From Pedobacter cryophilus (GTDB lineage: Bacteria; Bacteroidota; Bacteroidia; Sphingobacteriales; Sphingobacteriaceae), in NCBI RefSeq assembly GCF_005116455.1, contig NZ_SWBP01000005.1, forward strand, positions 186,001 to 250,000: 64,000 nt of DNA, written 5' to 3'. Under the pieces are notes generated by a model. The model ran no database searches, had not been told where the DNA came from, and worked only from the letters and a program-made list of their open reading frames with translations. How positions within the stretch are numbered: position 1 is the first letter of the stretch; each line of letters begins with the position of its first letter. A program made the translations under genes and the position numbers. This document shows positions 1 through 64,000 of this stretch, piece by piece.

Positions 1-703
1 TGTAGACGATTTAGGGAAAGTTTTTGAATCAGTGGCAGGGAATATTATTGTACCCAACCCAAATTTAAAACCTGAGTACACTTACAATAACGAGTTTAAT
101 GTTTCAAAAATTATTGCTGATAAAGTGAGCATAGAAGCAGGTGCTTATTATACTTGGTATAGAAACGCCATCACCGTTCAAAACTCAACCTTTAACGGAC
201 AAAGTAGTATTTTTTATGACGGACAAATAAGTAAGGTAAGCACCAGTACTAATGCTAATAGAGCATTTATTTATGGGTTACATGGGCAATTAAATGCCAA
301 AATAAGTTCTTCTTTGAGTGTTAATTCTACTCTTAATTATACTTATGGACGAATAAAAGGACCAGCCAGCAATACACCTTTAGATCATATTCCCCCACTT
401 TTTGGACAAACAGGATTGCAATTGCAATTAAAGAAATTTAGAGCTGATTTTTTTGCTCAATATAATGGATGGAAAAGGTTGAAAAATTACAGTTCATCTG
501 GTGAAGATAATTTGCAATATGCTACTATTGATGGAATGCCTTCTTGGTGTGTTTTTAATTTAAGAACAGCTTATCAACTGAATAAAAAGCTTCAAATGCA
601 GGCCGCTTTAGAGAATATTACCGATCAAAATTACAGGATGTTTGCTTCTGGTATTAATAGTGCTGGTAGAAATTTGGTCTTGACCTTAAGAGGGAGTTTT
701 TAG
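1..703 (+). CDS. TonB-dependent outer-membrane receptor, C-terminal part (5' end outside window)
   Basis: The reading frame is already open at base 2, so the gene enters from the left edge; the GTG at base 32 is internal. About 233 residues are visible. They show the alternating aromatic/polar strands of a TonB-dependent receptor barrel: the NPNLKPE motif near the start, which is typical of the last third of these receptors, then the closing strands ALENITDQNYR and a terminal Phe (LRGSF), the usual BAM-recognised last strand. The protein would sit in the outer membrane and import a substrate using TonB energy. The substrate cannot be told, because the plug domain and any lipoprotein partner lie outside the window. 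Confidence 0.88.
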   Translation, partial: VDDLGKVFESVAGNIIVPNPNLKPEYTYNNEFNVSKIIADKVSIEAGAYYTWYRNAITVQNSTFNGQSSIFYDGQISKVSTSTNANRAFIYGLHGQLNAKISSSLSVNSTLNYTYGRIKGPASNTPLDHIPPLFGQTGLQLQLKKFRADFFAQYNGWKRLKNYSSSGEDNLQYATIDGMPSWCVFNLRTAYQLNKKLQMQAALENITDQNYRMFASGINSAGRNLVLTLRGSF

Positions 704-1248
704 TAGGATTTTGGCTTAGGGGGTGAAATGGGCGGCTGCTTTAGCTTGCCGGTTTGTAGCGCAGCGAAAAACGGTACCCCTGCAACACCCGACCCTTTTT
801 AGGGTAAGCCCCAAATTATTATTCTTGTCATCTCCAAATTCATTTCGGTATTTGATGAAATGGGTGGTTAATTCAAAAATGGCAACTCTGCAAGTAAAAC
901 AAGTAGGGATAATCCTCGGATTATCCGATATTAAATATTTTTTTGCCACGAATGCACAAATTTTCACGAATAATAAATGAAGGTTTATGTAGAGATAATC
1001 ATTCAGCATTACACTAACCATTTATATGTTGTCATCCCGCATTCATTTCGGGATTTGATGAAATAGGTTTTTAGTTCAAAATGATAACTCTGCAAGTGAG
1101 ATACTGAAAAATTTTCTGTAGGGATAATCCTCGGATTATCCGATATTAAATATTTTTTTCGCCACGAATGCACAAAATGGGTTTTAATTCAAAAATGGGA
1201 ACTCTACAAGTGAGATACTGAAACAAGTTCAGCATGACAATAATCTTC
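704..1248. repeat. Gene-free region with two full and one partial copy of a ~148-bp degenerate repeat
   Basis: No convincing gene is present. Two related units lie at about 826-975 and 1030-1176, followed by a third partial unit at 1176-1242. Each full unit runs from a TTGTCATC start through an AACTCTGCAAGT segment to a perfect inverted repeat (GGATAATCC-TC-GGATTATCC at 907-926 and again at 1122-1141) and a GCCACGAATGCACAAA tail. The partial unit ends in CTGAAACAAGTTCAGCATGA, a stem-loop related to the one at 44244-44262. These look like decayed dispersed repeats rather than coding sequence. Bases 716-815 hold another GC-rich repeat fragment. Confidence 0.7.
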
Positions 1249-1641
1249 TTACCTATTATAAGGGAAATAAACAAAATTTGCGCCTTCGGGTACTACCACA
1301 AATAGGCAAATGAAATCATCAGCACTTTTGTAATGTTGCAAAAAAGCTTCTTTTTTATCAGTTTGGATAATTCCTTTTTCGGTAAATTCTTCGAATGTAG
1401 AAGCTTGTATGGTCCATTCGGTTCCTAATTCATTGCGGTCTAAAATCATTTCTCCCAAAGCCACCTCGTGTTGGTGCGCTATAAAAATGGGATAGGCAGA
1501 TAATCCTTCCACCATAATTTCTATAGCCACTTCACGCAGTGTTTCTTTGTAAAATTCTATATCCTTTTTTAAGCTGATTAACGGACTTTCTTGTGGCCCT
1601 TGTTGATCTTCAGTATTGCCTAATAATTCTTCTACATTCAT
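1249..1641 (-). CDS. Conserved hypothetical protein, translationally coupled to rlmD
   Basis: A 130-residue soluble, acidic protein without signal peptide or membrane segment. I do not recognise a named domain. The middle region (residues about 25-125) has an alpha/beta pattern and ends in NFVYFPYNR. Its ATG overlaps the TGA of the rlmD gene upstream by four bases (ATGA, 1638-1641), so the two are probably co-translated. A link to rRNA modification is only a guess from position. Confidence 0.75.
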   Translation of the reverse strand: MNVEELLGNTEDQQGPQESPLISLKKDIEFYKETLREVAIEIMVEGLSAYPIFIAHQHEVALGEMILDRNELGTEWTIQASTFEEFTEKGIIQTDKKEAFLQHYKSADDFICLFVVVPEGANFVYFPYNR

Positions 1642-3044
1642 TTCTTTAGGGTTAGGAGTACTACGTTTTCTACGTGTTGGGTATGCGGAAACATGTCTAC
1701 AGGTTTTATTCTTGCCAAATCGTATTTCTCTTTCAATCTAATTAAATCTCGGGCTTGTGTAGCAGCGTTGCAGCTTACGTAAACAATCTTTTCGGCTTCC
1801 ATTTCCATCAAACGTTCTACCACATCTGGGTGCATTCCTGCTCTTGGAGGGTCAGTAATAATCACATCTGGCTTACCGTTTTCTTTCACAAAATCGGCAT
1901 TTAGTACATCTTTCATATCGCCGGCATAAAAAACGGTGTTTTCAATGCCGTTAATTTGTGAGTTTACTTTTGCATCTTCAATAGCGGTAGGCACATATTC
2001 TACACCCACAACTTTCTTTGCTTTTTTAGCCACAAAATTGGCAATGGTTCCGGTTCCAGTGTATAAATCATAAACCAGTTCATGGCCTTTTAAATCTGCA
2101 AAATCTCTGGTAATTTTATATAATTCGTAAGCTTGTACAGAGTTGGTTTGATAAAAAGATTTTGGCCCGATACGGAATTTTAAACCTTCCATTTCTTCGT
2201 AAATAAATTCCCTTCCGGCATAAAGTAACACTTCCTGATCTGAAAAAGTATCGTTCTTTTTTTGATTGATGATGTACAAAAGTGAAGTAATTTGAGGAAA
2301 AGTTGCTTTTACATAATTCATCATTAACTCTACCTGCCCATCTTCTGGATAAGCAAAAATCACAATTACCATTAACTCTCCGGTAGAAGAAGTACGGATC
2401 ACTAAATTTCTAAGTGCGCCTTCATGAGCTCTTAAATCGTAAAAAGAGATGTTATTTTCTTTAGCAAAAGCACTAATGTTGTTTCTCAAATCATTAGACG
2501 GATCTGCCTGTAAATAGCAGTGATTAATTTCTAAAATTTTATCAAAACGCAGTGGAACATGAAAACCTAAAGCATTCATTTCCATATCATCATTCACTAC
2601 TCCATCCATGGCGGTTAACCATCTTTTGTTAGAGAAAGTATATTCTAATTTATTGCGGTAATATTTATCTTGTGCCGATGGTAAAATCTCTTCTGCATGA
2701 GAAACCTCTAAACCAGCCAAACGCTGCAAAGCATCTAAAACCGATTTTTGTTTGTATTTCAGTTGCGCATCATAATTCATGTGTTGCCATTTACAGCCAC
2801 CACAAACCCCAAAGTGTTCGCAAAATGCTTCCACTCGGTCTTTAGAAGGTTCAATAAGGTTTAAGATTTTAGCCTCGGCAAATTTCTTTTTCTTACGATA
2901 AACGGTAGCATCTACCACATCACCAGGGATGGCTTTTTCTATAAAAACCACCATTTCATTGGCTCTGGCTATGCCTTTGCCTTCTTCGGCAATATCTGTA
3001 ACGGTTAATGCGGTTAAAATTTGTTGTTCCTTCAAAATACACAC
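1638..3044 (-). CDS. rlmD: 23S rRNA (uracil-C5)-methyltransferase, RlmD/RumA family
   Basis: SAM-dependent RNA uracil-C5 methyltransferase, expected to modify 23S rRNA (U1939 in E. coli numbering). An N-terminal TRAM domain spans residues about 12-65. A [4Fe-4S] ligand set follows as CEHFGVCGGC (Cys75, 81, 84) with a further Cys near 173. The Rossmann motif is VYDLYTGTGTIANF, then ITDPPRAG, and the catalytic VSCNAATQARD motif holds the nucleophilic Cys. The length (468) fits the family. The longest frame begins with GTG at 3044, but a TTG nine bases further in is equally possible. A family-wide ambiguity with RlmCD-type enzymes remains, so the target base is inferred. Confidence 0.92.
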   Translation of the reverse strand: MCILKEQQILTALTVTDIAEEGKGIARANEMVVFIEKAIPGDVVDATVYRKKKKFAEAKILNLIEPSKDRVEAFCEHFGVCGGCKWQHMNYDAQLKYKQKSVLDALQRLAGLEVSHAEEILPSAQDKYYRNKLEYTFSNKRWLTAMDGVVNDDMEMNALGFHVPLRFDKILEINHCYLQADPSNDLRNNISAFAKENNISFYDLRAHEGALRNLVIRTSSTGELMVIVIFAYPEDGQVELMMNYVKATFPQITSLLYIINQKKNDTFSDQEVLLYAGREFIYEEMEGLKFRIGPKSFYQTNSVQAYELYKITRDFADLKGHELVYDLYTGTGTIANFVAKKAKKVVGVEYVPTAIEDAKVNSQINGIENTVFYAGDMKDVLNADFVKENGKPDVIITDPPRAGMHPDVVERLMEMEAEKIVYVSCNAATQARDLIRLKEKYDLARIKPVDMFPHTQHVENVVLLTLKK

Positions 3045-3233
3045 TCAATTAAGGCTGCAAATTTATGATTTCCTTTTTAAAAAGGAGTAGTTAAAGGCAA
3101 GAGGTTTTAGGTAAAAGGAGTAGGGGATTTACTGGAGAAACAAATATTGGCTAAAAATGACTGAAAATTGAGGCAAAACAAATCCTATCTTCTTAGAACA
3201 GAAGTTTAAAAGGATTTTAGAGATAGAAGGGCA

Positions 3234-3389
3234 TTACTTGAATAATCTTAAAAATAATGCAAAAATATTTTTTGCAGGGCTTTCAATAATTTCAAATTGC
3301 TCGTCAATCTGTAAAGAAAAATTGTAGATCTCTTGACTCATGATGGTTTGGCTATTAATTCTCATTAATGCCAATTTAGCTATTTTCAT
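3234..3389 (-). CDS. Possible small protein, 51 residues, unknown
   Basis: The minus-strand frame reads from an ATG at 3389 to a TAA at 3234. It is bounded upstream by an in-frame stop with only ATG or TTG as usable starts. The product begins MKIAKLALMRINSQ and ends in a hydrophobic, basic helix (IFALFLRLFK). It is shorter than 60 codons. No ribosome-binding site is evident, though these bacteria often lack one. It may be a real small protein or the tail of a decayed gene. Confidence 0.3.
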   Translation of the reverse strand: MKIAKLALMRINSQTIMSQEIYNFSLQIDEQFEIIESPAKNIFALFLRLFK

Positions 3390-3473
3390 ACCAAAAACCA
3401 ATTCGGTATAAAAAATAATTATTTATGTAAAGTGATTGTATAAATAGAACTCAAATGTGTGAAATATTTTTTG

Positions 3474-3560
3474 TCACCCTGAGCGGAGTCGAAGGGCGCT
3501 CAATAAAACCTGCCCGACCGGTTCAGGCGGGGATGCCGCTTCAATCGTTAACATGATGCT
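3474..3560. repeat. Composite intergenic repeat with nested GC-rich palindrome
   Basis: Three repeat pieces are joined: GTCACCCTGAGCGGAGTCGA near 3474, a palindromic CCTGCCCGACCGG / CAGGCGGGG segment near 3509-3533, and GATGCCGCTTCAATCGTTAA at about 3532-3551. The last piece is shared with the copy at 15821-15840 and, inverted, with 9617-9640. The GC content stands out sharply from the AT-rich surroundings. Confidence 0.6.
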
Positions 3561-3753
3561 TGCTCCCTAACCTCTATTGTTGGTTAAATAAATATTGTTA
3601 CTTTTAAGTATCTATTTAATACATCTAGAATTGAAGAATATAGAATGAAAAATGCTATTTGTGGCGTAATATCTACAAGTTATAGGCAAGCCAAAAAAGA
3701 ACCGAGAAAGAACAAACTCACTAAATGAAAATCCCCAGATAACCGAAAAGATT

Positions 3754-4452
3754 ATGATAGACATTAATTTTAATTTTCATTCTGATTCTAAAGGTGGTGA
3801 TCCAGACATTTGTAGTCCTACGCTTAAAAAATATCATCAAATACTTTGGAGCAAACTATTACCAAATGGAAAATTATTTGAATTAAATAAGAAAAGTGGA
3901 GCTTATCTTAATCATAAATCTGATACACAAGAATTTTATTTGGGTAGCGACGCAATTACAAATTCTTATAAACACCATAAATTAAAATTTTGGTTGACAA
4001 GTCAGATTGCAGAGGATGTTGAAGAACTTTATATTGCCGGTTCTACAATAGGTGCATATACACTTTTTCCTAACAAAAAAATTAACGGGTTTCAAACTAT
4101 TAATCAAGTAAGAGGCATAAATAAATTAATTGATGATAGATTTGATTTAACACTTGAGTGTATTAGACTCTTTTACAAAAACCAAAGTAGTCCGCTTTAT
4201 TTTACATTGAATATTTTCAAACATTTCTTTGAATTATTTGAAACCTTTAAAGGTTATGTAGATTTTTTTCTTTTAAATGATCTTGTAGATGAAAATTACC
4301 ACATAAATTTCTTTTTACCTTTTCACGATTTAAACTCTCGACCAATACTATCAAATAAAGATGAATATTTAATTTATAAACAAAATGCATTGAGTTTTAT
4401 CAATTCAAGAAACATAAGAATTATGAATTACATAGAAACTAAATTAATCTAG
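3754..4452 (+). CDS. DUF6994 family protein
   Basis: A 232-residue soluble protein. The N-terminal block (INFNFHSDSKGGDPD, SPTLKKYHQILWSKLLPNGK, then LNHKSDTQEFYLGSDAI) matches my memory of the DUF6994 family, whose members share a D-F-x-S-D-x-x-G-x-DPD...SPTLRRYHK.LWSK pattern. The molecular function is unknown. Codon use is very AT-rich and the gene sits in a patch bordered by repeats, which suggests recent acquisition. No operon partner is evident: the next gene starts about 100 bases downstream after a pair of palindromes. Confidence 0.65.
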   Translation: MIDINFNFHSDSKGGDPDICSPTLKKYHQILWSKLLPNGKLFELNKKSGAYLNHKSDTQEFYLGSDAITNSYKHHKLKFWLTSQIAEDVEELYIAGSTIGAYTLFPNKKINGFQTINQVRGINKLIDDRFDLTLECIRLFYKNQSSPLYFTLNIFKHFFELFETFKGYVDFFLLNDLVDENYHINFFLPFHDLNSRPILSNKDEYLIYKQNALSFINSRNIRIMNYIETKLI

Positions 4453-4463
4453 CTATTCATTAT

Positions 4464-4511
4464 GTTCGCGTAAGCGCATCTCGAACTTATAATAATAAGG
4501 ATTAGTAATCC
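4464..4511. repeat. Two adjacent palindromes after the DUF6994 gene
   Basis: GTTCG (4464-4468) and CGAAC (4482-4486) can pair around a GCGTAAGCGC core, and GGATTAGTAATCC (4499-4511) is a perfect 13-base palindrome. They resemble dispersed repeat fragments rather than a classical terminator, since no T-tract follows. Confidence 0.45.
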
Positions 4512-4555
4512 GCCAAAACCATTTTATAAAATATGCCCTAGAAAATAAAATACCA

Positions 4556-5107
4556 ATGAAAATCAAACAACCTATGATTAGTTCATCATTTTTAAACCAT
4601 AAAGTATCGCCGAGTATCAAATCAATCTTTTTTAGATTGAATAGATTTTTTTTGAGAGTGCCGTTGCCAAAGCAAATCTTATTTTTTTATATCCTTTCTT
4701 GGTTATTCACAATTGTTTTTCTTCCTGTAATGGTTTTGGGAGCAGATATTTTGGGAAAAAGTGATGATGGTCCAACAACAAGTAATTGGTTCCTTGTTAT
4801 TTTGCTCGTTCCTTTTTTAGAAACAGCAATTAGTCAGTACCTACCTTTTAAATTGTTAAATATAATTTCTTTTTTTAAAAATAAACAGGGCTTAATTATT
4901 TTGCTTGCGGCTTTAGTATTTGGGGTATTCCACCTTTATAACTTAGGATATGCATTTTTTGGATTTTCCATGGGCTTGGTATTAAGTTATATTTATTATT
5001 TCTATCATCATAACCCTAAAAAAGCTTTTTGGGTGACTTGTCTAATACATAGTTTAAGAAATTTAACTGCTTTTGGAATAATGTTGATTTCGGATTTTAA
5101 GTTTTGA
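4556..5107 (+). CDS. CPBP-family (CAAX-protease-like) integral membrane protein
   Basis: A 183-residue membrane protein with about four to five hydrophobic helices starting near residue 42. The three CPBP/ABI signatures are visible in order: a reduced motif 1 (LETAISQY, with one Glu where the family usually has EExxxR), motif 2 FxxxH as FGVFH, and motif 3 HxxxN as IHSLRN. The family consists of intramembrane glutamic endopeptidases and related scaffold proteins. The missing second Glu and Arg make catalysis uncertain. An alternative ATG lies six codons in (4574). The substrate is unknown. Confidence 0.7.
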   Translation: MKIKQPMISSSFLNHKVSPSIKSIFFRLNRFFLRVPLPKQILFFYILSWLFTIVFLPVMVLGADILGKSDDGPTTSNWFLVILLVPFLETAISQYLPFKLLNIISFFKNKQGLIILLAALVFGVFHLYNLGYAFFGFSMGLVLSYIYYFYHHNPKKAFWVTCLIHSLRNLTAFGIMLISDFKF

Positions 5108-5165
5108 TGTTGTATTTGTCAAATGATCAGGATATGTTTTCACTGATAGATGTTAGAAACAAAAA

Positions 5166-5189
5166 ATGGTCTGTGGTGACACAGACCAT
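5166..5189 (-). terminator. Terminator-like hairpin, copy 1
   Basis: Perfect 10-bp stem with GTGA loop (plus-strand sense). Read on the minus strand it is followed by six T residues. It is the most distal of three such hairpins behind cysM. Confidence 0.55.
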
Positions 5190-5265
5190 GGCAAATAAAA
5201 AAACACGCTAAAAAACTCTGTGCCCTCCTTGGTTAAAAAATTTTAACAACATATTAAAACAAAAA

Positions 5266-5289
5266 ATGGTCTGTGAGGACACAGACCAT
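5266..5289 (-). terminator. Terminator-like hairpin, copy 2
   Basis: Same 10-bp stem as copy 1 with an AGGA loop, again followed by a T-run on the minus strand. Confidence 0.55.
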
Positions 5290-5402
5290 GGCAATGCATT
5301 TGCAAACCCTACTATGGCAATAAAAAATAATACGCTAAAAAAACTCTGTGACCTCTGAGCCCTCCGTGGTTAAAAAACTTTAACAACATATTAAAACAAA
5401 AA

Positions 5403-5426
5403 ATGGTCTGTGAGGACACAGACCAT
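5403..5426 (-). terminator. Terminator-like hairpin, copy 3 (closest to cysM)
   Basis: Same stem and loop as copy 2. It lies 130 bases past the cysM stop codon and is the first of the three that a cysE-cysM transcript would meet. Confidence 0.6.
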
Positions 5427-5555
5427 GGCAATGCATTTGCAAACCCTACTATGGCAATAAAAAATAATATGCTAAAAAAACTCTGTGACCTTTGCGCCTC
5501 CGTGGTTAAAATACCTTAAATAAAATCTCCGTTTCCTCCGTGGTTAAATAATAAC

Positions 5556-6428
5556 CTATCCAAATAAATCACTACTCAAATATCTATCTCCACGGTCGCA
5601 GGCAATAAATACAATTACTCCACTTTCTAATTCAGCAGCTAATTGTAAAGCGGCATGGCAAGCGCCACCGCTACTCATTCCAGCAAAAATACCTTCGGTT
5701 TTAGCTAGTTTTCTAGCCATTAAAGTGGCATCTTCTTCAGAAACATCAATAATTCTATCAACTCTAGAAGCATCAAATATTTTAGGTAAATAAGCTTTTG
5801 GCCATCGGCGAATGCCTGGTATAGAAGAACCTTCTGTAGGTTGGCAGCCCACAATTTGTATATTTTGATTTTGTTCTTTTAAAAACATGGAAGTCCCCAT
5901 GATACTACCTGTAGTGCCCATAGAACTTACAAAATGAGTGACTCTATGTTCTGTGTCACGCCAAATTTCTGGTCCGGTGGTTTTGTAATGGGCTAAATAA
6001 TTATCAGGATTTGCAAATTGGTTGAGTAAAAAATAATCGCCAGAAGCACCTTTTTCATCAGCATAATCACGGCATTTCTCTATATCTTCTAACAAAATCA
6101 CTTTAGCCCCAAAAGCTTCCATGGTTAAGGTGCGTTCTTTGGTAGAGTTAGCTGGCATGATGAGTTCAATCTCCAAATCAAATAAGCGAGCAATCATAGC
6201 CAAAGCAATACCCGTATTCCCACTTGTTGCTTCAATTAAGCGCATTCCGGGTTTAATATCACCTCGCTCTATAGCGCTTTTCACCATGTTTAAAGCAGCT
6301 CTGTCCTTTACACTTCCACCTGGGTTATTTCCTTCTAGTTTAGCAAATATTTGGACATTTGGATTGGTATTCAATTTCTGAATTTCAACCAAAGGAGTGT
6401 TTCCAATTAAATCTATAATACCAGCCAT
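5556..6428 (-). CDS. cysM: Cysteine synthase B (O-acetylserine sulfhydrylase)
   Basis: PLP enzyme that makes L-cysteine from O-acetylserine and sulfide (CysM types can also use thiosulfate). The PLP lysine is Lys41 in GGSVKDRAA. The substrate loop is EATSGNTGIAL, the phosphate loop is SSMGTTGSIMG, and EGSSIPGIRRWP is characteristic of CysM rather than CysK. The length of 290 is normal. It follows cysE by 12 bases on the same strand, so the two genes form a serine-to-cysteine operon: cysE supplies the O-acetylserine that this enzyme consumes. Confidence 0.94.
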   Translation of the reverse strand: MAGIIDLIGNTPLVEIQKLNTNPNVQIFAKLEGNNPGGSVKDRAALNMVKSAIERGDIKPGMRLIEATSGNTGIALAMIARLFDLEIELIMPANSTKERTLTMEAFGAKVILLEDIEKCRDYADEKGASGDYFLLNQFANPDNYLAHYKTTGPEIWRDTEHRVTHFVSSMGTTGSIMGTSMFLKEQNQNIQIVGCQPTEGSSIPGIRRWPKAYLPKIFDASRVDRIIDVSEEDATLMARKLAKTEGIFAGMSSGGACHAALQLAAELESGVIVFIACDRGDRYLSSDLFG

Positions 6429-6440
6429 CGCTATTTAATT

Positions 6441-7247
6441 TTATGCTTTTTTTTCTGAAACCTGTATAGAAGGTTTGTGATAAACTACTGAATCTGCCGG
6501 AACGCTTTGAGTCAGCCAAACATTTCCGCCAATGGTACTGTTTTCGCCAATCACTGTTTCGCCACCTAAAATAGTAGCTCCTGAATAAATCACTACATGA
6601 TCTTTTACGGTTGGATGTCTTTTTGTACCAGCCATATTTTTTTCTACACTTAAAGCGCCTAAAGTAATGCCTTGATATAATTTTACATGATGCCCAATAA
6701 CGGCAGTTTCGCCAATTACAGTACCTGTGCCGTGGTCTATGTATAAATATTCGCCAATTTGTGCTGCCGGATGAATGTCTATTCCGGTTTTAGAATGGGC
6801 GTATTCTGTTAAAATTCTTGGAATTAAAGGCGTGTTTTTGATGAGCAACTGATGCGCAATTCTATAAAATGAAATGGCATAAAAACCAGGATAAGTTCTA
6901 ATCACTTCAAACTCGGTTTTAGCAGCCGGATCTCCGTCTAAAATGGCTTTTACATCGGTTTTAAGAATTCGATATAACTCGGGAATAAAATCAAAAAACT
7001 GATTGGTAATCACGTCATTATCACAGTGTATGCAGGCTTGAGTACTGTCTAAAATGGCTTTTAACTCTATTTTAAGTTTATTAAAAGCATTTTCAATTTC
7101 TAATTCTTCTTTATAAGATGCTTTGGCTTGCTCAGGAAATAATAGCCTAATTAACCTAATTGCCCACAAGGCAATTTCTTTATTAGAAGGTACAGCTTCT
7201 ACTTTTTGCTGTTTATTAAAAATGTATTGGTAGAAAGCCTTATCCAT
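6441..7247 (-). CDS. cysE: Serine O-acetyltransferase
   Basis: Transfers acetyl from acetyl-CoA to L-serine, the first step of cysteine synthesis. A helical N-terminal region (to about residue 130) precedes a left-handed beta-helix of hexapeptide repeats (IDIHPAAQIGEYLYIDHGTG, then VIGETAVIGHHVKLYQGITLGA and ATILGGETVIGENSTIGGN). The catalytic His/Asp pair lies in the DHGTG region. The 268-residue length matches the long Bacteroidota form. First gene of the cysE-cysM operon. Confidence 0.93.
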   Translation of the reverse strand: MDKAFYQYIFNKQQKVEAVPSNKEIALWAIRLIRLLFPEQAKASYKEELEIENAFNKLKIELKAILDSTQACIHCDNDVITNQFFDFIPELYRILKTDVKAILDGDPAAKTEFEVIRTYPGFYAISFYRIAHQLLIKNTPLIPRILTEYAHSKTGIDIHPAAQIGEYLYIDHGTGTVIGETAVIGHHVKLYQGITLGALSVEKNMAGTKRHPTVKDHVVIYSGATILGGETVIGENSTIGGNVWLTQSVPADSVVYHKPSIQVSEKKA

Positions 7248-7396
7248 TGATGATTGATTTTATTGATGCAATTTTAATGTTTTAAATGTTGACCGCAAGT
7301 AAAAATAGGGATTTGATTTTTAGAAACGAGTGGTTTAAGTCAACCTTAAAGGGCTTGGCGAGGTGTTTTTAAATATCAATTTCAATTTAGTGAAAA

Positions 7397-7972
7397 CTAC
7401 AGGGCAGCTTTTACTAAATAAGGCAAAATTTCTTTTTGAAAAGACACAAAGTTCTTGCGTACATCGCTATCACTTACAGAGGTGAAAGCAAATGAAAAGA
7501 TGATGCTTTTACTTGATTTGATTAAAAATCTTAACCTTTCGGGATAGGTTTCAGAGTCGTTTAAATCTTCGATAGTAATAAACTCGGCGTAAAGCAAATT
7601 CTCTAATTCGTCAGAAAGGTTTTTCAAAAATTCTTGTGCATTGGTAGATTCTCTGATAAAATCCCAGCCAATAAATTCATTACATACGGTATAAGAAAGG
7701 CGACTTACTTTTAAAATCAGAATTTTAAGGTGCTCTTCTTTACTGATAGATTGCTTGTCTTGATGTACCAATTCATTAATGCTTACTTTCAAATAATCCA
7801 TTAAAATGGCATGTAACACCAATTCTTTACTTTCAAAATATTTGTAAATGGTAGCCTTGGCAATTTTTGCTTTTTTTGCAATCTCGTTTACGCTGGTTTT
7901 ATGATAACCGTATTTACGAAAAAGATCTTGAGCAGCTTTTTTTATACTTTCTTTTATTTTATCTACTTCCAT
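7397..7972 (-). CDS. TetR/AcrR-family transcriptional regulator
   Basis: 191 residues. The N-terminal TetR helix-turn-helix is clear at residues about 10-55 (AAQDLFRKYGYHKTSVNEIA, then AKIAKATIYKYFESKELVL). The C-terminal ligand domain is diverged, so the inducer is unknown. It starts one base after the stop of the lipoprotein gene and is the last gene of a pheS-lipoprotein-tetR run, so it is probably co-transcribed with them. No efflux or enzyme gene lies next to it to suggest a target. Confidence 0.88.
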   Translation of the reverse strand: MEVDKIKESIKKAAQDLFRKYGYHKTSVNEIAKKAKIAKATIYKYFESKELVLHAILMDYLKVSINELVHQDKQSISKEEHLKILILKVSRLSYTVCNEFIGWDFIRESTNAQEFLKNLSDELENLLYAEFITIEDLNDSETYPERLRFLIKSSKSIIFSFAFTSVSDSDVRKNFVSFQKEILPYLVKAAL

Positions 7973-7973
7973 A

Positions 7974-8396
7974 TTAGTTTAAAACGGAGATTTGAAAACT
8001 GGTAACCGTTACTTGATATTGTTTTAATGGACGAGTTGCAGGTGCTTTTGCAGGCGAGCCATCACTTAATAAAAATATTGCACCACTGCATGGATCTGTT
8101 GCCGTAATGGTTGGATCACTCAGGTTTAACTGGCATTTGTTTAATGGATTTACAGTGCTGCAACGGTCATAAGCAACAATAGCTCCATCTGGGCGGCGGT
8201 ATAAAATTAATCCTGCATATCCGTAACCACTAATTACCACTGCGCCACCAGCACCATTTAATCTACTTAAACGAGGATCGTTTATTGGGGCACTAAAATT
8301 TACAGGCACATCTGGTATAATATTAGCCCCATCTTTTGCGCAAGACAATAAAGAAAAGCTAAAAAATAGGATGAAACCGATATAAATTTTACTCAT
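7974..8396 (-). CDS. Rieske-like lipoprotein lacking the canonical ligands
   Basis: 140 residues with a lipoprotein signal peptide; the lipobox is LLSC, with acylated Cys19. The C-terminal half resembles the Rieske-like domain of small Bacteroidota lipoproteins: YRRPDGAIVAYDRCS, a second Cys nine residues on, then DPCSGAIF and a PATRPLKQY ending. Canonical Rieske motifs (CxH and CxxH) are not met because the histidines are absent, so binding of a 2Fe-2S cluster is unlikely. The protein probably sits at the outer or inner membrane facing the periplasm. It lies six bases after pheS. Confidence 0.62.
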   Translation of the reverse strand: MSKIYIGFILFFSFSLLSCAKDGANIIPDVPVNFSAPINDPRLSRLNGAGGAVVISGYGYAGLILYRRPDGAIVAYDRCSTVNPLNKCQLNLSDPTITATDPCSGAIFLLSDGSPAKAPATRPLKQYQVTVTSFQISVLN

Positions 8397-8402
8397 TTAT
8401 AA

Positions 8403-9536
8403 TTAAATGATTTCTGTTTGAAATTGTTTTAAAAAACGGACGTCGTTTTCTGAGAACAGGCGCAAATCTTTAATTTGATATTTTAAATTGGTGATTCTTT
8501 CTATGCCCATTCCAAAAGCAAAACCGGTATATTTTTTAGAATCGATGTTTACATTATCTAAAACGTTAGGGTCAATCATTCCGCAACCTAAAATTTCTAC
8601 CCAACCACTGTATTTACACATTTGACAACCCGCACCTTTACAAATGGTACAAGAAATATCCATTTCTGCTGAGGGTTCTGTAAATGGGAAAAAAGAAGGG
8701 CGGAAACGTACTTTGGTGCCTTCCCCGTATAATTCCTGAACGAAATAGTAAAGTGTTTGCTTTAAATCAGCAAATGATACGTTTTCATCTACATATAAAC
8801 CTTCCACTTGATGGAAAAAGCAGTGTGCCCTAGCTGAAATAGCTTCGTTTCTATAAACCCTACCTGGCATTAAAGCTCTAAAAGGAGGTTTCCCAGCTTC
8901 CATTAACCTTACCTGAACAGATGAAGTATGGGTGCGGAGAGCGTAGGCAGCCCCACTCCCAACCTCTCCCCCTGATGGGAGAGGAGCGCCTGATGACTTT
9001 TCTTTGTCGTTAGAAAAGTCGCCCTGCGCTTCTTCCCCCTTAGGGGGGAAGACTGAGATGGGGGCTTCTAAGAAAAAAGTATCCTGCATATCTCTTGCAG
9101 GGTGTTCTTCAGGGAAATTTAGGGCAGAGAAATTATGCCAGTCATCTTCAATTTCTGGTCCTTCTGCTACTACAAAGCCTAATCTTTTAAAAATCTCTAC
9201 AATTTCTTTCCTTACTAAAGATAAGGGATGACGCCCGCCAATTTCAAAACCTTCGCCAGTAAGGGTTAAATCTTCTGTTGATGCAGTGTTTTGATCTGTA
9301 GAAGTGAATGTATCTTTAAAGTCGTTAAACTTAGCTTCTGCTAATTGCTTAAACTGGTTTAATACTTTTCCTAAAATGCGTTTCTCTTCTGGCGAAACGG
9401 CTTTAAATTCATCAAATAAATCTTTAATAATGCCTTTTGTACCTAAAAACTGTATGCGGAAGCTTTCTAGCTCTTCTGCTGTTTTGGGTTCAAAAGCTTC
9501 AATTTCTGTAGTGTATTGATTGATTTTAGACTGCAT
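8403..9536 (-). CDS. pheS: Phenylalanine--tRNA ligase alpha subunit, with an in-frame repeat insertion
   Basis: Charges tRNA-Phe together with PheT, which is not in this window. A coiled N-terminal arm (residues 1-85) precedes a class II catalytic core: HPARDMQDTFF, LRTHTSSVQVR, CFHQVEGLYVD, FRPSFFPFTEPSAEMDIS and the C-terminal GFAFGMGIERI. Start chosen at ATG 9536 (MQSKINQY); the frame is open to a TTG at 9554. Between DTFFLE and LRTHTS, where homologues have only a few residues, about 41 extra codons are encoded by a hairpin-rich repeat (about 8942-9065). The frame stays open and all catalytic motifs are intact, so the gene is presumably functional with an extra surface loop. Confidence 0.93.
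   Translation of the reverse strand: MQSKINQYTTEIEAFEPKTAEELESFRIQFLGTKGIIKDLFDEFKAVSPEEKRILGKVLNQFKQLAEAKFNDFKDTFTSTDQNTASTEDLTLTGEGFEIGGRHPLSLVRKEIVEIFKRLGFVVAEGPEIEDDWHNFSALNFPEEHPARDMQDTFFLEAPISVFPPKGEEAQGDFSNDKEKSSGAPLPSGGEVGSGAAYALRTHTSSVQVRLMEAGKPPFRALMPGRVYRNEAISARAHCFFHQVEGLYVDENVSFADLKQTLYYFVQELYGEGTKVRFRPSFFPFTEPSAEMDISCTICKGAGCQMCKYSGWVEILGCGMIDPNVLDNVNIDSKKYTGFAFGMGIERITNLKYQIKDLRLFSENDVRFLKQFQTEII
8942..9065 (-). mobile_element. Palindromic element inserted in frame in pheS (short form)
   Basis: About 124 bp made of three hairpins: CCTCTCCC/GGGAGAGG (near 8960-8984), GACTTTTCT/AGAAAAGTC around 9000, and CTTCCCCC/GGGGGAAG (near 9030-9052). The outer two lie within imperfect terminal inverted repeats that start AGCCCC and end inward in GCGC. 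On the coding strand the peptide reads APISVFPPKGEEAQ at one end and SSGAPLPSGGEVG at the other, matching the ends of the leuS insertion in sequence, order and frame. No gene is inside. I infer a non-autonomous relative of the leuS element. The exact edges are uncertain by a few bases. Confidence 0.72.
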
Positions 9537-9552
9537 AGGGTGCAAATTTAAC

Positions 9553-9580
9553 AAAAAAAGTCCCGTTTTTACGGGACTTT
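9553..9580 (-). terminator. Rho-independent terminator of kbl
   Basis: The stem AAAGTCCCGT / ACGGGACTTT has a four-base loop. Read on the minus strand it is followed by a run of seven T. It separates kbl from pheS. Confidence 0.75.
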
Positions 9581-9616
9581 ATATCTTAATCTAAATGTGA
9601 TGAGAATTTTACTTTT

Positions 9617-9690
9617 GCGTTAACGATGGAAGCGACATCCTTTTTGCTTTTTTTGCAAAAAGATATAGCGGACAGCGTGTTAAAACGCCC
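9617..9690 (+). repeat. REP-like element, copy A
   Basis: Runs from GCGTTAACGATGGAAGCGAC through a perfect CTTTTTGC / GCAAAAAG stem (9640-9662) to AGCGGACAGCGTGTTAAAAC. The flanks match the copy at 15751-15845 in inverse orientation. Confidence 0.7.
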
Positions 9691-9714
9691 AAATCAATAT
9701 CGTAAGAAGCTTAC

Positions 9715-10905
9715 CTACTTAATCACACCCAGCTCTTTACCTACTTTTATAAAAGCATTAATAGCTTTGTCTAAATGATGCTGATCATGAGCGGCAGACA
9801 TTTGCACTCTTATTCTGGCTTTTCCTTTTGGTACTACGGGATAATAAAAACCAATCACATAAATGCCTTCTTCTAACATTTTAGCCGCGAAATCTTGAGA
9901 AAGTTGCGCATCATACAACATTACCGGAACTATTGGATGCACTCCTGGTTTAATATCAAAGCCAGCAGCTGTCATTTTTTCTCTAAAATATTTGGTGTTG
10001 TTTTCTAATTTATCTCTTAATTCGGTGGTTTCGGTTAACATATCTAATACTGCAATAGAAGCTCCAACAATAGCTGGTGCTAAAGTATTAGAGAAAAGGT
10101 AGGGGCGAGAACGCTGACGTAAAATGTCAATCACCTCTTTTGGGCCGGCCGTAAACCCTCCGGATGCACCACCTAAGGCTTTTCCTAATGTGCCGGTAAT
10201 GATGTCTACTCGGCCCATTACGTTGTGGTGTTCATGCGTTCCTCTACCGGTTTTGCCCATAAAACCACTGCAATGGCATTCGTCAATCATCACTAAGGCT
10301 TTGTATTGATCAGCCAAATCACAAATTTTATCTAATTGGGCAATGGTGCCATCCATAGAAAAAGCGCCGTCTGTTACTATAATTCTGTGACGTAAATGTT
10401 GTGTTTCTTGCAATTGCTTTTCTAAATCCTCCATGTTATCATGCTTATAACGATAGCGTTGCGCTTTGCATAAACGCACTCCATCAATAATTGAAGCATG
10501 ATTTAACTCGTCGGAAATTATGGCGTCTTCATCATTAAATAGAGGTTCAAAAACACCTCCGTTGGCATCAAAAGCTGCGGCATATAAAATGGTATCTTCG
10601 GTACCTAAAAAATCAGAAAGTTTTTGCTCTAATTCTTTATGAATGTCTTGCGTACCGCAAATAAAGCGGACAGAAGACATGCCAAAACCATGACTATCAA
10701 TTGCGGCTTTAGCGGCAGCAGTCACTTTTGGGTGAGAGGATAAGCCTAAATAATTATTGGCACAAAAATTAACAACTTCTTTGTTTCCGTTCACAATAAT
10801 ATCAGCACCTTGTGGGCTGGTAATAATTCGTTCTCTTTTGTATAGTCCTGCAGATTCAATATCTTCCAATTCTTTTTTAAGAACGGGCTTAAGTGTTTGG
10901 TACAT
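9715..10905 (-). CDS. kbl: Glycine C-acetyltransferase (2-amino-3-ketobutyrate CoA ligase)
   Basis: PLP-dependent alpha-oxoamine synthase that cleaves 2-amino-3-ketobutyrate with CoA to glycine and acetyl-CoA, the second step of threonine breakdown. The PLP lysine lies in [14 protein letters not shown]. Other landmarks are [45 protein letters not shown] and [10 protein letters not shown]. The 396-residue length agrees with the E. coli enzyme (398). The partner threonine dehydrogenase is not adjacent. AONS/BioF and SPT are relatives, but the [11 protein letters not shown] signature favours Kbl. Confidence 0.93.
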
Positions 10906-11004
10906 TGTAATTGATTTTTAGATTTTAAATTTAAGGAATCATTTTTGGATGAACTAATTAAATAAAAAAGAACTCGATCTAAATTATTGGATCACCCAAG
11001 AGCT

Positions 11005-13158
11005 ATGAAGAAATATTTTCCTTTTTTGGTCCTTTATTTATTACCAATTGGTATTAAGGCTCAGTCTTTTACTGATTCTGTAAAATGGGTTAACCAATTT
11101 ATAAGGGAAACAATAGCGGTACAAAAAGACCATGCTCAAATTGGTTTTGAAAATAGCGGCTACCTAAAGAATTCTTTGATTTTAGATGAAAAGCCCGAAA
11201 AGTTTTTAGGTAAAAACGTTGAAAAATATTCAAAGCTGGTAGATCATCAATTGATTTGGTTGTTTGAATCTTATGGCACCGTTTATTACACGCCAAAAGA
11301 TGGGTATAAAGAATCTATAAAAGCAACCCGAAGCTTTGGTAAATACCCATCATGGGAGTTTAAAAGTGCTGTAGAAATGATGACAAACTTCGCCAAAGAT
11401 GTAGTCAGATTTGGTGCTTTAAGCGATAAAAGTTTTGTTTCTCCTTTAGCTAATAATGCGTTCAATTTTTATACTTATGAAGTGATAGCGATTAAAGAAA
11501 ATCTAGTTTCTGTAAAAGTAAAATCAAAGAAATTATATACGCCAACATTTGAAGGTATTTTAGAAATTGATAGTTTAAGTAAACAAGTGATGAAGCTTGA
11601 TTTGCGAACCACAGGCAACAAAGGCATCAATTTTATTGATTCTTTAAGGATAAAACAATATTTTAAAACAGGACAGTTTTCGCCAGCCGCCACTCAATTT
11701 TTATATAAAGGAAAACTGCTAAAGTTTTCTTTCTCTGGTTCTGTTGAGGTGGATTTTAAAAAATGGTTGCCCTTAAATCAGATGCCTAATCATTTCGAAA
11801 AAATGGAAGTGATAAAGGAAGATTCGGCAGCATATCATGCAGAATTATTAGAAAGTAACAGAACTATTCCTTTAACGCTTCAAGAGCGGATGAGCTTAGC
11901 GTTTCAGGATACCTTGAGAAAGCGACAGCAATACAAAGATTTTACAGATTCTATTGATGGCATTGTACATAAAGCGCCATTTTTTCCGCTTCTTTTTAGT
12001 GATTTGGTTTGGAAGAGTAAAAACCAAAAAAGAGCAATTATTTTTGACCCTATTTTGCCAGCTTTTTTTTACAATACGGTAGAAGGTGCGGGTATAAATT
12101 ATGGTTTTGCATTAATAGCTTATGCCCGAAAAGGGAAATATTGGTCGGTAATTCCTAAGATAAGATACGGACTGGCTAACAATGAGTTAAATTCTGATAT
12201 TTCATTTTCATGGCTTTACGATCCTAAAAAAAGAGGATTAATCAATTTTAGTGCGGGAAGTACCTATGCAGATTTAAATCCGAATGGAACTTTAAACTCC
12301 CTTCAAAATACATTGAATACCTTGCTGTTTGAACAAAACTTCATGAAATTATACCGAAAGGAGTATGGTAGTTTAAGTATAGGGAAAGAAATTACTAAGG
12401 GTCTTTACTTTTCTGGTGGAGCCGAACTCTCTAGAAATTACTCGGTGCAAAATAATTTTGATTATTCTTTTAGAAATATCAAGGAAAGAAATTTTAGCTC
12501 TAATAATCCATTAGATCCTAATACGCAAACGCAGCTTTTTCCAAACAATACATCTTTTCATATAAACGCATCTCTTATCTATACCGTTAATCAGCCTTTT
12601 ATCATGCAAAATGGGATGAAAACGTACAAATTGCCTTTAGGTCCTCGGTTTATATTGGATTATAGAAAGGGTTTTGCAGGTGTTTTCAACTCAAATTCTG
12701 ATTATCATTTTATGGAACTATCTGTTCAGCAAGAAAAGCTAAATATGGGTTTATGGGGTTACGGTTCATATTCCGTTTCGGCAGGTAAATTTTTTAATGT
12801 TAAAAATGTTTATTATCCAGAATGGCGTCACTTTGTTGGGAATATGGCATTGGTGTTTAATCCGGGTTTAAAAAGCTTTCACCTGCTTAATTTTTACACT
12901 TACAGTACCAATCAATATTTTTTGGAGGGTCATTTTGAACATAACTTTAATATGCGCTTCTCTAATCATTTACCTATACTTAGAAAATTAAAATTAGAAG
13001 AACTTTTTGGTGGAGCATATCTTTACCAGCCTCAAAAAAAGCAATATTATGAACTTTATGCAGGCCTAAGAAGATTAATGTTTAGGGTAGATTATGCTTT
13101 TTCTTTTGATATTGAAGGGCAGTTAGATCACGGTATAAAGTTGTCTTACAATTTTTAA
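11005..13158 (+). CDS. DUF5686 family outer-membrane protein (no N-terminal carboxypeptidase-like domain)
   Basis: A signal peptide (MKKYFPFLVLYLLPIGIKA) is followed by about 700 residues resembling the next gene: the EKFLGKNVEKYSKL segment, FVSPLANNAFNFYTYEV, FFYNTVEGAGINYG, LFEQNFMKLYRKEYG, and a barrel-like C-terminus ending in GIKLSYNF. I chose ATG 11005; the frame is open from a TTG at 10987. Bacteroidota DUF5686 proteins usually begin with a CarboxypepD_reg-like domain, which is absent here and present in the downstream paralogue, so this copy has lost it or never had it. The function is unknown. It lies in the outer membrane by inference. Confidence 0.82.
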   Translation: MKKYFPFLVLYLLPIGIKAQSFTDSVKWVNQFIRETIAVQKDHAQIGFENSGYLKNSLILDEKPEKFLGKNVEKYSKLVDHQLIWLFESYGTVYYTPKDGYKESIKATRSFGKYPSWEFKSAVEMMTNFAKDVVRFGALSDKSFVSPLANNAFNFYTYEVIAIKENLVSVKVKSKKLYTPTFEGILEIDSLSKQVMKLDLRTTGNKGINFIDSLRIKQYFKTGQFSPAATQFLYKGKLLKFSFSGSVEVDFKKWLPLNQMPNHFEKMEVIKEDSAAYHAELLESNRTIPLTLQERMSLAFQDTLRKRQQYKDFTDSIDGIVHKAPFFPLLFSDLVWKSKNQKRAIIFDPILPAFFYNTVEGAGINYGFALIAYARKGKYWSVIPKIRYGLANNELNSDISFSWLYDPKKRGLINFSAGSTYADLNPNGTLNSLQNTLNTLLFEQNFMKLYRKEYGSLSIGKEITKGLYFSGGAELSRNYSVQNNFDYSFRNIKERNFSSNNPLDPNTQTQLFPNNTSFHINASLIYTVNQPFIMQNGMKTYKLPLGPRFILDYRKGFAGVFNSNSDYHFMELSVQQEKLNMGLWGYGSYSVSAGKFFNVKNVYYPEWRHFVGNMALVFNPGLKSFHLLNFYTYSTNQYFLEGHFEHNFNMRFSNHLPILRKLKLEELFGGAYLYQPQKKQYYELYAGLRRLMFRVDYAFSFDIEGQLDHGIKLSYNF

Positions 13159-13217
13159 TATAGAGTATATTTTTTTGAATGTTATCTCTAGATATTTATC
13201 TTAGTCTAAAATCCTAT

Positions 13218-15674
13218 ATGAAAAATAGTTTCCTCATTTTTTTTCTTCTGTTTATTACTTTAAATACTTCGGCACAAGTTTATACTTTAAGTGGTAAAAT
13301 ACTCGATAACCAAGAAAAAGCAATTCCATTTGCAACCGTATTTGTAAAAGGAACTACCAACGGAACAGCGGCCAACGGAAACGGAGAATACACTATAAAA
13401 GTAGGAACAGGTAAATTCGATATTATTTTTAGTGCAATTGGGTTTAAGCAGCTCATTCGCTCGGTAGAAGTTAACCAAAACACCATTTTAAATGCGCCAA
13501 TGGAGACAGAATCGTATTCGTTAAAAGATGTAATTGTTTATGCTGATAAGGAAGATCCGGCATATCAAATCATCAGAAAAGCCATAAAAGAAAGAAAAAA
13601 CTATTTAAAAGATATGCCTTCTTATACCTGTGATGTTTACATTAAAGGTGTACAAAGGTTGTTAAAAATGCCCGAAAAATTTTTAGGCAGAGATTTAAAT
13701 AAAGTAGCTCAAGAGGCCGGTTTAGATTCAAATAGAACAGGGATTATTTATCAATCAGAGTCTCAATCAAAACTAAGTTTTATGCCTCCAAAAAGCTATC
13801 ACGAGGAAATGATTTCTTCTAAAGTAGCTGGCAATAATAGGGCTTTTAGTTTCAACAGGGCTTCGGAGCTTATTTTAAATTTTTATGAAAATTATCAAGC
13901 TTGGGATGGAATAAGTAATCGTCCTTTTGTATCGCCTATAGCAGATAATGCCTTGTTTTATTATGATTATAAGTTAATTGGCACTTCGGTAGAAAACGGA
14001 GAGTTTATCAATAAAATTCAGCTTTTGCCAAAAAGAAAATATGATCCCGCTTACCGCGGATACATCTACATTGTGGAAGATAGCTGGCGAATACATAGCG
14101 TAGATTTTTTGATGAGCAAAGAATCTAACATCTCTTTAATTGATTCGTTAAAGATTAATCAGCAGTTTATTGCCGTAAACAGAAAAACCTGGATGCCCTC
14201 TAATATAAAATTTGAGTTTAATGGCGGCTTATTAGGATTTAAATTTGGAGGATACTACGTTGGTATTTACAATAATTATGATTTAAAACCTAAGTTGAAT
14301 GAAAAGGATTTTAAAGAGGTATTAAGAATTACCAAAGAAGTAAATAAAAAGGATTCGGCTTTTTGGGTTGATGCTCGTCCCATTCCTCTCACACAAGAAG
14401 AAACCGTAAACTATAAAAAAAAAGATAGTATTTCTGCTCGCCGAGAATCTAAACCGTATTTAGATAGTTTAGATAAGGTGAATAATAATTTAAAACTATC
14501 CAAACTTTTACTCTCGGGATATAACCCAAGAAACAGGTATAAAAAAGAATTTTACAGCATAGATGGAATTTTACCTTCCGTTTTTTACAATACCGTAGAG
14601 GGTTTCGCTATAAATTACGGGGCAAGTTTTACTAAACGGATAGACACCTTAAACAACCGCTCCTTTTTTTGGAAAGGTAATTTACGATATGGTTTTTCTA
14701 ATAAATTGTTTAGTGCAAATACGCAAGCCACGTTTCCTTTAGGCAAAACCTTTAACCTAAGAGTAGCTTTAGGCTCTGATGTGTTAGATTTAAATGATAA
14801 AGGAACAATAACTGTTTTAGGAAACAGTATTAACTCTTTGTTTTATGAAAGAAACTTCATGAAACTTTACCAAAAGAAGTTTACAGAAGCTACACTCTCC
14901 TCAAGAATAGCGGGCGGTTTAAACGGGAGTTTAGGTTTTGCATATCAAAATAATAAATCGCTTGTAAACACCTCAAATTATACTTTTATAGATCACAAAA
15001 CCAGAGAATTTACAACAAATAATCCCTTTAGTCCAACCATAGACCAAGAGTTATTTCCGAAATATCAAAGCCTCAAATTAACACTTGCCTTAAGCTATAA
15101 TTTTAGTAATAAATATGTCACTTATCCAACAGGCAGATTTTATTTACCTTCAAAATGGCCGGTGTTAACTTTTAATTATGTGAAGGCAATTCCCAATGTT
15201 TTTAATGCCGATGCCGATTTTGATTTAATGAGCTTAGGCATCAGAAAATCTGATGTAAAACTAGGTTTCTATGGCAATTTTACCTTTAGCGCAGTAGCCG
15301 GAAAATTTCTTAGCTCAAAAGCGGTGTACTATCCAGATTTTAAGCATTTTAGAGGAAACAATGCTTTGTCTTTTACGCCGGCGGCAAATCAGTTTTTATT
15401 TTTAAATTATTACCTAAACAGTACACAACAAGAATATTTTGAAGCACATGCCGAGCATAATTTTTCTGGATTTTTCACCAACAAATTACCCTTAATAAGA
15501 AAATTGAAACTTCAAGAAATAGTAGGAGCAAATTACCTCAGTACACCGATGTTAAAAAACTATACGGAATTTTATTTTGGACTTTCTTTTACTGGCATAA
15601 AAGCTTATTATGGCTTTAGTTATGAAGGAAATAAACAAGTAAATTCTGGCTTTAGGGTTGCTTATGGCTTCTAA
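13218..15674 (+). CDS. DUF5686 and carboxypeptidase-regulatory-like domain outer-membrane protein
   Basis: A signal peptide (MKNSFLIFFLLFITLNTSAQ) precedes a CarboxypepD_reg-like beta-sandwich (VYTLSGKILDNQEKAIPFAT to about residue 100) and then the DUF5686 region: YQIIRKAIKERKNY, MPEKFLGRDLNKV, RPFVSPIADNALFYYDYKL, PSVFYNTVEGFAINYG, LFYERNFMKLYQKKF. The C-terminus is barrel-like and ends in RVAYGF. ATG 13218 is preferred because it opens a clean signal peptide; the frame extends to 13179. It is a tandem paralogue of the gene 60 bases upstream and probably shares its transcript. No biochemical role is established. Confidence 0.86.
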   Translation: MKNSFLIFFLLFITLNTSAQVYTLSGKILDNQEKAIPFATVFVKGTTNGTAANGNGEYTIKVGTGKFDIIFSAIGFKQLIRSVEVNQNTILNAPMETESYSLKDVIVYADKEDPAYQIIRKAIKERKNYLKDMPSYTCDVYIKGVQRLLKMPEKFLGRDLNKVAQEAGLDSNRTGIIYQSESQSKLSFMPPKSYHEEMISSKVAGNNRAFSFNRASELILNFYENYQAWDGISNRPFVSPIADNALFYYDYKLIGTSVENGEFINKIQLLPKRKYDPAYRGYIYIVEDSWRIHSVDFLMSKESNISLIDSLKINQQFIAVNRKTWMPSNIKFEFNGGLLGFKFGGYYVGIYNNYDLKPKLNEKDFKEVLRITKEVNKKDSAFWVDARPIPLTQEETVNYKKKDSISARRESKPYLDSLDKVNNNLKLSKLLLSGYNPRNRYKKEFYSIDGILPSVFYNTVEGFAINYGASFTKRIDTLNNRSFFWKGNLRYGFSNKLFSANTQATFPLGKTFNLRVALGSDVLDLNDKGTITVLGNSINSLFYERNFMKLYQKKFTEATLSSRIAGGLNGSLGFAYQNNKSLVNTSNYTFIDHKTREFTTNNPFSPTIDQELFPKYQSLKLTLALSYNFSNKYVTYPTGRFYLPSKWPVLTFNYVKAIPNVFNADADFDLMSLGIRKSDVKLGFYGNFTFSAVAGKFLSSKAVYYPDFKHFRGNNALSFTPAANQFLFLNYYLNSTQQEYFEAHAEHNFSGFFTNKLPLIRKLKLQEIVGANYLSTPMLKNYTEFYFGLSFTGIKAYYGFSYEGNKQVNSGFRVAYGF

Positions 15675-16044
15675 AATGGCTTTAAACCAGCTATTTTTAA
15701 AAAATAACCCTTGTTTTATTGGTTTTAGGCTTCAAAATTTTGTTTGGGCATTTTAACACGCTTTTCGCTACCTGCCTGCCGCAGGCAAGGTATCTTTTTG
15801 GCTTCAAAAAGCCAAAAAGGATGCCGCTTCAATCGTTAATGCGCCTAAAAAACTCAAAAACTAGTTTTAAACTTACATTATTCTAAAAATAGCAATCAAA
15901 ATTTCTTCAACTAAACAAAATATACCGTAAAACAGGTATTGGAAGCTTGTTTATTAAATAATAACTTTAAAAAGTTTTAGTTTATAGAGTTAATTGTTTT
16001 GGTTAAAAAAGGGGAGCTTAATTTGAGTTTAACTCCCCTTTTTT
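15675..16044. other. Intergenic region with REP-like element and terminator
   Basis: 370 bases between convergent genes. They hold REP-like copy B (15751-15845) and a terminator hairpin at 16005-16046. I see no gene. The remaining bases are AT-rich and featureless. Confidence 0.7.
15751..15845 (-). repeat. REP-like element, copy B, with a nested palindrome
   Basis: On the minus strand it reads GCATTAACGATTGAAGCGGC, a perfect CTTTTTGGC / GCCAAAAAG stem (15794-15819), then AGCGAAAAGCGTGTTAAAAT, so it aligns with copy A. Relative to copy A it contains about 20 extra bases of a GC-rich palindrome (near 15770-15791) between GATA and TAGCG, which suggests a small element inserted into a larger one. 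Confidence 0.7.
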
Positions 16045-16046
16045 TT
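16005..16046 (-). terminator. Terminator between DUF5686 genes and subtilase gene
   Basis: AAAAAAGGGGAG (16005-16016) pairs with CTCCCCTTTTTT (16033-16044); the inner TTAA/TTAA pairing extends it. T-rich flanks on both sides allow it to act in both directions. It overlaps the last codons of the subtilase gene by two bases. Confidence 0.7.
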
Positions 16047-19000
16047 ATTTAACAACTGTTATTTTTTGGGTGTAGAATTTTTCTCCAATCTTCACTTGAA
16101 GTACATAAACGCCATCATCAAAATTAGATAGATCTATTCCTTCAGAATATTTACCAGTAAAATTATCTTTCTTGGTTGCATAAACATCCTGACCAACTAA
16201 GTTAGTTAAGTTAATGCTTAAGTTTTCTTTCTTTAATACCTCAAAGTTTAAGTTTAGTATATTATTAGCAGGAATTGGATAAACTTTTAATCCTATTTCA
16301 GCGGCATCAGAAGGTTTTATTGCTGATAAAACATAATTAAAATTAGCAGAAGAACTCAAGCAACCCGAAGCATTTTCCACATCTACTCTGTAAACACCAG
16401 ATACACTAGGGCTATATGTTTGGTTTGTTGCTCCATTTATCAGTGTTCCATTCAAATACCATTTGTTTGAGGCATTAAAATTTGAGTTTAGGGTTGTGCC
16501 TGTTTGGGTAATAATTGGTTTTGCTGTTTGCACAGGAGTTCTGCTATAATCTGTACAGCCTAAAGATTTAAACAACATGTTGTATAAATAGTAATAAGAC
16601 GTTGTAATAGTAGTAGGAGTACCAGCGTTTTCAAAATATGCTCCAGAAAGAGAAATAATATTTCCCGGTGAGGTCATTGGTAAATTGGTTACGCCAGAAT
16701 TACTTCTAAAAATAGTAGCTCCGTTATAACTAATTCCAATTCTGTAAGTTCCGGCAGCAGGAAATTGCAAACCTAGTTTATAACTTTTTCCTGGGTCGTT
16801 AATATCATCATCAACCAATCCATTGTTAATTACATCAGGCGTTGTTTTAGTTCTTATTACATCAATAGTTACAGAATTTAAGACCGTTCCTGTGGTGGTT
16901 TCTACTGTAAATGTAAGTTGCCCAGATTGACTTACGTATAACAATGCGCTATCTAAAACCATCGGAGAAGTAACTGTAATCACAGGCTTTGGTCCAAAAT
17001 TTCCAGAATAAGATCCTCCGTTATACTTTTGTTTATTCTCGGCCCCAAGAAATGTTTTATAATCATTTAAACCAACATAAAACGTATTGTTTGTTGGTGC
17101 ATTAGGAGTGAAATACGTTGCGTTTCCTGTAGCAATTGGAGCTTTAGAACTAGCTGATGGATACCAAAAAAGCGTCCCATCTCCTTGTCCGCCTAATTGG
17201 TAAAAACCTGCGGCATTATCACAAGCTATAACAGAAAGTGCCATAGGTAATGGCATTGCAGGCACATTAAATATTTTAGAACTGCTGTTATTGCTAATAA
17301 TTACATCGGCTGTTAAAGATGTTCTGGCATCCATGCTGTATTGCTTAGAAGCTTCGGTAGTAAATACTCCTTTTAACGTATAGTCAACTTCATTATTAGG
17401 TGCCAAACTGCCGGTAAAGTTTTCCGTAATGGTTTTAATTACGGTACTATTGCTACTTAAAGTAACAACAACAGGAATGTTTGTTAGTGTTGTGCTTCCA
17501 AAGTTTTTTAGTTTAATAGAAACTACCTGATCTGTGGTGGCACACAAGTTATCATTGATGTTATTTAAGGCAATAACGCCGGCATCTGCACTTGAGGCAG
17601 TAAATACAACCCTATAATCTTGTGTTTCTCCTTTAGTGTAATTTCCACATGATGTTACCAATGCTGGGTTGGTGTTTTCTACTAACACCACTCTTAAAAT
17701 AGAAGAATTTCCTGAAATTACATTTGCAGGAACTACTAAATTTCCAGTAAAAGCTCCATTAGCATTAATGATAGCAGAAGTTGCAATAGTCTCATTGGCA
17801 TCATCAAAATCTCCATCTGAATTATAATCGATAAAAATTTTAGCAATTTTATCAAAATTTGCGCCACAAGTACCCATATTTACAGTAAACGGGTAGGTTT
17901 TTCCAGCTTCTAATTCTGCAGAAAGATTGCTGAAATCAGTATAAGTTCTACAAGTATTAGGCAATATATTGTTTATCGAGGATAACTGAAACTGATCTAT
18001 TCTAGAATCATTAGATGATGTTGGCGTAGAAACACAATAAGTTTTACCCCCAATTCCTGATGCCAGCACTGAATAATTTTGAGGTCCTTTTGTTAAAGCT
18101 CCTTTATGAGAAACTCTAATGGTGTAAGCTTGCCCCGGAATTGCATCTGTTACATAAATTTGTTCTACATTATCTACCACATTATCTCCGGTTGTAGCCG
18201 CTGAAGTAGGCGCATCTGGATTTAATTTAAATGGAGACAAAGTAGTTGCGCCTTTAATCAATTTTAAATCTAAATCGTTAACCAGTTTAGGGACTCTGCT
18301 ATTTAAAGTTCCTGTAGCTGTTGGAGTTCCTTCAGGGTCGGTCCAGCAAATAGTCACTTTTAAAGGCCCGTAACCAGAAGTAATGATTTGAATATCTTGG
18401 GTTTCTCCTTGAGCAAGGCTTTTTTCGGAAATTAAACTGGTAGTTGTATTTTGTTTGATGTGGGTTGCCGCTCTTTCCATATTTAATAATCCCCAACCAA
18501 AAATATAATCAGGTCCAACGCTAGTTCCAGCTTCATCAGCAGTTTGTATCACTAAACCTTTTAAAGTGGCAGATCGCATTAAATTACCTTGGTTAAGTTT
18601 AGAATAATATTCTTGAAGTAATACTAATGAGCCACTTACATTTGGTGCAGACATTGATGTGCCTGAAAGTGTGGCGTATGATTTTGTATCAGCATTGCTG
18701 GCTGAAGTAAGGTTTACGCCGTCAGCTACAATATCTGGTTTAATTCTGCCGTCATCTGTTGGGCCCCAGCTACTAAATGATGAAATTTTAATTTCTGAAG
18801 GGTTTGAGGACCCAAATGGTAAGCCAGATACTGCGCCAACAGTTAAAATGTTTTTTGCAGTTCCGGTGGTGGAAATAATGTCATAACTATTGTTAAAACT
18901 AATATCAGAAGGTCTGTTCCCTTTATCAACTAAAACAGTAGGCGAGATGCTGCTGTATCCCCAGTAATTTGATCCAACCGCAGGGCCAGTTTCGCTTCTG

Positions 19001-19824
19001 TTGTTTCCAGATGATTTTACTGGTAAATAATAAGGTGCATTATAACATATAATGTCCCAATCTCTTGTTAAAGCGTCATAAAAGCCAAATTTATAATCTT
19101 CTGTAGCGTTAAATAGACCATACCATTCCCATCTTGCAGGGGCAGTCCCCGGAGGGTCTGCATTGTAATTCCATCCAGCAATATATCCATAAGAATGGTT
19201 AGAAATAGCCATGCCATTACTTGCAGCGGCAGTCATTTCAGTAATATCTGAATTAAAATCATAGGCAAAAAGTTTTTGTAAACCCCAAGCCATTCCCCTT
19301 GCAACAGAATAAACGCCGCCTGCCGCTATTGTACCTGCAACATGGGTAGCATGTTCACTTCCTGTTGGTGGAGAATCTTTTTGTTCTACTCTTCCTCCTG
19401 TAAATTCTTGATGCCCTGTTAAAATAGATCCACCGTCCCAAATGCCTATTTTCCCAATTAAATTAGCACTAGATCCATTTAGTGATAAGCCTAATGAGCC
19501 GCCAGTATAAAGGCTGTTTGTGCGGGTAGTACCAGCCGCAATGGTGTTATTAAAAGTTTTTAAATATAAAGGATGACCCAAATCATCTACTCCCTGAAGT
19601 GATAAAATAGAGCCATCATTTCCTACACTAAATGTTATCCAATTATTTTGCTTAGCTAGCTCAAAAGCCTTTTTTCTATTAGATTCATTCTTTATTTTAA
19701 AATCTATTGAAAGCTGTTGAAGTTTTGCGAATTGTTCTTTTGTAACCAATTCTTTTCCATCTTGTGCAAAAGAGAGTGTGATAAGAAACGAGGATATAAT
19801 AGTAAGTGTAAGTTTTTTAAACAT
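16045..19824 (-). CDS. Secreted S8 (subtilisin-like) serine protease with GEVED and type IX sorting domains
   Basis: 1259 residues. A signal peptide covers residues 1-20 and a propeptide-like region runs to about 120. The catalytic triad is Asp130 (GIWDGG), His158 (SEHATHVAGT) and Ser in LSGTSMSAPNVSG near residue 390. A beta-sandwich (about 460-600, SHKGALTKGPQNYSVL) follows. Next come a GEVED domain (FIDYNSDGDFDDANE ... GETQDYRVVF), a CARDB-like segment and an Ig-like segment with LNGATNQTYSPSVSGVYRV. The last 75 residues (KVYPIPANNILNLNFE to YTQKITVVK) form a type A T9SS sorting domain, so the enzyme should be exported through the type IX system to the surface or medium. The substrate is unknown. 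Confidence 0.9.
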   Translation of the reverse strand: MFKKLTLTIISSFLITLSFAQDGKELVTKEQFAKLQQLSIDFKIKNESNRKKAFELAKQNNWITFSVGNDGSILSLQGVDDLGHPLYLKTFNNTIAAGTTRTNSLYTGGSLGLSLNGSSANLIGKIGIWDGGSILTGHQEFTGGRVEQKDSPPTGSEHATHVAGTIAAGGVYSVARGMAWGLQKLFAYDFNSDITEMTAAASNGMAISNHSYGYIAGWNYNADPPGTAPARWEWYGLFNATEDYKFGFYDALTRDWDIICYNAPYYLPVKSSGNNRSETGPAVGSNYWGYSSISPTVLVDKGNRPSDISFNNSYDIISTTGTAKNILTVGAVSGLPFGSSNPSEIKISSFSSWGPTDDGRIKPDIVADGVNLTSASNADTKSYATLSGTSMSAPNVSGSLVLLQEYYSKLNQGNLMRSATLKGLVIQTADEAGTSVGPDYIFGWGLLNMERAATHIKQNTTTSLISEKSLAQGETQDIQIITSGYGPLKVTICWTDPEGTPTATGTLNSRVPKLVNDLDLKLIKGATTLSPFKLNPDAPTSAATTGDNVVDNVEQIYVTDAIPGQAYTIRVSHKGALTKGPQNYSVLASGIGGKTYCVSTPTSSNDSRIDQFQLSSINNILPNTCRTYTDFSNLSAELEAGKTYPFTVNMGTCGANFDKIAKIFIDYNSDGDFDDANETIATSAIINANGAFTGNLVVPANVISGNSSILRVVLVENTNPALVTSCGNYTKGETQDYRVVFTASSADAGVIALNNINDNLCATTDQVVSIKLKNFGSTTLTNIPVVVTLSSNSTVIKTITENFTGSLAPNNEVDYTLKGVFTTEASKQYSMDARTSLTADVIISNNSSSKIFNVPAMPLPMALSVIACDNAAGFYQLGGQGDGTLFWYPSASSKAPIATGNATYFTPNAPTNNTFYVGLNDYKTFLGAENKQKYNGGSYSGNFGPKPVITVTSPMVLDSALLYVSQSGQLTFTVETTTGTVLNSVTIDVIRTKTTPDVINNGLVDDDINDPGKSYKLGLQFPAAGTYRIGISYNGATIFRSNSGVTNLPMTSPGNIISLSGAYFENAGTPTTITTSYYYLYNMLFKSLGCTDYSRTPVQTAKPIITQTGTTLNSNFNASNKWYLNGTLINGATNQTYSPSVSGVYRVDVENASGCLSSSANFNYVLSAIKPSDAAEIGLKVYPIPANNILNLNFEVLKKENLSINLTNLVGQDVYATKKDNFTGKYSEGIDLSNFDDGVYVLQVKIGEKFYTQKITVVK

Positions 19825-19974
19825 AAGTTTGTTCTAAATAAATAAGCAACATTAAATATACTAAAAAAGAGAAGGTTAAGTTTTTTTAGAAGGTAAAAAT
19901 GTTACTTTTTTATCAAAATAACAATTCAATTTTTTTAATGCTTTTTAAATAGATTAATTTAGAAGAAAGAAAGA

Positions 19975-20826
19975 CTAATAGCCTTCTCTTATTCTTATAA
20001 ACTCATAAAGATCATCAATAGGTTTTTCTATTATTTTCCCCATATTAATTTCATACTCAGTACAAACTTCTTTTAAGTTTTCTTTAAAATGAAAAGCTAT
20101 GGAGCCAACAAAATGGCAATAAAAATCTTTGTAGTTTGGATAAGAACAAACATGAGTTTTAATAAACTCCTGAAATCCAATTTTTAGGGTATTTTTAATA
20201 TATGGATGTTCTTGGTGTTGCCCCATAAATTGAGCAAAAGATGCCAAATAGAAATTAGGCATTGGTTTTTGGTAAATATTCTTGATAACAATTTCCTTAT
20301 TTATCTGATAAGCATCATTAAAAAGGTTAATGATGTCTTCTGGCGCTCTTCGGTAAAGAAAATCTGTAATTAATGTTTTCCCAAAATAAGTACCTGAGCC
20401 TTCTTCGCCTAAAAGGTATCCTAAGCCATGTTTACTTGGGTGAATTTCATTGCCATCAAAAAAAGAAATGTTAGATTCTGTACCTAAAATACAGCTAAAG
20501 CCCGGCTTATCTTTGCAAGTGGCTAATGCCGAGCCTAATAAGTCACTTTCTACACTTATAAATGCGTTTTTGAATTTGGTGCTTAATGCGTTTGAAATAA
20601 TCTCTCTTCTATCTGGACTACTGCAACCAGCACCAAAGAAATGGATCTCGGTAATGTTTTCGGCAATTTGCTGAAAAGGCTTGTAATGGTTAAGGTTTCT
20701 TATGATATCTTTTTCTGATAAAAAGAAAGGGTTTAACCCGTTACTATGATGTTTTTCTATTGATTTATCAGGTAGCTGTAAAATCCAATCTGTTTTTGTA
20801 GAACCCCCGTCTGCAACAAGAAGCAT
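19975..20826 (-). CDS. BadF/BadG/BcrA/BcrD-type ATPase, N-acetylglucosamine-kinase-like
   Basis: 283 residues in the ASKHA (actin/hexokinase) fold. The phosphate-1 motif is at the N-terminus (VADGGSTKTDWIL). A second nucleotide-binding region is GYLLGEEGSGTYFGKTLI, with FFGAGCSSPDRR before it. These features match bacterial homologues of eukaryotic N-acetylglucosamine kinase, so a role in amino-sugar salvage is likely. The gene starts one base after the receiver-protein gene, implying co-transcription although no functional link is obvious. Confidence 0.8.
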   Translation of the reverse strand: MLLVADGGSTKTDWILQLPDKSIEKHHSNGLNPFFLSEKDIIRNLNHYKPFQQIAENITEIHFFGAGCSSPDRREIISNALSTKFKNAFISVESDLLGSALATCKDKPGFSCILGTESNISFFDGNEIHPSKHGLGYLLGEEGSGTYFGKTLITDFLYRRAPEDIINLFNDAYQINKEIVIKNIYQKPMPNFYLASFAQFMGQHQEHPYIKNTLKIGFQEFIKTHVCSYPNYKDFYCHFVGSIAFHFKENLKEVCTEYEINMGKIIEKPIDDLYEFIRIREGY

Positions 20827-20827
20827 T

Positions 20828-21220
20828 TTAAATGTCTTTTAATAATTCACTGGTTAAAGGTTTCCCTAAAAAATCAGTGACATTATTAAATTCAATTACT
20901 TTTTTGTGATCGCTAGGGTCTAAAGAAGAAGAAAGCATCACTATTTTAACTGTATCTTTTTTTGGTGATTGAATGTCTTGAAACTCTACTAAAAAGTCGA
21001 AACCAGTTTTCACCGGCATTCTTATATCAAGGAAAATAATTTCGGGTAAGTCATCATTATTTTTAACCAATTCTTGCAAATAACTAATAGCTGCTTCGCA
21101 TGATTGTTTCACCACAATAGATTCTGCAAAGTCGCTATTGTTTAAAATTTTTTGGTTAATCATGTTGTCAATGAAGTTATCATCAACTAAAAGTGCGTTT
21201 TTATACCTGTAAGTCTGCAT
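20828..21220 (-). CDS. Single-domain response regulator (CheY-like receiver)
   Basis: 130 residues, a receiver domain only. The acidic pocket is VDDN, the phospho-acceptor Asp is in FLDIRMP, the switch Ser is in VMLSSS and the conserved Lys is in FLGKPL. No output domain is present, so it must act by protein contact or in a phosphorelay. No kinase gene is adjacent. The C-terminus stops soon after the KPL motif. It resembles the receiver protein at 49289-49696, and both belong to the Bacteroidota type with a long alpha2-beta3 loop. Confidence 0.9.
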   Translation of the reverse strand: MQTYRYKNALLVDDNFIDNMINQKILNNSDFAESIVVKQSCEAAISYLQELVKNNDDLPEIIFLDIRMPVKTGFDFLVEFQDIQSPKKDTVKIVMLSSSLDPSDHKKVIEFNNVTDFLGKPLTSELLKDI

Positions 21221-21304
21221 CAGAATTTTTAAAAGAAAACAAATATATAAAAAGAAAACCTTAAACTTTTTATTCTTATTTGATAATTTTTTAATGAATA
21301 AAAA

Positions 21305-22618
21305 TTAAATATTGATGGTTCCTGTAATTTCTTTTAAGGCTATTTCTGCTAATTTAGTTTGAAATAAAGCGTTGGCATACCTGGCATTTGCATCTATAAA
21401 ATTTCTTTGTGCTTCTCTTAACTCTAATGGCACAATACTTCCTAGCCTATATTTTTCTAAAGTAATATCTAAGTTTTCTTTGGCTACTGCTACGTTAGAT
21501 TCTTCTAAAAAAATTAATTGTAGGTTGGTTTGGTAATTTTGATAAGCGGTAAGTAATTGTGCGTCAATGGTTTGTTTGGTAAAGTCTAAATTATATTTAG
21601 AAGCTTCAATTTGTAGCTTCGCATTTTTTTCTAACCTGTTTTGTTGAAAACCATTAAAGATGTTTACAGATGCAGTAAAACCATAATTTAACCCTCTAGA
21701 ATTAGATCTTAATGCAAAACCTGTTGGTGGCGAGGTAGAATTAGCGAAATTATAGCCAGAAGTAAGCGCAATCACTGGATACCTGGCTCCTTTAATTTGT
21801 TTTAAATTAAGTGCTGATATTTTTTGATTTACTATGGCTGTTTGTAAATCAGGATTTTGTGTGTCTGATAAAGCTTGTAGCTGATCATAAACTAAACTTT
21901 TATCAATGTTTAAATCTTCTTCTAAATTAAATACCGTTTTTAAGTCTCTGGCTAACAATTGATTTAGTCTTATTTTTCCTGATCGTATTAAATCTTCTTG
22001 TCTAAGCAGTTGGGTGGTATCTGCATTTAAATCAACTTTTGCAGCAAGTAACTCTAGCTTAGAACCTTTACCAATTTTGTATCGGCTATCGGCATTTTTA
22101 ATTCTTATTCTTGATACTTCTAGTGCTGTTTGTGTGGCTTCTAACTGTTTTTGTTGTGTTACTAAATTGTAATAAGCTTCAATCACATCAGCAATTGTAG
22201 TTTGTATCGTTAGTTTGGCATTTAAATCGCCAAGTTTTTGTAGTTCTTGAAGTCTTTCATAATTGGTAAACATTTGCAAGCCATCAAAAATTCTCCAGTT
22301 TAAACCAACGCCGTAATTAATATTGGTGGTTTTTGCATTGGAAGCATTTCTGGTTTGGCCCGATGCTAAATCTACCTCACTAGTTTCTACTCGGTTATTA
22401 TCCGTTAAATTTCCGGTAACAACCGGTAAAATTCCTGCATTACCATAGGTAACATCATTTTTGATGATCTGGCTTTGGTTATTGCTTAGTTTAATGCTGT
22501 AGTTGTTTTCTAAAGCAATAGTTACAGCTTGTTTTAGACTCAATTTTTCCTGAGCTTTTACCACACTAAAAGATGTTAAGCATAAAATGCTTAAGTATAA
22601 TTTTATAGTCAATTTCAT
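21305..22618 (-). CDS. TolC-family outer-membrane efflux protein
   Basis: 437 residues with an N-terminal signal peptide ending in KAQ. Two internally similar halves of long coiled-coil helices and strands are visible: LSLKQAVTIALENNYSIKLS, the RYKIGKGSKLELLAAK repeat, and in the second half YRLGSIVPLELREAQRNFID. This is the usual pattern of outer-membrane factors. It starts two bases after the RND pump gene and is the last gene of a marR-MFP-RND-TolC operon. It forms the outer-membrane exit duct of that tripartite pump. Confidence 0.93.
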   Translation of the reverse strand: MKLTIKLYLSILCLTSFSVVKAQEKLSLKQAVTIALENNYSIKLSNNQSQIIKNDVTYGNAGILPVVTGNLTDNNRVETSEVDLASGQTRNASNAKTTNINYGVGLNWRIFDGLQMFTNYERLQELQKLGDLNAKLTIQTTIADVIEAYYNLVTQQKQLEATQTALEVSRIRIKNADSRYKIGKGSKLELLAAKVDLNADTTQLLRQEDLIRSGKIRLNQLLARDLKTVFNLEEDLNIDKSLVYDQLQALSDTQNPDLQTAIVNQKISALNLKQIKGARYPVIALTSGYNFANSTSPPTGFALRSNSRGLNYGFTASVNIFNGFQQNRLEKNAKLQIEASKYNLDFTKQTIDAQLLTAYQNYQTNLQLIFLEESNVAVAKENLDITLEKYRLGSIVPLELREAQRNFIDANARYANALFQTKLAEIALKEITGTINI

Positions 22619-22620
22619 TG

Positions 22621-25600
22621 TTAAGCTTCTTTTTCTGCTAATTTGATTTCTTTCTCCGCTATTTCGGCTCGGCTTTCTTTATGTTCTTTAGACCAATAGG
22701 TGTAAATAGCCGGAATTACAAACAGAGTTAATAATAAAGAGAACAAGGTGCCGCCAATAATTACGGTACCCATACTCATTCTGCTTTTTGCAGCTGCACC
22801 TAATGCAATTGCAATAGGTAATGCACCCAAGGCAATGGCCAAACTGGTCATTAAAATTGGACGCAAACGCGATACAGAAGCTTCACGAATAGCTTGTGCC
22901 ACAGGCATACCCCGCTCTTTAAGCTGGTTGGCAAATTCAACAATCAAGATTCCGTTTTTGGTAACCAAGCCTATGAGCATAATGGTTCCAATTTGGCTAA
23001 AAATATTCCATGATTGTCCTAAAAGCCATAGAGAGAAAAAAGCACCAGCAACAGCCATTGGCACTGTCATGATGATGATAATAGGATCTACAAAACTTTC
23101 AAACTGAGCGGCAAGAATAAGGTACACCAGAAGTAAAGCTAAACCAAATGCAAAAGTGGTGTTAGAATTACTTTCGCTAAAATCTCTTGATTCGCCAGCT
23201 AAATCTGTTGAGAATGAATCATCTAAAACTTTATCAGTAGCTCTTCTCATGGCGTCTATTCCATCACCAATGGTTTTACCGGGAGCTAAACCTCCAGAAA
23301 CCGTAGCAGATGCAAATCTGTTATTTCTGTAAAGCTGTGGTGGGCTGCTTCTTTCTTCAATATTTACTAAATTATCTAACTGAATAAGCTCTCCTCTATT
23401 ATTTCTTACAAAAATTGCACTCAAATCATAAGGATCGTTTCTTTTATCTTTATCAAACTGTCCAATTACCTGATATTGTTTCCCATTCATTATGAAATAA
23501 GCAAATCTTTGTGCACTTAAAGAAAATTGTAAGGTTTGCGCAACATCAATTACAGAAACCCCTAAGTTTTGCGCCTTATCTCTATTGATGCTTACGTTTA
23601 ACTCGGGTTTATTAAATTTCAAGTTCACATCGGTATTTGTAAATGTGGGGTCTTTAGAAATTTCGTCCATAAACAAAGGCACTTTTTCTCTTAATTTTTC
23701 AAAATTTGGTGCTTGTATAATATATTGGATAGGTAATCCTCTTGATCGTCCAACAGATATAGTAGGTTGCTGGGTAACAAAAACTCTTGCCTCACTAAAC
23801 TTTTTAGTGCTTTTAGTAAGTGCATTAGTAATTTCATCTTGTGTTCTTACCCTTTTATCAGGGTCTGATAATTTTATTCTGAAGAAACCTGTATTAGCAG
23901 CACCAGAGCCTGTAAAGCCAGGTGAAGTAACTGCAATATCTGCTATTCTTTCTGGAACAGAATCTCTCACTAATTCATTCACTTGAGACATAAAAGCATC
24001 TGTGTATTCAAAAGAAGAACCTTCTGGAGCTGTAATAGACATACTTAAAGAACTTCTATCATCTAATGGAGCGGTTTCTTTTGGTAATACTTTCCAAAAC
24101 AAAGCGATGATACCCACACAAATAATAACTATTGGGAAAGCTATCCATCTTTTCTCTAAAAATGAGTTTAATGATGACTGATAACTTTCGTTCATTCTCA
24201 CAAAGAAAGGTTCTGTTTTGATGTAAAAATTAGATTTTTTTGTGCCTTTCATTAAATAGGCGTTCAGCATCGGCGTAAGCGTAAGAGATACAAATGCGGA
24301 TATGAGTACCGCAGCCCCAATTACAATTCCAAATTCTCTAAAGAGCCTCCCCACAAATCCTTCTAAGAAAATAACTGGTAAAAAAACAGCAGCTAAAGTC
24401 ACCGATATGGAAACCACCGCAAAGAAAATCTCATTTGAACCTTTTATAGCTGCCTCAAAAGGCGACATTCCTTCTTCTAACTTTTTATAAATATTTTCTG
24501 TAACCACAATACCATCATCAACTACTAAACCGGTGGCGAGTACAATAGCCAATAATGTTAATACATTGACAGAGAAACCCAGCAAGTACATGATAAAGAA
24601 GGTTGCAATTAATGATACCGGAATATCAATTAAAGGTCTAAACGCAATGCTCCAATCTCTAAAAAACAGGTAAATAATAATGATGACCAATATTAAAGAT
24701 ATTCCCAAGGTTTCGGCTACTTCTATCACAGAACGCTCCACAAAAACGGTATTATCTAAAGCGATATCTAATTTAAAATCAGCAGGAAGTTCTTTTTTTA
24801 GTTCATCATAGCGTTTATAAAACTCTTTGGCAATATCTAAATAATTAGCACCGGGTTGTGGAATAATGGCAGTAGCCACCATGGGCGTTCCGGCTGAACG
24901 TAAAACAGTTTCTTCGTTTTCTGGTCCTAATTGCGCATAACCAACATCTTTTAAACGGATAACATTGGTGCCATCATTTTTTATAATTAAGTCGTTAAAC
25001 TCTTCTTCATTAGTTAAGTTACCAACTGTTTTTACGGTTAATTCGGTTTTATCTCCAGATATTTTTCCTGATGGAAGCTCCACATTTTGCCTGTCTAAAG
25101 CATTTCTTACATCTAAAGGGGTTAATGCATAGGAAGATAATTTCTCAGGGTCTAACCACAAACGCATAGAGAATCGTTTTTGTCCCCAAATTTGCACAGA
25201 AGAAACTCCCGGAATAGTTTGCAATCTTTGTGCAATCACGTTTTCTGCATAATCACTCAACTCCAAAATGTTCCGCTTATCGCTTTGCACTGTCATAGAT
25301 ATAATAGGATCTGAGTTGGCATCAGCTTTAGAAACTACCGGCAAACCATCAATATCTTTTGGTAATGATCTGGCTGCTTGAGAAACTTTATCTCTCACAT
25401 CATTGGCAGCTTCTTCTAAATTTTTATCTAAGTTAAACTCAATGGTAATAGAGCTTGAGCCTTGGTTACTTGATGATGAAATATTCTTAATCCCATCAAT
25501 TTGGTTGATAGATTTTTCTAGCTGCTCTGTAATTTGAGACTCTACAATATCTGCGTTAGCGCCAGGATAACTGGTTCTAACAGATACCACAGGCGGATCA

Positions 25601-25719
25601 ATGGAAGGGTATTCTCTCACTCCCAAAAAAGTGAAACCTATAATCCCAAATAACAGGAGTAACAGGTTCATCACTATGGCAAGAACTGGTCTTTTTATAC
25701 TTAGGGTTGATAAACTCAT
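22621..25719 (-). CDS. RND efflux transporter permease (HAE1/AcrB type)
   Basis: 1032 residues, the normal length for hydrophobe/amphiphile RND pumps. The N-terminus begins with a first transmembrane helix (SIKRPVLAIVMNLLLLLFGI). Proton-relay residues are present: Asp-Asp in LATGLVVDDGIVVTENI (TM4) and Lys in GLVTKNGILIVEFANQ (TM10). Two large periplasmic porter/docking loops lie between TM1-2 and TM7-8. It exports drugs, detergents or other amphiphiles from the periplasm and inner membrane. The genes for its adaptor and outer-membrane duct flank it; the substrate is not predictable. Confidence 0.94.
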   Translation of the reverse strand: MSLSTLSIKRPVLAIVMNLLLLLFGIIGFTFLGVREYPSIDPPVVSVRTSYPGANADIVESQITEQLEKSINQIDGIKNISSSSNQGSSSITIEFNLDKNLEEAANDVRDKVSQAARSLPKDIDGLPVVSKADANSDPIISMTVQSDKRNILELSDYAENVIAQRLQTIPGVSSVQIWGQKRFSMRLWLDPEKLSSYALTPLDVRNALDRQNVELPSGKISGDKTELTVKTVGNLTNEEEFNDLIIKNDGTNVIRLKDVGYAQLGPENEETVLRSAGTPMVATAIIPQPGANYLDIAKEFYKRYDELKKELPADFKLDIALDNTVFVERSVIEVAETLGISLILVIIIIYLFFRDWSIAFRPLIDIPVSLIATFFIMYLLGFSVNVLTLLAIVLATGLVVDDGIVVTENIYKKLEEGMSPFEAAIKGSNEIFFAVVSISVTLAAVFLPVIFLEGFVGRLFREFGIVIGAAVLISAFVSLTLTPMLNAYLMKGTKKSNFYIKTEPFFVRMNESYQSSLNSFLEKRWIAFPIVIICVGIIALFWKVLPKETAPLDDRSSLSMSITAPEGSSFEYTDAFMSQVNELVRDSVPERIADIAVTSPGFTGSGAANTGFFRIKLSDPDKRVRTQDEITNALTKSTKKFSEARVFVTQQPTISVGRSRGLPIQYIIQAPNFEKLREKVPLFMDEISKDPTFTNTDVNLKFNKPELNVSINRDKAQNLGVSVIDVAQTLQFSLSAQRFAYFIMNGKQYQVIGQFDKDKRNDPYDLSAIFVRNNRGELIQLDNLVNIEERSSPPQLYRNNRFASATVSGGLAPGKTIGDGIDAMRRATDKVLDDSFSTDLAGESRDFSESNSNTTFAFGLALLLVYLILAAQFESFVDPIIIIMTVPMAVAGAFFSLWLLGQSWNIFSQIGTIMLIGLVTKNGILIVEFANQLKERGMPVAQAIREASVSRLRPILMTSLAIALGALPIAIALGAAAKSRMSMGTVIIGGTLFSLLLTLFVIPAIYTYWSKEHKESRAEIAEKEIKLAEKEA

Positions 25720-25739
25720 GGTAAATTTCTTTAATTTTT

Positions 25740-26804
25740 TTAGTTGATTTTAACTTTCACAGGTGCATCTGGTTTAATAGCCATAATGCCAGAAGTGATT
25801 ACTGTATCACCAACAGATAAACCTGAACTTACTAAAATGTCTCTTTCTGTTCTGATGTTAGATTCTATATCTACCACTTTAGCCAAACCATTTTTGCTGA
25901 TATAAACCTGTTTCCCTTTTAAAACCGGTATTACAGCTTCGGTAGGAATTAAAATGGCATTTTTAATGTTTTCTAAGGGCAAACTTACATTTGCAAAAGT
26001 GCCTGGGAGTAAATAACCGTCAGAATTTTCAGCAATAGCTTTTAAAACTAATGTTCTGGTATTGATGTCAATAGCAGGTTCTTTTGCATAAACTTTTGCT
26101 TTAAAAACCCTGCTAGTTCCTGAAACGGTAAAGGTGATATTAGTTCCAATAGTTACCCTTTGCGTATATTTTTCGGGCACCGAGAAACTAATTTTTAAAG
26201 GATTAATGCTTACTAAATTTGCAATTTCTGTAGTTGGAGTTACATAAGCGCCATTGGAAATTGCTCTTAATCCAATTTTTCCTGAGAATGGAGCTCTTAC
26301 TTCTGTTTTAGAAAGTTGTGCTCTTATCAATTGAGTTTGCGCCTGAAGTGATCTTAGTTCTGCATTAGCATTGTCATATTCTTCTACGCTAATTGCTTCA
26401 GATTTTAATAATTTTCTTGCTCTAGATTCTATTTCTGAAGCCAATTTTTCTTTAGTTAAAGCCTGTCTTAATTGGGCTTGTAATTCTCTATCATCAATTT
26501 TTAGAAGCAAACTTCCTTTACTCACCGTAGAACCTTCACTAAAATTAATTGATCGTACCAAACCAGAAATTTCACTTCTTATTTGTACTTGTTCATTGGC
26601 TTCTAAAGTACCAGAAACAGAAACTGCGTTAGAGAAATCTTGTGTAGTTACTATAACTCCATTCACATTCATGGCAGGTACGGGACCGCCTTTGCCAGCT
26701 GCCATGCCTTTGCTTGCGCTTTCTTTTCCTTTAGCTAATCTATTGTAAATTAAATAGCCCAGTAAAAGAGCAATAGCGGCGTAAATAATGTATTTGGTCT
26801 TCAT
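25740..26804 (-). CDS. RND efflux periplasmic adaptor (membrane fusion protein)
   Basis: 354 residues with an N-terminal anchor helix (KYIIYAAIALLLGYLIYN). The lipoyl-like half-motifs are EISGLVRSINFSEGSTVSKG and VRAPFSGKIGLRAISNGAYV, separated by a coiled-coil hairpin (QALTKEKLASEIESRARKLL and following). A beta-barrel and membrane-proximal domain lie at the C-terminus (GDTVITSGIMAIKPDAPVKV). It joins the RND pump to the TolC duct. It is the first structural gene after marR, 20 bases before the pump gene. Confidence 0.93.
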   Translation of the reverse strand: MKTKYIIYAAIALLLGYLIYNRLAKGKESASKGMAAGKGGPVPAMNVNGVIVTTQDFSNAVSVSGTLEANEQVQIRSEISGLVRSINFSEGSTVSKGSLLLKIDDRELQAQLRQALTKEKLASEIESRARKLLKSEAISVEEYDNANAELRSLQAQTQLIRAQLSKTEVRAPFSGKIGLRAISNGAYVTPTTEIANLVSINPLKISFSVPEKYTQRVTIGTNITFTVSGTSRVFKAKVYAKEPAIDINTRTLVLKAIAENSDGYLLPGTFANVSLPLENIKNAILIPTEAVIPVLKGKQVYISKNGLAKVVDIESNIRTERDILVSSGLSVGDTVITSGIMAIKPDAPVKVKIN

Positions 26805-26887
26805 TTTTTTTATATTTTTTTATCTTCAATTAGATTTTTAATCTTACTTATCGCCTGCATTTAGCAAGTGGTGTTAGATTTTGTTGT

Positions 26888-27358
26888 TTAAGACTTTATG
26901 GTTTTGTAGTCTAATATAACTTCATGTTGGTGTTTGTGTGTGAGATTGCCTTGTAACAATTCTATCGTTTTAAAAAATGTCTTCACATCTTCTTCCGGAA
27001 TGTTCTCAAAAGCTTTAGCATTTAATGTTTTAAAAGAAGTGTCAATATCTGGTATTACTTTTTTTGCTTTTGATGTTAACTTAATTACTTGCTGCCTACG
27101 ATCTTCCAAATTAGTTTCTCGATAAACAAAACCATTGCTGGTTAAATAATCTATCATGGTTACTAAAAAAGATTTATCGACCTGTAATAGCTCTGCTAAC
27201 GCTTTTTGAGTTAAAGTTTCACGATGTTCATCTATCAATAACAAAGCATAATGATACCTTTCTAAAGGAATATGCTGAGAGATGTCACTAAACGCACCCA
27301 AATACTTTTTAGTAATTTGTATTAATTGATAAATTAATGGTTCTTCGTATTTTGACAT
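26888..27358 (-). CDS. MarR-family transcriptional regulator, likely repressor of the efflux operon
   Basis: 156 residues with a winged helix-turn-helix at about 40-105: LTQKALAELLQVDKSFLVTM, then the wing YRETNLEDRRQQVIKLTSKA, which is diagnostic of MarR. It is divergent from the M61 peptidase gene and lies 84 bases upstream of the adaptor gene on the same strand. By analogy with MarR-pump operons it probably represses itself and the pump. A perfect 8-bp inverted repeat in its own promoter region (27396-27416) is the candidate operator. The inducing ligand is unknown. Confidence 0.9.
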   Translation of the reverse strand: MSKYEEPLIYQLIQITKKYLGAFSDISQHIPLERYHYALLLIDEHRETLTQKALAELLQVDKSFLVTMIDYLTSNGFVYRETNLEDRRQQVIKLTSKAKKVIPDIDTSFKTLNAKAFENIPEEDVKTFFKTIELLQGNLTHKHQHEVILDYKTIKS

Positions 27359-27395
27359 ATCGTTTGAACATCAAAATTATTAGTTAGTTCTACAG

Positions 27396-27416
27396 ATAGT
27401 TGAAAGTATCAACTAT
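27396..27416. promoter_or_regulatory. Candidate MarR operator
   Basis: ATAGTTGA and TCAACTAT form perfect 8-bp arms with a 5-base spacer. The site lies about 40 bases upstream of the marR start, just beyond a TAATTTTG -7 box on the minus strand, in the divergent region shared with the M61 peptidase gene. The size and placement suit a MarR dimer. Confidence 0.5.
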
Positions 27417-27466
27417 ATTACACTTTAGTGTTTAAACAAATTATTTCCGTAACCTCATCAAATTAA

Positions 27467-27474
27467 TAACTTTG
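27467..27474 (+). promoter_or_regulatory. -7 promoter box of the M61 peptidase gene
   Basis: TAACTTTG matches the Bacteroidota TAnnTTTG consensus and lies 18 bases before the ATG at 27493. It overlaps an in-frame TTG at 27472, which argues against that TTG as the start. No good TTG box is seen at -33. Confidence 0.55.
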
Positions 27475-27492
27475 TTAAAAAATAAATACACA

Positions 27493-29289
27493 ATGATTAA
27501 ATCAAAATTCAAATTTTTAATACTCTCTGTGCTTTTTTTTATGACCACAAATTCTCAGGCACAAAACAGTGCAAACATTCAGTTTCAGGTTTCTTTTACT
27601 CAACCGCAAGCACATTATGCTGATGTGCAAATGACCATCACTAATATTAAAAAAGATGAGATTACCGTAAAAATGCCGGTTTGGGCTCCAGGTTCTTATT
27701 TGGTGAGAGAATTTTCTAAAAATATAGAGGGATTTGAAGTGGCTAACGCAGACAAAAGCCCTGTTGCATTTGAAAAAATCAAGAAAAATGCATGGAAAAT
27801 TAATACGAAAGGAAAAACGTCTGTAACCGTAAGTTATAGAGTGTACGCTTTTGAAATATCAGTAAGAACTAGTTTTATTGATGCTAATCATGCTTTTTTA
27901 TCTTCAACAGGAATATTTATGTACCCAGAGGGAAGCATTAATGAGCCTTCTTTGGTTACCATTATTCCACATAAAAACTGGACTAAAGTTTCAACCGGCT
28001 TAGAGCCTGTTGCAGGAAAAGCATTTACCTATTATGCTAAAAATTTCGACATTCTTTTTGATTCTCCAATAGAAGTAGGCAATCAAGATGTGTTTGAATT
28101 TAACGCTGCCGGAGTACGCCATGAAGTGGCTATGGTTGGTGGTGGCAACTATGATAAGGAGAAATTAAAAACAGATATGGCCAAAATTGTAGAGAAAGAA
28201 ACTGCAATTTATGGCGAAAACCCTAACAAACATTATGTTTTTATTGTGCACCATTACCTAAGTGGAGGTGGCGGTTTAGAGCACTTAAATTCTACAGTTT
28301 TAGGTGCCAGAAGAATGGGTTATACAGATACTAAAACTTACAAAGGTTTTTTAAGTCTGGTAGCTCATGAGTATTTCCATTTATGGAATGTGAAAAGATT
28401 AAGACCTGTAGCTTTAGGTCCGTTTGATTATGATAACGAGAATTACACCACTAACCTTTGGATTGCCGAAGGCTTTACCGCTTATTATGATAATTTGATA
28501 GTGCAAAGAGCTGGTTTTTATACGCCAGATGAGTTTTTGAGCTTTTTAGAGGGTGATATCAATTTGGTTTACAATCAGCCGGGAAGTAAAATTCAACCTT
28601 TAAGTGATGCTAGTTTTGATGCATGGATTAAATCTTATCGCCCTAATGAGAACAGTAGCAATACCACTATATCTTATTATAACAAAGGATCTTTAATTGC
28701 TTCATTGTTAGATTTAGCTATTATTCACCAATCTAAAGGATTACAGTCTTTAGATGATGCGATGAAATTTGCCTATTTAGAATACTACAAAAAGAAAGGT
28801 AGAGGTTATACCGATGCCGAAATGAAAGCAGTTTTTGAAAAATTTGCAGGCGAAAATTTAGATCAGTTTTACAAAGATTATATCAATGGAACCGAGAACA
28901 TAGATTTTCAAAAATATTTAGGTTATGCAGGTTTAAAATTGGTAGATAAAACTAGAGATTCAAAAGATCCTTATTTAGGTATCACCTTAAGTAGAGATGG
29001 TAAATCTGTAATTACAAATGTAGCCAGAGGAAGTGCCGCATGGAATGATGGATTAAACGTTAATGATGAAATTTTAGCCATCAATGGAGATAGAGTAAGT
29101 GATGTTTTAGCTTACATCAGCAACCAGGAATTAGGGGCTAATTTAGATTTTTTAATTAACCGCGATGGCTTAATTAAAACCATTAAAGTGACTTTAAAAG
29201 CAGTGCCAAATAAAAATTGGCAAATAGAACAACTAGAAAAGCCAACACCGGCACAAAAAGCGGTGTTAGAAAAATGGTTGAGTTTGTAA
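27493..29289 (+). CDS. M61-family metallopeptidase with C-terminal PDZ domain
   Basis: About 598 residues from ATG 27493, with a signal peptide ending in NSQAQ. The N-terminal beta-domain of M61 (to about 165) is followed by a gluzincin catalytic domain with zinc motif HEYFH (His292, Glu293, His296), preceded by the GGGLEHLNST segment and followed by WIAEGFTAYYDN carrying the third zinc ligand Glu. A PDZ domain lies near 480-570 (YLGITLSRDGKSVITNVARG ... VNDEILAINGDRV). This is the glycyl-aminopeptidase-like M61 architecture, acting in the periplasm or at the cell surface. It is divergent from marR. Confidence 0.92.
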   Translation: MIKSKFKFLILSVLFFMTTNSQAQNSANIQFQVSFTQPQAHYADVQMTITNIKKDEITVKMPVWAPGSYLVREFSKNIEGFEVANADKSPVAFEKIKKNAWKINTKGKTSVTVSYRVYAFEISVRTSFIDANHAFLSSTGIFMYPEGSINEPSLVTIIPHKNWTKVSTGLEPVAGKAFTYYAKNFDILFDSPIEVGNQDVFEFNAAGVRHEVAMVGGGNYDKEKLKTDMAKIVEKETAIYGENPNKHYVFIVHHYLSGGGGLEHLNSTVLGARRMGYTDTKTYKGFLSLVAHEYFHLWNVKRLRPVALGPFDYDNENYTTNLWIAEGFTAYYDNLIVQRAGFYTPDEFLSFLEGDINLVYNQPGSKIQPLSDASFDAWIKSYRPNENSSNTTISYYNKGSLIASLLDLAIIHQSKGLQSLDDAMKFAYLEYYKKKGRGYTDAEMKAVFEKFAGENLDQFYKDYINGTENIDFQKYLGYAGLKLVDKTRDSKDPYLGITLSRDGKSVITNVARGSAAWNDGLNVNDEILAINGDRVSDVLAYISNQELGANLDFLINRDGLIKTIKVTLKAVPNKNWQIEQLEKPTPAQKAVLEKWLSL

Positions 29290-29316
29290 GAAAAGTAGAA
29301 GTTAATTTTAGGACAC

Positions 29317-29350
29317 AAAAAAAGCCAACTCGTAAAAGTTGGCTTTTTTT
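29317..29350. terminator. Bidirectional terminator
   Basis: AAAAAAGCCAACT pairs with AGTTGGCTTTTTTT around a short loop. It sits between the convergent M61 gene and the small barrel gene, with A/T tracts that work in both directions. Confidence 0.8.
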
Positions 29351-29368
29351 ATTGGGTTTTATTTTTGC

Positions 29369-29872
29369 TTAGAAAGTAAACCTTAAAGAAGCAGCTGGTT
29401 CCAAATCAAAAAATGGACCTCTAGCTAATTCTAATCTTGGGTGTAAATCTACAGATAATGCAAAAGGGATTTCTGGAATTTTCCATTCTAAACCTAAAAT
29501 ACCATCAGCTCCTAGCAATAAACCATTGTTATCATAATAATAACGGTCTCCAGCAAAACGTCTGTAATATCTATCACCTTCTATAGAACCAATGTGACCA
29601 CCAATACCATAAAACCAGTTTACAGATGGTTCGCCAAAAGCTACAGCGTGTTTTTCATATAAACCTGTAAGTACAATAACTCCTGGTCTAATACCTAATA
29701 TACCTTCAATTGCAGTGTTAGAATTGGTAAAGTGTTTAATGGTTAATCCGTTTTCATAGCCTCCACCTCTAATACCAATACCGGTTTTATAATTGGCTTG
29801 CGCCGATGATTTTGTTGAAGAGAAAACCATCAAAATGATGGATAAACTTAAAAGTAATATTGATTTTTTCAT
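29369..29872 (-). CDS. Small outer-membrane beta-barrel-like protein
   Basis: 167 residues with a signal peptide (MKKSILLLSLSIILMVFSST, cleaved after SSAQ). The mature part alternates Gly/aromatic strands (TGIGIRGGGYENGLTIKHF, WFYGIGGHIGSIEG, ILGLEWKIPEIPFALSVDL) and ends in ASLRFTF with a terminal Phe, typical of an eight-stranded outer-membrane barrel. No named family is recognised. It is transcribed alone towards a shared terminator. Confidence 0.72.
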   Translation of the reverse strand: MKKSILLLSLSIILMVFSSTKSSAQANYKTGIGIRGGGYENGLTIKHFTNSNTAIEGILGIRPGVIVLTGLYEKHAVAFGEPSVNWFYGIGGHIGSIEGDRYYRRFAGDRYYYDNNGLLLGADGILGLEWKIPEIPFALSVDLHPRLELARGPFFDLEPAASLRFTF

Positions 29873-30196
29873 TATTTTGTTATTATTTTTTTAATCTGTT
29901 AGCAAATAAAATGCCAATACATTAAATCTAATGTGATTTAGAAAGTTGAAGAGCTAAAAAGCAAGTGTAAAAAGATAAAGTAGTTCTAAGTAAATGAACA
30001 AGTTATATGGCAATTTCAATGTCAGTTTGTGAAATACATTTATTTCTCTATTGATTTAAATTAGCCAGATTATAGACTATAAACCGTCTTGGTTTTTGAT
30101 CATTTAATTTTTAATTTTAACTTGGGATACTTTAGTGATATGCTTGCCAATTTCGTATCTTAACAAAAACCAATTTTTAACCTTAATTCCATTTTT
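29873..30196. other. Divergent intergenic region, no gene seen
   Basis: 324 AT-rich bases between the barrel gene and the acyl-CoA ligase gene. They must hold both promoters, but I find only near-matches to TAnnTTTG (for example TTTATTTG on the minus strand near 29900). No repeat, hairpin or small gene stands out. Confidence 0.5.
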
Positions 30197-31978
30197 ATGA
30201 TAACAATTAGCAGAGTTTTTGATTTGCTGACCTATAATAAACAGCAGCACAATAGTGTAGATGCCCTTGCTGGTAAAGTTAACGGTGAGTGGGTTAAATA
30301 TAGCTCAAATGATTTTATAACTACTGTAAATGAGGTGAGTAGAGGATTGCTTCAATTAGGAATAAAAAAAGATGATAAGGTTGCGGTGATGTCTCCAAAC
30401 CGCCCCGAATGGAATTTTTGCGATTTTGGGATTATGCAAATTGGTGCTACTCAGGTGCCAATGTATCCCACCTTAGCCGCAAACGATATTAAGTTTATTT
30501 TAAATGATGCGGGTGTAAAAATTATTTTTGTGGCTGATCAATTACTTTATGATAAAGTAAATAAGATTAGAGAAGAATCTAACTTAGAACTCTCTATTTA
30601 TACATTTGAAAAAATTGCCACATTACCTCATTGGACTATCGTTCAGGAATTGGGAAAACAAAATCATCATATTGATTTAGAACCCTACAAAAGTTTAATT
30701 GGTCCTGATGATTTATTAACCTTAATATACACTTCTGGTACTACCGGTACGCCAAAAGGAGTGATGCTTACCCATCACAATTTAATTAGTAATGTGATGT
30801 ATTCTTCTAAACTGTATCCAAGTGATGTAAAAAGAGCTTTAAGCTTTTTGCCGCTTTCTCACATTTTTGAGCGCATGGTTTGTTACATGTACATTTATTT
30901 AGGGATATCTATTTATTACGCCGAAAGTTTAGAAACCATTGTGCCAAATTTAGCCGAAGTAAAACCACATTGCTTTACCACTGTACCCAGGTTGTTAGAA
31001 AAAATTTACGATAGAATAGTTTCAAAAGGACATGAATTAACAGGGATTAAAAAATCTTTGTTCTTTTGGGCTTTAGCATTAGCACATCAATACGAAATGG
31101 AAGGTGCAAATGGCTATTTATATGAGATGAAGCTTAAAATTGCCCGAAAACTGATATTTAGTAAATGGAGAGATGCTTTAGGTGGCGAAATTTCTGTGAT
31201 TGTTTCTGGCGGAGCCGCATTGCAAGAGCGTTTAGCCAGAGTGTTTTGGGGTGCAGATATTAAAATTTTAGAAGGTTATGGTTTAACAGAAACTTCGCCG
31301 GTAATAGCCGTTAATGGTCCGTTTAAAGGGCAATGCAAATTTGGTACGGTTGGGCATGTTTTAGAAAATTTGGAAGTTAAAATTGCCGAAGACGGAGAGA
31401 TTTTATGTAAAGGGCCAAGTGTAATGAAAGGTTACTACAACAACCCGGAAGCAACCGCAGAGGTGATGATTGATGGCTGGTTTCATACTGGTGATATAGG
31501 AGTACTTAAAGATGGTTTTTTGGCGATAACAGATCGTAAAAAGGAAGTTTTTAAAACTGCCGGAGGTAAATATGTGGCGCCACAAGTTTTAGAAAACAAG
31601 TTTAAAGAATCCATTTACATAGAACAAATTATGGTAGTAGGTGAAAACCGAAGATTTCCATCAGCTTTAATTGTTCCAAATTTTGATCATTTAAAAGATT
31701 GGGCGGTTAAAAATGATATTGAATTTACCACTCCAGCGCAAATGATCAAAAGCGAGAAAATTTGTGATAAAATATGGCAAGAAGTGAATAGATTAAATGA
31801 GAATTTTGGAAACTGGGAGAAAGTTAAAAAAATTGCTCTTTTGGCCGATGAATTTACCATTGATGGCGGCGAATTAACACCAAAATTAAGTATGAAAAGA
31901 AAGGTAATTTTAATGAAGCATTTAGATCTTATCGAAAAACTTTACAAAGAATCTGATAGTTTAGAAAAACATGTATAG
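30197..31978 (+). CDS. AMP-dependent long-chain acyl-CoA synthetase
   Basis: 593 residues of the ANL superfamily. The P-loop-like motif LIYTSGTTGTPKGVMLTH lies near residue 180, then GYGLTETSPVI, the hinge region DGWFHTGDIG and the C-terminal catalytic lysine region LTPKLSMKRK. The long insertion with YYAESLETIVPNLAEVKPHC is typical of long-chain (FadD/FAA1-like) enzymes. It activates fatty acids to acyl-CoA at the inner membrane. Its last eight bases overlap the ATG of the gamma-glutamyltransferase gene, so the two are probably translated from one message. Confidence 0.9.
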   Translation: MITISRVFDLLTYNKQQHNSVDALAGKVNGEWVKYSSNDFITTVNEVSRGLLQLGIKKDDKVAVMSPNRPEWNFCDFGIMQIGATQVPMYPTLAANDIKFILNDAGVKIIFVADQLLYDKVNKIREESNLELSIYTFEKIATLPHWTIVQELGKQNHHIDLEPYKSLIGPDDLLTLIYTSGTTGTPKGVMLTHHNLISNVMYSSKLYPSDVKRALSFLPLSHIFERMVCYMYIYLGISIYYAESLETIVPNLAEVKPHCFTTVPRLLEKIYDRIVSKGHELTGIKKSLFFWALALAHQYEMEGANGYLYEMKLKIARKLIFSKWRDALGGEISVIVSGGAALQERLARVFWGADIKILEGYGLTETSPVIAVNGPFKGQCKFGTVGHVLENLEVKIAEDGEILCKGPSVMKGYYNNPEATAEVMIDGWFHTGDIGVLKDGFLAITDRKKEVFKTAGGKYVAPQVLENKFKESIYIEQIMVVGENRRFPSALIVPNFDHLKDWAVKNDIEFTTPAQMIKSEKICDKIWQEVNRLNENFGNWEKVKKIALLADEFTIDGGELTPKLSMKRKVILMKHLDLIEKLYKESDSLEKHV

Positions 31979-33692
31979 CAATAAATATTTTACAGCTTTA
32001 AAAATGGTAACGGTTTATACTTCCGTTGCCATTTTTTTATTAAGTGCTTGCGTTAACGGTCAGTTAGGTAATAAACAAGCTCCTCAATATAAAAACGGAA
32101 TGGTGGTTTCAGCCCATCCAATAGCCTCAAAAGTAGGGGTAGAAATTCTTAAAAAAGGAGGGAATGCCGTTGATGCAGCAGTAGCCGTACAGTTTGCCTT
32201 GGCGGTAGTATATCCTAATGCTGGCAATATTGGAGGGGGTGGTTTTATGGTTTATCGTTCTTCAAAAGGAGAAACTAATACCCTGGATTTTAGAGAGAAA
32301 GCACCTGCAGCAGCTTCAAAAGATATGTATTTAGATAGCTTAGGTAATCCTATTACAACTTTAAGTTTAAATGGTCATTTAGCAGCTGGCGTTCCGGGTT
32401 CTGTAGCTGGTATGTGGGCAGCACATCAAAAATACGGAAAGCTTAAATGGCAAACATTATTGCAACCTGCTATAGAATTGGCCGAGAACGGGTTCAAACT
32501 AACAGCAAAGCAGGCCGTAGAATTAAATGCTACTGATTCTATTTTTAATGAGTTAAACAAAGGTTATGGCTATTTAACTAAACAAGGTAAAGACTGGCAG
32601 ACAGATGATATGCTGATTCAAAAAGATTTAGCCGAGACTTTAAAAAGGATTCAGAAAAATGGCAGAGATGGTTTTTATAAAGGCGAAACGGCTGCGTTCA
32701 TTCAAAATGAAATGCAAAGAAATGGCGGAATTATTACTGCGTCAGATTTAGAGAGTTATCATGCTGTATGGAGAAAACCTTTAATTGGTAATTACAGAGG
32801 CTATAAAATAATTGCTATGCCGCCACCATCAAGCGGAGGTATTGCACTTTTGCAACTATTAGGGATGGTAGAAAATTACCCTTTAAAAAATTATACTTTT
32901 CATTCAGATTCTTCCATCCAGCTACTTACTGAGATAGAACGCAGAGCCTATGCAGATAGAGCAACTTATCTTGGAGATCCTGATTTTTATAAAGTTCCAA
33001 CAGAGCAGCTGCTCAATAAAAGGTATTTAAATCAAAGAATGGCTACTTTTAATTGGGTAAAGGCCACGCCAAGTTCTACCATTTTGGCGGGCAATCTTAT
33101 AGTTAAAGAAAGTGAACAAACCACACATTTTTCTATTGTAGATCACAATGGAAATTCAGTTTCTTTAACCACAACACTTAATGCTCCTTACGGAGCAAAG
33201 GTTTTTGTAAAAGGAGCCGGTTTTTTGTTAAATAATGAAATGGATGATTTTAGCGTAAAACCTGGCGTACCCAATATGTTTGGCTTAGTTGGCGGTAAAG
33301 CCAATGCTATTGCGCCCAATAAAAGAATGCTCAGTTCTATGACGCCAACCATTTTAGAAAAAAACGGAAAACTTTTTATGGTAGTAGGCACACCCGGCGG
33401 CTCCACTATTATTAATACTGTTTTTCAAACCATTACCAATGTTATAGATTATGAAATGAACATTCAAAAAGCGGTAAATGCAAGACGCTTTCACCATCAA
33501 TGGTTACCCGATTTATTGTATGCAGAGAAGGATGCAATAGACAGCTTAACCCAAGAAAAATTAAAGGCAAAAGGTTATATGATAAAGCAGAGAAGTGATT
33601 TTGGCAGATGCGATGCTATTCTTGTAAATAAATGGGGCTATTTTGAAGGCGGTGCAGATTTCCGTGGAGATGATGCTAAAATAGGCTATTAA
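31971..33692 (+). CDS. ggt: Gamma-glutamyltransferase (glutathione hydrolase)
   Basis: 573 residues with a lipoprotein-type signal (LLSAC, Cys27), so the protein is probably anchored facing the periplasm. Self-cleavage should occur before Thr384 in TTHFSIVDHNGNSVS, making the large and small subunits. Other signatures are GGNAVDAAVAVQFALAVVYPNAGNIGGGGF near the N-terminus and MLSSMTPTIL ... VGTPGGSTIINTV near the end. It hydrolyses or transfers gamma-glutamyl groups of glutathione and peptides. The ATG at 31971 overlaps the upstream ligase by eight bases; an ATG at 32004 would also leave a signal sequence. Confidence 0.93.
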   Translation: MYSNKYFTALKMVTVYTSVAIFLLSACVNGQLGNKQAPQYKNGMVVSAHPIASKVGVEILKKGGNAVDAAVAVQFALAVVYPNAGNIGGGGFMVYRSSKGETNTLDFREKAPAAASKDMYLDSLGNPITTLSLNGHLAAGVPGSVAGMWAAHQKYGKLKWQTLLQPAIELAENGFKLTAKQAVELNATDSIFNELNKGYGYLTKQGKDWQTDDMLIQKDLAETLKRIQKNGRDGFYKGETAAFIQNEMQRNGGIITASDLESYHAVWRKPLIGNYRGYKIIAMPPPSSGGIALLQLLGMVENYPLKNYTFHSDSSIQLLTEIERRAYADRATYLGDPDFYKVPTEQLLNKRYLNQRMATFNWVKATPSSTILAGNLIVKESEQTTHFSIVDHNGNSVSLTTTLNAPYGAKVFVKGAGFLLNNEMDDFSVKPGVPNMFGLVGGKANAIAPNKRMLSSMTPTILEKNGKLFMVVGTPGGSTIINTVFQTITNVIDYEMNIQKAVNARRFHHQWLPDLLYAEKDAIDSLTQEKLKAKGYMIKQRSDFGRCDAILVNKWGYFEGGADFRGDDAKIGY

Positions 33693-33743
33693 AGTGTTGG
33701 AGGTTCTACAAGCTTTGAAATAAGCATGAATTCTGCTGTTAGA

Positions 33744-33789
33744 AGATTTGTCAACTCTCTTGCCAATTAATCGGAGAGTTGACAAATCT
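33744..33789. repeat. 16-bp perfect inverted repeat between ggt and the VF530 gene
   Basis: AGATTTGTCAACTCTC (33744-33759) pairs perfectly with 33774-33789 around a 14-base loop. It lies between convergent genes where a terminator is expected, but no T-run follows on either strand, so it may be an RNA 3' stem or a dispersed palindrome. Confidence 0.6.
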
Positions 33790-33818
33790 GAAAAATAAAA
33801 GCTTACCGCTTAAATTGG

Positions 33819-34106
33819 TTATTCTGCAACAATTGTTTCGTCTTCATTATTCTGATTAGAAGCTTTTCCTTTTTGAATCCGTTTTAAATTAAACTCATAA
33901 AGTATCTCTACTTTTCTTCTCGCCCAAGGCATTTTTCTTAGAAAAGCTAAGCTAGATTTAATGCTAGGTTTATCTGTAAAGCATTTTATGGGAACTTTAG
34001 CCGCCATTTTCTCCCAGCCTACATAAGTTACTAAATCAGTCAGGATAGTTTCTAATGTTAAACCATGTAAAGGGTTATTGGCTTGTGATTTTTTTTCTTC
34101 CAGCAT
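33819..34106 (-). CDS. VF530-family (DUF2132) small DNA-binding-like protein
   Basis: 95 residues. The core NPLHGLTLETILTDLVTYVG, the following GWEKMA..PIKCF and then KPSIKSSLAFLRKMPWARRK is the VF530/DUF2132 signature; a family structure is known and DNA binding has been suggested. The tail is acidic and low in complexity (QNNEDETIVAE). It is a single gene with no operon partner. Confidence 0.87.
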   Translation of the reverse strand: MLEEKKSQANNPLHGLTLETILTDLVTYVGWEKMAAKVPIKCFTDKPSIKSSLAFLRKMPWARRKVEILYEFNLKRIQKGKASNQNNEDETIVAE

Positions 34107-34205
34107 GTTTAAATATTAATTTTTAAATACCAGATTTCTGGTATTGGCTACTCGCTAAACCTCCGCTATATTTGACGCATCAAGCACCTGCGAAGAATGT
34201 GAAAC

Positions 34206-34240
34206 AAAAGAAGCCAACTTTTTACAAAGTTGGCTTCTTT
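34206..34240 (-). terminator. Terminator of the barrel gene at 34258
   Basis: AAAGAAGCCAACTTT pairs with AAAGTTGGCTTCTTT around a four-base loop. T-rich sequence follows on both strands. The GCCAAC/GTTGGC core resembles the terminator at 29317-29350. Confidence 0.72.
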
Positions 34241-34257
34241 ATTTTATCTATTTTCAA

Positions 34258-35004
34258 TTAAAATCTTATTCCTAACATGATGCCAGCTTTTACGCCGCCC
34301 CAAGGGCCATCTAATTTTACTCTGGCTCCGTTTGCATCTACAGTCACTTCTTTATCAGTAAACGGAATTTCTAAATTTTCCAATTCATCTCTTAAAGCTT
34401 GTTGCTCATTTGCATCCAATGTTTTTTTACCGTCAAAATTCCCTTCAGAAGTTCCAAATTGTGGTCCAAAATGAAAACCTAAATGAACTGCTTTACCTAG
34501 TCTAAATTGTACGCCAAGTTCTAATCCACCGGTCATTGTTTTTAATTCGCCATCTAAAGGCATGGTCTCGGTAGTTCCATTTACATCAAAATCAATATTC
34601 CCTACAGCGCTATAAGTTGCGAATTTTGCAAATGGGGCAATGTAAAAACCTTTAAAAATATCTTTACCAAAGTAAAATTTAATTTGTGGGGTAAAAGCAT
34701 TGTTGCCAACTGTAAAGTTATTTAACTGCTTTTCAACCTCAGGATCATCAATTGCATTTATAATTTGGTCTTTTAATGGTACTGTCCCTTTTGGCATGTA
34801 ACGATAGCCTAAACTCAAGGCAATTTTTTTACCAATGGCTCTTTCATATTCTACTGCATAAGTTCTTAATGCCAGTGCCGGAACATTGATTTTGAATAAA
34901 TTTTTATGACCAGGTATTACTTTAGAAGAATCCTTGCCAGCTTCTGCTTTTGATTGCAAGCCTATAGTTACAATAAAGCAAATAAAAAGTAAAATTTTTT
35001 TCAT
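34258..35004 (-). CDS. Outer-membrane beta-barrel protein
   Basis: 248 residues with a signal peptide (MKKILLFICFIVTIGLQSKA). The mature sequence shows barrel strands such as LALRTYAVEYERAIGKKIAL, ALSLGYRYMPKG, FTPQIKFYFG, GGLELGVQFRLGKAVHLGFH and the final VKAGIMLGIRF, ending in Phe. The pattern of an N-terminal EYERAI..K segment resembles DUF3575-like proteins, but I cannot assign the family firmly. It is a single gene. Confidence 0.75.
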   Translation of the reverse strand: MKKILLFICFIVTIGLQSKAEAGKDSSKVIPGHKNLFKINVPALALRTYAVEYERAIGKKIALSLGYRYMPKGTVPLKDQIINAIDDPEVEKQLNNFTVGNNAFTPQIKFYFGKDIFKGFYIAPFAKFATYSAVGNIDFDVNGTTETMPLDGELKTMTGGLELGVQFRLGKAVHLGFHFGPQFGTSEGNFDGKKTLDANEQQALRDELENLEIPFTDKEVTVDANGARVKLDGPWGGVKAGIMLGIRF

Positions 35005-35323
35005 ATTAATTAAGTCTTGTTTGAATAAAAGTAAAATTATTGTAAATAATTATCAATACCACGAAATGGGTATTTTTTTGAAAGAGAGATTAATTTTACT
35101 AAAGGTTTTTCGCTGATATTTCGCCTTTAATTGGGCAGAAACTGAGTAAAATAAACGGGGGCGAAGCGGCATCTTTTTACAGCAGAGAGGGTGTTATGGG
35201 GTAAAAAATACAGCAAAGCACCCGACTGGCCCAAATAATAAGCGAATATCCTTGCTTTTCAAATAATGGATAATGCTTAGTTTAAATTTTTTATTTTCGC
35301 AGTTCAATATAAAAATCGCAAAA
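35005..35323. other. Divergent intergenic region with REP-like copy E
   Basis: 319 bases upstream of leuS. Bases 35155-35232 hold a diverged REP-like element (annotated separately). The remaining sequence is AT-rich. A weak TATTTTCG box occurs about 25 bases before the leuS ATG. I see no gene. Confidence 0.5.
35155..35232 (+). repeat. REP-like element, copy E (diverged)
   Basis: GGCGAAGCGGCATC leads into TTTTTAC (35174-35180), which pairs with GTAAAAA (35201-35207) around a longer GC-rich loop; CAGCAAAGCACCCGACTGGC follows. The left flank matches copies A and B, but the stem sequence is different and still self-complementary. Confidence 0.5.
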
Positions 35324-38300
35324 ATGGATTATCAATTTAAGCAGATAGAGCAGCAATGGCAAAAATTTTGGGCAGAAAACGAAACCTTTAAAGTAGAGGT
35401 TGATGTTAACAAACCCAAATATTATGTTTTAGATATGTTTCCTTACCCAAGTGGGGCAGGTTTACATGTGGGCCATCCGCTGGGATATATTGCTTCGGAT
35501 ATTTTTGCGAGGTACAAAAGGTTAAAAGGATTTAATGTTTTGCACCCAATGGGGTATGATTCTTTTGGTTTACCAGCAGAGCAATATGCGATACAAACTG
35601 GGCAGCATCCGGCAAAAACAACAGAAACCAACATTAACCGCTACCGCCAACAGTTAGATAATTTAGGTTTTTCTTTTGATTGGAGTAAAGAGGTGCGCAC
35701 CAGTTCGCCCGATTATTATAAGTGGACGCAGTGGATTTTTATGCAGCTGTTTAACTCGTGGTATAATTTAGATACCAACCAGGCAGAGCATATTTCTACC
35801 CTGATTGAGAAATTAGAAACCATACCGGCTCAAGAAATTAATGCGGTTTGCGATGAAGATGTACAACATTTGCTTCCTAGCGATTGGAGTACATTAAGCG
35901 GAGAAGAAAAACAAGCCGAATTATTAAAATACAGATTAACTTATTTAAGAGAAAGCACTGTAAACTGGTGCGCTGCTTTAGGAACTGTTTTAGCCAATGA
36001 TGAGGTAAAAGATGGTTTTTCTGAACGCGGTGGTTTCCCCGTTGAACAGAAAAAAATGATGCAATGGAGTATGCGTATTTCTGCCTATGCAGAGCGTTTA
36101 CTACAAGGTTTAAACCATATTGATTGGCCAGAGCCACTAAAAGAAATGCAGCGTAACTGGATTGGGAAAAGTGTGGGGGCAATGGTGAAGTTTAGCCTCA
36201 TCCCCAACCCTTCTCCAAAGGAGAAGGGAGCGCAGGAGAATACTAAATTGGGTTATGAGACTGCTAATTCTCCTTTTTGGGATTTGTTGAAAGAGAATTC
36301 AAAAGAAAATAGAAAAAATGCTACTGATGCAGAATTAGTACTGTGGCAAAAATTAAGAGATAGCCAAACAGGATTTAAAATAAGAAGACAGCATGTAATT
36401 GAAGGTTTTATTGCTGATTTTGTTTGTTTATCAAAAGGTTTAGTTATTGAAGTTGATGGTGGTTATCATTCTAAAACAGAAGCTTTAGAATACGATAAGC
36501 AAAGAACCGAATTTTTAAACCAAGCAGGTTTTGAGGTGATTAGATTTTCAAATGAAGAAGTAATCAATCAAACTGATAAAGTTGTTTCGGATATAAAAGA
36601 AAAGTTAGAGCGTTTAACCTCAAAGTCAGGGGCTCCCTCTCCTTTGGAGAGGGCGGGGGGTGAGGCCATTGAAGTTTTTACCACTAGAGTAGATACCATT
36701 TATGGAGTTTCATTTTTAGTAATTGCGCCTGAGCATGAATTAGTAGCTCAAATAACTACGCCAGCGCAACAAGCTGATATTGATGCTTACATCGCACAAA
36801 CCAAAAAGAAATCGGAGTTAGACCGTATGGCAGATACCAAAACGGTGTCGGGGGCTTTTACGGGTAGTTATGCACTTAATCCATTAGATGGAACAAAAGT
36901 GCCAGTTTGGATTGCCGATTATGTATTAGCCGGCTACGGAACAGGAGCAGTAATGGCGGTTCCATCCGGAGATCAGCGTGATTATTTATTTGCTAAACAT
37001 TTTAATTTGCCAATTATTCAAATTTTAGATGCGCAACAAATTGAAGAACAAGCCGACCCTACTAAAGAAGGTAAATATATCAATTCTGGTGTAATTAATG
37101 GCTTAGGATATAAAGAAGCGAGTGTTAAAATTGTTGAAGAACTAAAAGAAGTAGGCATGGGCTATGGCAAAATTAATTACCGTATGCGTGATGCTATTTT
37201 TGGCCGACAACGTTATTGGGGTGAGCCGGTTCCGGTTTATTTTAAGCCTGCCCGTTCCGCAGGCGGGAATGGTTTGCCTTACTTAATTGATGAAAGCGAA
37301 TTGCCTTTGCTATTACCTGAGGTTGATAAATATTTACCTACCGAAAGTGGCGAACCACCTTTGGCAAGAGCTAAGGATTGGAAATATAAAGACGAATATG
37401 AGTACGAGTTAAGCACTATGCCGGGTTGGGCGGGTAGTAGCTGGTATTGGTACCGTTATATGGATGCTAAAAATGATTTGGCTTTCGCCGATGAAAAAGC
37501 CATTTCTTATTGGAAAGATGTGGATTTATACATTGGAGGCTCTGAACATGCTACCGGACACCTTTTATACAGCCGTTTTTGGAATAAATTTTTGAAAGAT
37601 TTAGGTCATGTTACCGAAGAAGAGCCTTTTAAAAAATTGATTAACCAAGGAATGATTCAGGGGAGATCTAATTTTGTTTATAGAATTAATGATGCAGAAG
37701 GAAAAGGAACAAATTCTTTTGTTTCTAACGGATTAAAATCTGAATACCAAACAACCGCATTACATGTAGACGTAAACATTGTAGTGAATGATATTTTAGA
37801 TATTGATAAATTTAAAGCATCAAGAGAAGAATATGCTAATGCCGAATTTATTTTAGAAAATGCCAAATACATTTGCGGTACTGAAGTAGAAAAAATGTCT
37901 AAATCTAAATTCAACGTAATAAGTCCTGATGATTTAGTAGAACGTTACGGTGCTGATACTTTGCGTATGTATGAAATGTTCTTAGGTCCGTTAGAGCAAA
38001 GTAAACCTTGGAATACCAACGGAATTGAAGGTGTTTTTAAATTCTTAAGAAAGTTTTGGAGGTTATTTCATGATGAAAACTGGAATTTTACAGTTTCTGA
38101 TGCAGAACCTACTAAAGCGGAGTTAAAATCATTACATAAAATTATTAAAAAAGTAGAAGATGATGTAGAACGTTTTTCTTTCAATACATCTGTTTCTAGC
38201 TTTATGATTGCGGTAAATGAGTTAACAGATTTAAAATGCAAAAACAGAGCAATTTTGCAAGATTTAGTGGTTACGCTATCCTCTTATGCTCCTCATATTT

Positions 38301-38578
38301 GCGAAGAACTTTGGGTGCTTTTAGGAAATAAAGCAGGTACACTTTCTTATGCGGCTTATCCTACATTTAATCCGGCTCATTTGGTAGAGAATGAATTTAA
38401 TTATCCGGTTTCTATCAATGGTAAAACAAAAACCAATGTGAACTTGCCATTAAGCATGGAAGTAGCCGAGGTAGAAAAATATATTTTAGAAAGCGAAATA
38501 ATCACGAAATATCTTGATGGTAAGGCGCCTAAAAAAATAATTGTGGTAAAAGGTAGAATTATAAATATTGTGGCTTAA
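35324..38578 (+). CDS. leuS: Leucine--tRNA ligase with in-frame DUF559 nuclease-domain insertion
   Basis: Class I synthetase that charges tRNA-Leu. About 1084 residues from ATG 35324 ([16 protein letters not shown]), against about 930 expected. The frame extends upstream to 35273, but that prefix is not part of the family. HIGH appears as [10 protein letters not shown] and KMSKS as [16 protein letters not shown]; the tRNA-binding and C-terminal domains are intact. At the entry of the CP1 editing domain, between [14 protein letters not shown] and [13 protein letters not shown], about 158 residues are inserted that contain a DUF559 endonuclease-like domain. A second, 7-residue insertion (PARSAGG) is encoded by a palindrome at 37247-37267. 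The frame is open throughout, so the single leuS seen here is presumably functional. Confidence 0.95.
36193..36668 (+). mobile_element. DUF559-encoding element inserted in frame in leuS
   Basis: About 475 bp (158 codons). The ends are imperfect terminal inverted repeats of about 38 bp, starting GCCTCATCCCC at the left and ending GGGGGGTGAGGCC at the right. Each contains a perfect hairpin: CCCTTCTCC/GGAGAAGGG at 36208-36228 and CCCTCTCC/GGAGAGGG at 36635-36653. Inside is a DUF559 domain: [20 protein letters not shown], then [27 protein letters not shown] and [12 protein letters not shown], with the Asp and Glu-x-Asp expected of a PD-(D/E)XK nuclease site. The insert contains no Met codon, so it has no internal ATG in this frame and depends on leuS translation (a TTG start is conceivable). 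It is related to the pheS insertion at 8942-9065. Confidence 0.82.
37247..37267 (+). repeat. 21-bp palindromic in-frame insertion in leuS
   Basis: Between PVYFK and NGLPYLIDE of leuS, 21 GC-rich bases encode PARSAGG. The segment starts CCTGCCCG and ends GCAGGCGGG, with GCCTGC/GCAGGC pairing from 37246. The same type of palindrome occurs near 3509-3533 and 15770-15791. The length is a multiple of three, so the frame is kept. Confidence 0.65.
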
Positions 38579-38661
38579 CCGTTAACTCAATACTTAGTAC
38601 ATTTTTTTTTCGTTTTGTGTATCTAATCTATCTTTACTACCGTAAAAGGGATATGCGAAAC

Positions 38662-39111
38662 ATGAAAAAATATCTTTCTATTTTATTTATGCTATTTCTA
38701 GGAATTAGTATGAATGCAAAACCGCTAAGTTTGAATGTTGATACGTCTTTAGAGGAATTAACATTAAACAAAAATAAAATTATTTATAATGGGATGTTGC
38801 TTGGAAAATTTAATATCCAAAGTAAAGAGCTTGATATCAATAATAAAGAAAAAATCAAAGTGTATCACATCATCATTTTTTGTAAAGATGGTAAAGAAGT
38901 GGCTCAGTATGAGCTTCAGTTTAACGGAAAACCAAAAAAGAATTCGAGTGCAATTGTTGATGCTACATTAAAAACAACTAGAGACAATGTAAAGCATAAC
39001 CCTTCAAATTTTTTAGATTTTTCTGATTCTCTTTCACTGGAGAAAGAAGAATCAGAAATTGTTCAGTTTGAACAAGTGGTTAAATACTTACTATCTTATC
39101 ACTATTTGTAA
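38662..39111 (+). CDS. Hypothetical exported protein
   Basis: About 149 residues from ATG 38662, which gives a signal peptide (MKKYLSILFMLFLGISMNA) and an AAAAGGG ribosome-binding-like stretch about 11 bases upstream; ATG 38653 and a GTG at 38617 are alternatives. The mature part is lysine-rich and hydrophilic (KIKVYHIIIFCKDGKEVAQY) without a recognisable domain. It follows leuS by about 80 bases and ends at its own terminator. Confidence 0.65.
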   Translation: MKKYLSILFMLFLGISMNAKPLSLNVDTSLEELTLNKNKIIYNGMLLGKFNIQSKELDINNKEKIKVYHIIIFCKDGKEVAQYELQFNGKPKKNSSAIVDATLKTTRDNVKHNPSNFLDFSDSLSLEKEESEIVQFEQVVKYLLSYHYL

Positions 39112-39136
39112 AATAGAAACACTATAAAATTTATTT

Positions 39137-39162
39137 AAAGCCGCAAAATGCGGCTTTTTTTA
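39137..39162 (+). terminator. Rho-independent terminator
   Basis: AAAGCCGC / GCGGCTTT stem with a five-base loop and a T-run on the plus strand, 25 bases after the hypothetical exported protein gene. Confidence 0.82.
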
Positions 39163-39334
39163 TGCTTTTTTTGTAGCACTTATGTTATATAATTATTTAA
39201 GTTATACCGTAACATTGCATCCCTTTTCCCATCTTATTACAAACAAAAAAAGCTTTCATTGCTTTATTGGCTGTAATTAAGAAAGCCATTTAAGCAAAGA
39301 GCGATAATCTTTATCAAAAAAATAAGATCAAAAA

Positions 39335-41815
39335 ATGAAACACTTTTACATTTTATTACTGGCATTATTTTCAACCAGTTTTACTTACGCCCAATTTCCT
39401 GGCGGTGCAGCACAACCCACAATAGTTGGAAAAATTTCAGGTACTATTATAGATTCTCTTACTCAAAAGCCTGTTGATTATGCTACCATTTCTTTATCTA
39501 GAAGCGGACAAACAAAATCTACAAATGGTTCTTTAGCTGATGAAAAAGGAGCTTTTAAAGTAGAGAATATTAAACCTGGGAAATATAGAGTAACTATTTC
39601 TTTTATTGGATATGCATCTAAAATAATAGAGCCAGTAGAAACTACTTTGTCTAAACCCGATTTAAATATGGGAAACATTGTACTGTCGCCTAATAATAAA
39701 CTTTTAAATGAAGTTACTGTAATAGGAGAGGCCGCAGTAATAGAAAATAAAATTGATAGAATTGTTTACAATGCAGAAAAAGATGTAACCTCTGCCGGCG
39801 GCAACGCTACAGATGTTTTACGTAAAGTGCCTTTATTATCTGTAGATTATGAAGGAAATGTTTCTTTAAGAGGAAGTTCTAATGTTAGGGTTTTAATTAA
39901 TGGAAAACCATCCGGAGTAATGGCGGGTAACATGGGCGATGCTTTAAAAGCGATTCCTGCAGATCAGATTAAAAACGTAGAGGTGATAACTTCTCCATCA
40001 GCCAAATACGATGCCGAAGGATCATCCGGAATTATCAACATCATTACTAAAAAGAATAATTTAGAAGGTTTAAGCGGTTCTATTAATACTTCTGTGGGAA
40101 CTCGTCAAAATAACGCCAACGTAAACATTAATGCTAAAAAAGGAAGATTTGGCTTAAGCACTAATTTTGGAGGAAACTATTCTTGGCCAGCGGCAAGTAT
40201 TCTTGATTTTAAATCGGTTGGAAGTAATTTTACAAATAGCCAAACCGGTACAAATGAAACAGAGCGTTTAGCCGGAAATGGTTCTGTAGGGATTGATTAT
40301 GATTTTAATAATTACAATTCAATCAACTCTAGCTTAAAATTTAGTCGTTTTTCTTTTGGTACCGACGGAGCTAATACGGCTACCACTCAAATTGGAAATG
40401 ATATTAGTAGTTATTTACGTACTACAAACAGTGATTTTAGTGCTTTTAATTACGACTGGAATAATGACTTTACCCACAAATTTAAAAAAGAAGGGCAAGA
40501 ATATTCTTTAGCGGCACAATACACCAGAGGGAAGACAGATAACGATTATACCACTCTTTTTTCTAATAACCCGTTATCAGAAATTTCAGGGAATGATGGG
40601 GTAAATGAAGAGTTTACTTTTCAGGCAGATTATACGCATCCTTTTAAAAAGGTAATTTGGGAGCTAGGGGCAAAAAGTATTTTAAGAGATATTAATAGCG
40701 ATTCAAGAGCTCAAAAATTTAATCCAAGTTCCGAGTCTTTCACACCAATAACTGGAAGAAATAATATTTATGATTACAGTCAGGATGTAGCTGCAGCATA
40801 TTCTACTTTTGCTTTTACTTTAGCTAAGAAATATGGCTTTAAGTTGGGTGGAAGATATGAGTATACAGATATTAACGGAAGCTCAACACCTTCTAATCAA
40901 ATCCCAACTTTTGAAAACAGTTATGGTACTTTTGTGCCAAGTGTGGTAGTTTCTAGAAGTTTCAAGAATTTTCAAACTGTTAAACTGAGTTACAATAAAA
41001 GAATTCAGAGACCAAGTTTACCCTTCTTAAATCCTTTCCGTAACGTGGCAGATTCTTTACAACAATCTCAGGGAAACCCTAGCTTGTCTCCAGAAATCTC
41101 AAACAATTTCGAATTAGGATACTCCACTTTTGTGAAAACTACCGTAATTAATGCCTCTATTTTTTACAGAAGAACCAACGGAATTATTGAAAGTGTAATT
41201 AAGCCTACTGTTGAAAATGGAAAGTCTTTTTCACTACAAACTTTTGAAAACGTGGGTACAAATAATTCTTTTGGTTTCAATTTCTTTGGATCTGTAAATC
41301 CAATTAAAATATTGACTCTTAGAACCAACCTGAATATTAATTCTTATAACATTACTGTAAATAACTCGGCATTAAATCCTGATGCCAGTACATCAGGGAA
41401 AACTTATTTCTTATACAATGCATTTGTAAGTGGCTCTTTAAACTTGCCAAAAGGATTTATTATAGAAAGTTTTGTGATTTTAAATTCACCACGTAGAACT
41501 TTCCAAGGAGAGAATGCAGGTTTTAACATGTGGATTACCGGTTTTAAAAAGGAAATATTAAAGAAAAAAGGAAGTTTAGGTTTAACTATTATAGATCCAT
41601 TTAATGAGCGTAAAAACTTTAAATCTAATTTAGTAAGTACTAATTTTACGCAAAACACTAGTTTTTCTATCCCTTTTAGGTCATTTGGTGTAAACTTTAG
41701 TTGGAGATTTGGACAATTAAAGGCAGGATCACCAGCCAAGAAAAAAGGAGTAACCAATGATGATTTAAAACAAGGAGATAGCGGCCAAGGTGCCGGTGCA
41801 GTAGGGAATAATTAA
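39335..41815 (+). CDS. TonB-dependent receptor-like protein of the OMP_b-brl_3 family
   Basis: 826 residues. A signal peptide ending in TYAQ is followed by a CarboxypepD_reg-like domain (VGKISGTIIDSLTQKPVDYA to about 115) and a plug domain (DVTSAGGNATDVLRKVPLLS, VRVLINGKPSGVM, VEVITSPSAKYDAEGSSGII). A long barrel contains YNKRIQRPSLPFLNPF and GNPSLSPEISNNFELGYS, signatures of outer-membrane beta-barrel family 3. The C-terminus GVNFSWRFGQ is followed by a hydrophilic tail rich in Lys/Gly. No SusD-like partner is adjacent, so a polysaccharide-uptake role is not supported. Confidence 0.9.
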   Translation: MKHFYILLLALFSTSFTYAQFPGGAAQPTIVGKISGTIIDSLTQKPVDYATISLSRSGQTKSTNGSLADEKGAFKVENIKPGKYRVTISFIGYASKIIEPVETTLSKPDLNMGNIVLSPNNKLLNEVTVIGEAAVIENKIDRIVYNAEKDVTSAGGNATDVLRKVPLLSVDYEGNVSLRGSSNVRVLINGKPSGVMAGNMGDALKAIPADQIKNVEVITSPSAKYDAEGSSGIINIITKKNNLEGLSGSINTSVGTRQNNANVNINAKKGRFGLSTNFGGNYSWPAASILDFKSVGSNFTNSQTGTNETERLAGNGSVGIDYDFNNYNSINSSLKFSRFSFGTDGANTATTQIGNDISSYLRTTNSDFSAFNYDWNNDFTHKFKKEGQEYSLAAQYTRGKTDNDYTTLFSNNPLSEISGNDGVNEEFTFQADYTHPFKKVIWELGAKSILRDINSDSRAQKFNPSSESFTPITGRNNIYDYSQDVAAAYSTFAFTLAKKYGFKLGGRYEYTDINGSSTPSNQIPTFENSYGTFVPSVVVSRSFKNFQTVKLSYNKRIQRPSLPFLNPFRNVADSLQQSQGNPSLSPEISNNFELGYSTFVKTTVINASIFYRRTNGIIESVIKPTVENGKSFSLQTFENVGTNNSFGFNFFGSVNPIKILTLRTNLNINSYNITVNNSALNPDASTSGKTYFLYNAFVSGSLNLPKGFIIESFVILNSPRRTFQGENAGFNMWITGFKKEILKKKGSLGLTIIDPFNERKNFKSNLVSTNFTQNTSFSIPFRSFGVNFSWRFGQLKAGSPAKKKGVTNDDLKQGDSGQGAGAVGNN

Positions 41816-41832
41816 ATCAAAATATAGCAAAC

Positions 41833-41865
41833 AAAAAAAGGAGAGCCAAACGGTTCTCCTTTTTT
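41833..41865. terminator. Bidirectional terminator
   Basis: AAAAAAAGGAGAGCC pairs with GGTTCTCCTTTTT around a short loop. It separates the convergent receptor gene and the barrel gene of the sigma operon. Confidence 0.8.
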
Positions 41866-41886
41866 GTATTTATAGGGCTGTGTGTA

Positions 41887-42678
41887 TTAAAATCCAAAGG
41901 TTAAGCCAAAGTTTAAGTTTTTATAATCTGCCGGACCTTGGTTTTTAGCAAAAACATCATTCATATAATATTTGAAGAATACACCAGCGCCGCCATATCC
42001 AATTCTAACATTTGCGCCATATCTAAAAGGTTCAAAGTTATAGTCGTCTTTTACTTTTACTTTCCCGTTTTCATCACTTATTTGTTTTACTTTTCCGTTT
42101 AGTAAAAAGCCAACTTCTGGTCCAAATACAATAGTTGCTCTTTTACCTTTATCATTTTGCGCAGTGCGGTATTCAAAATATAATGGAACTCTTAAATAAC
42201 GACTAGAAAATCTGTTTTTTTCGTAAGTTCTAGTATCCACATCAGCAGCTAAAACAGGGTTTTCGGGTTTAATAGTTACATTTTGTTTTAATCTCATGTG
42301 GTTCCAATCTAAACCAGCGGCTAACATAATTTTAAAATTCGGGTTAAATCTTAAACTTAGTTCTAAAAGATCAAAACCTACATTACTGGTTTTCCAGGTT
42401 TCGTTTTCTAAAAAACCATAACCTGCGGGAGTAGAAAAATCAGAGCCTGTGTGGTATTTACTCAAACCAATATCAAAATGTTCAAAGGTTAAATCAAAGT
42501 CTAGTTTTGGATATTTCACCACTTTTTTAACTACACTATCTTTTTTTCCGATGTTAATTGCTACACCATCAGCGTTTATAATTACTGATGTAGTTTTCTT
42601 TTTAACGGTATCTTGTTCTTGCGCCTGTGCAAGGCTAAACATGGCTAAGCCCATTACACTTAAAAGTATCTTTTTCAT
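41887..42678 (-). CDS. Outer-membrane beta-barrel protein (PorT-like family) of the sigma operon
   Basis: 263 residues with a signal peptide (MKKILLSVMGLAMFSLAQAQ). A short charged linker (QDTVKKKTTSVIINADGVAI) precedes a barrel of the OMP_b-brl_2 type (FDLTFEHFDIGLSKY, LLELSLRFNPNFKIMLAAGL, RYLRVPLYFEYRT, FGPEVGFLLNG, FGLTFGF end). Its ATG overlaps the stop of the upstream membrane-protein gene by four bases (42675-42678). Third gene of a sigma factor, membrane protein, barrel operon. Confidence 0.83.
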   Translation of the reverse strand: MKKILLSVMGLAMFSLAQAQEQDTVKKKTTSVIINADGVAINIGKKDSVVKKVVKYPKLDFDLTFEHFDIGLSKYHTGSDFSTPAGYGFLENETWKTSNVGFDLLELSLRFNPNFKIMLAAGLDWNHMRLKQNVTIKPENPVLAADVDTRTYEKNRFSSRYLRVPLYFEYRTAQNDKGKRATIVFGPEVGFLLNGKVKQISDENGKVKVKDDYNFEPFRYGANVRIGYGGAGVFFKYYMNDVFAKNQGPADYKNLNFGLTFGF

Positions 42679-43472
42679 TTTTCTGCTTTTCTAAATTTGA
42701 ATAATCCTAAATTAATTCCAGTGATTTCGTTGTCACCTTCATCGGTTCTACTTACTTTAATAATTTTTTCTTCTCTCTTATCTACTTTGGCTACTACAAA
42801 ATTCACCAAGTCTCCTACTGATTTTATTTTTACTTTCCTTCCGGTAATGGCGCCATCATCGTTTAGGTTTTCATCATTAGTGTTTTGTGCTAAAGCCAGT
42901 GCAGCGTTCATGCTGCCATTTAATTTAGTTTGTTTGGCTTCATCATCTATCATTTGTTGCGCAACAGAATTGATTCTCTTTACTGGCTTTACTCTTGCCA
43001 AATCTTCTTCCAAGTTATTTAAATCTAAGACGGTTGCTTTGCTAGTAATGGTTGCATCCTCAGAAATATTTTTTTCAGAAACTTTATTTTCTTTACTAAC
43101 AGGCTGTTTTTTAGTGTTAGCAGCTAATAATTCAGGCTTTTCTAATCTTTGCTCTTTAATCTTTACTCCTAGTTCATCCTTTATTCCTTGTTCTTTACTT
43201 TCCTCAAGCTTAGGCTCCACCTTAGCTGTCAGTTCATCCGTCTGAGGTTTTAATTTAATTACCTCAGTAGGTTGAGTGTACAAACCCAATCCAATTCCTA
43301 AAACAATCACTACGCTAGCCGCAGCCATCCAAAAAATTGGAAATTTCTTTTTAGGTTTTTGCTTTAATTCCTGAGCTATTTTGTCCCATGAATTTGCAGA
43401 CGGTTCTACTTCAAAATCTTCAAAAGAGGATTTGAAAAACTCATCAAATTTTTTATCCGAAGCTACTTTCAT
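42675..43472 (-). CDS. Single-pass membrane protein, probable anti-sigma-type partner
   Basis: 265 residues. The cytoplasmic N-terminus carries FDEFFKSSFEDFEVEPSANS and WDKIAQELKQ, a motif common to Bacteroidota anti-sigma-like proteins. One transmembrane helix follows at about 45-64 (FWMAAASVVIVLGIGLGLYT) and then a long Lys/Glu-rich periplasmic segment. The gene overlaps the sigma factor gene by 20 bases and the barrel gene by four, so all three are translationally coupled. Holding the sigma factor at the membrane is inferred from topology and context; a zinc-type anti-sigma signature is not present. Confidence 0.7.
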   Translation of the reverse strand: MKVASDKKFDEFFKSSFEDFEVEPSANSWDKIAQELKQKPKKKFPIFWMAAASVVIVLGIGLGLYTQPTEVIKLKPQTDELTAKVEPKLEESKEQGIKDELGVKIKEQRLEKPELLAANTKKQPVSKENKVSEKNISEDATITSKATVLDLNNLEEDLARVKPVKRINSVAQQMIDDEAKQTKLNGSMNAALALAQNTNDENLNDDGAITGRKVKIKSVGDLVNFVVAKVDKREEKIIKVSRTDEGDNEITGINLGLFKFRKAEK

Positions 43473-44025
43473 TTCTGTATCCCTCTAATTTTAAAACTTG
43501 TTCTCTTAATACTGCCCTCGCTCTAGACAATTGCGATTTAGAAGCACCTTCTGTAATGCCCAATTCTGCTGCAATTTCTTTGTGCGAGTAGCCTTCAATG
43601 GCATACATGTTAAAAACCAATCGGTAACCACTACTAAGGTTTTGTATTAATCTCATTAAATCTTTTACGTTAATGCTACTCATATCAAAAGCGGTAGAAG
43701 CTCCCTGCTCATGAGTTTCATCTATTTCCACTACGTTGAGTGTTCGTAAATTTTTACGATAAAACTCAATAGAAGTATGCACCATAATTCTGCGCATCCA
43801 ACCTTCAAAAGAGCCTTCTCCCCGGTAATCATTTAGCTTTCTAAACACCTTCACAAAACCTGTTTGCATCATGTCTTCTGCCTCAAATTGATCTTTAGCA
43901 TAGCGCATACAAATCCCCAGCATTTTAGAAGAGGTAGTTTTATACAACAACTCCTGAAATTTAGGTTCACCGGCTTGGCAGCCTTTCACCACTTCTTCTA
44001 TAGTAAACTTTGGTTTCAAATTCAT
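43453..44025 (-). CDS. ECF-type RNA polymerase sigma factor
   Basis: 190 residues with sigma-70 region 2 (LYKTTSSKMLGICMRYAKDQ, FEAEDMMQTGFVKVFRKLND) and region 4 (LSSGYRLVFNMYAIEGYSHK, EIAAELGITEGASKSQLSRA). Region 3 and region 1.1 are absent, as in ECF sigma factors. First gene of an overlapping operon with a membrane protein and an outer-membrane barrel. It probably directs stress or envelope genes, possibly including this operon; no target promoter could be recognised. Confidence 0.93.
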   Translation of the reverse strand: MNLKPKFTIEEVVKGCQAGEPKFQELLYKTTSSKMLGICMRYAKDQFEAEDMMQTGFVKVFRKLNDYRGEGSFEGWMRRIMVHTSIEFYRKNLRTLNVVEIDETHEQGASTAFDMSSINVKDLMRLIQNLSSGYRLVFNMYAIEGYSHKEIAAELGITEGASKSQLSRARAVLREQVLKLEGYRNESSFG

Positions 44026-44365
44026 ATATGCTTCTATAAAGGTAGATGATGCTTTTGTTAAAATGGTTGCATGGTGGTTAATATTTTTTTAGAAAAGCAA
44101 GAATTCTACTATATCTTTAGCGGTAGCCGGGCTATCCATTATAGTCCCCGTAGAAAAATACGGGGCGCTGCCATTGCTATCCCGTTTAGGTATTTAGGGC
44201 AGTGCAAATCATAAAGGTTGATTTACAAGCGTGTTTTTGTCATGCTGAATTTATTTCAGCATCTTATTAAATAGGTTTGTTGTAGTGTTTAAGTAAAACC
44301 TAGTGTTTAAACTGTAAGCTGTAAAACATCAAATTTTAATTCTTTTTTTAACACGTAAAATCAAA
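44026..44365. other. Intergenic region with repeat-derived hairpins
   Basis: 340 bases without a gene. A GC-rich segment at 44120-44180 has a perfect CCCCGT / ACGGGG stem (44146-44165). A dispersed GTCATGCTGAA palindrome with the stem TGCTGAA/TTCAGCA lies at 44244-44262. The rest is AT-rich. Confidence 0.6.
44120..44180 (+). repeat. Repeat-family hairpin with CCCCGT/ACGGGG stem
   Basis: CCGGGCTATCC, then ATAGTCCCCGTAGAAAAATA and GCTATCCCGTT. The stem-loop at 44146-44165 has the same layout as 56242-56260, but its closing base pair is T-A instead of A-T. Confidence 0.5.
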
Positions 44366-45880
44366 TTACTTAATCATCATCTCCAAAATCTCATCTACAT
44401 ATTTACGCTCATTAGCTAAACGAGGGACTTTATGTTGGCCGCCTAATTTTCCTTTAGCTTTTAACCAATTGTAAAATGTATTGTTGGGTGCAATATGAAC
44501 CGTGGGGCGTTTAAGCGCCATATCTTTAAAGCGTTTGGCATCATAATCAGAGTTAACTTCGCGTAAAGTATTATCTAAAATATCTACAAAACGATCAAAT
44601 TCTTTAGGTTTTTTCTCAAACTCAATAATCCACTCGTGGGCACCGGGTTCGTTCTCTTTAAAATAAATAGGGCAAGCAGTATAATCTTTTATAAGCGCTC
44701 CAGTATCGGCGCAAGCCTTATTTAAAGCTTTTTCGGCATTGTCTATAATTACTTCTTCGCCAAAGGCATTAATAAAATGTTTGGTTCGGCCGGTAATTTT
44801 TAAACGGTAGGGGTTAAGTGAGGTGAATTTAACAGTATCACCAATCATGTATCGCCATAGGCCTGCATTGGTACTAATTACCATGGCGTAGTTTTTATCT
44901 AATTCTACTTCATGTAAAGAAAGGGTATCTGGAAATTCTTTATCCACTTCCTCCATCGGTATAAATTCATAGTAAATGCCGTAATCTAGCATCAATAATA
45001 AATCACTGCTATCACTTTGATCTTGTATTCCAAAAAAACCTTCAGATGCGTTATAAGTTTCTAAATAATACATTTCCTTATTAGGAATTAGTTTTTTAAA
45101 CTGCTCTCTATAAGGGTCAAAATTTACAGCGCCATGTACGTATAACTCTAAATGTGGCCAAACTTCCATTAAGTTTTTTTTGCCGGTAAGTTCTAAAACA
45201 CGTTTGGCTAAAACGATGGTCCAAGTGGGTACACCAGCAATATTAGTCACATTAATATCCATGGTGGCCCTAGCCATTTTTTCTATTTTTTCCTCATAAT
45301 TATCCATAAGGGCAATAGACATATCTGGCGTACGCAGCATCTCGGCCCAAAAAGGCAGGTTTTTAAGAATTACTGCTGAAAGATCACCGTAAAAAGAATC
45401 GGGGCTGAGTTGATTAATTTGATGGCTGCCACCTAAAACTAAACTTTTGCCAGTAAACATTTTTGCATCAGGTCTATTATTACAATAGATGGCTAACATG
45501 TCTTTTCCGCCTTTAAAATGGCATTCTTCTAACGCCTCTTCACTAACCGGGATAAACTTACTACGGTCATTGGTGGTACCAGATGATTTTGCAAACCATT
45601 TAATTTCTGAAGGCCAAAGTATATTTTGTTCGCCATTGAGCATTTTTTCAATGTATGGCTTAAGTGAATCGTAGTTTTGTACCGGTACTCGTTCTTTAAA
45701 CTGACGAATATTTTCTATAGACCTGTAATCGTGTTTCTTCCCCCATTCTGTACCAACAGCATCGCTAATGAGCGAGGAAAACCACTCTTCTTGTACCTCA
45801 TTAGGATATTTCATAAAAAGCTCTATCTGGTGCATTCGCTTTTTCATGTACCAGTTAAGGAAAGAGTTTACTATGGTCAT
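44366..45880 (-). CDS. GH3 auxin-responsive promoter family protein (acyl-adenylating enzyme)
   Basis: 504 residues of the GH3 family in the ANL superfamily. The ATP motif region is WFAKSSGTTNDRSKFIPVS near residue 90, then VYDYSL-like segments (YLETYNASEGFFGIQDQ) and GLWRYMIGDTVKF, followed by LKITGRTKHFINAFGEEVII. Plant members join amino acids to hormones; the bacterial substrate is unknown, and GH3 genes are common in Bacteroidota. It lies 86 bases downstream of lptB on the same strand. Confidence 0.9.
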   Translation of the reverse strand: MTIVNSFLNWYMKKRMHQIELFMKYPNEVQEEWFSSLISDAVGTEWGKKHDYRSIENIRQFKERVPVQNYDSLKPYIEKMLNGEQNILWPSEIKWFAKSSGTTNDRSKFIPVSEEALEECHFKGGKDMLAIYCNNRPDAKMFTGKSLVLGGSHQINQLSPDSFYGDLSAVILKNLPFWAEMLRTPDMSIALMDNYEEKIEKMARATMDINVTNIAGVPTWTIVLAKRVLELTGKKNLMEVWPHLELYVHGAVNFDPYREQFKKLIPNKEMYYLETYNASEGFFGIQDQSDSSDLLLMLDYGIYYEFIPMEEVDKEFPDTLSLHEVELDKNYAMVISTNAGLWRYMIGDTVKFTSLNPYRLKITGRTKHFINAFGEEVIIDNAEKALNKACADTGALIKDYTACPIYFKENEPGAHEWIIEFEKKPKEFDRFVDILDNTLREVNSDYDAKRFKDMALKRPTVHIAPNNTFYNWLKAKGKLGGQHKVPRLANERKYVDEILEMMIK

Positions 45881-45966
45881 TTATTTAGTTTGTTAGGTTT
45901 TTGGTTGGTTAGTTTGTTAGCCTATAAATCTTCAAATCAAGACATCTTCAAATCAATAAATAGAGC

Positions 45967-46701
45967 TTAAAACCTTTTAATTTTTAATTCAAAATGCTGA
46001 CCTAAATAAAATTTACGAGCCATTTCATCATCTGCAATTTGTTGGGGTGTGCCAGTTAGCATAATGTTTCCTTCTGCCAGTAAATAAGCCCTATCTGTGA
46101 TAGATAAGGTTTCGTTCACATTATGATCGGTAATTAAAATGCCTATGTTTCTATGTTTTAAGCGGGCTACAATCATTTGAATTTCTTCTACCGCAATTGG
46201 ATCTACTCCTGCAAAAGGTTCATCCAATAAAATAAATTTAGGATCGGCAGCTAAAGCCCTTGCTATCTCTGTTCTTCTTCTCTCGCCTCCTGAAAGTAAA
46301 TCTCCTCTGTTTTTTCTTACTTTATGTAAGCTAAATTCATCTATAAGGGTTTCTAATTTCTCTCTTTGTTCGTCTTTTTTTAAGGTAGACATTTCTAGCA
46401 CTGCTTTAATATTGTCTTCTACGCTTAATTTTCTAAATACCGAAGCTTCTTGTGCTAAATAGCCAATGCCTTTTTTTGCTCGGCGATACATAGGGTCAGC
46501 CGTAATGTCTTCATCATCTAAAAAAACTTTTCCTTCATTGGGTCTAATTAAACCTACAATCATGTAAAAAGAAGTGGTTTTTCCGGCTCCATTGGGGCCT
46601 AATAAACCTACAATTTCTCCTTGGTTTACATGGAAAGACACATTGTTTACAACAACTCTTTGCTTGTATTTTTTAATGAGGTTTTCTGCCTTTAAAATCA
46701 T
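45967..46701 (-). CDS. lptB: LPS export ABC transporter ATP-binding protein
   Basis: 244 residues, one ABC ATPase domain. Walker A is [16 protein letters not shown], the signature is [17 protein letters not shown], Walker B is [14 protein letters not shown] and the switch His is in [14 protein letters not shown] after LSGG and [13 protein letters not shown] are typical of LptB. It energises lipopolysaccharide extraction from the inner membrane with LptF, LptG and LptC, which are encoded elsewhere. It follows recJ by six bases, forming an operon. Confidence 0.92.
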
Positions 46702-46707
46702 GAGCGA

Positions 46708-48408
46708 TTAATATGTTTTTATGCCTTTAATATTTAACTGAATGTTTCTTTTTTCTTTCCAAACGTTTTCTTCTATGGTATAACAAATGTCAAATGGTTT
46801 TCCAATATTAATTTGCTCTAAGTGATTTCCAAAACCAAAACCAATGCAATCAAAAGTTGGACTATTTTGCTGTTTAATAGTCATTTTTAAATGATTGTTA
46901 CCAACCATAGTGCCATAACCGTACGAAGATACATTTCTGCTCATAAACACAGGTGACATATTTTGTGGCCCAAAGGGTGCAAATTGATTTAATATTCTAA
47001 AAAATTTAGGATTAATTTGATTCAATTCTATTTCTGCTTCCATAGAAATTTCCTGTATCAGCAAATCATCTGTAATGGTTGCGCAAACTACTTCTTCAAA
47101 TCGTTGGCTAAATGCGGCTACATTTTCTGTTTTCATGGTTAAACCTGCTGCATATTTATGGCCACCAAATTGCTCCAATAAATCACTGCATTCGCACAAA
47201 GCTTCATATAAATCATATCCTATAACAGATCTGGCAGAGCCTGCTACATGTCCGTTAGATTGAGTTAACACAATGGTTGGTCTGTAATATTTCTCGGTTA
47301 ACCTTGAAGCTACAATTCCTATTACACCTTTATGCCAGCTTTCATGATAAACTACGGTAGATTTTCTGTGCTCCATTTCAGGGGAGTTTAAAATCATGTT
47401 TAAGGCTTGTTCGGTAATATTACTATCAAACTCTTTACGTTCGGCATTTTTTAGGTTGATGATAAAGCCTGCATCTTCGGCAATTTCTGTAGAAGCGGCA
47501 ATTAATAATTGAACTGCTTTTTTTGCATCATCTATTCTGCCAGCGGCATTAATTCTTGGTCCAATGGCAAAAACAATATCGGTGATAGAAAAGTCATCGG
47601 TTTTACCAGAAAGTTCTATCAAAGCTTGTAAACCTTTGCATGGATTTTCGTTTAGTTTTTTTAATCCAAAATAGGCCAATGTTCTATTTTCGCCAGTAAT
47701 AGGCACAATATCAGAGGCAATACTTACAGCTACTAAATCTAAATATTCTTCAACTGATGAAAATGGCAGGTTATTTTTATCGGCGTAAGCCTGAATTAAT
47801 TTAAACCCTAAACCACAGCCCGAAAGTTCTTTATATGGATATTCGCAATCTTTTCTTTTTGGATCTAAAACAGCAACGGCAGCCGGAATTTCATCTCCCG
47901 GCAAATGGTGATCACAAATGATAAAATCTATTCCTTTTTCTGTTGCATAAGCAACTTTATCTACTGATTTAATGCCGCAATCTAAAGCGATAATAAGCGT
48001 ATAATTATTTTCTGCGGCATATTCTATCCCTTGTGTAGATATTCCATAACCTTCTTTATACCTATCTGGTATGTAGTAATTTATATTGGGATGGATTTGC
48101 TTAAAAAACGAATAAGTTAAGGCTACCGAGGTGGTTCCATCAACATCATAATCTCCGTAAACTAGTATATGTTCTTCATTTTTGAGAGCCCTTTCTATTC
48201 TTTCAATAGCTTGTGGCATATCTTTCATTAAAAAAGGATCGTGAAGTAGACGTAAATCTGGTCTGAAAAAATCTTTTGCCTCTTCAAAAGAATGGATTCC
48301 TCTTTTTGCCATCATATTAGACAAAATCATATCTACATTTAATTCTTTTGAGAGTTTTTCAACTATTTGTGCATCAGCTTTTTCCTGCGCTACCCACCTT
48401 TTTTCCAT
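46708..48408 (-). CDS. recJ: Single-stranded-DNA-specific 5'-3' exonuclease RecJ
   Basis: 566 residues of the DHH phosphoesterase family. Metal-binding motifs are HILVYGDYDVDGTTS (motif I), LIIALDCGI (motif II) and FIICDHHLPGD (motif III, DHH). The DHHA1 portion has GHKYAAGLTM, and a C-terminal OB-like domain follows. It acts in recombination and mismatch repair in the cytoplasm. Its length agrees with RecJ of E. coli (577). First gene of the recJ-lptB pair. Confidence 0.94.
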   Translation of the reverse strand: MEKRWVAQEKADAQIVEKLSKELNVDMILSNMMAKRGIHSFEEAKDFFRPDLRLLHDPFLMKDMPQAIERIERALKNEEHILVYGDYDVDGTTSVALTYSFFKQIHPNINYYIPDRYKEGYGISTQGIEYAAENNYTLIIALDCGIKSVDKVAYATEKGIDFIICDHHLPGDEIPAAVAVLDPKRKDCEYPYKELSGCGLGFKLIQAYADKNNLPFSSVEEYLDLVAVSIASDIVPITGENRTLAYFGLKKLNENPCKGLQALIELSGKTDDFSITDIVFAIGPRINAAGRIDDAKKAVQLLIAASTEIAEDAGFIINLKNAERKEFDSNITEQALNMILNSPEMEHRKSTVVYHESWHKGVIGIVASRLTEKYYRPTIVLTQSNGHVAGSARSVIGYDLYEALCECSDLLEQFGGHKYAAGLTMKTENVAAFSQRFEEVVCATITDDLLIQEISMEAEIELNQINPKFFRILNQFAPFGPQNMSPVFMSRNVSSYGYGTMVGNNHLKMTIKQQNSPTFDCIGFGFGNHLEQINIGKPFDICYTIEENVWKEKRNIQLNIKGIKTY

Positions 48409-48512
48409 ATATTTGCTTCGTCTAACCCGTAAATATACATTTTATCAGTTTTGTTGTTATAACTAGCTAGGTAAAATATATTGGGTATTATTTATTCACA
48501 AATCTATTAAAT

Positions 48513-49286
48513 TTGAAAGCTATTGCTCTGTACGAGGGGTCTTATTCTGTAGATGCTTCTAAAAAATTTATTCCGTTTGATCCTTCTGTTGATAAAGTTA
48601 GCGACCGACCAGCCTCCTTGTTTATTTTTATTCAGCCTTTTCTGATAAAAACAGATCGAGATTTAATATTGATTGATACCGGCTTAGGCTATAATGATGC
48701 GGATGGGAATTTAATTTTGCATGAAAACATTAAGAGAGCGGGTTATTTACCTGGTGATGTGACCAAGGTTTTGATGTCTCATTTGCATTTTGACCATAGC
48801 GGTGGAATGGTTTGGACAAAAGACGGTAAAATGGAGGTGAGTTTCCCAAATGCAGAATATTATATTCAACGTGGGGAATGGGAAACAGCTTATAGTAATA
48901 TATCTAAATCCTATAAAACAGAAATATTTGATGTGGTTCAAAGATCAGGGCAAATTGTTTTTTTAGAGGGTGATGGATTTATTAATGATGAGATTAGTTA
49001 TGAAATTACTGGCGGACATTGTGAATTTCACCAAGTCTTTCATATTCAAACAGGCGGAGAATATTATTTTTTTGGTGGCGATATTGTACCCGAACCAGAA
49101 CAACTGCAAAGAAAGTTTATTGCTAAATATGATTTAGACGGTAAAAAAGCGATGGAACTTAGGGCAGTTTACGGAGAGAAAGCTGCTGAAAATAATTGGA
49201 TTTGTTTATTTTATCACGCAAAATCAAGAGCTATAGGAAGAGTGAAAAAACAAGATCAAAACTTTTCTATTGATGCTATAGTTTAA
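48513..49286 (+). CDS. MBL-fold metallo-hydrolase
   Basis: 257 residues of the metallo-beta-lactamase fold. The zinc motif HxHxDH is SHLHFDHSGGM near residue 90, with further ligands at GGHCEFHQVF, the Asp in FFGGDIVPEPEQ and the His in FYHAKSRAIG. This resembles quorum-quenching lactonase-like and other unassigned MBL enzymes, so the substrate is open. No in-frame ATG is available upstream; the likely start is TTG at 48513 (MKAIALYEG). Confidence 0.85.
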   Translation: MKAIALYEGSYSVDASKKFIPFDPSVDKVSDRPASLFIFIQPFLIKTDRDLILIDTGLGYNDADGNLILHENIKRAGYLPGDVTKVLMSHLHFDHSGGMVWTKDGKMEVSFPNAEYYIQRGEWETAYSNISKSYKTEIFDVVQRSGQIVFLEGDGFINDEISYEITGGHCEFHQVFHIQTGGEYYFFGGDIVPEPEQLQRKFIAKYDLDGKKAMELRAVYGEKAAENNWICLFYHAKSRAIGRVKKQDQNFSIDAIV

Positions 49287-49288
49287 TT

Positions 49289-49696
49289 TTATATTTCTAA
49301 AGTTTGATATAAATCTTTTATTTTTTCTACTGTTAATGGTTTAGAAATAAATTTATTGACAGTAGTAAAAGTTTCTGCTTTACTAATGTCATCATTATAA
49401 ACAGATGAGGATAGCATATTAATAACCACTTTCTTTTTTATGCTGTCTTTTATTAGCTCGTACTCTTCTAAAAAATCCCATCCATTCATTAAAGGCATAT
49501 TAATGTCTAAGAATATGATATCAGGAAACTCATCTTGATTGGTAAGCTTAGATTTTACGTAATTTATGCCCTCCTGACCATTTAAACAAGTGTTTACTTT
49601 TGCTTGTGGCGGAATTTTGTCTATTAATTTAGCGGCTATAAAATTATTGATTTCATCATCATCAATAATTAAAATATGGAGCGGTTCCTTTATCAT
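49289..49696 (-). CDS. Single-domain response regulator (CheY-like receiver)
   Basis: 135 residues, a receiver domain alone. It shows the acidic pair in LIIDDDEINN, the phospho-Asp in IIFLDINMPLMNG, the Ser in NMLSSS and the Lys in FISKPL. It has no output domain. It lies in the same 4 kb as a histidine kinase without its own receiver (50750-52969), on the same strand but separated by yceI and a strong terminator, so a partnership is possible but unproven. Confidence 0.9.
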   Translation of the reverse strand: MIKEPLHILIIDDDEINNFIAAKLIDKIPPQAKVNTCLNGQEGINYVKSKLTNQDEFPDIIFLDINMPLMNGWDFLEEYELIKDSIKKKVVINMLSSSVYNDDISKAETFTTVNKFISKPLTVEKIKDLYQTLEI

Positions 49697-50051
49697 CTAA
49701 AACTTTTACGAATTAATATTTTTTAAGTTTCCAAAATTCCGAATTAAATTATTTTTTAATATTCGAGAATTTTTACGGTAATTAATAGCCTTATCTAATA
49801 TCAATACGACTTTTTATGTTGCTTTGTGGGATAAAATTTATGATGTGCTTTTCTTATAATGTTGTATTACAATGATCTAATAAATTAGATTACCTCTAAC
49901 GTGTTTTTGTTACTTTAAATATAAAATAAAAAAAAGAAAGATTGTAATTTTAAATAAAGAAGGGAGAATTGTATTTAAATAAAACAAACCTGAATACTTA
50001 GTATTCAGGTTTGTTTTATTTATCTCGGAAAATAAATACGAGTTTTAGAAA
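49697..50051. other. Intergenic region with a strong palindromic terminator
   Basis: 355 AT-rich bases upstream of the receiver gene. Apart from the terminator at 49977-50021 no gene, repeat or clear promoter is seen. Confidence 0.55.
49977..50021 (-). terminator. Terminator of yceI: 45-base perfect palindrome
   Basis: Two perfect 21-base arms (49977-49997 and 50001-50021) flank a TTA loop. The arms begin AAATAAAACAAACCTG. It is unusually long for an intrinsic terminator. The A/T-rich outer arm supplies a T-run in either direction. Confidence 0.8.
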
Positions 50052-50639
50052 TTATTTTTTTGCAACCAAATTGATATTTAATTCAAATTCATCATCAATA
50101 GCTTTGTCTCCAATACCAGCAATAAAGCTTTTTGAACCGTATTTAATATCAAATTGAGTTCTGTTAATTTTAACCCCTTTTGCTACTGCAACTATAAAGC
50201 TTCCTTGTTGTTTAACTGACGCTGGAAAAGAAACTGAATTTGTAATTCCTTTGATGGTTAAATCTCCAGTGATAGTTGCTTTTTCTGCACCGGCAGCTGT
50301 AATTTTGGTGATTACAAATTTAGAAGTTGGGTTTTTTTGAACAGAGAAAAAGTCGTCAGATTTTAAATGACCTAATAATTTTCCGCCATTTGTAGCGTCA
50401 AGATCTGTACAAGTCATGCTGGTCATATCCATTGCAAAAGTACCGCTAGCTAAAGCTTTTCCATTTGCATTTAAATTGCCCGAAGCAATTTTTATTTCTC
50501 CTGTATGTTGACCTGTCACTTTACGACCAATCCATTCAATTTTTGATTTAGCAACGTCTACCGTGTAAACATCTGCTTTTGGTTTAAATGCAAACAGTAT
50601 CCCTGTTAATGCTAACAATACTAATAAATTCTTTTTCAT
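50052..50639 (-). CDS. YceI-family periplasmic lipid-binding-like protein
   Basis: 195 residues with a signal peptide (MKKNLLVLLALTGILFAFKP). The YceI lipocalin-like domain follows: YTVDVAKSKIEWIGRKVTGQ, GEIKIASGNL, LLGHLKSDDFFSVQKNPTSK, ITGDLTIKGITNSVSFP and DDEFELNINL at the end. Family members bind isoprenoid or amphiphilic ligands in the periplasm. A TACATTTG promoter box lies 23 bases upstream. It is a single gene with its own terminator. Confidence 0.92.
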   Translation of the reverse strand: MKKNLLVLLALTGILFAFKPKADVYTVDVAKSKIEWIGRKVTGQHTGEIKIASGNLNANGKALASGTFAMDMTSMTCTDLDATNGGKLLGHLKSDDFFSVQKNPTSKFVITKITAAGAEKATITGDLTIKGITNSVSFPASVKQQGSFIVAVAKGVKINRTQFDIKYGSKSFIAGIGDKAIDDEFELNINLVAKK

Positions 50640-50661
50640 AATTGAGTTTAAATTAACAATG

Positions 50662-50669
50662 CAAATGTA
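50662..50669 (-). promoter_or_regulatory. -7 promoter box of yceI
   Basis: Read on the minus strand, TACATTTG fits TAnnTTTG and lies 22 bases before the ATG. A TTTA sits about 19-20 bases further upstream where TTTG is expected. Confidence 0.5.
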
Positions 50670-50749
50670 TAACTAAATTTTAGATGTTTAAACACTTAAT
50701 TAAATTATTAAATACTGTTACTTTAATATGACAGTTTGTGAAGTAAAAT

Positions 50750-52969
50750 TTAAGCTTTATTTAGATTTTTAGAAAAATAGATGGTAAAAGTGGTGCTTTC
50801 ATCCAGTTTACTGTCTACTTCAATTTTACCATTCATAGATTCTATGTGAGATTTAATGATAAATAAACCAATTCCTTTTCCATCTAAATGAGGCGTAAAA
50901 CGCTGGTAAAGGCCAAATATTTTTGATTTATTTTTATCTAAATCAATTCCAATTCCATTGTCTTTTACTTTTAAAATAACATATTCATCGTTTTCTGATG
51001 TACTAATATGAATAGTTGAAGCCCTGTGCGGAGATTTATATTTTAAAGCGTTGGTAATTAAATTAATCAAAATACTTTCAAAGTATTTTTTAGAATAAAT
51101 CATTGTTCTAACATCAAAAAGAGTAGTTATTTTAGCACCTGATGATACAAACTGATACTCTATAGAGGCAATAATTTGTTTTAATTCTGATTCAAAATCT
51201 ATAACGGTTAAAGATTTATTTTCTGGCTTTTGGTGTGAAACAATTTCTATTAAATCATTTAATGTTTCCTCCAACTTATTTACTGATATTCCAATTTTAT
51301 CACAAAAGATTTTGTTGTCATCAGACATGCTATCATGTTCAATCATATTAAAAAGGCTGGAAATGTTTACCACAGGGCCTCTTAAATTATGGGAAATGAT
51401 GTAGGCAAATTTCTTTAATTCACTATTACTTTGCATCAATTCTTCTGAAATTTTTATTAATTCTTGTTCCTTTTTCTTGATTTCATTAATATCAATAATA
51501 ACGCCTGATAGCTTTATAACTTTTTCGTTTTCTATGATAACTTTTGAGGATGATAAAATATAAATATATTCTCCATTGGCTTTAGCTATTCTAAATTGTA
51601 AAAGGTCATTTCCTCTTCCGCCACCCATATTTTGCTTAAATATTTTTCTTGATTTTTCCAAATCATCTGGATGGATAGCACTAAACGGATCAAAATCTAA
51701 ACCTAAATTTTGAGGGTTAACTCCCAGCAAATTATACCACTGTTTACTAAAAGATTTTTGATTGGTTTTTAAATCCCAGTCCCATAAACAAATATTGGCA
51801 CTTTGTAATATGAGTTCTATTTGTTCTTTACTTTCGTTAGCCACTGCTTCGGCTGTTTTACGTTGTTCTATTTCGTTTAAAAGGGCTTTAGTTTTTGTGT
51901 TAACAATTTTTCTAAGACGCCAGTTTAAAAACACCGTAACAATAAAAAGCAAGAAAATAATACCTAAAACAATAAGTGAGATGAAGATAATTCTTTGCCA
52001 TTCATATTTGGTAGGTTTAAATATCAAACCATCAATGTTAGCATTTTGAGGAACTAATTTTAATTCTTTATAAACAGCTAGCATTTGTTGAAACCTACCT
52101 AGGTTAACATGCCCAACTTCTACAATATTAGATAAAACTAGTTTTTCTGTTTCATCTGCTTCAAAAAGCAAATTATTTTCAGTAATCCCTCTTTTTTTTA
52201 CACCAGGTAACTTTAAAATATAGTTTATAATTTCTTGTTTATGACTGAGCGCATATTCCCAGCCTTCTATGCTTGCTTTATTAAATGCTTCTACGGTTTC
52301 AGAATTTTCTTGAGCGTAAGTTTCAGAAGTAAATATAAGATCGCCGTAAAAATCTAAACCATAATCAGAAGGTTTAATTAAAGAGGTTTGATAACCTAAT
52401 TGTCTTAATTGTTCTGGTTCGGCAGTACTGTAAGCCGTAAATGCATCGGCTTTACCATTAATTAAATCTTCATTATTCCACGAGTGAGGAAGCAGTTGTG
52501 TAGATGCCAAGTCAATACCTTCTCTAAAAAACAAGGCTCTTAAAAGTAACCATCCTTGGTCCTCAGAAACCATTATTCTTTTTCCTACCAAGTCTGAAAG
52601 GGTACGAATATTACTTGTTTTAAGCGTCATTAAAACATAAGGAGAGTGTTGGAAAATTACAGACGTAACTTTCACTTTTTTACCTTTAATGTATTCGTAT
52701 AAAATGTCTGAACCTGTTACTCCAAAATCTGCACTGCCACTTAAAACCTGTTTTAAAGGTGGTTTATTTATCCCACCTTCTATAATGTTTACATCTAAAC
52801 CGTGTTTTTTATAAAATCCTTTAATTTGGGCAGCATAAAAACCGGCAAATTGAAATTGATGATGCCATTTTAGCTGTAAATTAATAGGTTTTAAATCTTC
52901 AGACTTAGCTATGCTTCGATTTGAAAAAAATAAAGAGAATACAAGAAAAGGTAAACATAGAAACCTCAT
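50750..52969 (-). CDS. Hybrid sensor: NMT1/THI5-like periplasmic domain, PAS domain and histidine kinase
   Basis: 739 residues. A signal peptide (to about 22) precedes a THI5/NMT1-type solute-binding domain at about 28-315 (LQLKWHHQFQFAGFYAAQIK, GFYKKHGLDVNIIEGG, VLSGSADFGVTGSDILYEY). A transmembrane helix follows near 330-352, then a short coiled coil and a PAS domain (about 375-490, ICLWDWDLKTNQKSFSKQWY). The HisKA phospho-acceptor His is in AYIISHNLRGPVV near residue 524, and the HATPase domain has LITNALKYKSP, VKDNGIGIDL and GKGIGLFII. The layout suggests sensing of a pyrimidine-like or other small ligand captured in the periplasm. It has no receiver domain of its own. Confidence 0.9.
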   Translation of the reverse strand: MRFLCLPFLVFSLFFSNRSIAKSEDLKPINLQLKWHHQFQFAGFYAAQIKGFYKKHGLDVNIIEGGINKPPLKQVLSGSADFGVTGSDILYEYIKGKKVKVTSVIFQHSPYVLMTLKTSNIRTLSDLVGKRIMVSEDQGWLLLRALFFREGIDLASTQLLPHSWNNEDLINGKADAFTAYSTAEPEQLRQLGYQTSLIKPSDYGLDFYGDLIFTSETYAQENSETVEAFNKASIEGWEYALSHKQEIINYILKLPGVKKRGITENNLLFEADETEKLVLSNIVEVGHVNLGRFQQMLAVYKELKLVPQNANIDGLIFKPTKYEWQRIIFISLIVLGIIFLLFIVTVFLNWRLRKIVNTKTKALLNEIEQRKTAEAVANESKEQIELILQSANICLWDWDLKTNQKSFSKQWYNLLGVNPQNLGLDFDPFSAIHPDDLEKSRKIFKQNMGGGRGNDLLQFRIAKANGEYIYILSSSKVIIENEKVIKLSGVIIDINEIKKKEQELIKISEELMQSNSELKKFAYIISHNLRGPVVNISSLFNMIEHDSMSDDNKIFCDKIGISVNKLEETLNDLIEIVSHQKPENKSLTVIDFESELKQIIASIEYQFVSSGAKITTLFDVRTMIYSKKYFESILINLITNALKYKSPHRASTIHISTSENDEYVILKVKDNGIGIDLDKNKSKIFGLYQRFTPHLDGKGIGLFIIKSHIESMNGKIEVDSKLDESTTFTIYFSKNLNKA

Positions 52970-53086
52970 TAAAGCTGTTTTTTCTAGAAGTTAAACAGTA
53001 AAATTAATTATTTTCACAATATAGCTATTTTTTTGAAAAATAATTACTCCGTTTAGGGTATTCAAAATGAGGTTAAATGATCCTAA

Positions 53087-53129
53087 AATTCAAAAAGTCT
53101 TGAACAAGAATGTCAAGACTTTTTGAATT
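53087..53129 (-). terminator. Terminator of gcvP
   Basis: Two perfect 17-base arms (53087-53103 and 53113-53129, core CAAAAAGTCTTG/CAAGACTTTTTG) surround a nine-base loop, 19 bases past the gcvP stop codon. Confidence 0.78.
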
Positions 53130-53147
53130 GAAAATATAATGGAAATT

Positions 53148-56078
53148 TTAATTTACGGCATCCATTTCATATTCTTCTATTGGCGGACAGCTACAAATTA
53201 AAGTTCTATCACCAAAAGTATCATTTACTCTTCCTACTGAAGGCCAAAATTTATGTTCGGCAACGTAAGGTAAAGGAAAACCTGCTTTTTGACGGGTATA
53301 AGGTTTATCCCATTCGTTTCCGGTAATTACAGCGGCAGTATGAGGTGCATTTTTTAATGGATTATTTACTTTGTCTAATAAACCTGTTTCTACATCAGAA
53401 ATTTCATTTCTGATGGCAATCATCGCATCGCAAAAACGGTCTAACTCATGTTTTGGTTCAGATTCTGTTGGTTCAACCATCAAAGTACCAGCAACCGGGA
53501 AAGAAACTGTTGGTGCATGGAAACCATAATCCATCAATCGTTTAGCAATATCTGTAACTTCTACACCAAAGTTTTTGAAACTTCTGCAATCTAAAATCAT
53601 CTCATGCGCACATCTACCATTTGCACCGGCATATAACACTGGGTAATGGGCTTCTAATCTGGCCTTAATATAATTGGCATTTAAAATAGCAATTTTAGTA
53701 GCATTGGTTAATCCTTCTGCGCCCATCATAGCAATATAAGCATGAGAGATGAGTAGGATAGAGGCAGAACCCCAAGGCGCTGCCGAAACTGCTGATATTG
53801 ATTTTTCTCCACCAATTTGTACAACTGTGTGGCCTGGTAAATAAGGTACTAAATGTTTTGCAACTCCAATTGGACCCATTCCGGGGCCACCACCACCGTG
53901 TGGAATACAAAAAGTCTTGTGTAAATTTAAATGACAAACATCAGCACCAATATTAGCTGGCGATGTTAAACCAACTTGTGCATTCATGTTAGCGCCATCC
54001 ATATAAACTTGTCCACCATGTTGGTGAATGATATCACAAATCTCAATAATAGATTCTTCAAAAACACCATGTGTAGATGGATAAGTAACCATTAAGCAAC
54101 TTAAATTTGCAGAGTGTTCTTCGGCTTTAGCCTTCAAATCTGCAACATCTATATTCCCTTTTTCATCACATTTGGTCACAATAATTTTCATTCCGGCCAT
54201 TGCTGCCGAAGCTGGATTGGTGCCATGAGCAGATGAAGGAATTAAAGCAATATTTCTGTGGGAATCTCCTCTATCATGATGGTAAGCTCTAATTACCATT
54301 AAGCCAGTATATTCGCCTTGCGCACCTGCATTAGGTTGTAAACTCATAGCTGCAAAACCTGTAATTTCGCTTAACCAATCATTTAACTCGGCCATAATTT
54401 GCATGTAACCACCAGTCTGATCAACCGGAGCAAATGGATGTAAGTTTCCAAATTCTGGCCAAGTTACCGGAACCATTTCTGTGGTGGCATTCAATTTCAT
54501 GGTGCAAGAACCCAAAGCAATCATAGAATGACAAAGCGATAAATCTTTTGCTTCTAATGATTTAATGTAACGCAACATTTCATGTTCTGAATGATGCTTG
54601 TTAAATATAGGGTGCGTTAAATAAGCTGATTGTCTTTGTAAAGAAGCCGGAATAACAGTTTCGATATTGCTTTTTAAAGAGTCAACATTAACATCATTTA
54701 AGTTTTTACCTTTTACTTTTCCAAAAACACGCACTAAAGTTTTAATATCTTCAACAGTGGTAGTTTCATTTAAAGAAATGGTAATAGACTCTCCATTATA
54801 GTGCAAATTCACTTCTTGGTTTAATGCTTCGGCATGAATAGGGTTTACCAAATTACCTACATTAAATCTTACGGTATCAAAAAATGTTTTGTTTTCCTGA
54901 GTAAAACCTAACTCAGCTAAAGATTTTGCTAACAATATAGCCTGACCATGAATTCTTTCGGCAATAGCTTTAATGCCTTTTGGACCATGATAAGTAGCAT
55001 ACATACCAGCCATAATAGCCAATAATGCTTGTGCTGTACAAATATTTGAAGTTGCTTTATCTCTACGGATATGTTGTTCTCTGGTTTGTAAAGCCATACG
55101 CAAAGCATAGTTTTCATGCGCATCTATGGTTACCCCAATAATTCTACCCGGCATAGAGCGTTTGTACTCTTCTTTTGTAGCAAAAAAAGCAGCATGTGGA
55201 CCGCCAAATCCCATCGGAATTCCAAAACGTTGCGTGGTTCCAACTACAATATCAGCTCCCCACTCTCCCGGAGGAGTTAACAATGCTAAGCTCATAATAT
55301 CAGCAGCAACCGTTAATTTGATGTTTTTTTGATGAGCAGCATCGGCGAAAGCCTGATAATTATAAACCTCTCCACTGCCAGCAGGGTATTGCACCAAAGC
55401 ACCAAACATATTTTCGGTGAGTTCAATGGTTTCGTGGTTTCCAATCACCAAATCAATGCCGTAAGGTTGCGCTCTGGTTTTTAAAATATCTATAGTTTGA
55501 GGGAAAACTTCTTCAGAAACAAAATAGGTTTTAGCATTATCGTTTTTACGCAAACTGTATTGTAAAAACATGGCTTCGGCAGCAGCGGTTCCTTCGTCTA
55601 ATAAAGAAGCATTGGCAATTTGCATTCCTGTTAAATCCAAAACCATAGTTTGAAAATTTAACAAAGCTTGTAAACGTCCTTGTGCAATTTCGGCCTGATA
55701 AGGCGTATATTGAGTGTACCAGCCTGGGTTTTCTAAAATATTTCTTTGAATTACACCCGGTACAATTACCCCATGATAACCCTGCCCGATGTATGATTTA
55801 AAAACTTTGTTTTTAGAAGCAACCTGTTTCAGATCATTTAAATACTGAAACTCACTTTTTGCAACAGGCAAATCCATTGGTTTGGCTAATCTGATGTTTT
55901 GTGGCACCGTTTGCGCAATCAATTCATCTAAAGAATTTACACCAACTGTTTTCAACATGGCTTGCGTATCCTGCTCATTTGGTGCGATATGCCTTTGCTC
56001 AAATTGCTCTTGATAATCTACATTTAATCTCATTCGGGGGCTATATTTTAAATCTTTATAATCGAATTTAAATGGCAT
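53148..56078 (-). CDS. gcvP: Glycine dehydrogenase (decarboxylating), P-protein of the glycine cleavage system
   Basis: 976 residues, a one-chain P-protein. The N-terminal half begins [19 protein letters not shown] and the C-terminal half has the PLP lysine in [20 protein letters not shown], preceded by [15 protein letters not shown] and [14 protein letters not shown]. It decarboxylates glycine and passes the aminomethyl group to the H-protein; the genes for H, T and L are not nearby. The frame starts at ATG 56078, but ATG 56033 ([11 protein letters not shown]) fits the family N-terminus better. A TACTTTTG box at 56102-56109 would serve either. Confidence 0.95.
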
Positions 56079-56101
56079 TAACTCGATGGTTAATCAAGCG
56101 G

Positions 56102-56109
56102 CAAAAGTA
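56102..56109 (-). promoter_or_regulatory. -7 promoter box of gcvP
   Basis: TACTTTTG on the minus strand matches TAnnTTTG and lies 23 bases before the upstream ATG. No TTG box at the expected distance and no glycine riboswitch-like sequence is visible. Confidence 0.5.
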
Positions 56110-56229
56110 CTAAAATCAAACCGCTTCTTAAAGGTTTAACAAAGGGAATATTGTAAAGTTTTTGGGGTAAAAGAAATTGTTTTTTTGGGAAGGGTTTTGA
56201 AGCTTGTAAAATGAGTAAATGGTATGAAA

Positions 56230-56330
56230 TTTTGGGCGTATCCCCGAAGAAAAATCGGGGTCGGGCTTTTTTGTTGCAATCTTTTTGTGAAAAACAAAAA
56301 GGATTTTCACGTCAATCCCTTACGCAGTAG
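56230..56330 (+). repeat. REP-like element, copy D, with two hairpins
   Basis: The first stem is CCCCGA / TCGGGG (56242-56260) and the second is CTTTTTGT / ACAAAAAG (56281-56301), followed by GTCAATCCCTTACGCA. The second stem corresponds in position and length to the CTTTTTGC, CTTTTTGGC and TTTTTAATGCT stems of copies A, B and C. Confidence 0.62.
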
Positions 56331-56342
56331 AAACGAGTACAG

Positions 56343-56624
56343 CTATTTATCATCATAATGCCCTTTGGCAGAAATCACAAAAACAGTTACAATACTTTCT
56401 TCAATTTTATAAATTAATCTATCTCTTTGGTTGATTCTTCTTGACCATAGACCAGCATATTTATATTTCAACAATTCAGGTTTGCCAATTCCTTGAGCTG
56501 GTGTTTCGGATAATTCGTTAAAAATTTGCTCTACTTTTTGAATACTATTTTTATCCCCTGATTTTTGAATTGCCTTTAAATCTCTTTTGGTTTTTTCTGA
56601 TAGATTTAAAGAATATTTTCCCAT
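56343..56624 (-). CDS. Txe/YoeB-family toxin (ribosome-dependent mRNA endonuclease)
   Basis: 93 residues. YoeB hallmarks are ETPAQGIGKPELLK, LWSRRINQRDRLIY and a terminal HY (KGHYDDK). The catalytic residues expected from E. coli YoeB are present as Glu50, Arg69 and His89. The protein cleaves mRNA on the ribosome when not bound by antitoxin. Its ATG lies inside the antitoxin gene (19-base overlap), so the two are translated together. Confidence 0.92.
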   Translation of the reverse strand: MGKYSLNLSEKTKRDLKAIQKSGDKNSIQKVEQIFNELSETPAQGIGKPELLKYKYAGLWSRRINQRDRLIYKIEESIVTVFVISAKGHYDDK

Positions 56625-56860
56625 AAAGTTTTATCTGGGTCTAAAGTGGTAAATCTTCCAGCTTTTATATCTGCCAATCCTTCTTCTATAGCTTCAATAT
56701 TTTTTGGATTATCAAAGTAATCATCTTCACTAATGCGTTCCTGCTTTCTCAATTCAAACATTTCAGATTTTCCTCGCTGAATAATAATTCTTTCTTTATC
56801 GGCTAAATCTAAATACTTTTTTAAATTCCCTCTTAACTCACTTGGACTAATCACTATCAT
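56606..56860 (-). CDS. Antitoxin of the YoeB module (Phd/YefM-like)
   Basis: 84 residues. The N-terminus has a YefM/Phd-like beta-alpha pattern (MIVISPSELRGNLKKYLDLA, KERIIIQRGKSEMFEL) for DNA binding and dimerisation. The C-terminus is acidic and probably wraps the toxin. It directly precedes and overlaps the toxin gene. A palindrome with the YefM core TGTACA lies 15-31 bases upstream. Confidence 0.87.
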   Translation of the reverse strand: MIVISPSELRGNLKKYLDLADKERIIIQRGKSEMFELRKQERISEDDYFDNPKNIEAIEEGLADIKAGRFTTLDPDKTLWENIL

Positions 56861-56874
56861 GACAATTTTATTTA

Positions 56875-56891
56875 GTACATATAAATGTACA
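56875..56891. promoter_or_regulatory. Candidate YefM-type operator
   Basis: GTACAT-ATAA-ATGTAC forms a perfect inverted repeat, and TGTACA itself occurs at 56886-56891. TGTACA is the known core of the E. coli yefM-yoeB operator. The site sits just upstream of the antitoxin ATG, where autorepression is expected. Confidence 0.6.
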
Positions 56892-56932
56892 CAATAATGT
56901 ATTTAATTGTAAAATAAAAATGATTTTAAATT

Positions 56933-57976
56933 TTATTTCACCTCAATCCACTTACCATCACCTTTTACTTTCAACTCACCAAAACTCACACAATTCTCAT
57001 CAGGAATTCCATTTTCTTTCAATAATGCTTCAAATTCTGTTACAAATTGAGGTTCTACGGCAACCAATAAACCTCCACTGGTTTGTGGGTCGGCGAGGAT
57101 GTGTTTTTGTCTTTCGGTAATTTTACCAATTTTATGTCCGTAGCTTGCCCAATTTCTTAGGGTTCCGCCGGGGATTGATTTCTGTTCTAAATATTCATCA
57201 ATTACGTTGAGTTTTGGAACTTTATCAAAATCAATGGTCGCTTGTAAATTACTGCCTTCGCACATTTCAGAAAGGTGACCAAGCAATCCAAAACCAGTAA
57301 CATCTGTCATTGCGGTGATATAATCTAAATTGCCAAAAACTTCCCCAATTTTATTGAGTTTTGCCATAGATTTTGGAGCAATATCAGTATGTTCAGCTTT
57401 TAAAATTCCTTTCTTTTGAGCGGTGGTTAAAATACCAACTCCCAAAGCTTTAGTGAGGTATAATTTGCATCCCGCTTTAGCGGTAGAATTTTGTTTTAGG
57501 TTTTTGATGTCCACCATTCCGTTAACAGACAAACCAAAAACGGGTTCGGGGCAATCAATACTATGACCACCTGCAAGCGTTATTCCCGCTTCAGCACATA
57601 TTGAACGAGCGCCTTCTAAAACTTTTTGTGCTACTTCTGGAGCGAGTTTATCAATTGGCCAACCCAGTATCGCAATCGCTAAAACTGGTTTCCCGCCCAT
57701 GGCATACACATCAGAAATAGCATTTGCCGATGCAATTCTTCCAAAATCAAAAGCATCATCTACAATAGGCATAAAGAAATCGGTGGTAGAAATTAAAGCC
57801 ATTCCGTTGCCTAAATCGTAAGCTGCGGCATCATCTCGGGTATCGTTACCAACTAATAGATTTTTATCTGCTTCATATTTGGTAGTGCTATGTAGAATTT
57901 TATCTAAAACGGCAGGAGAGATTTTACATCCGCAACCAGCGCCATGAGAATATTGAGTGAGTTTTATGTTTTCCAT
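56933..57976 (-). CDS. selD: Selenide, water dikinase (selenophosphate synthetase)
   Basis: About 347 residues from ATG 57976 ([20 protein letters not shown]); the frame extends ten codons upstream but without family similarity. It makes selenophosphate from selenide and ATP. The catalytic Cys15/Cys17 and Lys18 are in GCGCK, so this is a Cys and not a Sec form. Glycine-rich ATP sites include [29 protein letters not shown] and [15 protein letters not shown]. The downstream user of selenophosphate here is mnmH, one gene away on the same strand. Confidence 0.94.
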
Positions 57977-58006
57977 TTTATATTTTTTTTGTTGTCTCGA
58001 ATACAC

Positions 58007-58258
58007 GAAACATGCGGTTATTCTTTTGTTTTCATTAGTGCGTTGTTGGCGTTTTATAGTTCGTTTTTTGCCGCGAATACACGAATTTTCACGAATCTGT
58101 TCGTGTTGATTACATTGCTTTTATGTTTATTGTTGCGTAAGAGCTATTTTTTAAAATTATCTCGTTCAGATTTGTGCATTCGTGGCATTTCATTTTTATC
58201 ACAATTTTTTTCCACGAATACACGAATTCTAAATTGAGAAATTTTGTTATTGGTGATT
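58007..58258. repeat. Repeat-derived spacer between mnmH and selD
   Basis: 252 bases with several imperfect CACGAAT..CACGAATTTTCACGAAT runs (near 58073-58097 and 58213-58228), similar to the GCCACGAATGCACAAA tails at 945 and 1161. I see no reliable gene. Confidence 0.55.
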
Positions 58259-59281
58259 TTACTTGTCTATAAATTTCAAAATTGCTTTCGCATTTTCTTT
58301 TGGATTGATCTTTTCTAAACCTATTGTTTGAAGGTTTAAAACGGCTCTATTATTCAATCCCTTTTGATAAGTTTTATCATAGTAAACCAATACTTGATTA
58401 ATGAAATCTTTCATTCTTCCTTCATCAATAGCCTGTAAAGTGAGTTTGGTTTCTAACGGACCTAATCTTTTAGCAATTCTTAAAACAGATTCTTTTAAGA
58501 AGTCTTTATCTAAACTTCCGTAATCTTCATTTAAAAAATTGACTCTTTCTTCTTTTGGAATCTCCATTTTAATAATAGGAGCTTTTCTCATTTGCTCCCA
58601 AATTGGCTTTGGAATTACTCTTTTTCCAATGGTTACGCTTTCATCTTCTAACCAAATTGGTTTAGATAAATCCATTCTTTGAAGTTCTAAACCCAATAAG
58701 TTTTCAAATTGTTCTTGTGAGGGCTGAATCATTTTTCCCATTGAGCCAAAAGAAGAACCTTGATGTTGCGCCAGATCTTCTAAGTCGATCACCTGCTCGC
58801 CCAATGCTTTCATTTCTTGCAAAGTTTTGGTTTTAGCACAACCAGTGCTTCCGCTCAAAATTGTAAAAGGGTAATTGTTAGAAAAAGCATCTATTCCTGA
58901 TCTTCTGAAAGTTTTGTAGCCTCCTTTTAGCGTATAAACTTCAAAACCATATAAATCAAAAGCCCAAGCCATGGCGCCACTTCGCATTCCGCCTCGCCAA
59001 CAATGAACCATTATTTTTTTATCAGGCGCTAATTTTTCGGCTTCTTTGATGAATTCAGCCCATTTTGGCCCGGTTAATTCAAAGCCTAATAATATGGCTG
59101 GTTGCCTGCCTTGTTGTTTATAGGCTGTTCCTACAATCACTCTTTCTTCGTTGGTGAAAATTGGAATGTTTAATGCTCCTGGAATATGACCTTGTTGGAA
59201 TTCTAAAGGAGTACGGACATCTACAACTATAGTGGTTTTTGCTTTTTCTAAGAATTCTGAAAGGGAGAGTTGTTTGACCAT
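58259..59281 (-). CDS. mnmH: tRNA 2-selenouridine(34) synthase
   Basis: 340 residues. An N-terminal rhodanese domain has the catalytic Cys94 in MVHCWRGGMRSGA. A C-terminal P-loop domain begins ILSGSTGCAKTKTL; the usual Gly before the Lys of Walker A is Ala. It replaces sulfur by selenium in 2-thiouridine of the wobble position of tRNA-Lys, -Glu and -Gln, via a geranylated intermediate, using selenophosphate from SelD. It starts five bases after the ParE-like toxin gene, so it is probably in one transcript with that toxin-antitoxin pair. Confidence 0.92.
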   Translation of the reverse strand: MVKQLSLSEFLEKAKTTIVVDVRTPLEFQQGHIPGALNIPIFTNEERVIVGTAYKQQGRQPAILLGFELTGPKWAEFIKEAEKLAPDKKIMVHCWRGGMRSGAMAWAFDLYGFEVYTLKGGYKTFRRSGIDAFSNNYPFTILSGSTGCAKTKTLQEMKALGEQVIDLEDLAQHQGSSFGSMGKMIQPSQEQFENLLGLELQRMDLSKPIWLEDESVTIGKRVIPKPIWEQMRKAPIIKMEIPKEERVNFLNEDYGSLDKDFLKESVLRIAKRLGPLETKLTLQAIDEGRMKDFINQVLVYYDKTYQKGLNNRAVLNLQTIGLEKINPKENAKAILKFIDK

Positions 59282-59286
59282 TAATC

Positions 59287-59580
59287 CTATTTGAGTTTTG
59301 GATTTCTTTTTTCGTGGAAGATTGATGCAATTAGGATTTCATTATTTACTTCATCAATCTCATAAATAATCAAATATGGATAGTTTTTCATCACAAACTC
59401 TCTATACTTCGATGCCTTATTTGGATAGTGTTTAGGGTTTTTAGCAATGACTTGAAAATCAAGTTTTACTTGATTAATAAATTTCTCTCCAAGACCACTT
59501 TTTTGTTTTTCATACCATTCATAGGACTTTGATAATTCTCTTTGTGCCTTTAAGTATAAAACAGTTTTATAAGTGATCAT
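59287..59580 (-). CDS. RelE/ParE-family toxin
   Basis: 97 residues. The N-terminal helices are ELSKSYEWYEKQKSGLGEKF, then the strands YREFVMKNYPYLIIYEIDEV and ILIASIFHEKRNP, the standard ParE pattern. The target may be DNA gyrase (ParE) or mRNA (RelE); the basic Arg/Lys of the last strand does not decide it. It overlaps the antitoxin gene by 14 bases. Confidence 0.88.
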   Translation of the reverse strand: MITYKTVLYLKAQRELSKSYEWYEKQKSGLGEKFINQVKLDFQVIAKNPKHYPNKASKYREFVMKNYPYLIIYEIDEVNNEILIASIFHEKRNPKLK

Positions 59581-59821
59581 TTTTTTGGGCTTTTAATTTT
59601 AGGATTTCTTCTTTTGCTTCTTCAAAAGTAAAACCTCTATCAAGTCCCTCTTTGTAACGTCTTCCTCTTTCATCCAATTCAGCTACAAATTCTTTATCCT
59701 CCCACCAATCTAAACTTTTATCAATATCACTTTCTACCAAAGTAAAAATGGCTTTAATCTTTTTATCATCAGCAGTCTTGATGTAATCTTGCAGTTTTTT
59801 TCTGATTGCTGTTATGGTCAT
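59567..59821 (-). CDS. Antitoxin of the ParE-like module (addiction-module component)
   Basis: About 84 residues from ATG 59821 (a GTG two codons earlier also fits). The protein is helical and charged: MTITAIRKKLQDYIK at the N-terminus and the C-terminal GLDRGFTFEEAKEEILKLK, which should form the toxin-binding arm. It is a Bacteroidota-type addiction-module component placed just upstream of, and overlapping, a ParE-like toxin. Confidence 0.8.
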   Translation of the reverse strand: MTITAIRKKLQDYIKTADDKKIKAIFTLVESDIDKSLDWWEDKEFVAELDERGRRYKEGLDRGFTFEEAKEEILKLKAQKNDHL

Positions 59822-59850
59822 GATCACTAATTTTTCTTATTCAAATATAA

Positions 59851-60573
59851 TTATTTCAACTGGTACAAATAACGTTGAATAGTGTTTTCTAAACCTAAAT
59901 ATAAAGCATCACAAATTAAAGCATGGCCAATGCTTACTTCTAATAAACCCGGTATATTTTGGGCAAAATATTGGAGATTATGCAAATCTAAATCATGACC
60001 GGCATTAATTCCTAAGCCTACTTTATTAGCGGTTTGTACGGCTAAAATATAAGGTGCAATTGCTTTTTCTTTGTCTTGATGAAAGGTAGAGGCATATGCT
60101 TCTGTGTAGAGTTCAATTCTGTCTGTTCCGGTGGTTTTTGCAGCTTCTACCATTTCTGGGTTTGGATCTACAAATATGGAAACACGAATTTCATTTTCTT
60201 TAAAAACAGCAATGATATCTTGTAAATAGTTTTGGTTTTTGATGGTGTCCCAACCATGATTAGAAGTGATTTGCCCTAAAACATCTGGTACTAAAGTAAC
60301 TTGAGCAGGTTGATTAGCTAAAACTAATTCAACAAATTTTTGCTCTTCGCAGTTTCCTTCAATGTTAAATTCTGTTTTAATGACTGATTTTAAATCGAAA
60401 GTGTCTTGATAGCGGATGTGTCTTTCATCTGGGCGAGGATGTACGGTGATTCCTTGTGCTCCAAAGCGTTCGCAATCTAAAGCGGTTTTTACTAAATCAG
60501 GATTGTTGCCGCCACGAGAATTACGTAATGTGGCTATTTTATTAATGTTGACAGATAATTTTGCTTGAGACAT
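59851..60573 (-). CDS. pdxJ: Pyridoxine 5'-phosphate synthase
   Basis: About 240 residues from ATG 60573 (MSQAKLSVNINKIATLRNSR). It condenses 1-deoxyxylulose-5-phosphate with 3-amino-1-hydroxyacetone 1-phosphate to make vitamin B6. The TIM-barrel signatures are NINKIATLRNSRGG, GITVHPRPDERHIR, FNIEGN, TLVPDVLGQITSNHGWD, VSIFVDPNPEM, RIELYTEAYA and NAGHDLDLHNL. The length is normal. The cofactor product serves kbl, cysM and gcvP of this window, among others. Confidence 0.95.
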   Translation of the reverse strand: MSQAKLSVNINKIATLRNSRGGNNPDLVKTALDCERFGAQGITVHPRPDERHIRYQDTFDLKSVIKTEFNIEGNCEEQKFVELVLANQPAQVTLVPDVLGQITSNHGWDTIKNQNYLQDIIAVFKENEIRVSIFVDPNPEMVEAAKTTGTDRIELYTEAYASTFHQDKEKAIAPYILAVQTANKVGLGINAGHDLDLHNLQYFAQNIPGLLEVSIGHALICDALYLGLENTIQRYLYQLK

Positions 60574-60625
60574 ATACAAATATAGAAATGCTCAAAGGTT
60601 TAATTTAGTTTTAGACCGAAGAATA

Positions 60626-60976
60626 TTATTCTTTCAATAATTTAAAACTAGTGGCTTTAAATCTGCCTTTCACAATTGTTCCTTTTACTTGAGCTTTTTT
60701 TATGGCATTACAAAAACCATCATCAGCATGGGCATCGCCGTGATCATCTATTTTTGTGCCGTCAACAAAGTAGGCTTTGCCATCAATTCTTACGGCTAAA
60801 TCACAACCTTTTTGAGTTTTTAATTGGAAATTACATTGACCGCAAGAGACTTCTGCTACTTGGTTAATTTCTTTTTCTTTTGTTTTTTCTTGAGCAAATA
60901 AAAAGCTGGTGCTTAAAAAGAAAAGGAAGAATAATGTGGAAAAGATCTTGTTTGAAATAGTCATGATTAGTATCAT
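60626..60976 (-). CDS. DUF6370 family exported protein
   Basis: 116 residues with a signal peptide (FSTLFFLFFLSTSFLFAQ). The mature domain VSCGQCNFQLKTQKGCDLAV and AYFVDGTKIDDHGDAHADDG, followed by FCNAIKKAQVKG, is the DUF6370 pattern, with four conserved Cys in CGQC, GC and FC. The function is unknown; disulfides or metal binding are plausible. A second ATG lies four codons in. Confidence 0.8.
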   Translation of the reverse strand: MILIMTISNKIFSTLFFLFFLSTSFLFAQEKTKEKEINQVAEVSCGQCNFQLKTQKGCDLAVRIDGKAYFVDGTKIDDHGDAHADDGFCNAIKKAQVKGTIVKGRFKATSFKLLKE

Positions 60977-61078
60977 TTAATATAGTTACTAAACTACATT
61001 TTTAACAAGGAAATTAGGAGAGAAATTTCAAAATATTCTATTTTTTCATTTGAAAAAATAGAATATTTTAGATTTTAT

Positions 61079-61525
61079 TTAAGCTGTAGCCACTAATTTG
61101 CTGGTGCTTCTGTAAACGAAAGAGCTAAAAATGTGTCTTCTGGCAAATCTTCCTCTAGAATCAGCATTTACTAATTTAACGTAAACTGCTTTAGGCACAT
61201 CAAAGTATTCGTAAATGTTGCCATCTAAAAATTCTACTTTTAAGACTTGAGATTTATACTCAAAATCTTGAATATTTGAATTAGTAATGGTTTCTGTATA
61301 TTCTGGTAATGATTGCTGACGAGTTTCTGGCGCAATACTTACTAAAAAATGGTAAGCTTCAATCATTTTGGTAGTATTGGTTTCGGCATTGTGTTTTTCT
61401 ACAGCATCCTGAAACTTATCTGGATGCCAAGTTTTCATTAAACTACGGTAAACCGATTTTAATTCAGCTAAAGTAGCATCTTCTGTAACCTCTAATAATT
61501 TTCTGTAATCAACAATTTTCTTCAT
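61079..61525 (-). CDS. J-domain and KTSC-domain protein
   Basis: 148 residues with two domains. Residues about 5-60 form a DnaJ-type J domain (VDYRKLLEVTEDATLAELKS, VYRSLMKTWHPDKF) with the HPD tripeptide. Residues about 90-145 form a KTSC domain (FEYKSQVLKVEFLDGNIYEY, FDVPKAVYVKLVNADSRGRF). The J domain should stimulate a DnaK-type chaperone, and the KTSC domain may select a client or RNA. It is a single gene. Confidence 0.87.
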   Translation of the reverse strand: MKKIVDYRKLLEVTEDATLAELKSVYRSLMKTWHPDKFQDAVEKHNAETNTTKMIEAYHFLVSIAPETRQQSLPEYTETITNSNIQDFEYKSQVLKVEFLDGNIYEYFDVPKAVYVKLVNADSRGRFARRHIFSSFVYRSTSKLVATA

Positions 61526-61694
61526 AACATTTAATTTTATTGTTGAGCAGATGAGGACATTCTAAACATCTTTTCAAAATAATTTGGCGCAAAGGTAGGT
61601 TTTTAAAAATAAAAATCATCATGGAGGTGACTAATAGCTTTTTAAGTTTAACTTTTTTCGCACTGTACTGAATTTATAAACCCGATGGGAGCAT

Positions 61695-61790
61695 TTGTTT
61701 GAGCTCTTTTTAATGCTTTTTTGGAGCATTAAAAAAGCGAGTGCGGACAGCGGGACTACCGGAACGGCAGAGCACAGAAACCTGCTTTTC
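61695..61790 (+). repeat. REP-like element, copy C
   Basis: TTTTTAATGCT (61707-61717) pairs perfectly with AGCATTAAAAA (61725-61735). GCGGACAGCGGGACTACC follows, matching the GCGGACAGCG flank of copy A. Confidence 0.62.
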
Positions 61791-61792
61791 TA

Positions 61793-61827
61793 AAATAAAA
61801 AAAAACCGCCCTGATAAACAGAGCGGT
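61793..61827 (-). terminator. Terminator of ahcY
   Basis: ACCGC-C-CTG pairs with CAG-A-GCGGT around an ATAAA loop; on the minus strand a run of more than eight T follows. It lies 30 bases past the ahcY stop codon. Confidence 0.8.
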
Positions 61828-61856
61828 CTTGATACTTGATACTAATATCTTGATAC

Positions 61857-63173
61857 TTAGTAACGGTAAGCGTCGTTTTTAAACGGACCCTCTACAGTTA
61901 CGCCTATGTATTCTGCTTGATCTGATCTTAATGTTTCTAATTCTACACCAATTTTGGCTAAGTGTAAACGAGCAACTTTCTCATCTAAAGTTTTTGGCAA
62001 TACATAAACCTTATTTTCATAAGCTGCAGTATTGGTCCATAATTCTAGTTGAGCCAAAGTTTGGTTAGTGAATGAGTTAGACATTACAAAACTTGGGTGA
62101 CCAGTTGCGCAACCTAAATTCACTAAACGGCCTTCTGCCAATACAATTACATCGTTTCCATCAATAGTATATTTATCTACTTGAGGTTTGATTTCGATTT
62201 TAGTATCGCCATAAGTTGAATTTAACCAAGCCATATCAATTTCGTTATCAAAGTGACCGATGTTACAAACGATGGCTTTGTCTTTTAACGATTTAAAATG
62301 CTCGCCTCTTACGATGTCTTTATTACCAGTTGCGGTAACTACAATATCGGCTTCTTTAATGGCGGTATTTAATCTTTTTACTTCATAACCTTCCATTGCT
62401 GCTTGTAAAGCGCAAATTGGGTCAATTTCTGTGACAATAACTCTTACGCCTGCTCTACTTAAAGATTCTGCAGAACCTTTACCCACATCGCCATAACCAC
62501 AAACAACGGCTACTTTACCAGCCATCATAATATCTGTTGCTCTACGAATTGCGTCAACTAAAGACTCACGACAACCGTATTTGTTATCAAATTTAGATTT
62601 TGTTACAGAATCGTTGATGTTGATTGCAGGCATTAATAAAGTTCCTTTTTTAACACGATCGTGTAAACGTAGAACGCCTGTAGTGGTTTCTTCTGAAATT
62701 CCTTTGATGCCAGCGGCTAATTCTGGGTATCTGTCTAAAACCATATTGGTTAAATCGCCACCATCATCTAAAATCATGTTTAATGGTTCGCGGTTTTCTC
62801 CGAAGAATAAAGTTTGCTCAATACACCAATCAAATTCTTCTTCGTTTAAGCCTTTCCAAGCGTAAACGGGAACACCAGCAGCAGCAATTGCAGCAGCAGC
62901 GTGATCTTGTGTGGAGAAAATGTTACAAGAAGACCAGGTTACATCTGCACCTAATTCTACCAAAGTTTCAATTAAAACTGCGGTTTGAATGGTCATGTGT
63001 AAACAGCCTGCAATTCTAGCTCCTTTTAAAGGTTTGCTTGCGCCAAACTCTTCTCTAAGTGCCATTAAACCTGGCATTTCTGCTTCGGCTAATCCAATTT
63101 CTTTTCTTCCCCATTCGGCTAGGGAAATGTCCTTTACTTTAAAAGGAACGTAATTTGTCTCTACTGATGACAT
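61857..63173 (-). CDS. ahcY: Adenosylhomocysteinase (S-adenosylhomocysteine hydrolase)
   Basis: 438 residues. It reversibly cleaves S-adenosylhomocysteine to adenosine and homocysteine using bound NAD, clearing the product of SAM-dependent methylation. Signatures are [51 protein letters not shown], the NAD loop [16 protein letters not shown], and the C-terminal KNDAYRY with the Lys/Tyr that contact NAD. The length is standard. A good promoter lies upstream (63196-63227). Confidence 0.96.
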
Positions 63174-63195
63174 AGTTTGTTTTTTAAGTGAGCTG

Positions 63196-63227
63196 CAAAG
63201 GTAGGGAATAGGGGTGTGAATTTCAAA
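63196..63227 (-). promoter_or_regulatory. Promoter of ahcY (TTTG-N20-TACCTTTG)
   Basis: On the minus strand TTTG (63224-63227) is followed by 20 bases and TACCTTTG (63196-63203), matching the Bacteroidota -33/-7 consensus. The -7 box ends 22 bases before the ATG. Confidence 0.7.
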
Positions 63228-63349
63228 TGGTTAACAGTAAGTTAATGGGAGGGTTGATTTATGACAAACCCTTGATACGCTTTTTTATTAGTAAGCAGTT
63301 AAAAGCTTAATTCAATTTAGAAATAGAATTTTTCTTGATAATAGAAATG

Positions 63350-63667
63350 CTACAAAACTGCCACCGCTTTACGCCAAAACACTTTAACGTTATCAATATT
63401 GATTTTTTTTCTGGCCAAAGCTAAATCATAATTTTCTTGCGCCCTTAACCAAAAATCAGGACTCGTATCAAAAGCCTTAGCTAATTTTAAAGCCATTTCT
63501 GGACTTATACCTTGCTTTTGATTAATAATAGCTGATAAAGTTTTACGGCTAATTTCTAAACCAGCAGCAACTTCTTCTAAAGTCAGCTTGCTTTGCGTTT
63601 CTTCTTTAATACCGTCAATAGTTTCTTTTATTAGCTCACCGGGGTGTGCTGGTGCAAACATTGCCAT
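63350..63667 (-). CDS. higA: HigA-family antitoxin (XRE helix-turn-helix)
   Basis: 105 residues. AHPGELIKETIDGI is the HigA opening motif, followed by the HTH region LTLEEVAAGLEISRKTLSAI and the SPDFWLRAQENYDLA segment diagnostic of HigA (VapI-like). It binds the toxin and the operon promoter. It lies ten bases after higB, in the toxin-first order usual for this system. Confidence 0.93.
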   Translation of the reverse strand: MAMFAPAHPGELIKETIDGIKEETQSKLTLEEVAAGLEISRKTLSAIINQKQGISPEMALKLAKAFDTSPDFWLRAQENYDLALARKKINIDNVKVFWRKAVAVL

Positions 63668-63677
63668 AATTCTAGTT

Positions 63678-63956
63678 TTAATGATAATCTAAATAGTCAA
63701 CGTCTAAAACATTTTCCTTATCAAATCTAAATATGATTCGATAATTTTTGTCAACTTTTACACTCCAAAAGGGATATAAATCTCCTGAAAGTTGATGGAG
63801 ATGATAGCCAGGAACGTTCATGTCTTCAGCACTTAAAGCTGCATCTAAACGAGTTAATATCAGCCTAATCTTGCTAATATGCATAGGCTGTAATTTTGAA
63901 CTATCTCCTTTGAGGTAAAAGGCTTTTAATCCTTTATGTTTGATGTTAAGTATCAA
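63678..63956 (-). CDS. higB: HigB-family toxin (mRNA interferase)
   Basis: 92 residues of the RelE/HigB fold: KHKGLKAFYLKGDSSKL, ILTRLDAALSAEDMNVPGYH, HQLSGDLYPFWSVKVDKNYR, IIFRFDKENVLDVDYLDYH. It cleaves translated mRNA. The start is TTG at 63956, since no in-frame ATG fits; MILNIKHKGLKAF agrees with family N-termini. The promoter and a palindrome lie immediately upstream at the window edge. Confidence 0.9.
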   Translation of the reverse strand: MILNIKHKGLKAFYLKGDSSKLQPMHISKIRLILTRLDAALSAEDMNVPGYHLHQLSGDLYPFWSVKVDKNYRIIFRFDKENVLDVDYLDYH

Positions 63957-63960
63957 TAAT

Positions 63961-63992
63961 CAAATATACAATGTAACCCTTTAAGTTACAAA
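63961..63992 (-). promoter_or_regulatory. higBA promoter with embedded candidate HigA operator
   Basis: On the minus strand TTTG (63989-63992), 20 bases, then TATATTTG (63961-63968): a near-ideal Bacteroidota promoter. Between the boxes TGTAAC and GTTACA form a perfect 6-bp inverted repeat with a 7-base spacer (63972-63990). Binding there would cover the promoter, as expected for HigA autorepression. Confidence 0.65.
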
Positions 63993-64000
63993 CTAAAAAA

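Follow-up and report, generated by a model that had tools for sequence, protein, structure and literature searches.

The window analysed here (a stretch of 64,000 nucleotides of Pedobacter cryophilus DNA) contains a leucyl-tRNA synthetase gene, leuS, whose reading frame runs through an insert that encodes a nuclease domain. This raises the question of what such an insert is, how it reached an essential gene and what becomes of it in the protein. We consider it probable (roughly 0.78) that it belongs to a family of homing-endonuclease-like selfish mobile elements, built as palindrome, nuclease and inverted palindrome, that are tolerated as an extra domain of the host protein.

The insert in leuS

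By ORF reading, the leuS frame is uninterrupted across the insert. The true start is probably position 35324, as genes of relatives start at a matching Met (MDYQF). The NCBIfam model leuS_bact matches the gene with 907 bits, in three separate stretches. Approximately 156 additional codons lie in the turn that opens the CP1 editing domain, and the distance from NWIGKS to FTTR is 168 residues, versus 18 in the native-looking loops of relatives. The features are:

35273..38578, + strand: leuS, the leucyl-tRNA synthetase (LeuRS) host gene; a single open frame of 1101 codons
36195..36666, + strand: the whole in-frame element, with outer ends GCCTCA...TGAGGC; edges good to approximately 3 bases
36195..36240, + strand: left end of the element, with palindrome core at 36209-36227; 43 of 46 bases are common to the miaB copy of the same genome
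36287..36607, + strand: DUF559 nuclease domain (residues 339-445 of LeuRS), with a predicted EDxHD/Vsr-like fold
36633..36666, + strand: right end of the element, an inverted counterpart of the left end; its palindrome core lies at 36635-36653
37247..37267, + strand: a second, unrelated in-frame palindrome in leuS; approximately 8 codons without counterpart in relatives L024 and L025 (by eye)

The element is 472 bp long. An in-frame insert with a complete DUF559 domain had been noted in the initial annotation, and Pfam bears this out: PF04480 matches LeuRS with an E value of 1.5e-32 over profile positions 3-108 of 109, in an open frame, and the LeuRS editing domain (PF13603, residues 463-624) follows directly. 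The edges proposed earlier (36193-36668) differ by a few bases from those placed here (36195 and 36666). Hairpin-bearing inverted repeats were also correctly recognised at both ends; they are 26 nt long and 81% complementary, with perfect hairpin cores CCTTCTCCAAAGGAGAAGG (36209-36227) and CCCTCTCCTTTGGAGAGGG (36635-36653). A degenerate form of the core (two mismatches or fewer) occurs at just two places in the window, both of them element ends, and at none in 100 shuffles. The reported absence of Met holds for the insert in the window and fails for the family, as inserts of relatives contain Met.

Terminal inverted repeats are present as in insertion sequences and transposons. No encoded transposase was identified in the insert, where the Pfam matches are DUF559 and a sub-cut-off match to REase_MTES_1575, and by-eye comparison of occupied and native loops revealed no recognisable target-site duplication. 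Approximately six native residues look replaced in occupied loops (by eye). A second full LeuRS was not found in this genome (3.99 Mb, 16 contigs); thus, the interrupted leuS presumably works.

The unrelated palindrome at 37247-37267 is CCTGCCCGTTCCGCAGGCGGG, with one genome match at two mismatches or fewer. In relatives L024 and L025, an extra nuclease-less palindrome (NSLSFGEGRGEA or NPLSFGEGRGEA) occurs elsewhere in leuS and is missing from the gene in the window.

Occupancy of the leuS loop and descent of the inserts

The initial annotation had set beforehand that presence of the insert in all close relatives would speak against a mobile element. The insertion is not universal: the nuclease is at the site in 9 of 18 genus genomes (one copy, in G013, is frame-broken), five have other short repeats, three are insert-free (G005 and G008, with loops of 18 residues each, and G011, with 12), and one, G014, has a leuS contig (L052, C95) that stops within what looks like the left end of the element. 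A second G014 contig (L035, C35) starts inside a DUF559 domain, which suggests an assembly break at the repeat.

In the family, this leuS site (site 1) has the nuclease in at least 17 of 161 genomes. A 120-residue query spanning the loop has matches in 158 of the 161, at least 125 of them as one contiguous match. Twenty family loops were fetched, picked as longer or split; 19 are in frame (that of G146 has native length) and one is without a contiguous match. Nuclease-less pairs of the leuS-element palindromes occur in three leuS loops (L354, L355, L364), and one loop has the right end only (L350). The CP1 turn is a repeat hot spot in this family. As it accepts unrelated short repeats too, recurrence may reflect tolerance rather than targeting. 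Same-site inserts were identified in the named relatives Pedobacter glucosidilyticus (L241), P. arcticus (L243) and Daejeonella (L246), and also in Flavobacterium (L268, L287) and Psychroflexus (L269, L278). Short in-frame inserts of unrelated repeats were seen in the CP1 turn of L351, L352, L357, L359, L362, L363 and L369.

The tree of 154 DUF559 domains groups by host gene, with 27 label changes versus 94.1 with shuffled labels, and metH-type copies span five families. The nucleases at leuS site 1 fall in two separate clades, A and B (each 100/99), with different palindromes. The host leuS genes of the genus group together as a single clade (82/84, 14 rows), though their inserts are split between A and B. 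Clade A inserts are from the genus and the family; clade B is shared with another family (f4) and with genus g17. The insert-free leuS of G011 groups closely with those of G010 and G012, both of which carry B (100/100). Site 1 was thus apparently entered by two nuclease clades.

Synonymous sites give a mixed picture of age. The comparison was matched by amino acid because codon make-up differs between insert and flanks, so that an uncorrected comparison could mislead. Conservation is higher in the insert than in the flanks for 4 of the 21 pairs, with p no greater than 1.1e-5 (G001-G003, p 1.1e-5; three g21 pairs, p <1e-7), and two pairs show a weak excess (p 0.016 and 0.043). The remaining 15 pairs show no significant excess of conservation in the insert (p >0.05), which is what vertical descent would predict. 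Some inserts therefore look younger than their host genes, and others do not.

These distributions bear on the possibility that the insert is an old, useful LeuRS domain, such as a defence or regulatory nuclease, inherited vertically. The low dN/dS of the inserts (below), the clustering of domains by host gene and the occurrence of metH-type copies in five families are consistent with this. However, the distribution is patchy, one loop contains two separate nuclease clades, close leuS relatives differ (G011 is empty among G010 and G012) and the same DUF559 family sits in many unrelated proteins. We consider an old domain decidedly unlikely. In phage and plasmid collections, the DUF559 relatives identified (3 phage and 39 plasmid records) were all distant, at below 60% identity; a carrier of the element was not found there.

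The nuclease, its palindromic ends and other copies in the genome

The likely acidic active-site residues pointed out in the initial annotation are near-invariant over 114 DUF559 domains. Q38, D47, E58, D60 and D73 are each present in 114 of 114, H64 in 113 and E19 in 112, and this near-invariance of acidic, His and Gln positions is the same for in-gene and standalone domains. Median pairwise dN/dS, quoted because synonymous sites are saturated, is 0.093 for leuS inserts within the genus (based on 6 unsaturated pairs of 15), 0.098 for g21 (6 of 10), 0.086 for hisF copies in g14 (3 of 6), 0.127 for icmF copies (3 of 28) and 0.254 for metH copies (2 of 28). For comparison, the leuS flanks have values of 0.039 and 0.074. 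An IQ-TREE codon run on one set gave an omega of 0.020.

The predicted fold of the domain (pLDDT 82.9) was matched by Foldseek to 3hrl, a putative endonuclease (E 2.5e-8), to the catalytic domain of the homing endonuclease I-Bth0305I (PDB 3r3p, E 5.9e-5) and to Vsr (E 0.059). The model points to a catalytic fold of the EDxHD/Vsr-like kind, and its conserved acidic and His positions would correspond to the EDxHD motif. A predicted structure of the whole LeuRS was poor (pLDDT 49.3 from 19 sequences) and was set aside.

GC-rich hairpins (stem of at least 7) occur beside DUF559 in 122 of 220 flanking windows (up to 180 bases next to the domain, 114-domain set), versus 7 of 228 control windows. They were found upstream, downstream and on both sides in 57, 57 and 49 of 73 named loci (best-scoring relatives), and in 28, 23 and 19 of 39 phylum long-frame loci. 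The hisF clade is mostly below the threshold (1 of 26 upstream, 3 of 26 downstream), with stems mostly of 6 bp. Hairpins beside DUF559 are frequent, not universal.

Palindrome distances were compared for 77 of the 114 elements, those whose two sides both have a usable hairpin (37 were dropped). The two ends of one element resemble each other (0.139 versus 0.321 shuffled; 0 of 2000 shuffles). Palindrome distance tracks nuclease distance, with a Mantel r of 0.49 (0 of 1000 permutations, shared ancestry ignored), and r is 0.254 when the pairs compared differ in host gene or include standalone copies (0 of 1000, shared ancestry again ignored). Among same-genome pairs the correlation is not significant (98 of 1000, 24 pairs).

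The flanking repeats were expected to recur in the genome, and they do: the palindrome core TCTCCWWWGGAGA occurs 15 times, twice within leuS, and the reversed control pattern not at all. The gene miaB contains both ends in frame without the nuclease. Its left end is that of the leuS element at 43 of 46 bases, and its right end has 31 of 33 alignment columns in common with it. The miaB loop pattern could be read in 12 of 18 genus genomes (6 were not read that way); such a palindrome pair is present in six of the 12 (G000, the genome of the window, and G001, G002, G003, G005 and G015), and in the other six the loop measures 12 to 17 residues. The aspartyl-tRNA synthetase gene aspS (L008, contig C1 of G000) has an in-frame solo palindrome like those of the leuS element, and N-terminal palindromes were seen in murD, argB and a cystathionine gamma-synthase gene.

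Two further DUF559 copies were identified in this genome, L002 and L003. The first (contig C11) lies between hisA and hisF and has an internal TAA; the hisF N-terminus there now includes palindrome-derived reading. The second (contig C9) is a standalone DUF559 gene amid several CCCCCTCACGGAGGGGG-type repeats, with neighbours that by eye resemble gap and pgk.

Alternatively, the palindromes themselves may be the mobile unit, moved by another enzyme (a RAYT/Y1 transposase or general recombination), with DUF559 a captured passenger. Solo palindromes and unrelated short repeats do likewise enter coding loops, and the genome has six Y1_Tnp matches. However, palindrome type tracks the nuclease even across different host genes, the TCTCCNNNGGAGA core is in none of the six Y1_Tnp loci (approximately 3.3 kb each), one of these loci (L398) is flanked by a different palindrome, and the conserved active site of the nuclease speaks against a passenger. 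We regard this as unlikely, though the least so of the alternatives, and mobilisation by the Y1 transposases of this genome is unsupported, as their loci are without the leuS-type palindrome. The Y1_Tnp gene of L398 (contig C15) has GGATAACCCTCGGGTTATCC palindromes on both sides and looks like a separate RAYT-like pair.

Host genes, frame-keeping and relation to known elements

The initial annotation predicted DUF559 in frame within other housekeeping genes of Bacteroidota, and such cases are common. Hosts of the scanned examples were named by NCBIfam and Pfam. DUF559 lies within leuS at three sites (site 1 and two others, L292 and L276), and within icmF, metH, recG, valS, ileS, a ligase-associated DEXH helicase gene, hsdR, hsdM (below the model cut-off), a type ISP gene, an Eco57I-type gene and a UvrD helicase gene. 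N-terminal fusions were identified for hisF, hemF, gmk, ispF and a solute-binding protein, and a C-terminal fusion for truB. The hisF N-terminus is fused in frame to DUF559 in 26 analysed family domains. Standalone copies make up 52 of the 114 analysed domains, a set in which in-gene copies are over-represented because long-frame matches were fetched fully and standalone ones in part.

Frames were read around DUF559 matches in the family and phylum samples (for the phylum, 40 long-frame places taken among the matches listed) and at 80 named loci. These best 80 of 480 relatives comprise leuS site 1 (30), recG (15), other (15), standalone (11), icmF (6), truB (2) and leuS site 2 (1); by eye, the 15 'other' include four icmF and one recG. 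We counted distinct DUF559 domains between recognisable host flanks in any frame, with near-duplicates removed. Of the 88 distinct copies with both flanks readable, 87 have host and nuclease in a single open frame; most loci were found as good-quality DUF559 matches, which may favour intact copies. By host, the counts are 39 of 40 for leuS site 1, 4 of 4 for site 2, and 11 of 11 for icmF, 8 of 8 for metH, 19 of 19 for recG, 4 of 4 for hsdR and 2 of 2 for the DEXH helicase. The sole exception is L020, the leuS copy of G013. Selection would purge broken insertions in essential genes, so the 87 of 88 do not prove that insertion aims for the frame. They do support the earlier suggestion of a selfish element that persists in an essential gene by keeping the frame, a suggestion that was right in outline for a phenomenon broader than it supposed.

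The frame counts also bear on whether the insert is taken out by translational bypassing or RNA splicing, as in byp elements or introns, leaving a normal LeuRS. Palindromic hairpins stand at both joints of the insert, and the mitochondria of Magnusiomyces are known to have GC clusters that are bypassed (PMC8811140, in excerpt). Removal would, however, make frame and stop codons irrelevant, yet 87 of 88 copies are in frame and open. No Rfam intron match was found in the region, which argues against a group I or II intron, and no Pfam intein family (Hint/splicing domain) was found in LeuRS, which argues against an intein. We consider removal very improbable, and the frame statistics favour a protein that keeps the domain.

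A mobile element of the kind favoured here consists of a palindrome, a DUF559 (EDxHD/Vsr-like) nuclease and an inverted palindrome, and brings along neither a stop codon nor an intron or intein. Insertions that last would be those in tolerant loops that keep the frame and leave it open, and the host protein would thereby gain a nuclease domain. The nuclease, readable here solely within the host protein, may cut DNA that resembles its own ends or the unoccupied site, and repair would copy the element into the cut site in a homing-like manner. Copies that later lose the nuclease would be reduced to a pair of palindromes, a single one or a changed loop, with the frame still kept.

A mobile element in an essential gene would be expected to be spliced out, as introns or inteins are. 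Known homing endonuclease genes often sit in self-splicing introns or inteins (PMC3943268, in excerpt). In the leuS element neither was detected, and the frame is kept. Like the EDxHD homing endonuclease I-Bth0305I (3r3p), it has that nuclease fold (predicted), occupies conserved genes, is patchy and shows hints of lateral spread.

The palindromic elements of Rickettsia and Wolbachia (RPE/WPE) are inserted in unrelated genes with the frame intact, in solvent-exposed areas; RPEs are repeats of 100-150 bp, and the excerpted text mentions no encoded enzyme (PMC3767692, PMC10969869). As far as those excerpts go, the present elements are alike in placing palindromic repeats in unrelated coding genes without frame breakage. 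They differ in that the full element encodes a nuclease, and the resemblance to RPEs is limited to degenerate copies. GC clusters of yeast mitochondria (var1, byp) are GC-rich palindromes that lie in frame within coding sequence and are associated with gene conversion; in Magnusiomyces, translation skips the clusters of coding regions, and the excerpt mentions no nuclease within the cluster (PMC8811140). Unlike such clusters, which are organellar and, as there described, skipped, the DUF559 inserts appear to be translated.

In RAYT/REP systems, a small DNA enzyme (a Y1 transposase) has cognate palindromes and enzyme-less copies. The present family has the same make-up, but its enzyme is DUF559 and not a Y1 transposase, and the Y1_Tnp loci of the genome are without the leuS-type palindrome. 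In fungal mitochondria, LAGLIDADG homing endonuclease genes are inserted in frame in the ribosomal protein gene rps3. These organellar fusions likewise place a nuclease gene in frame in host coding sequence; we know of no cognate palindromes for them. By analogy, the leuS element would work like a homing endonuclease element and a Rickettsia-type coding palindrome combined, and it fails one defining feature of each, as it has no splicing host and codes for an enzyme. Among the titles and abstract openings listed from the open-licence PMC literature, none describes such elements.

The nuclease-coding parasite appears to persist in the finished protein of several essential enzymes across the phylum. 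We give even odds to the wider proposal of phylum-wide, splicing-free bacterial homing elements, in which each in-gene nuclease would be produced solely as a domain kept by its housekeeping enzyme, would recognise the palindromes at its own ends and would spread by horizontal transfer into tolerant loops of essential genes. If so, aminoacyl-tRNA synthetases, helicases and B12 enzymes would be carriers of a selfish nuclease. The matching end palindromes and visible decay series offer a direct test of selfish DNA becoming protein domains. DUF559, a 'domain of unknown function', gains a likely role, and over-long leuS, recG, metH and icmF genes in Bacteroidota would be explained. In valS (L262), the insert lies just ahead of the TTRPET strand, the counterpart of LeuRS FTTRVDT (by eye).
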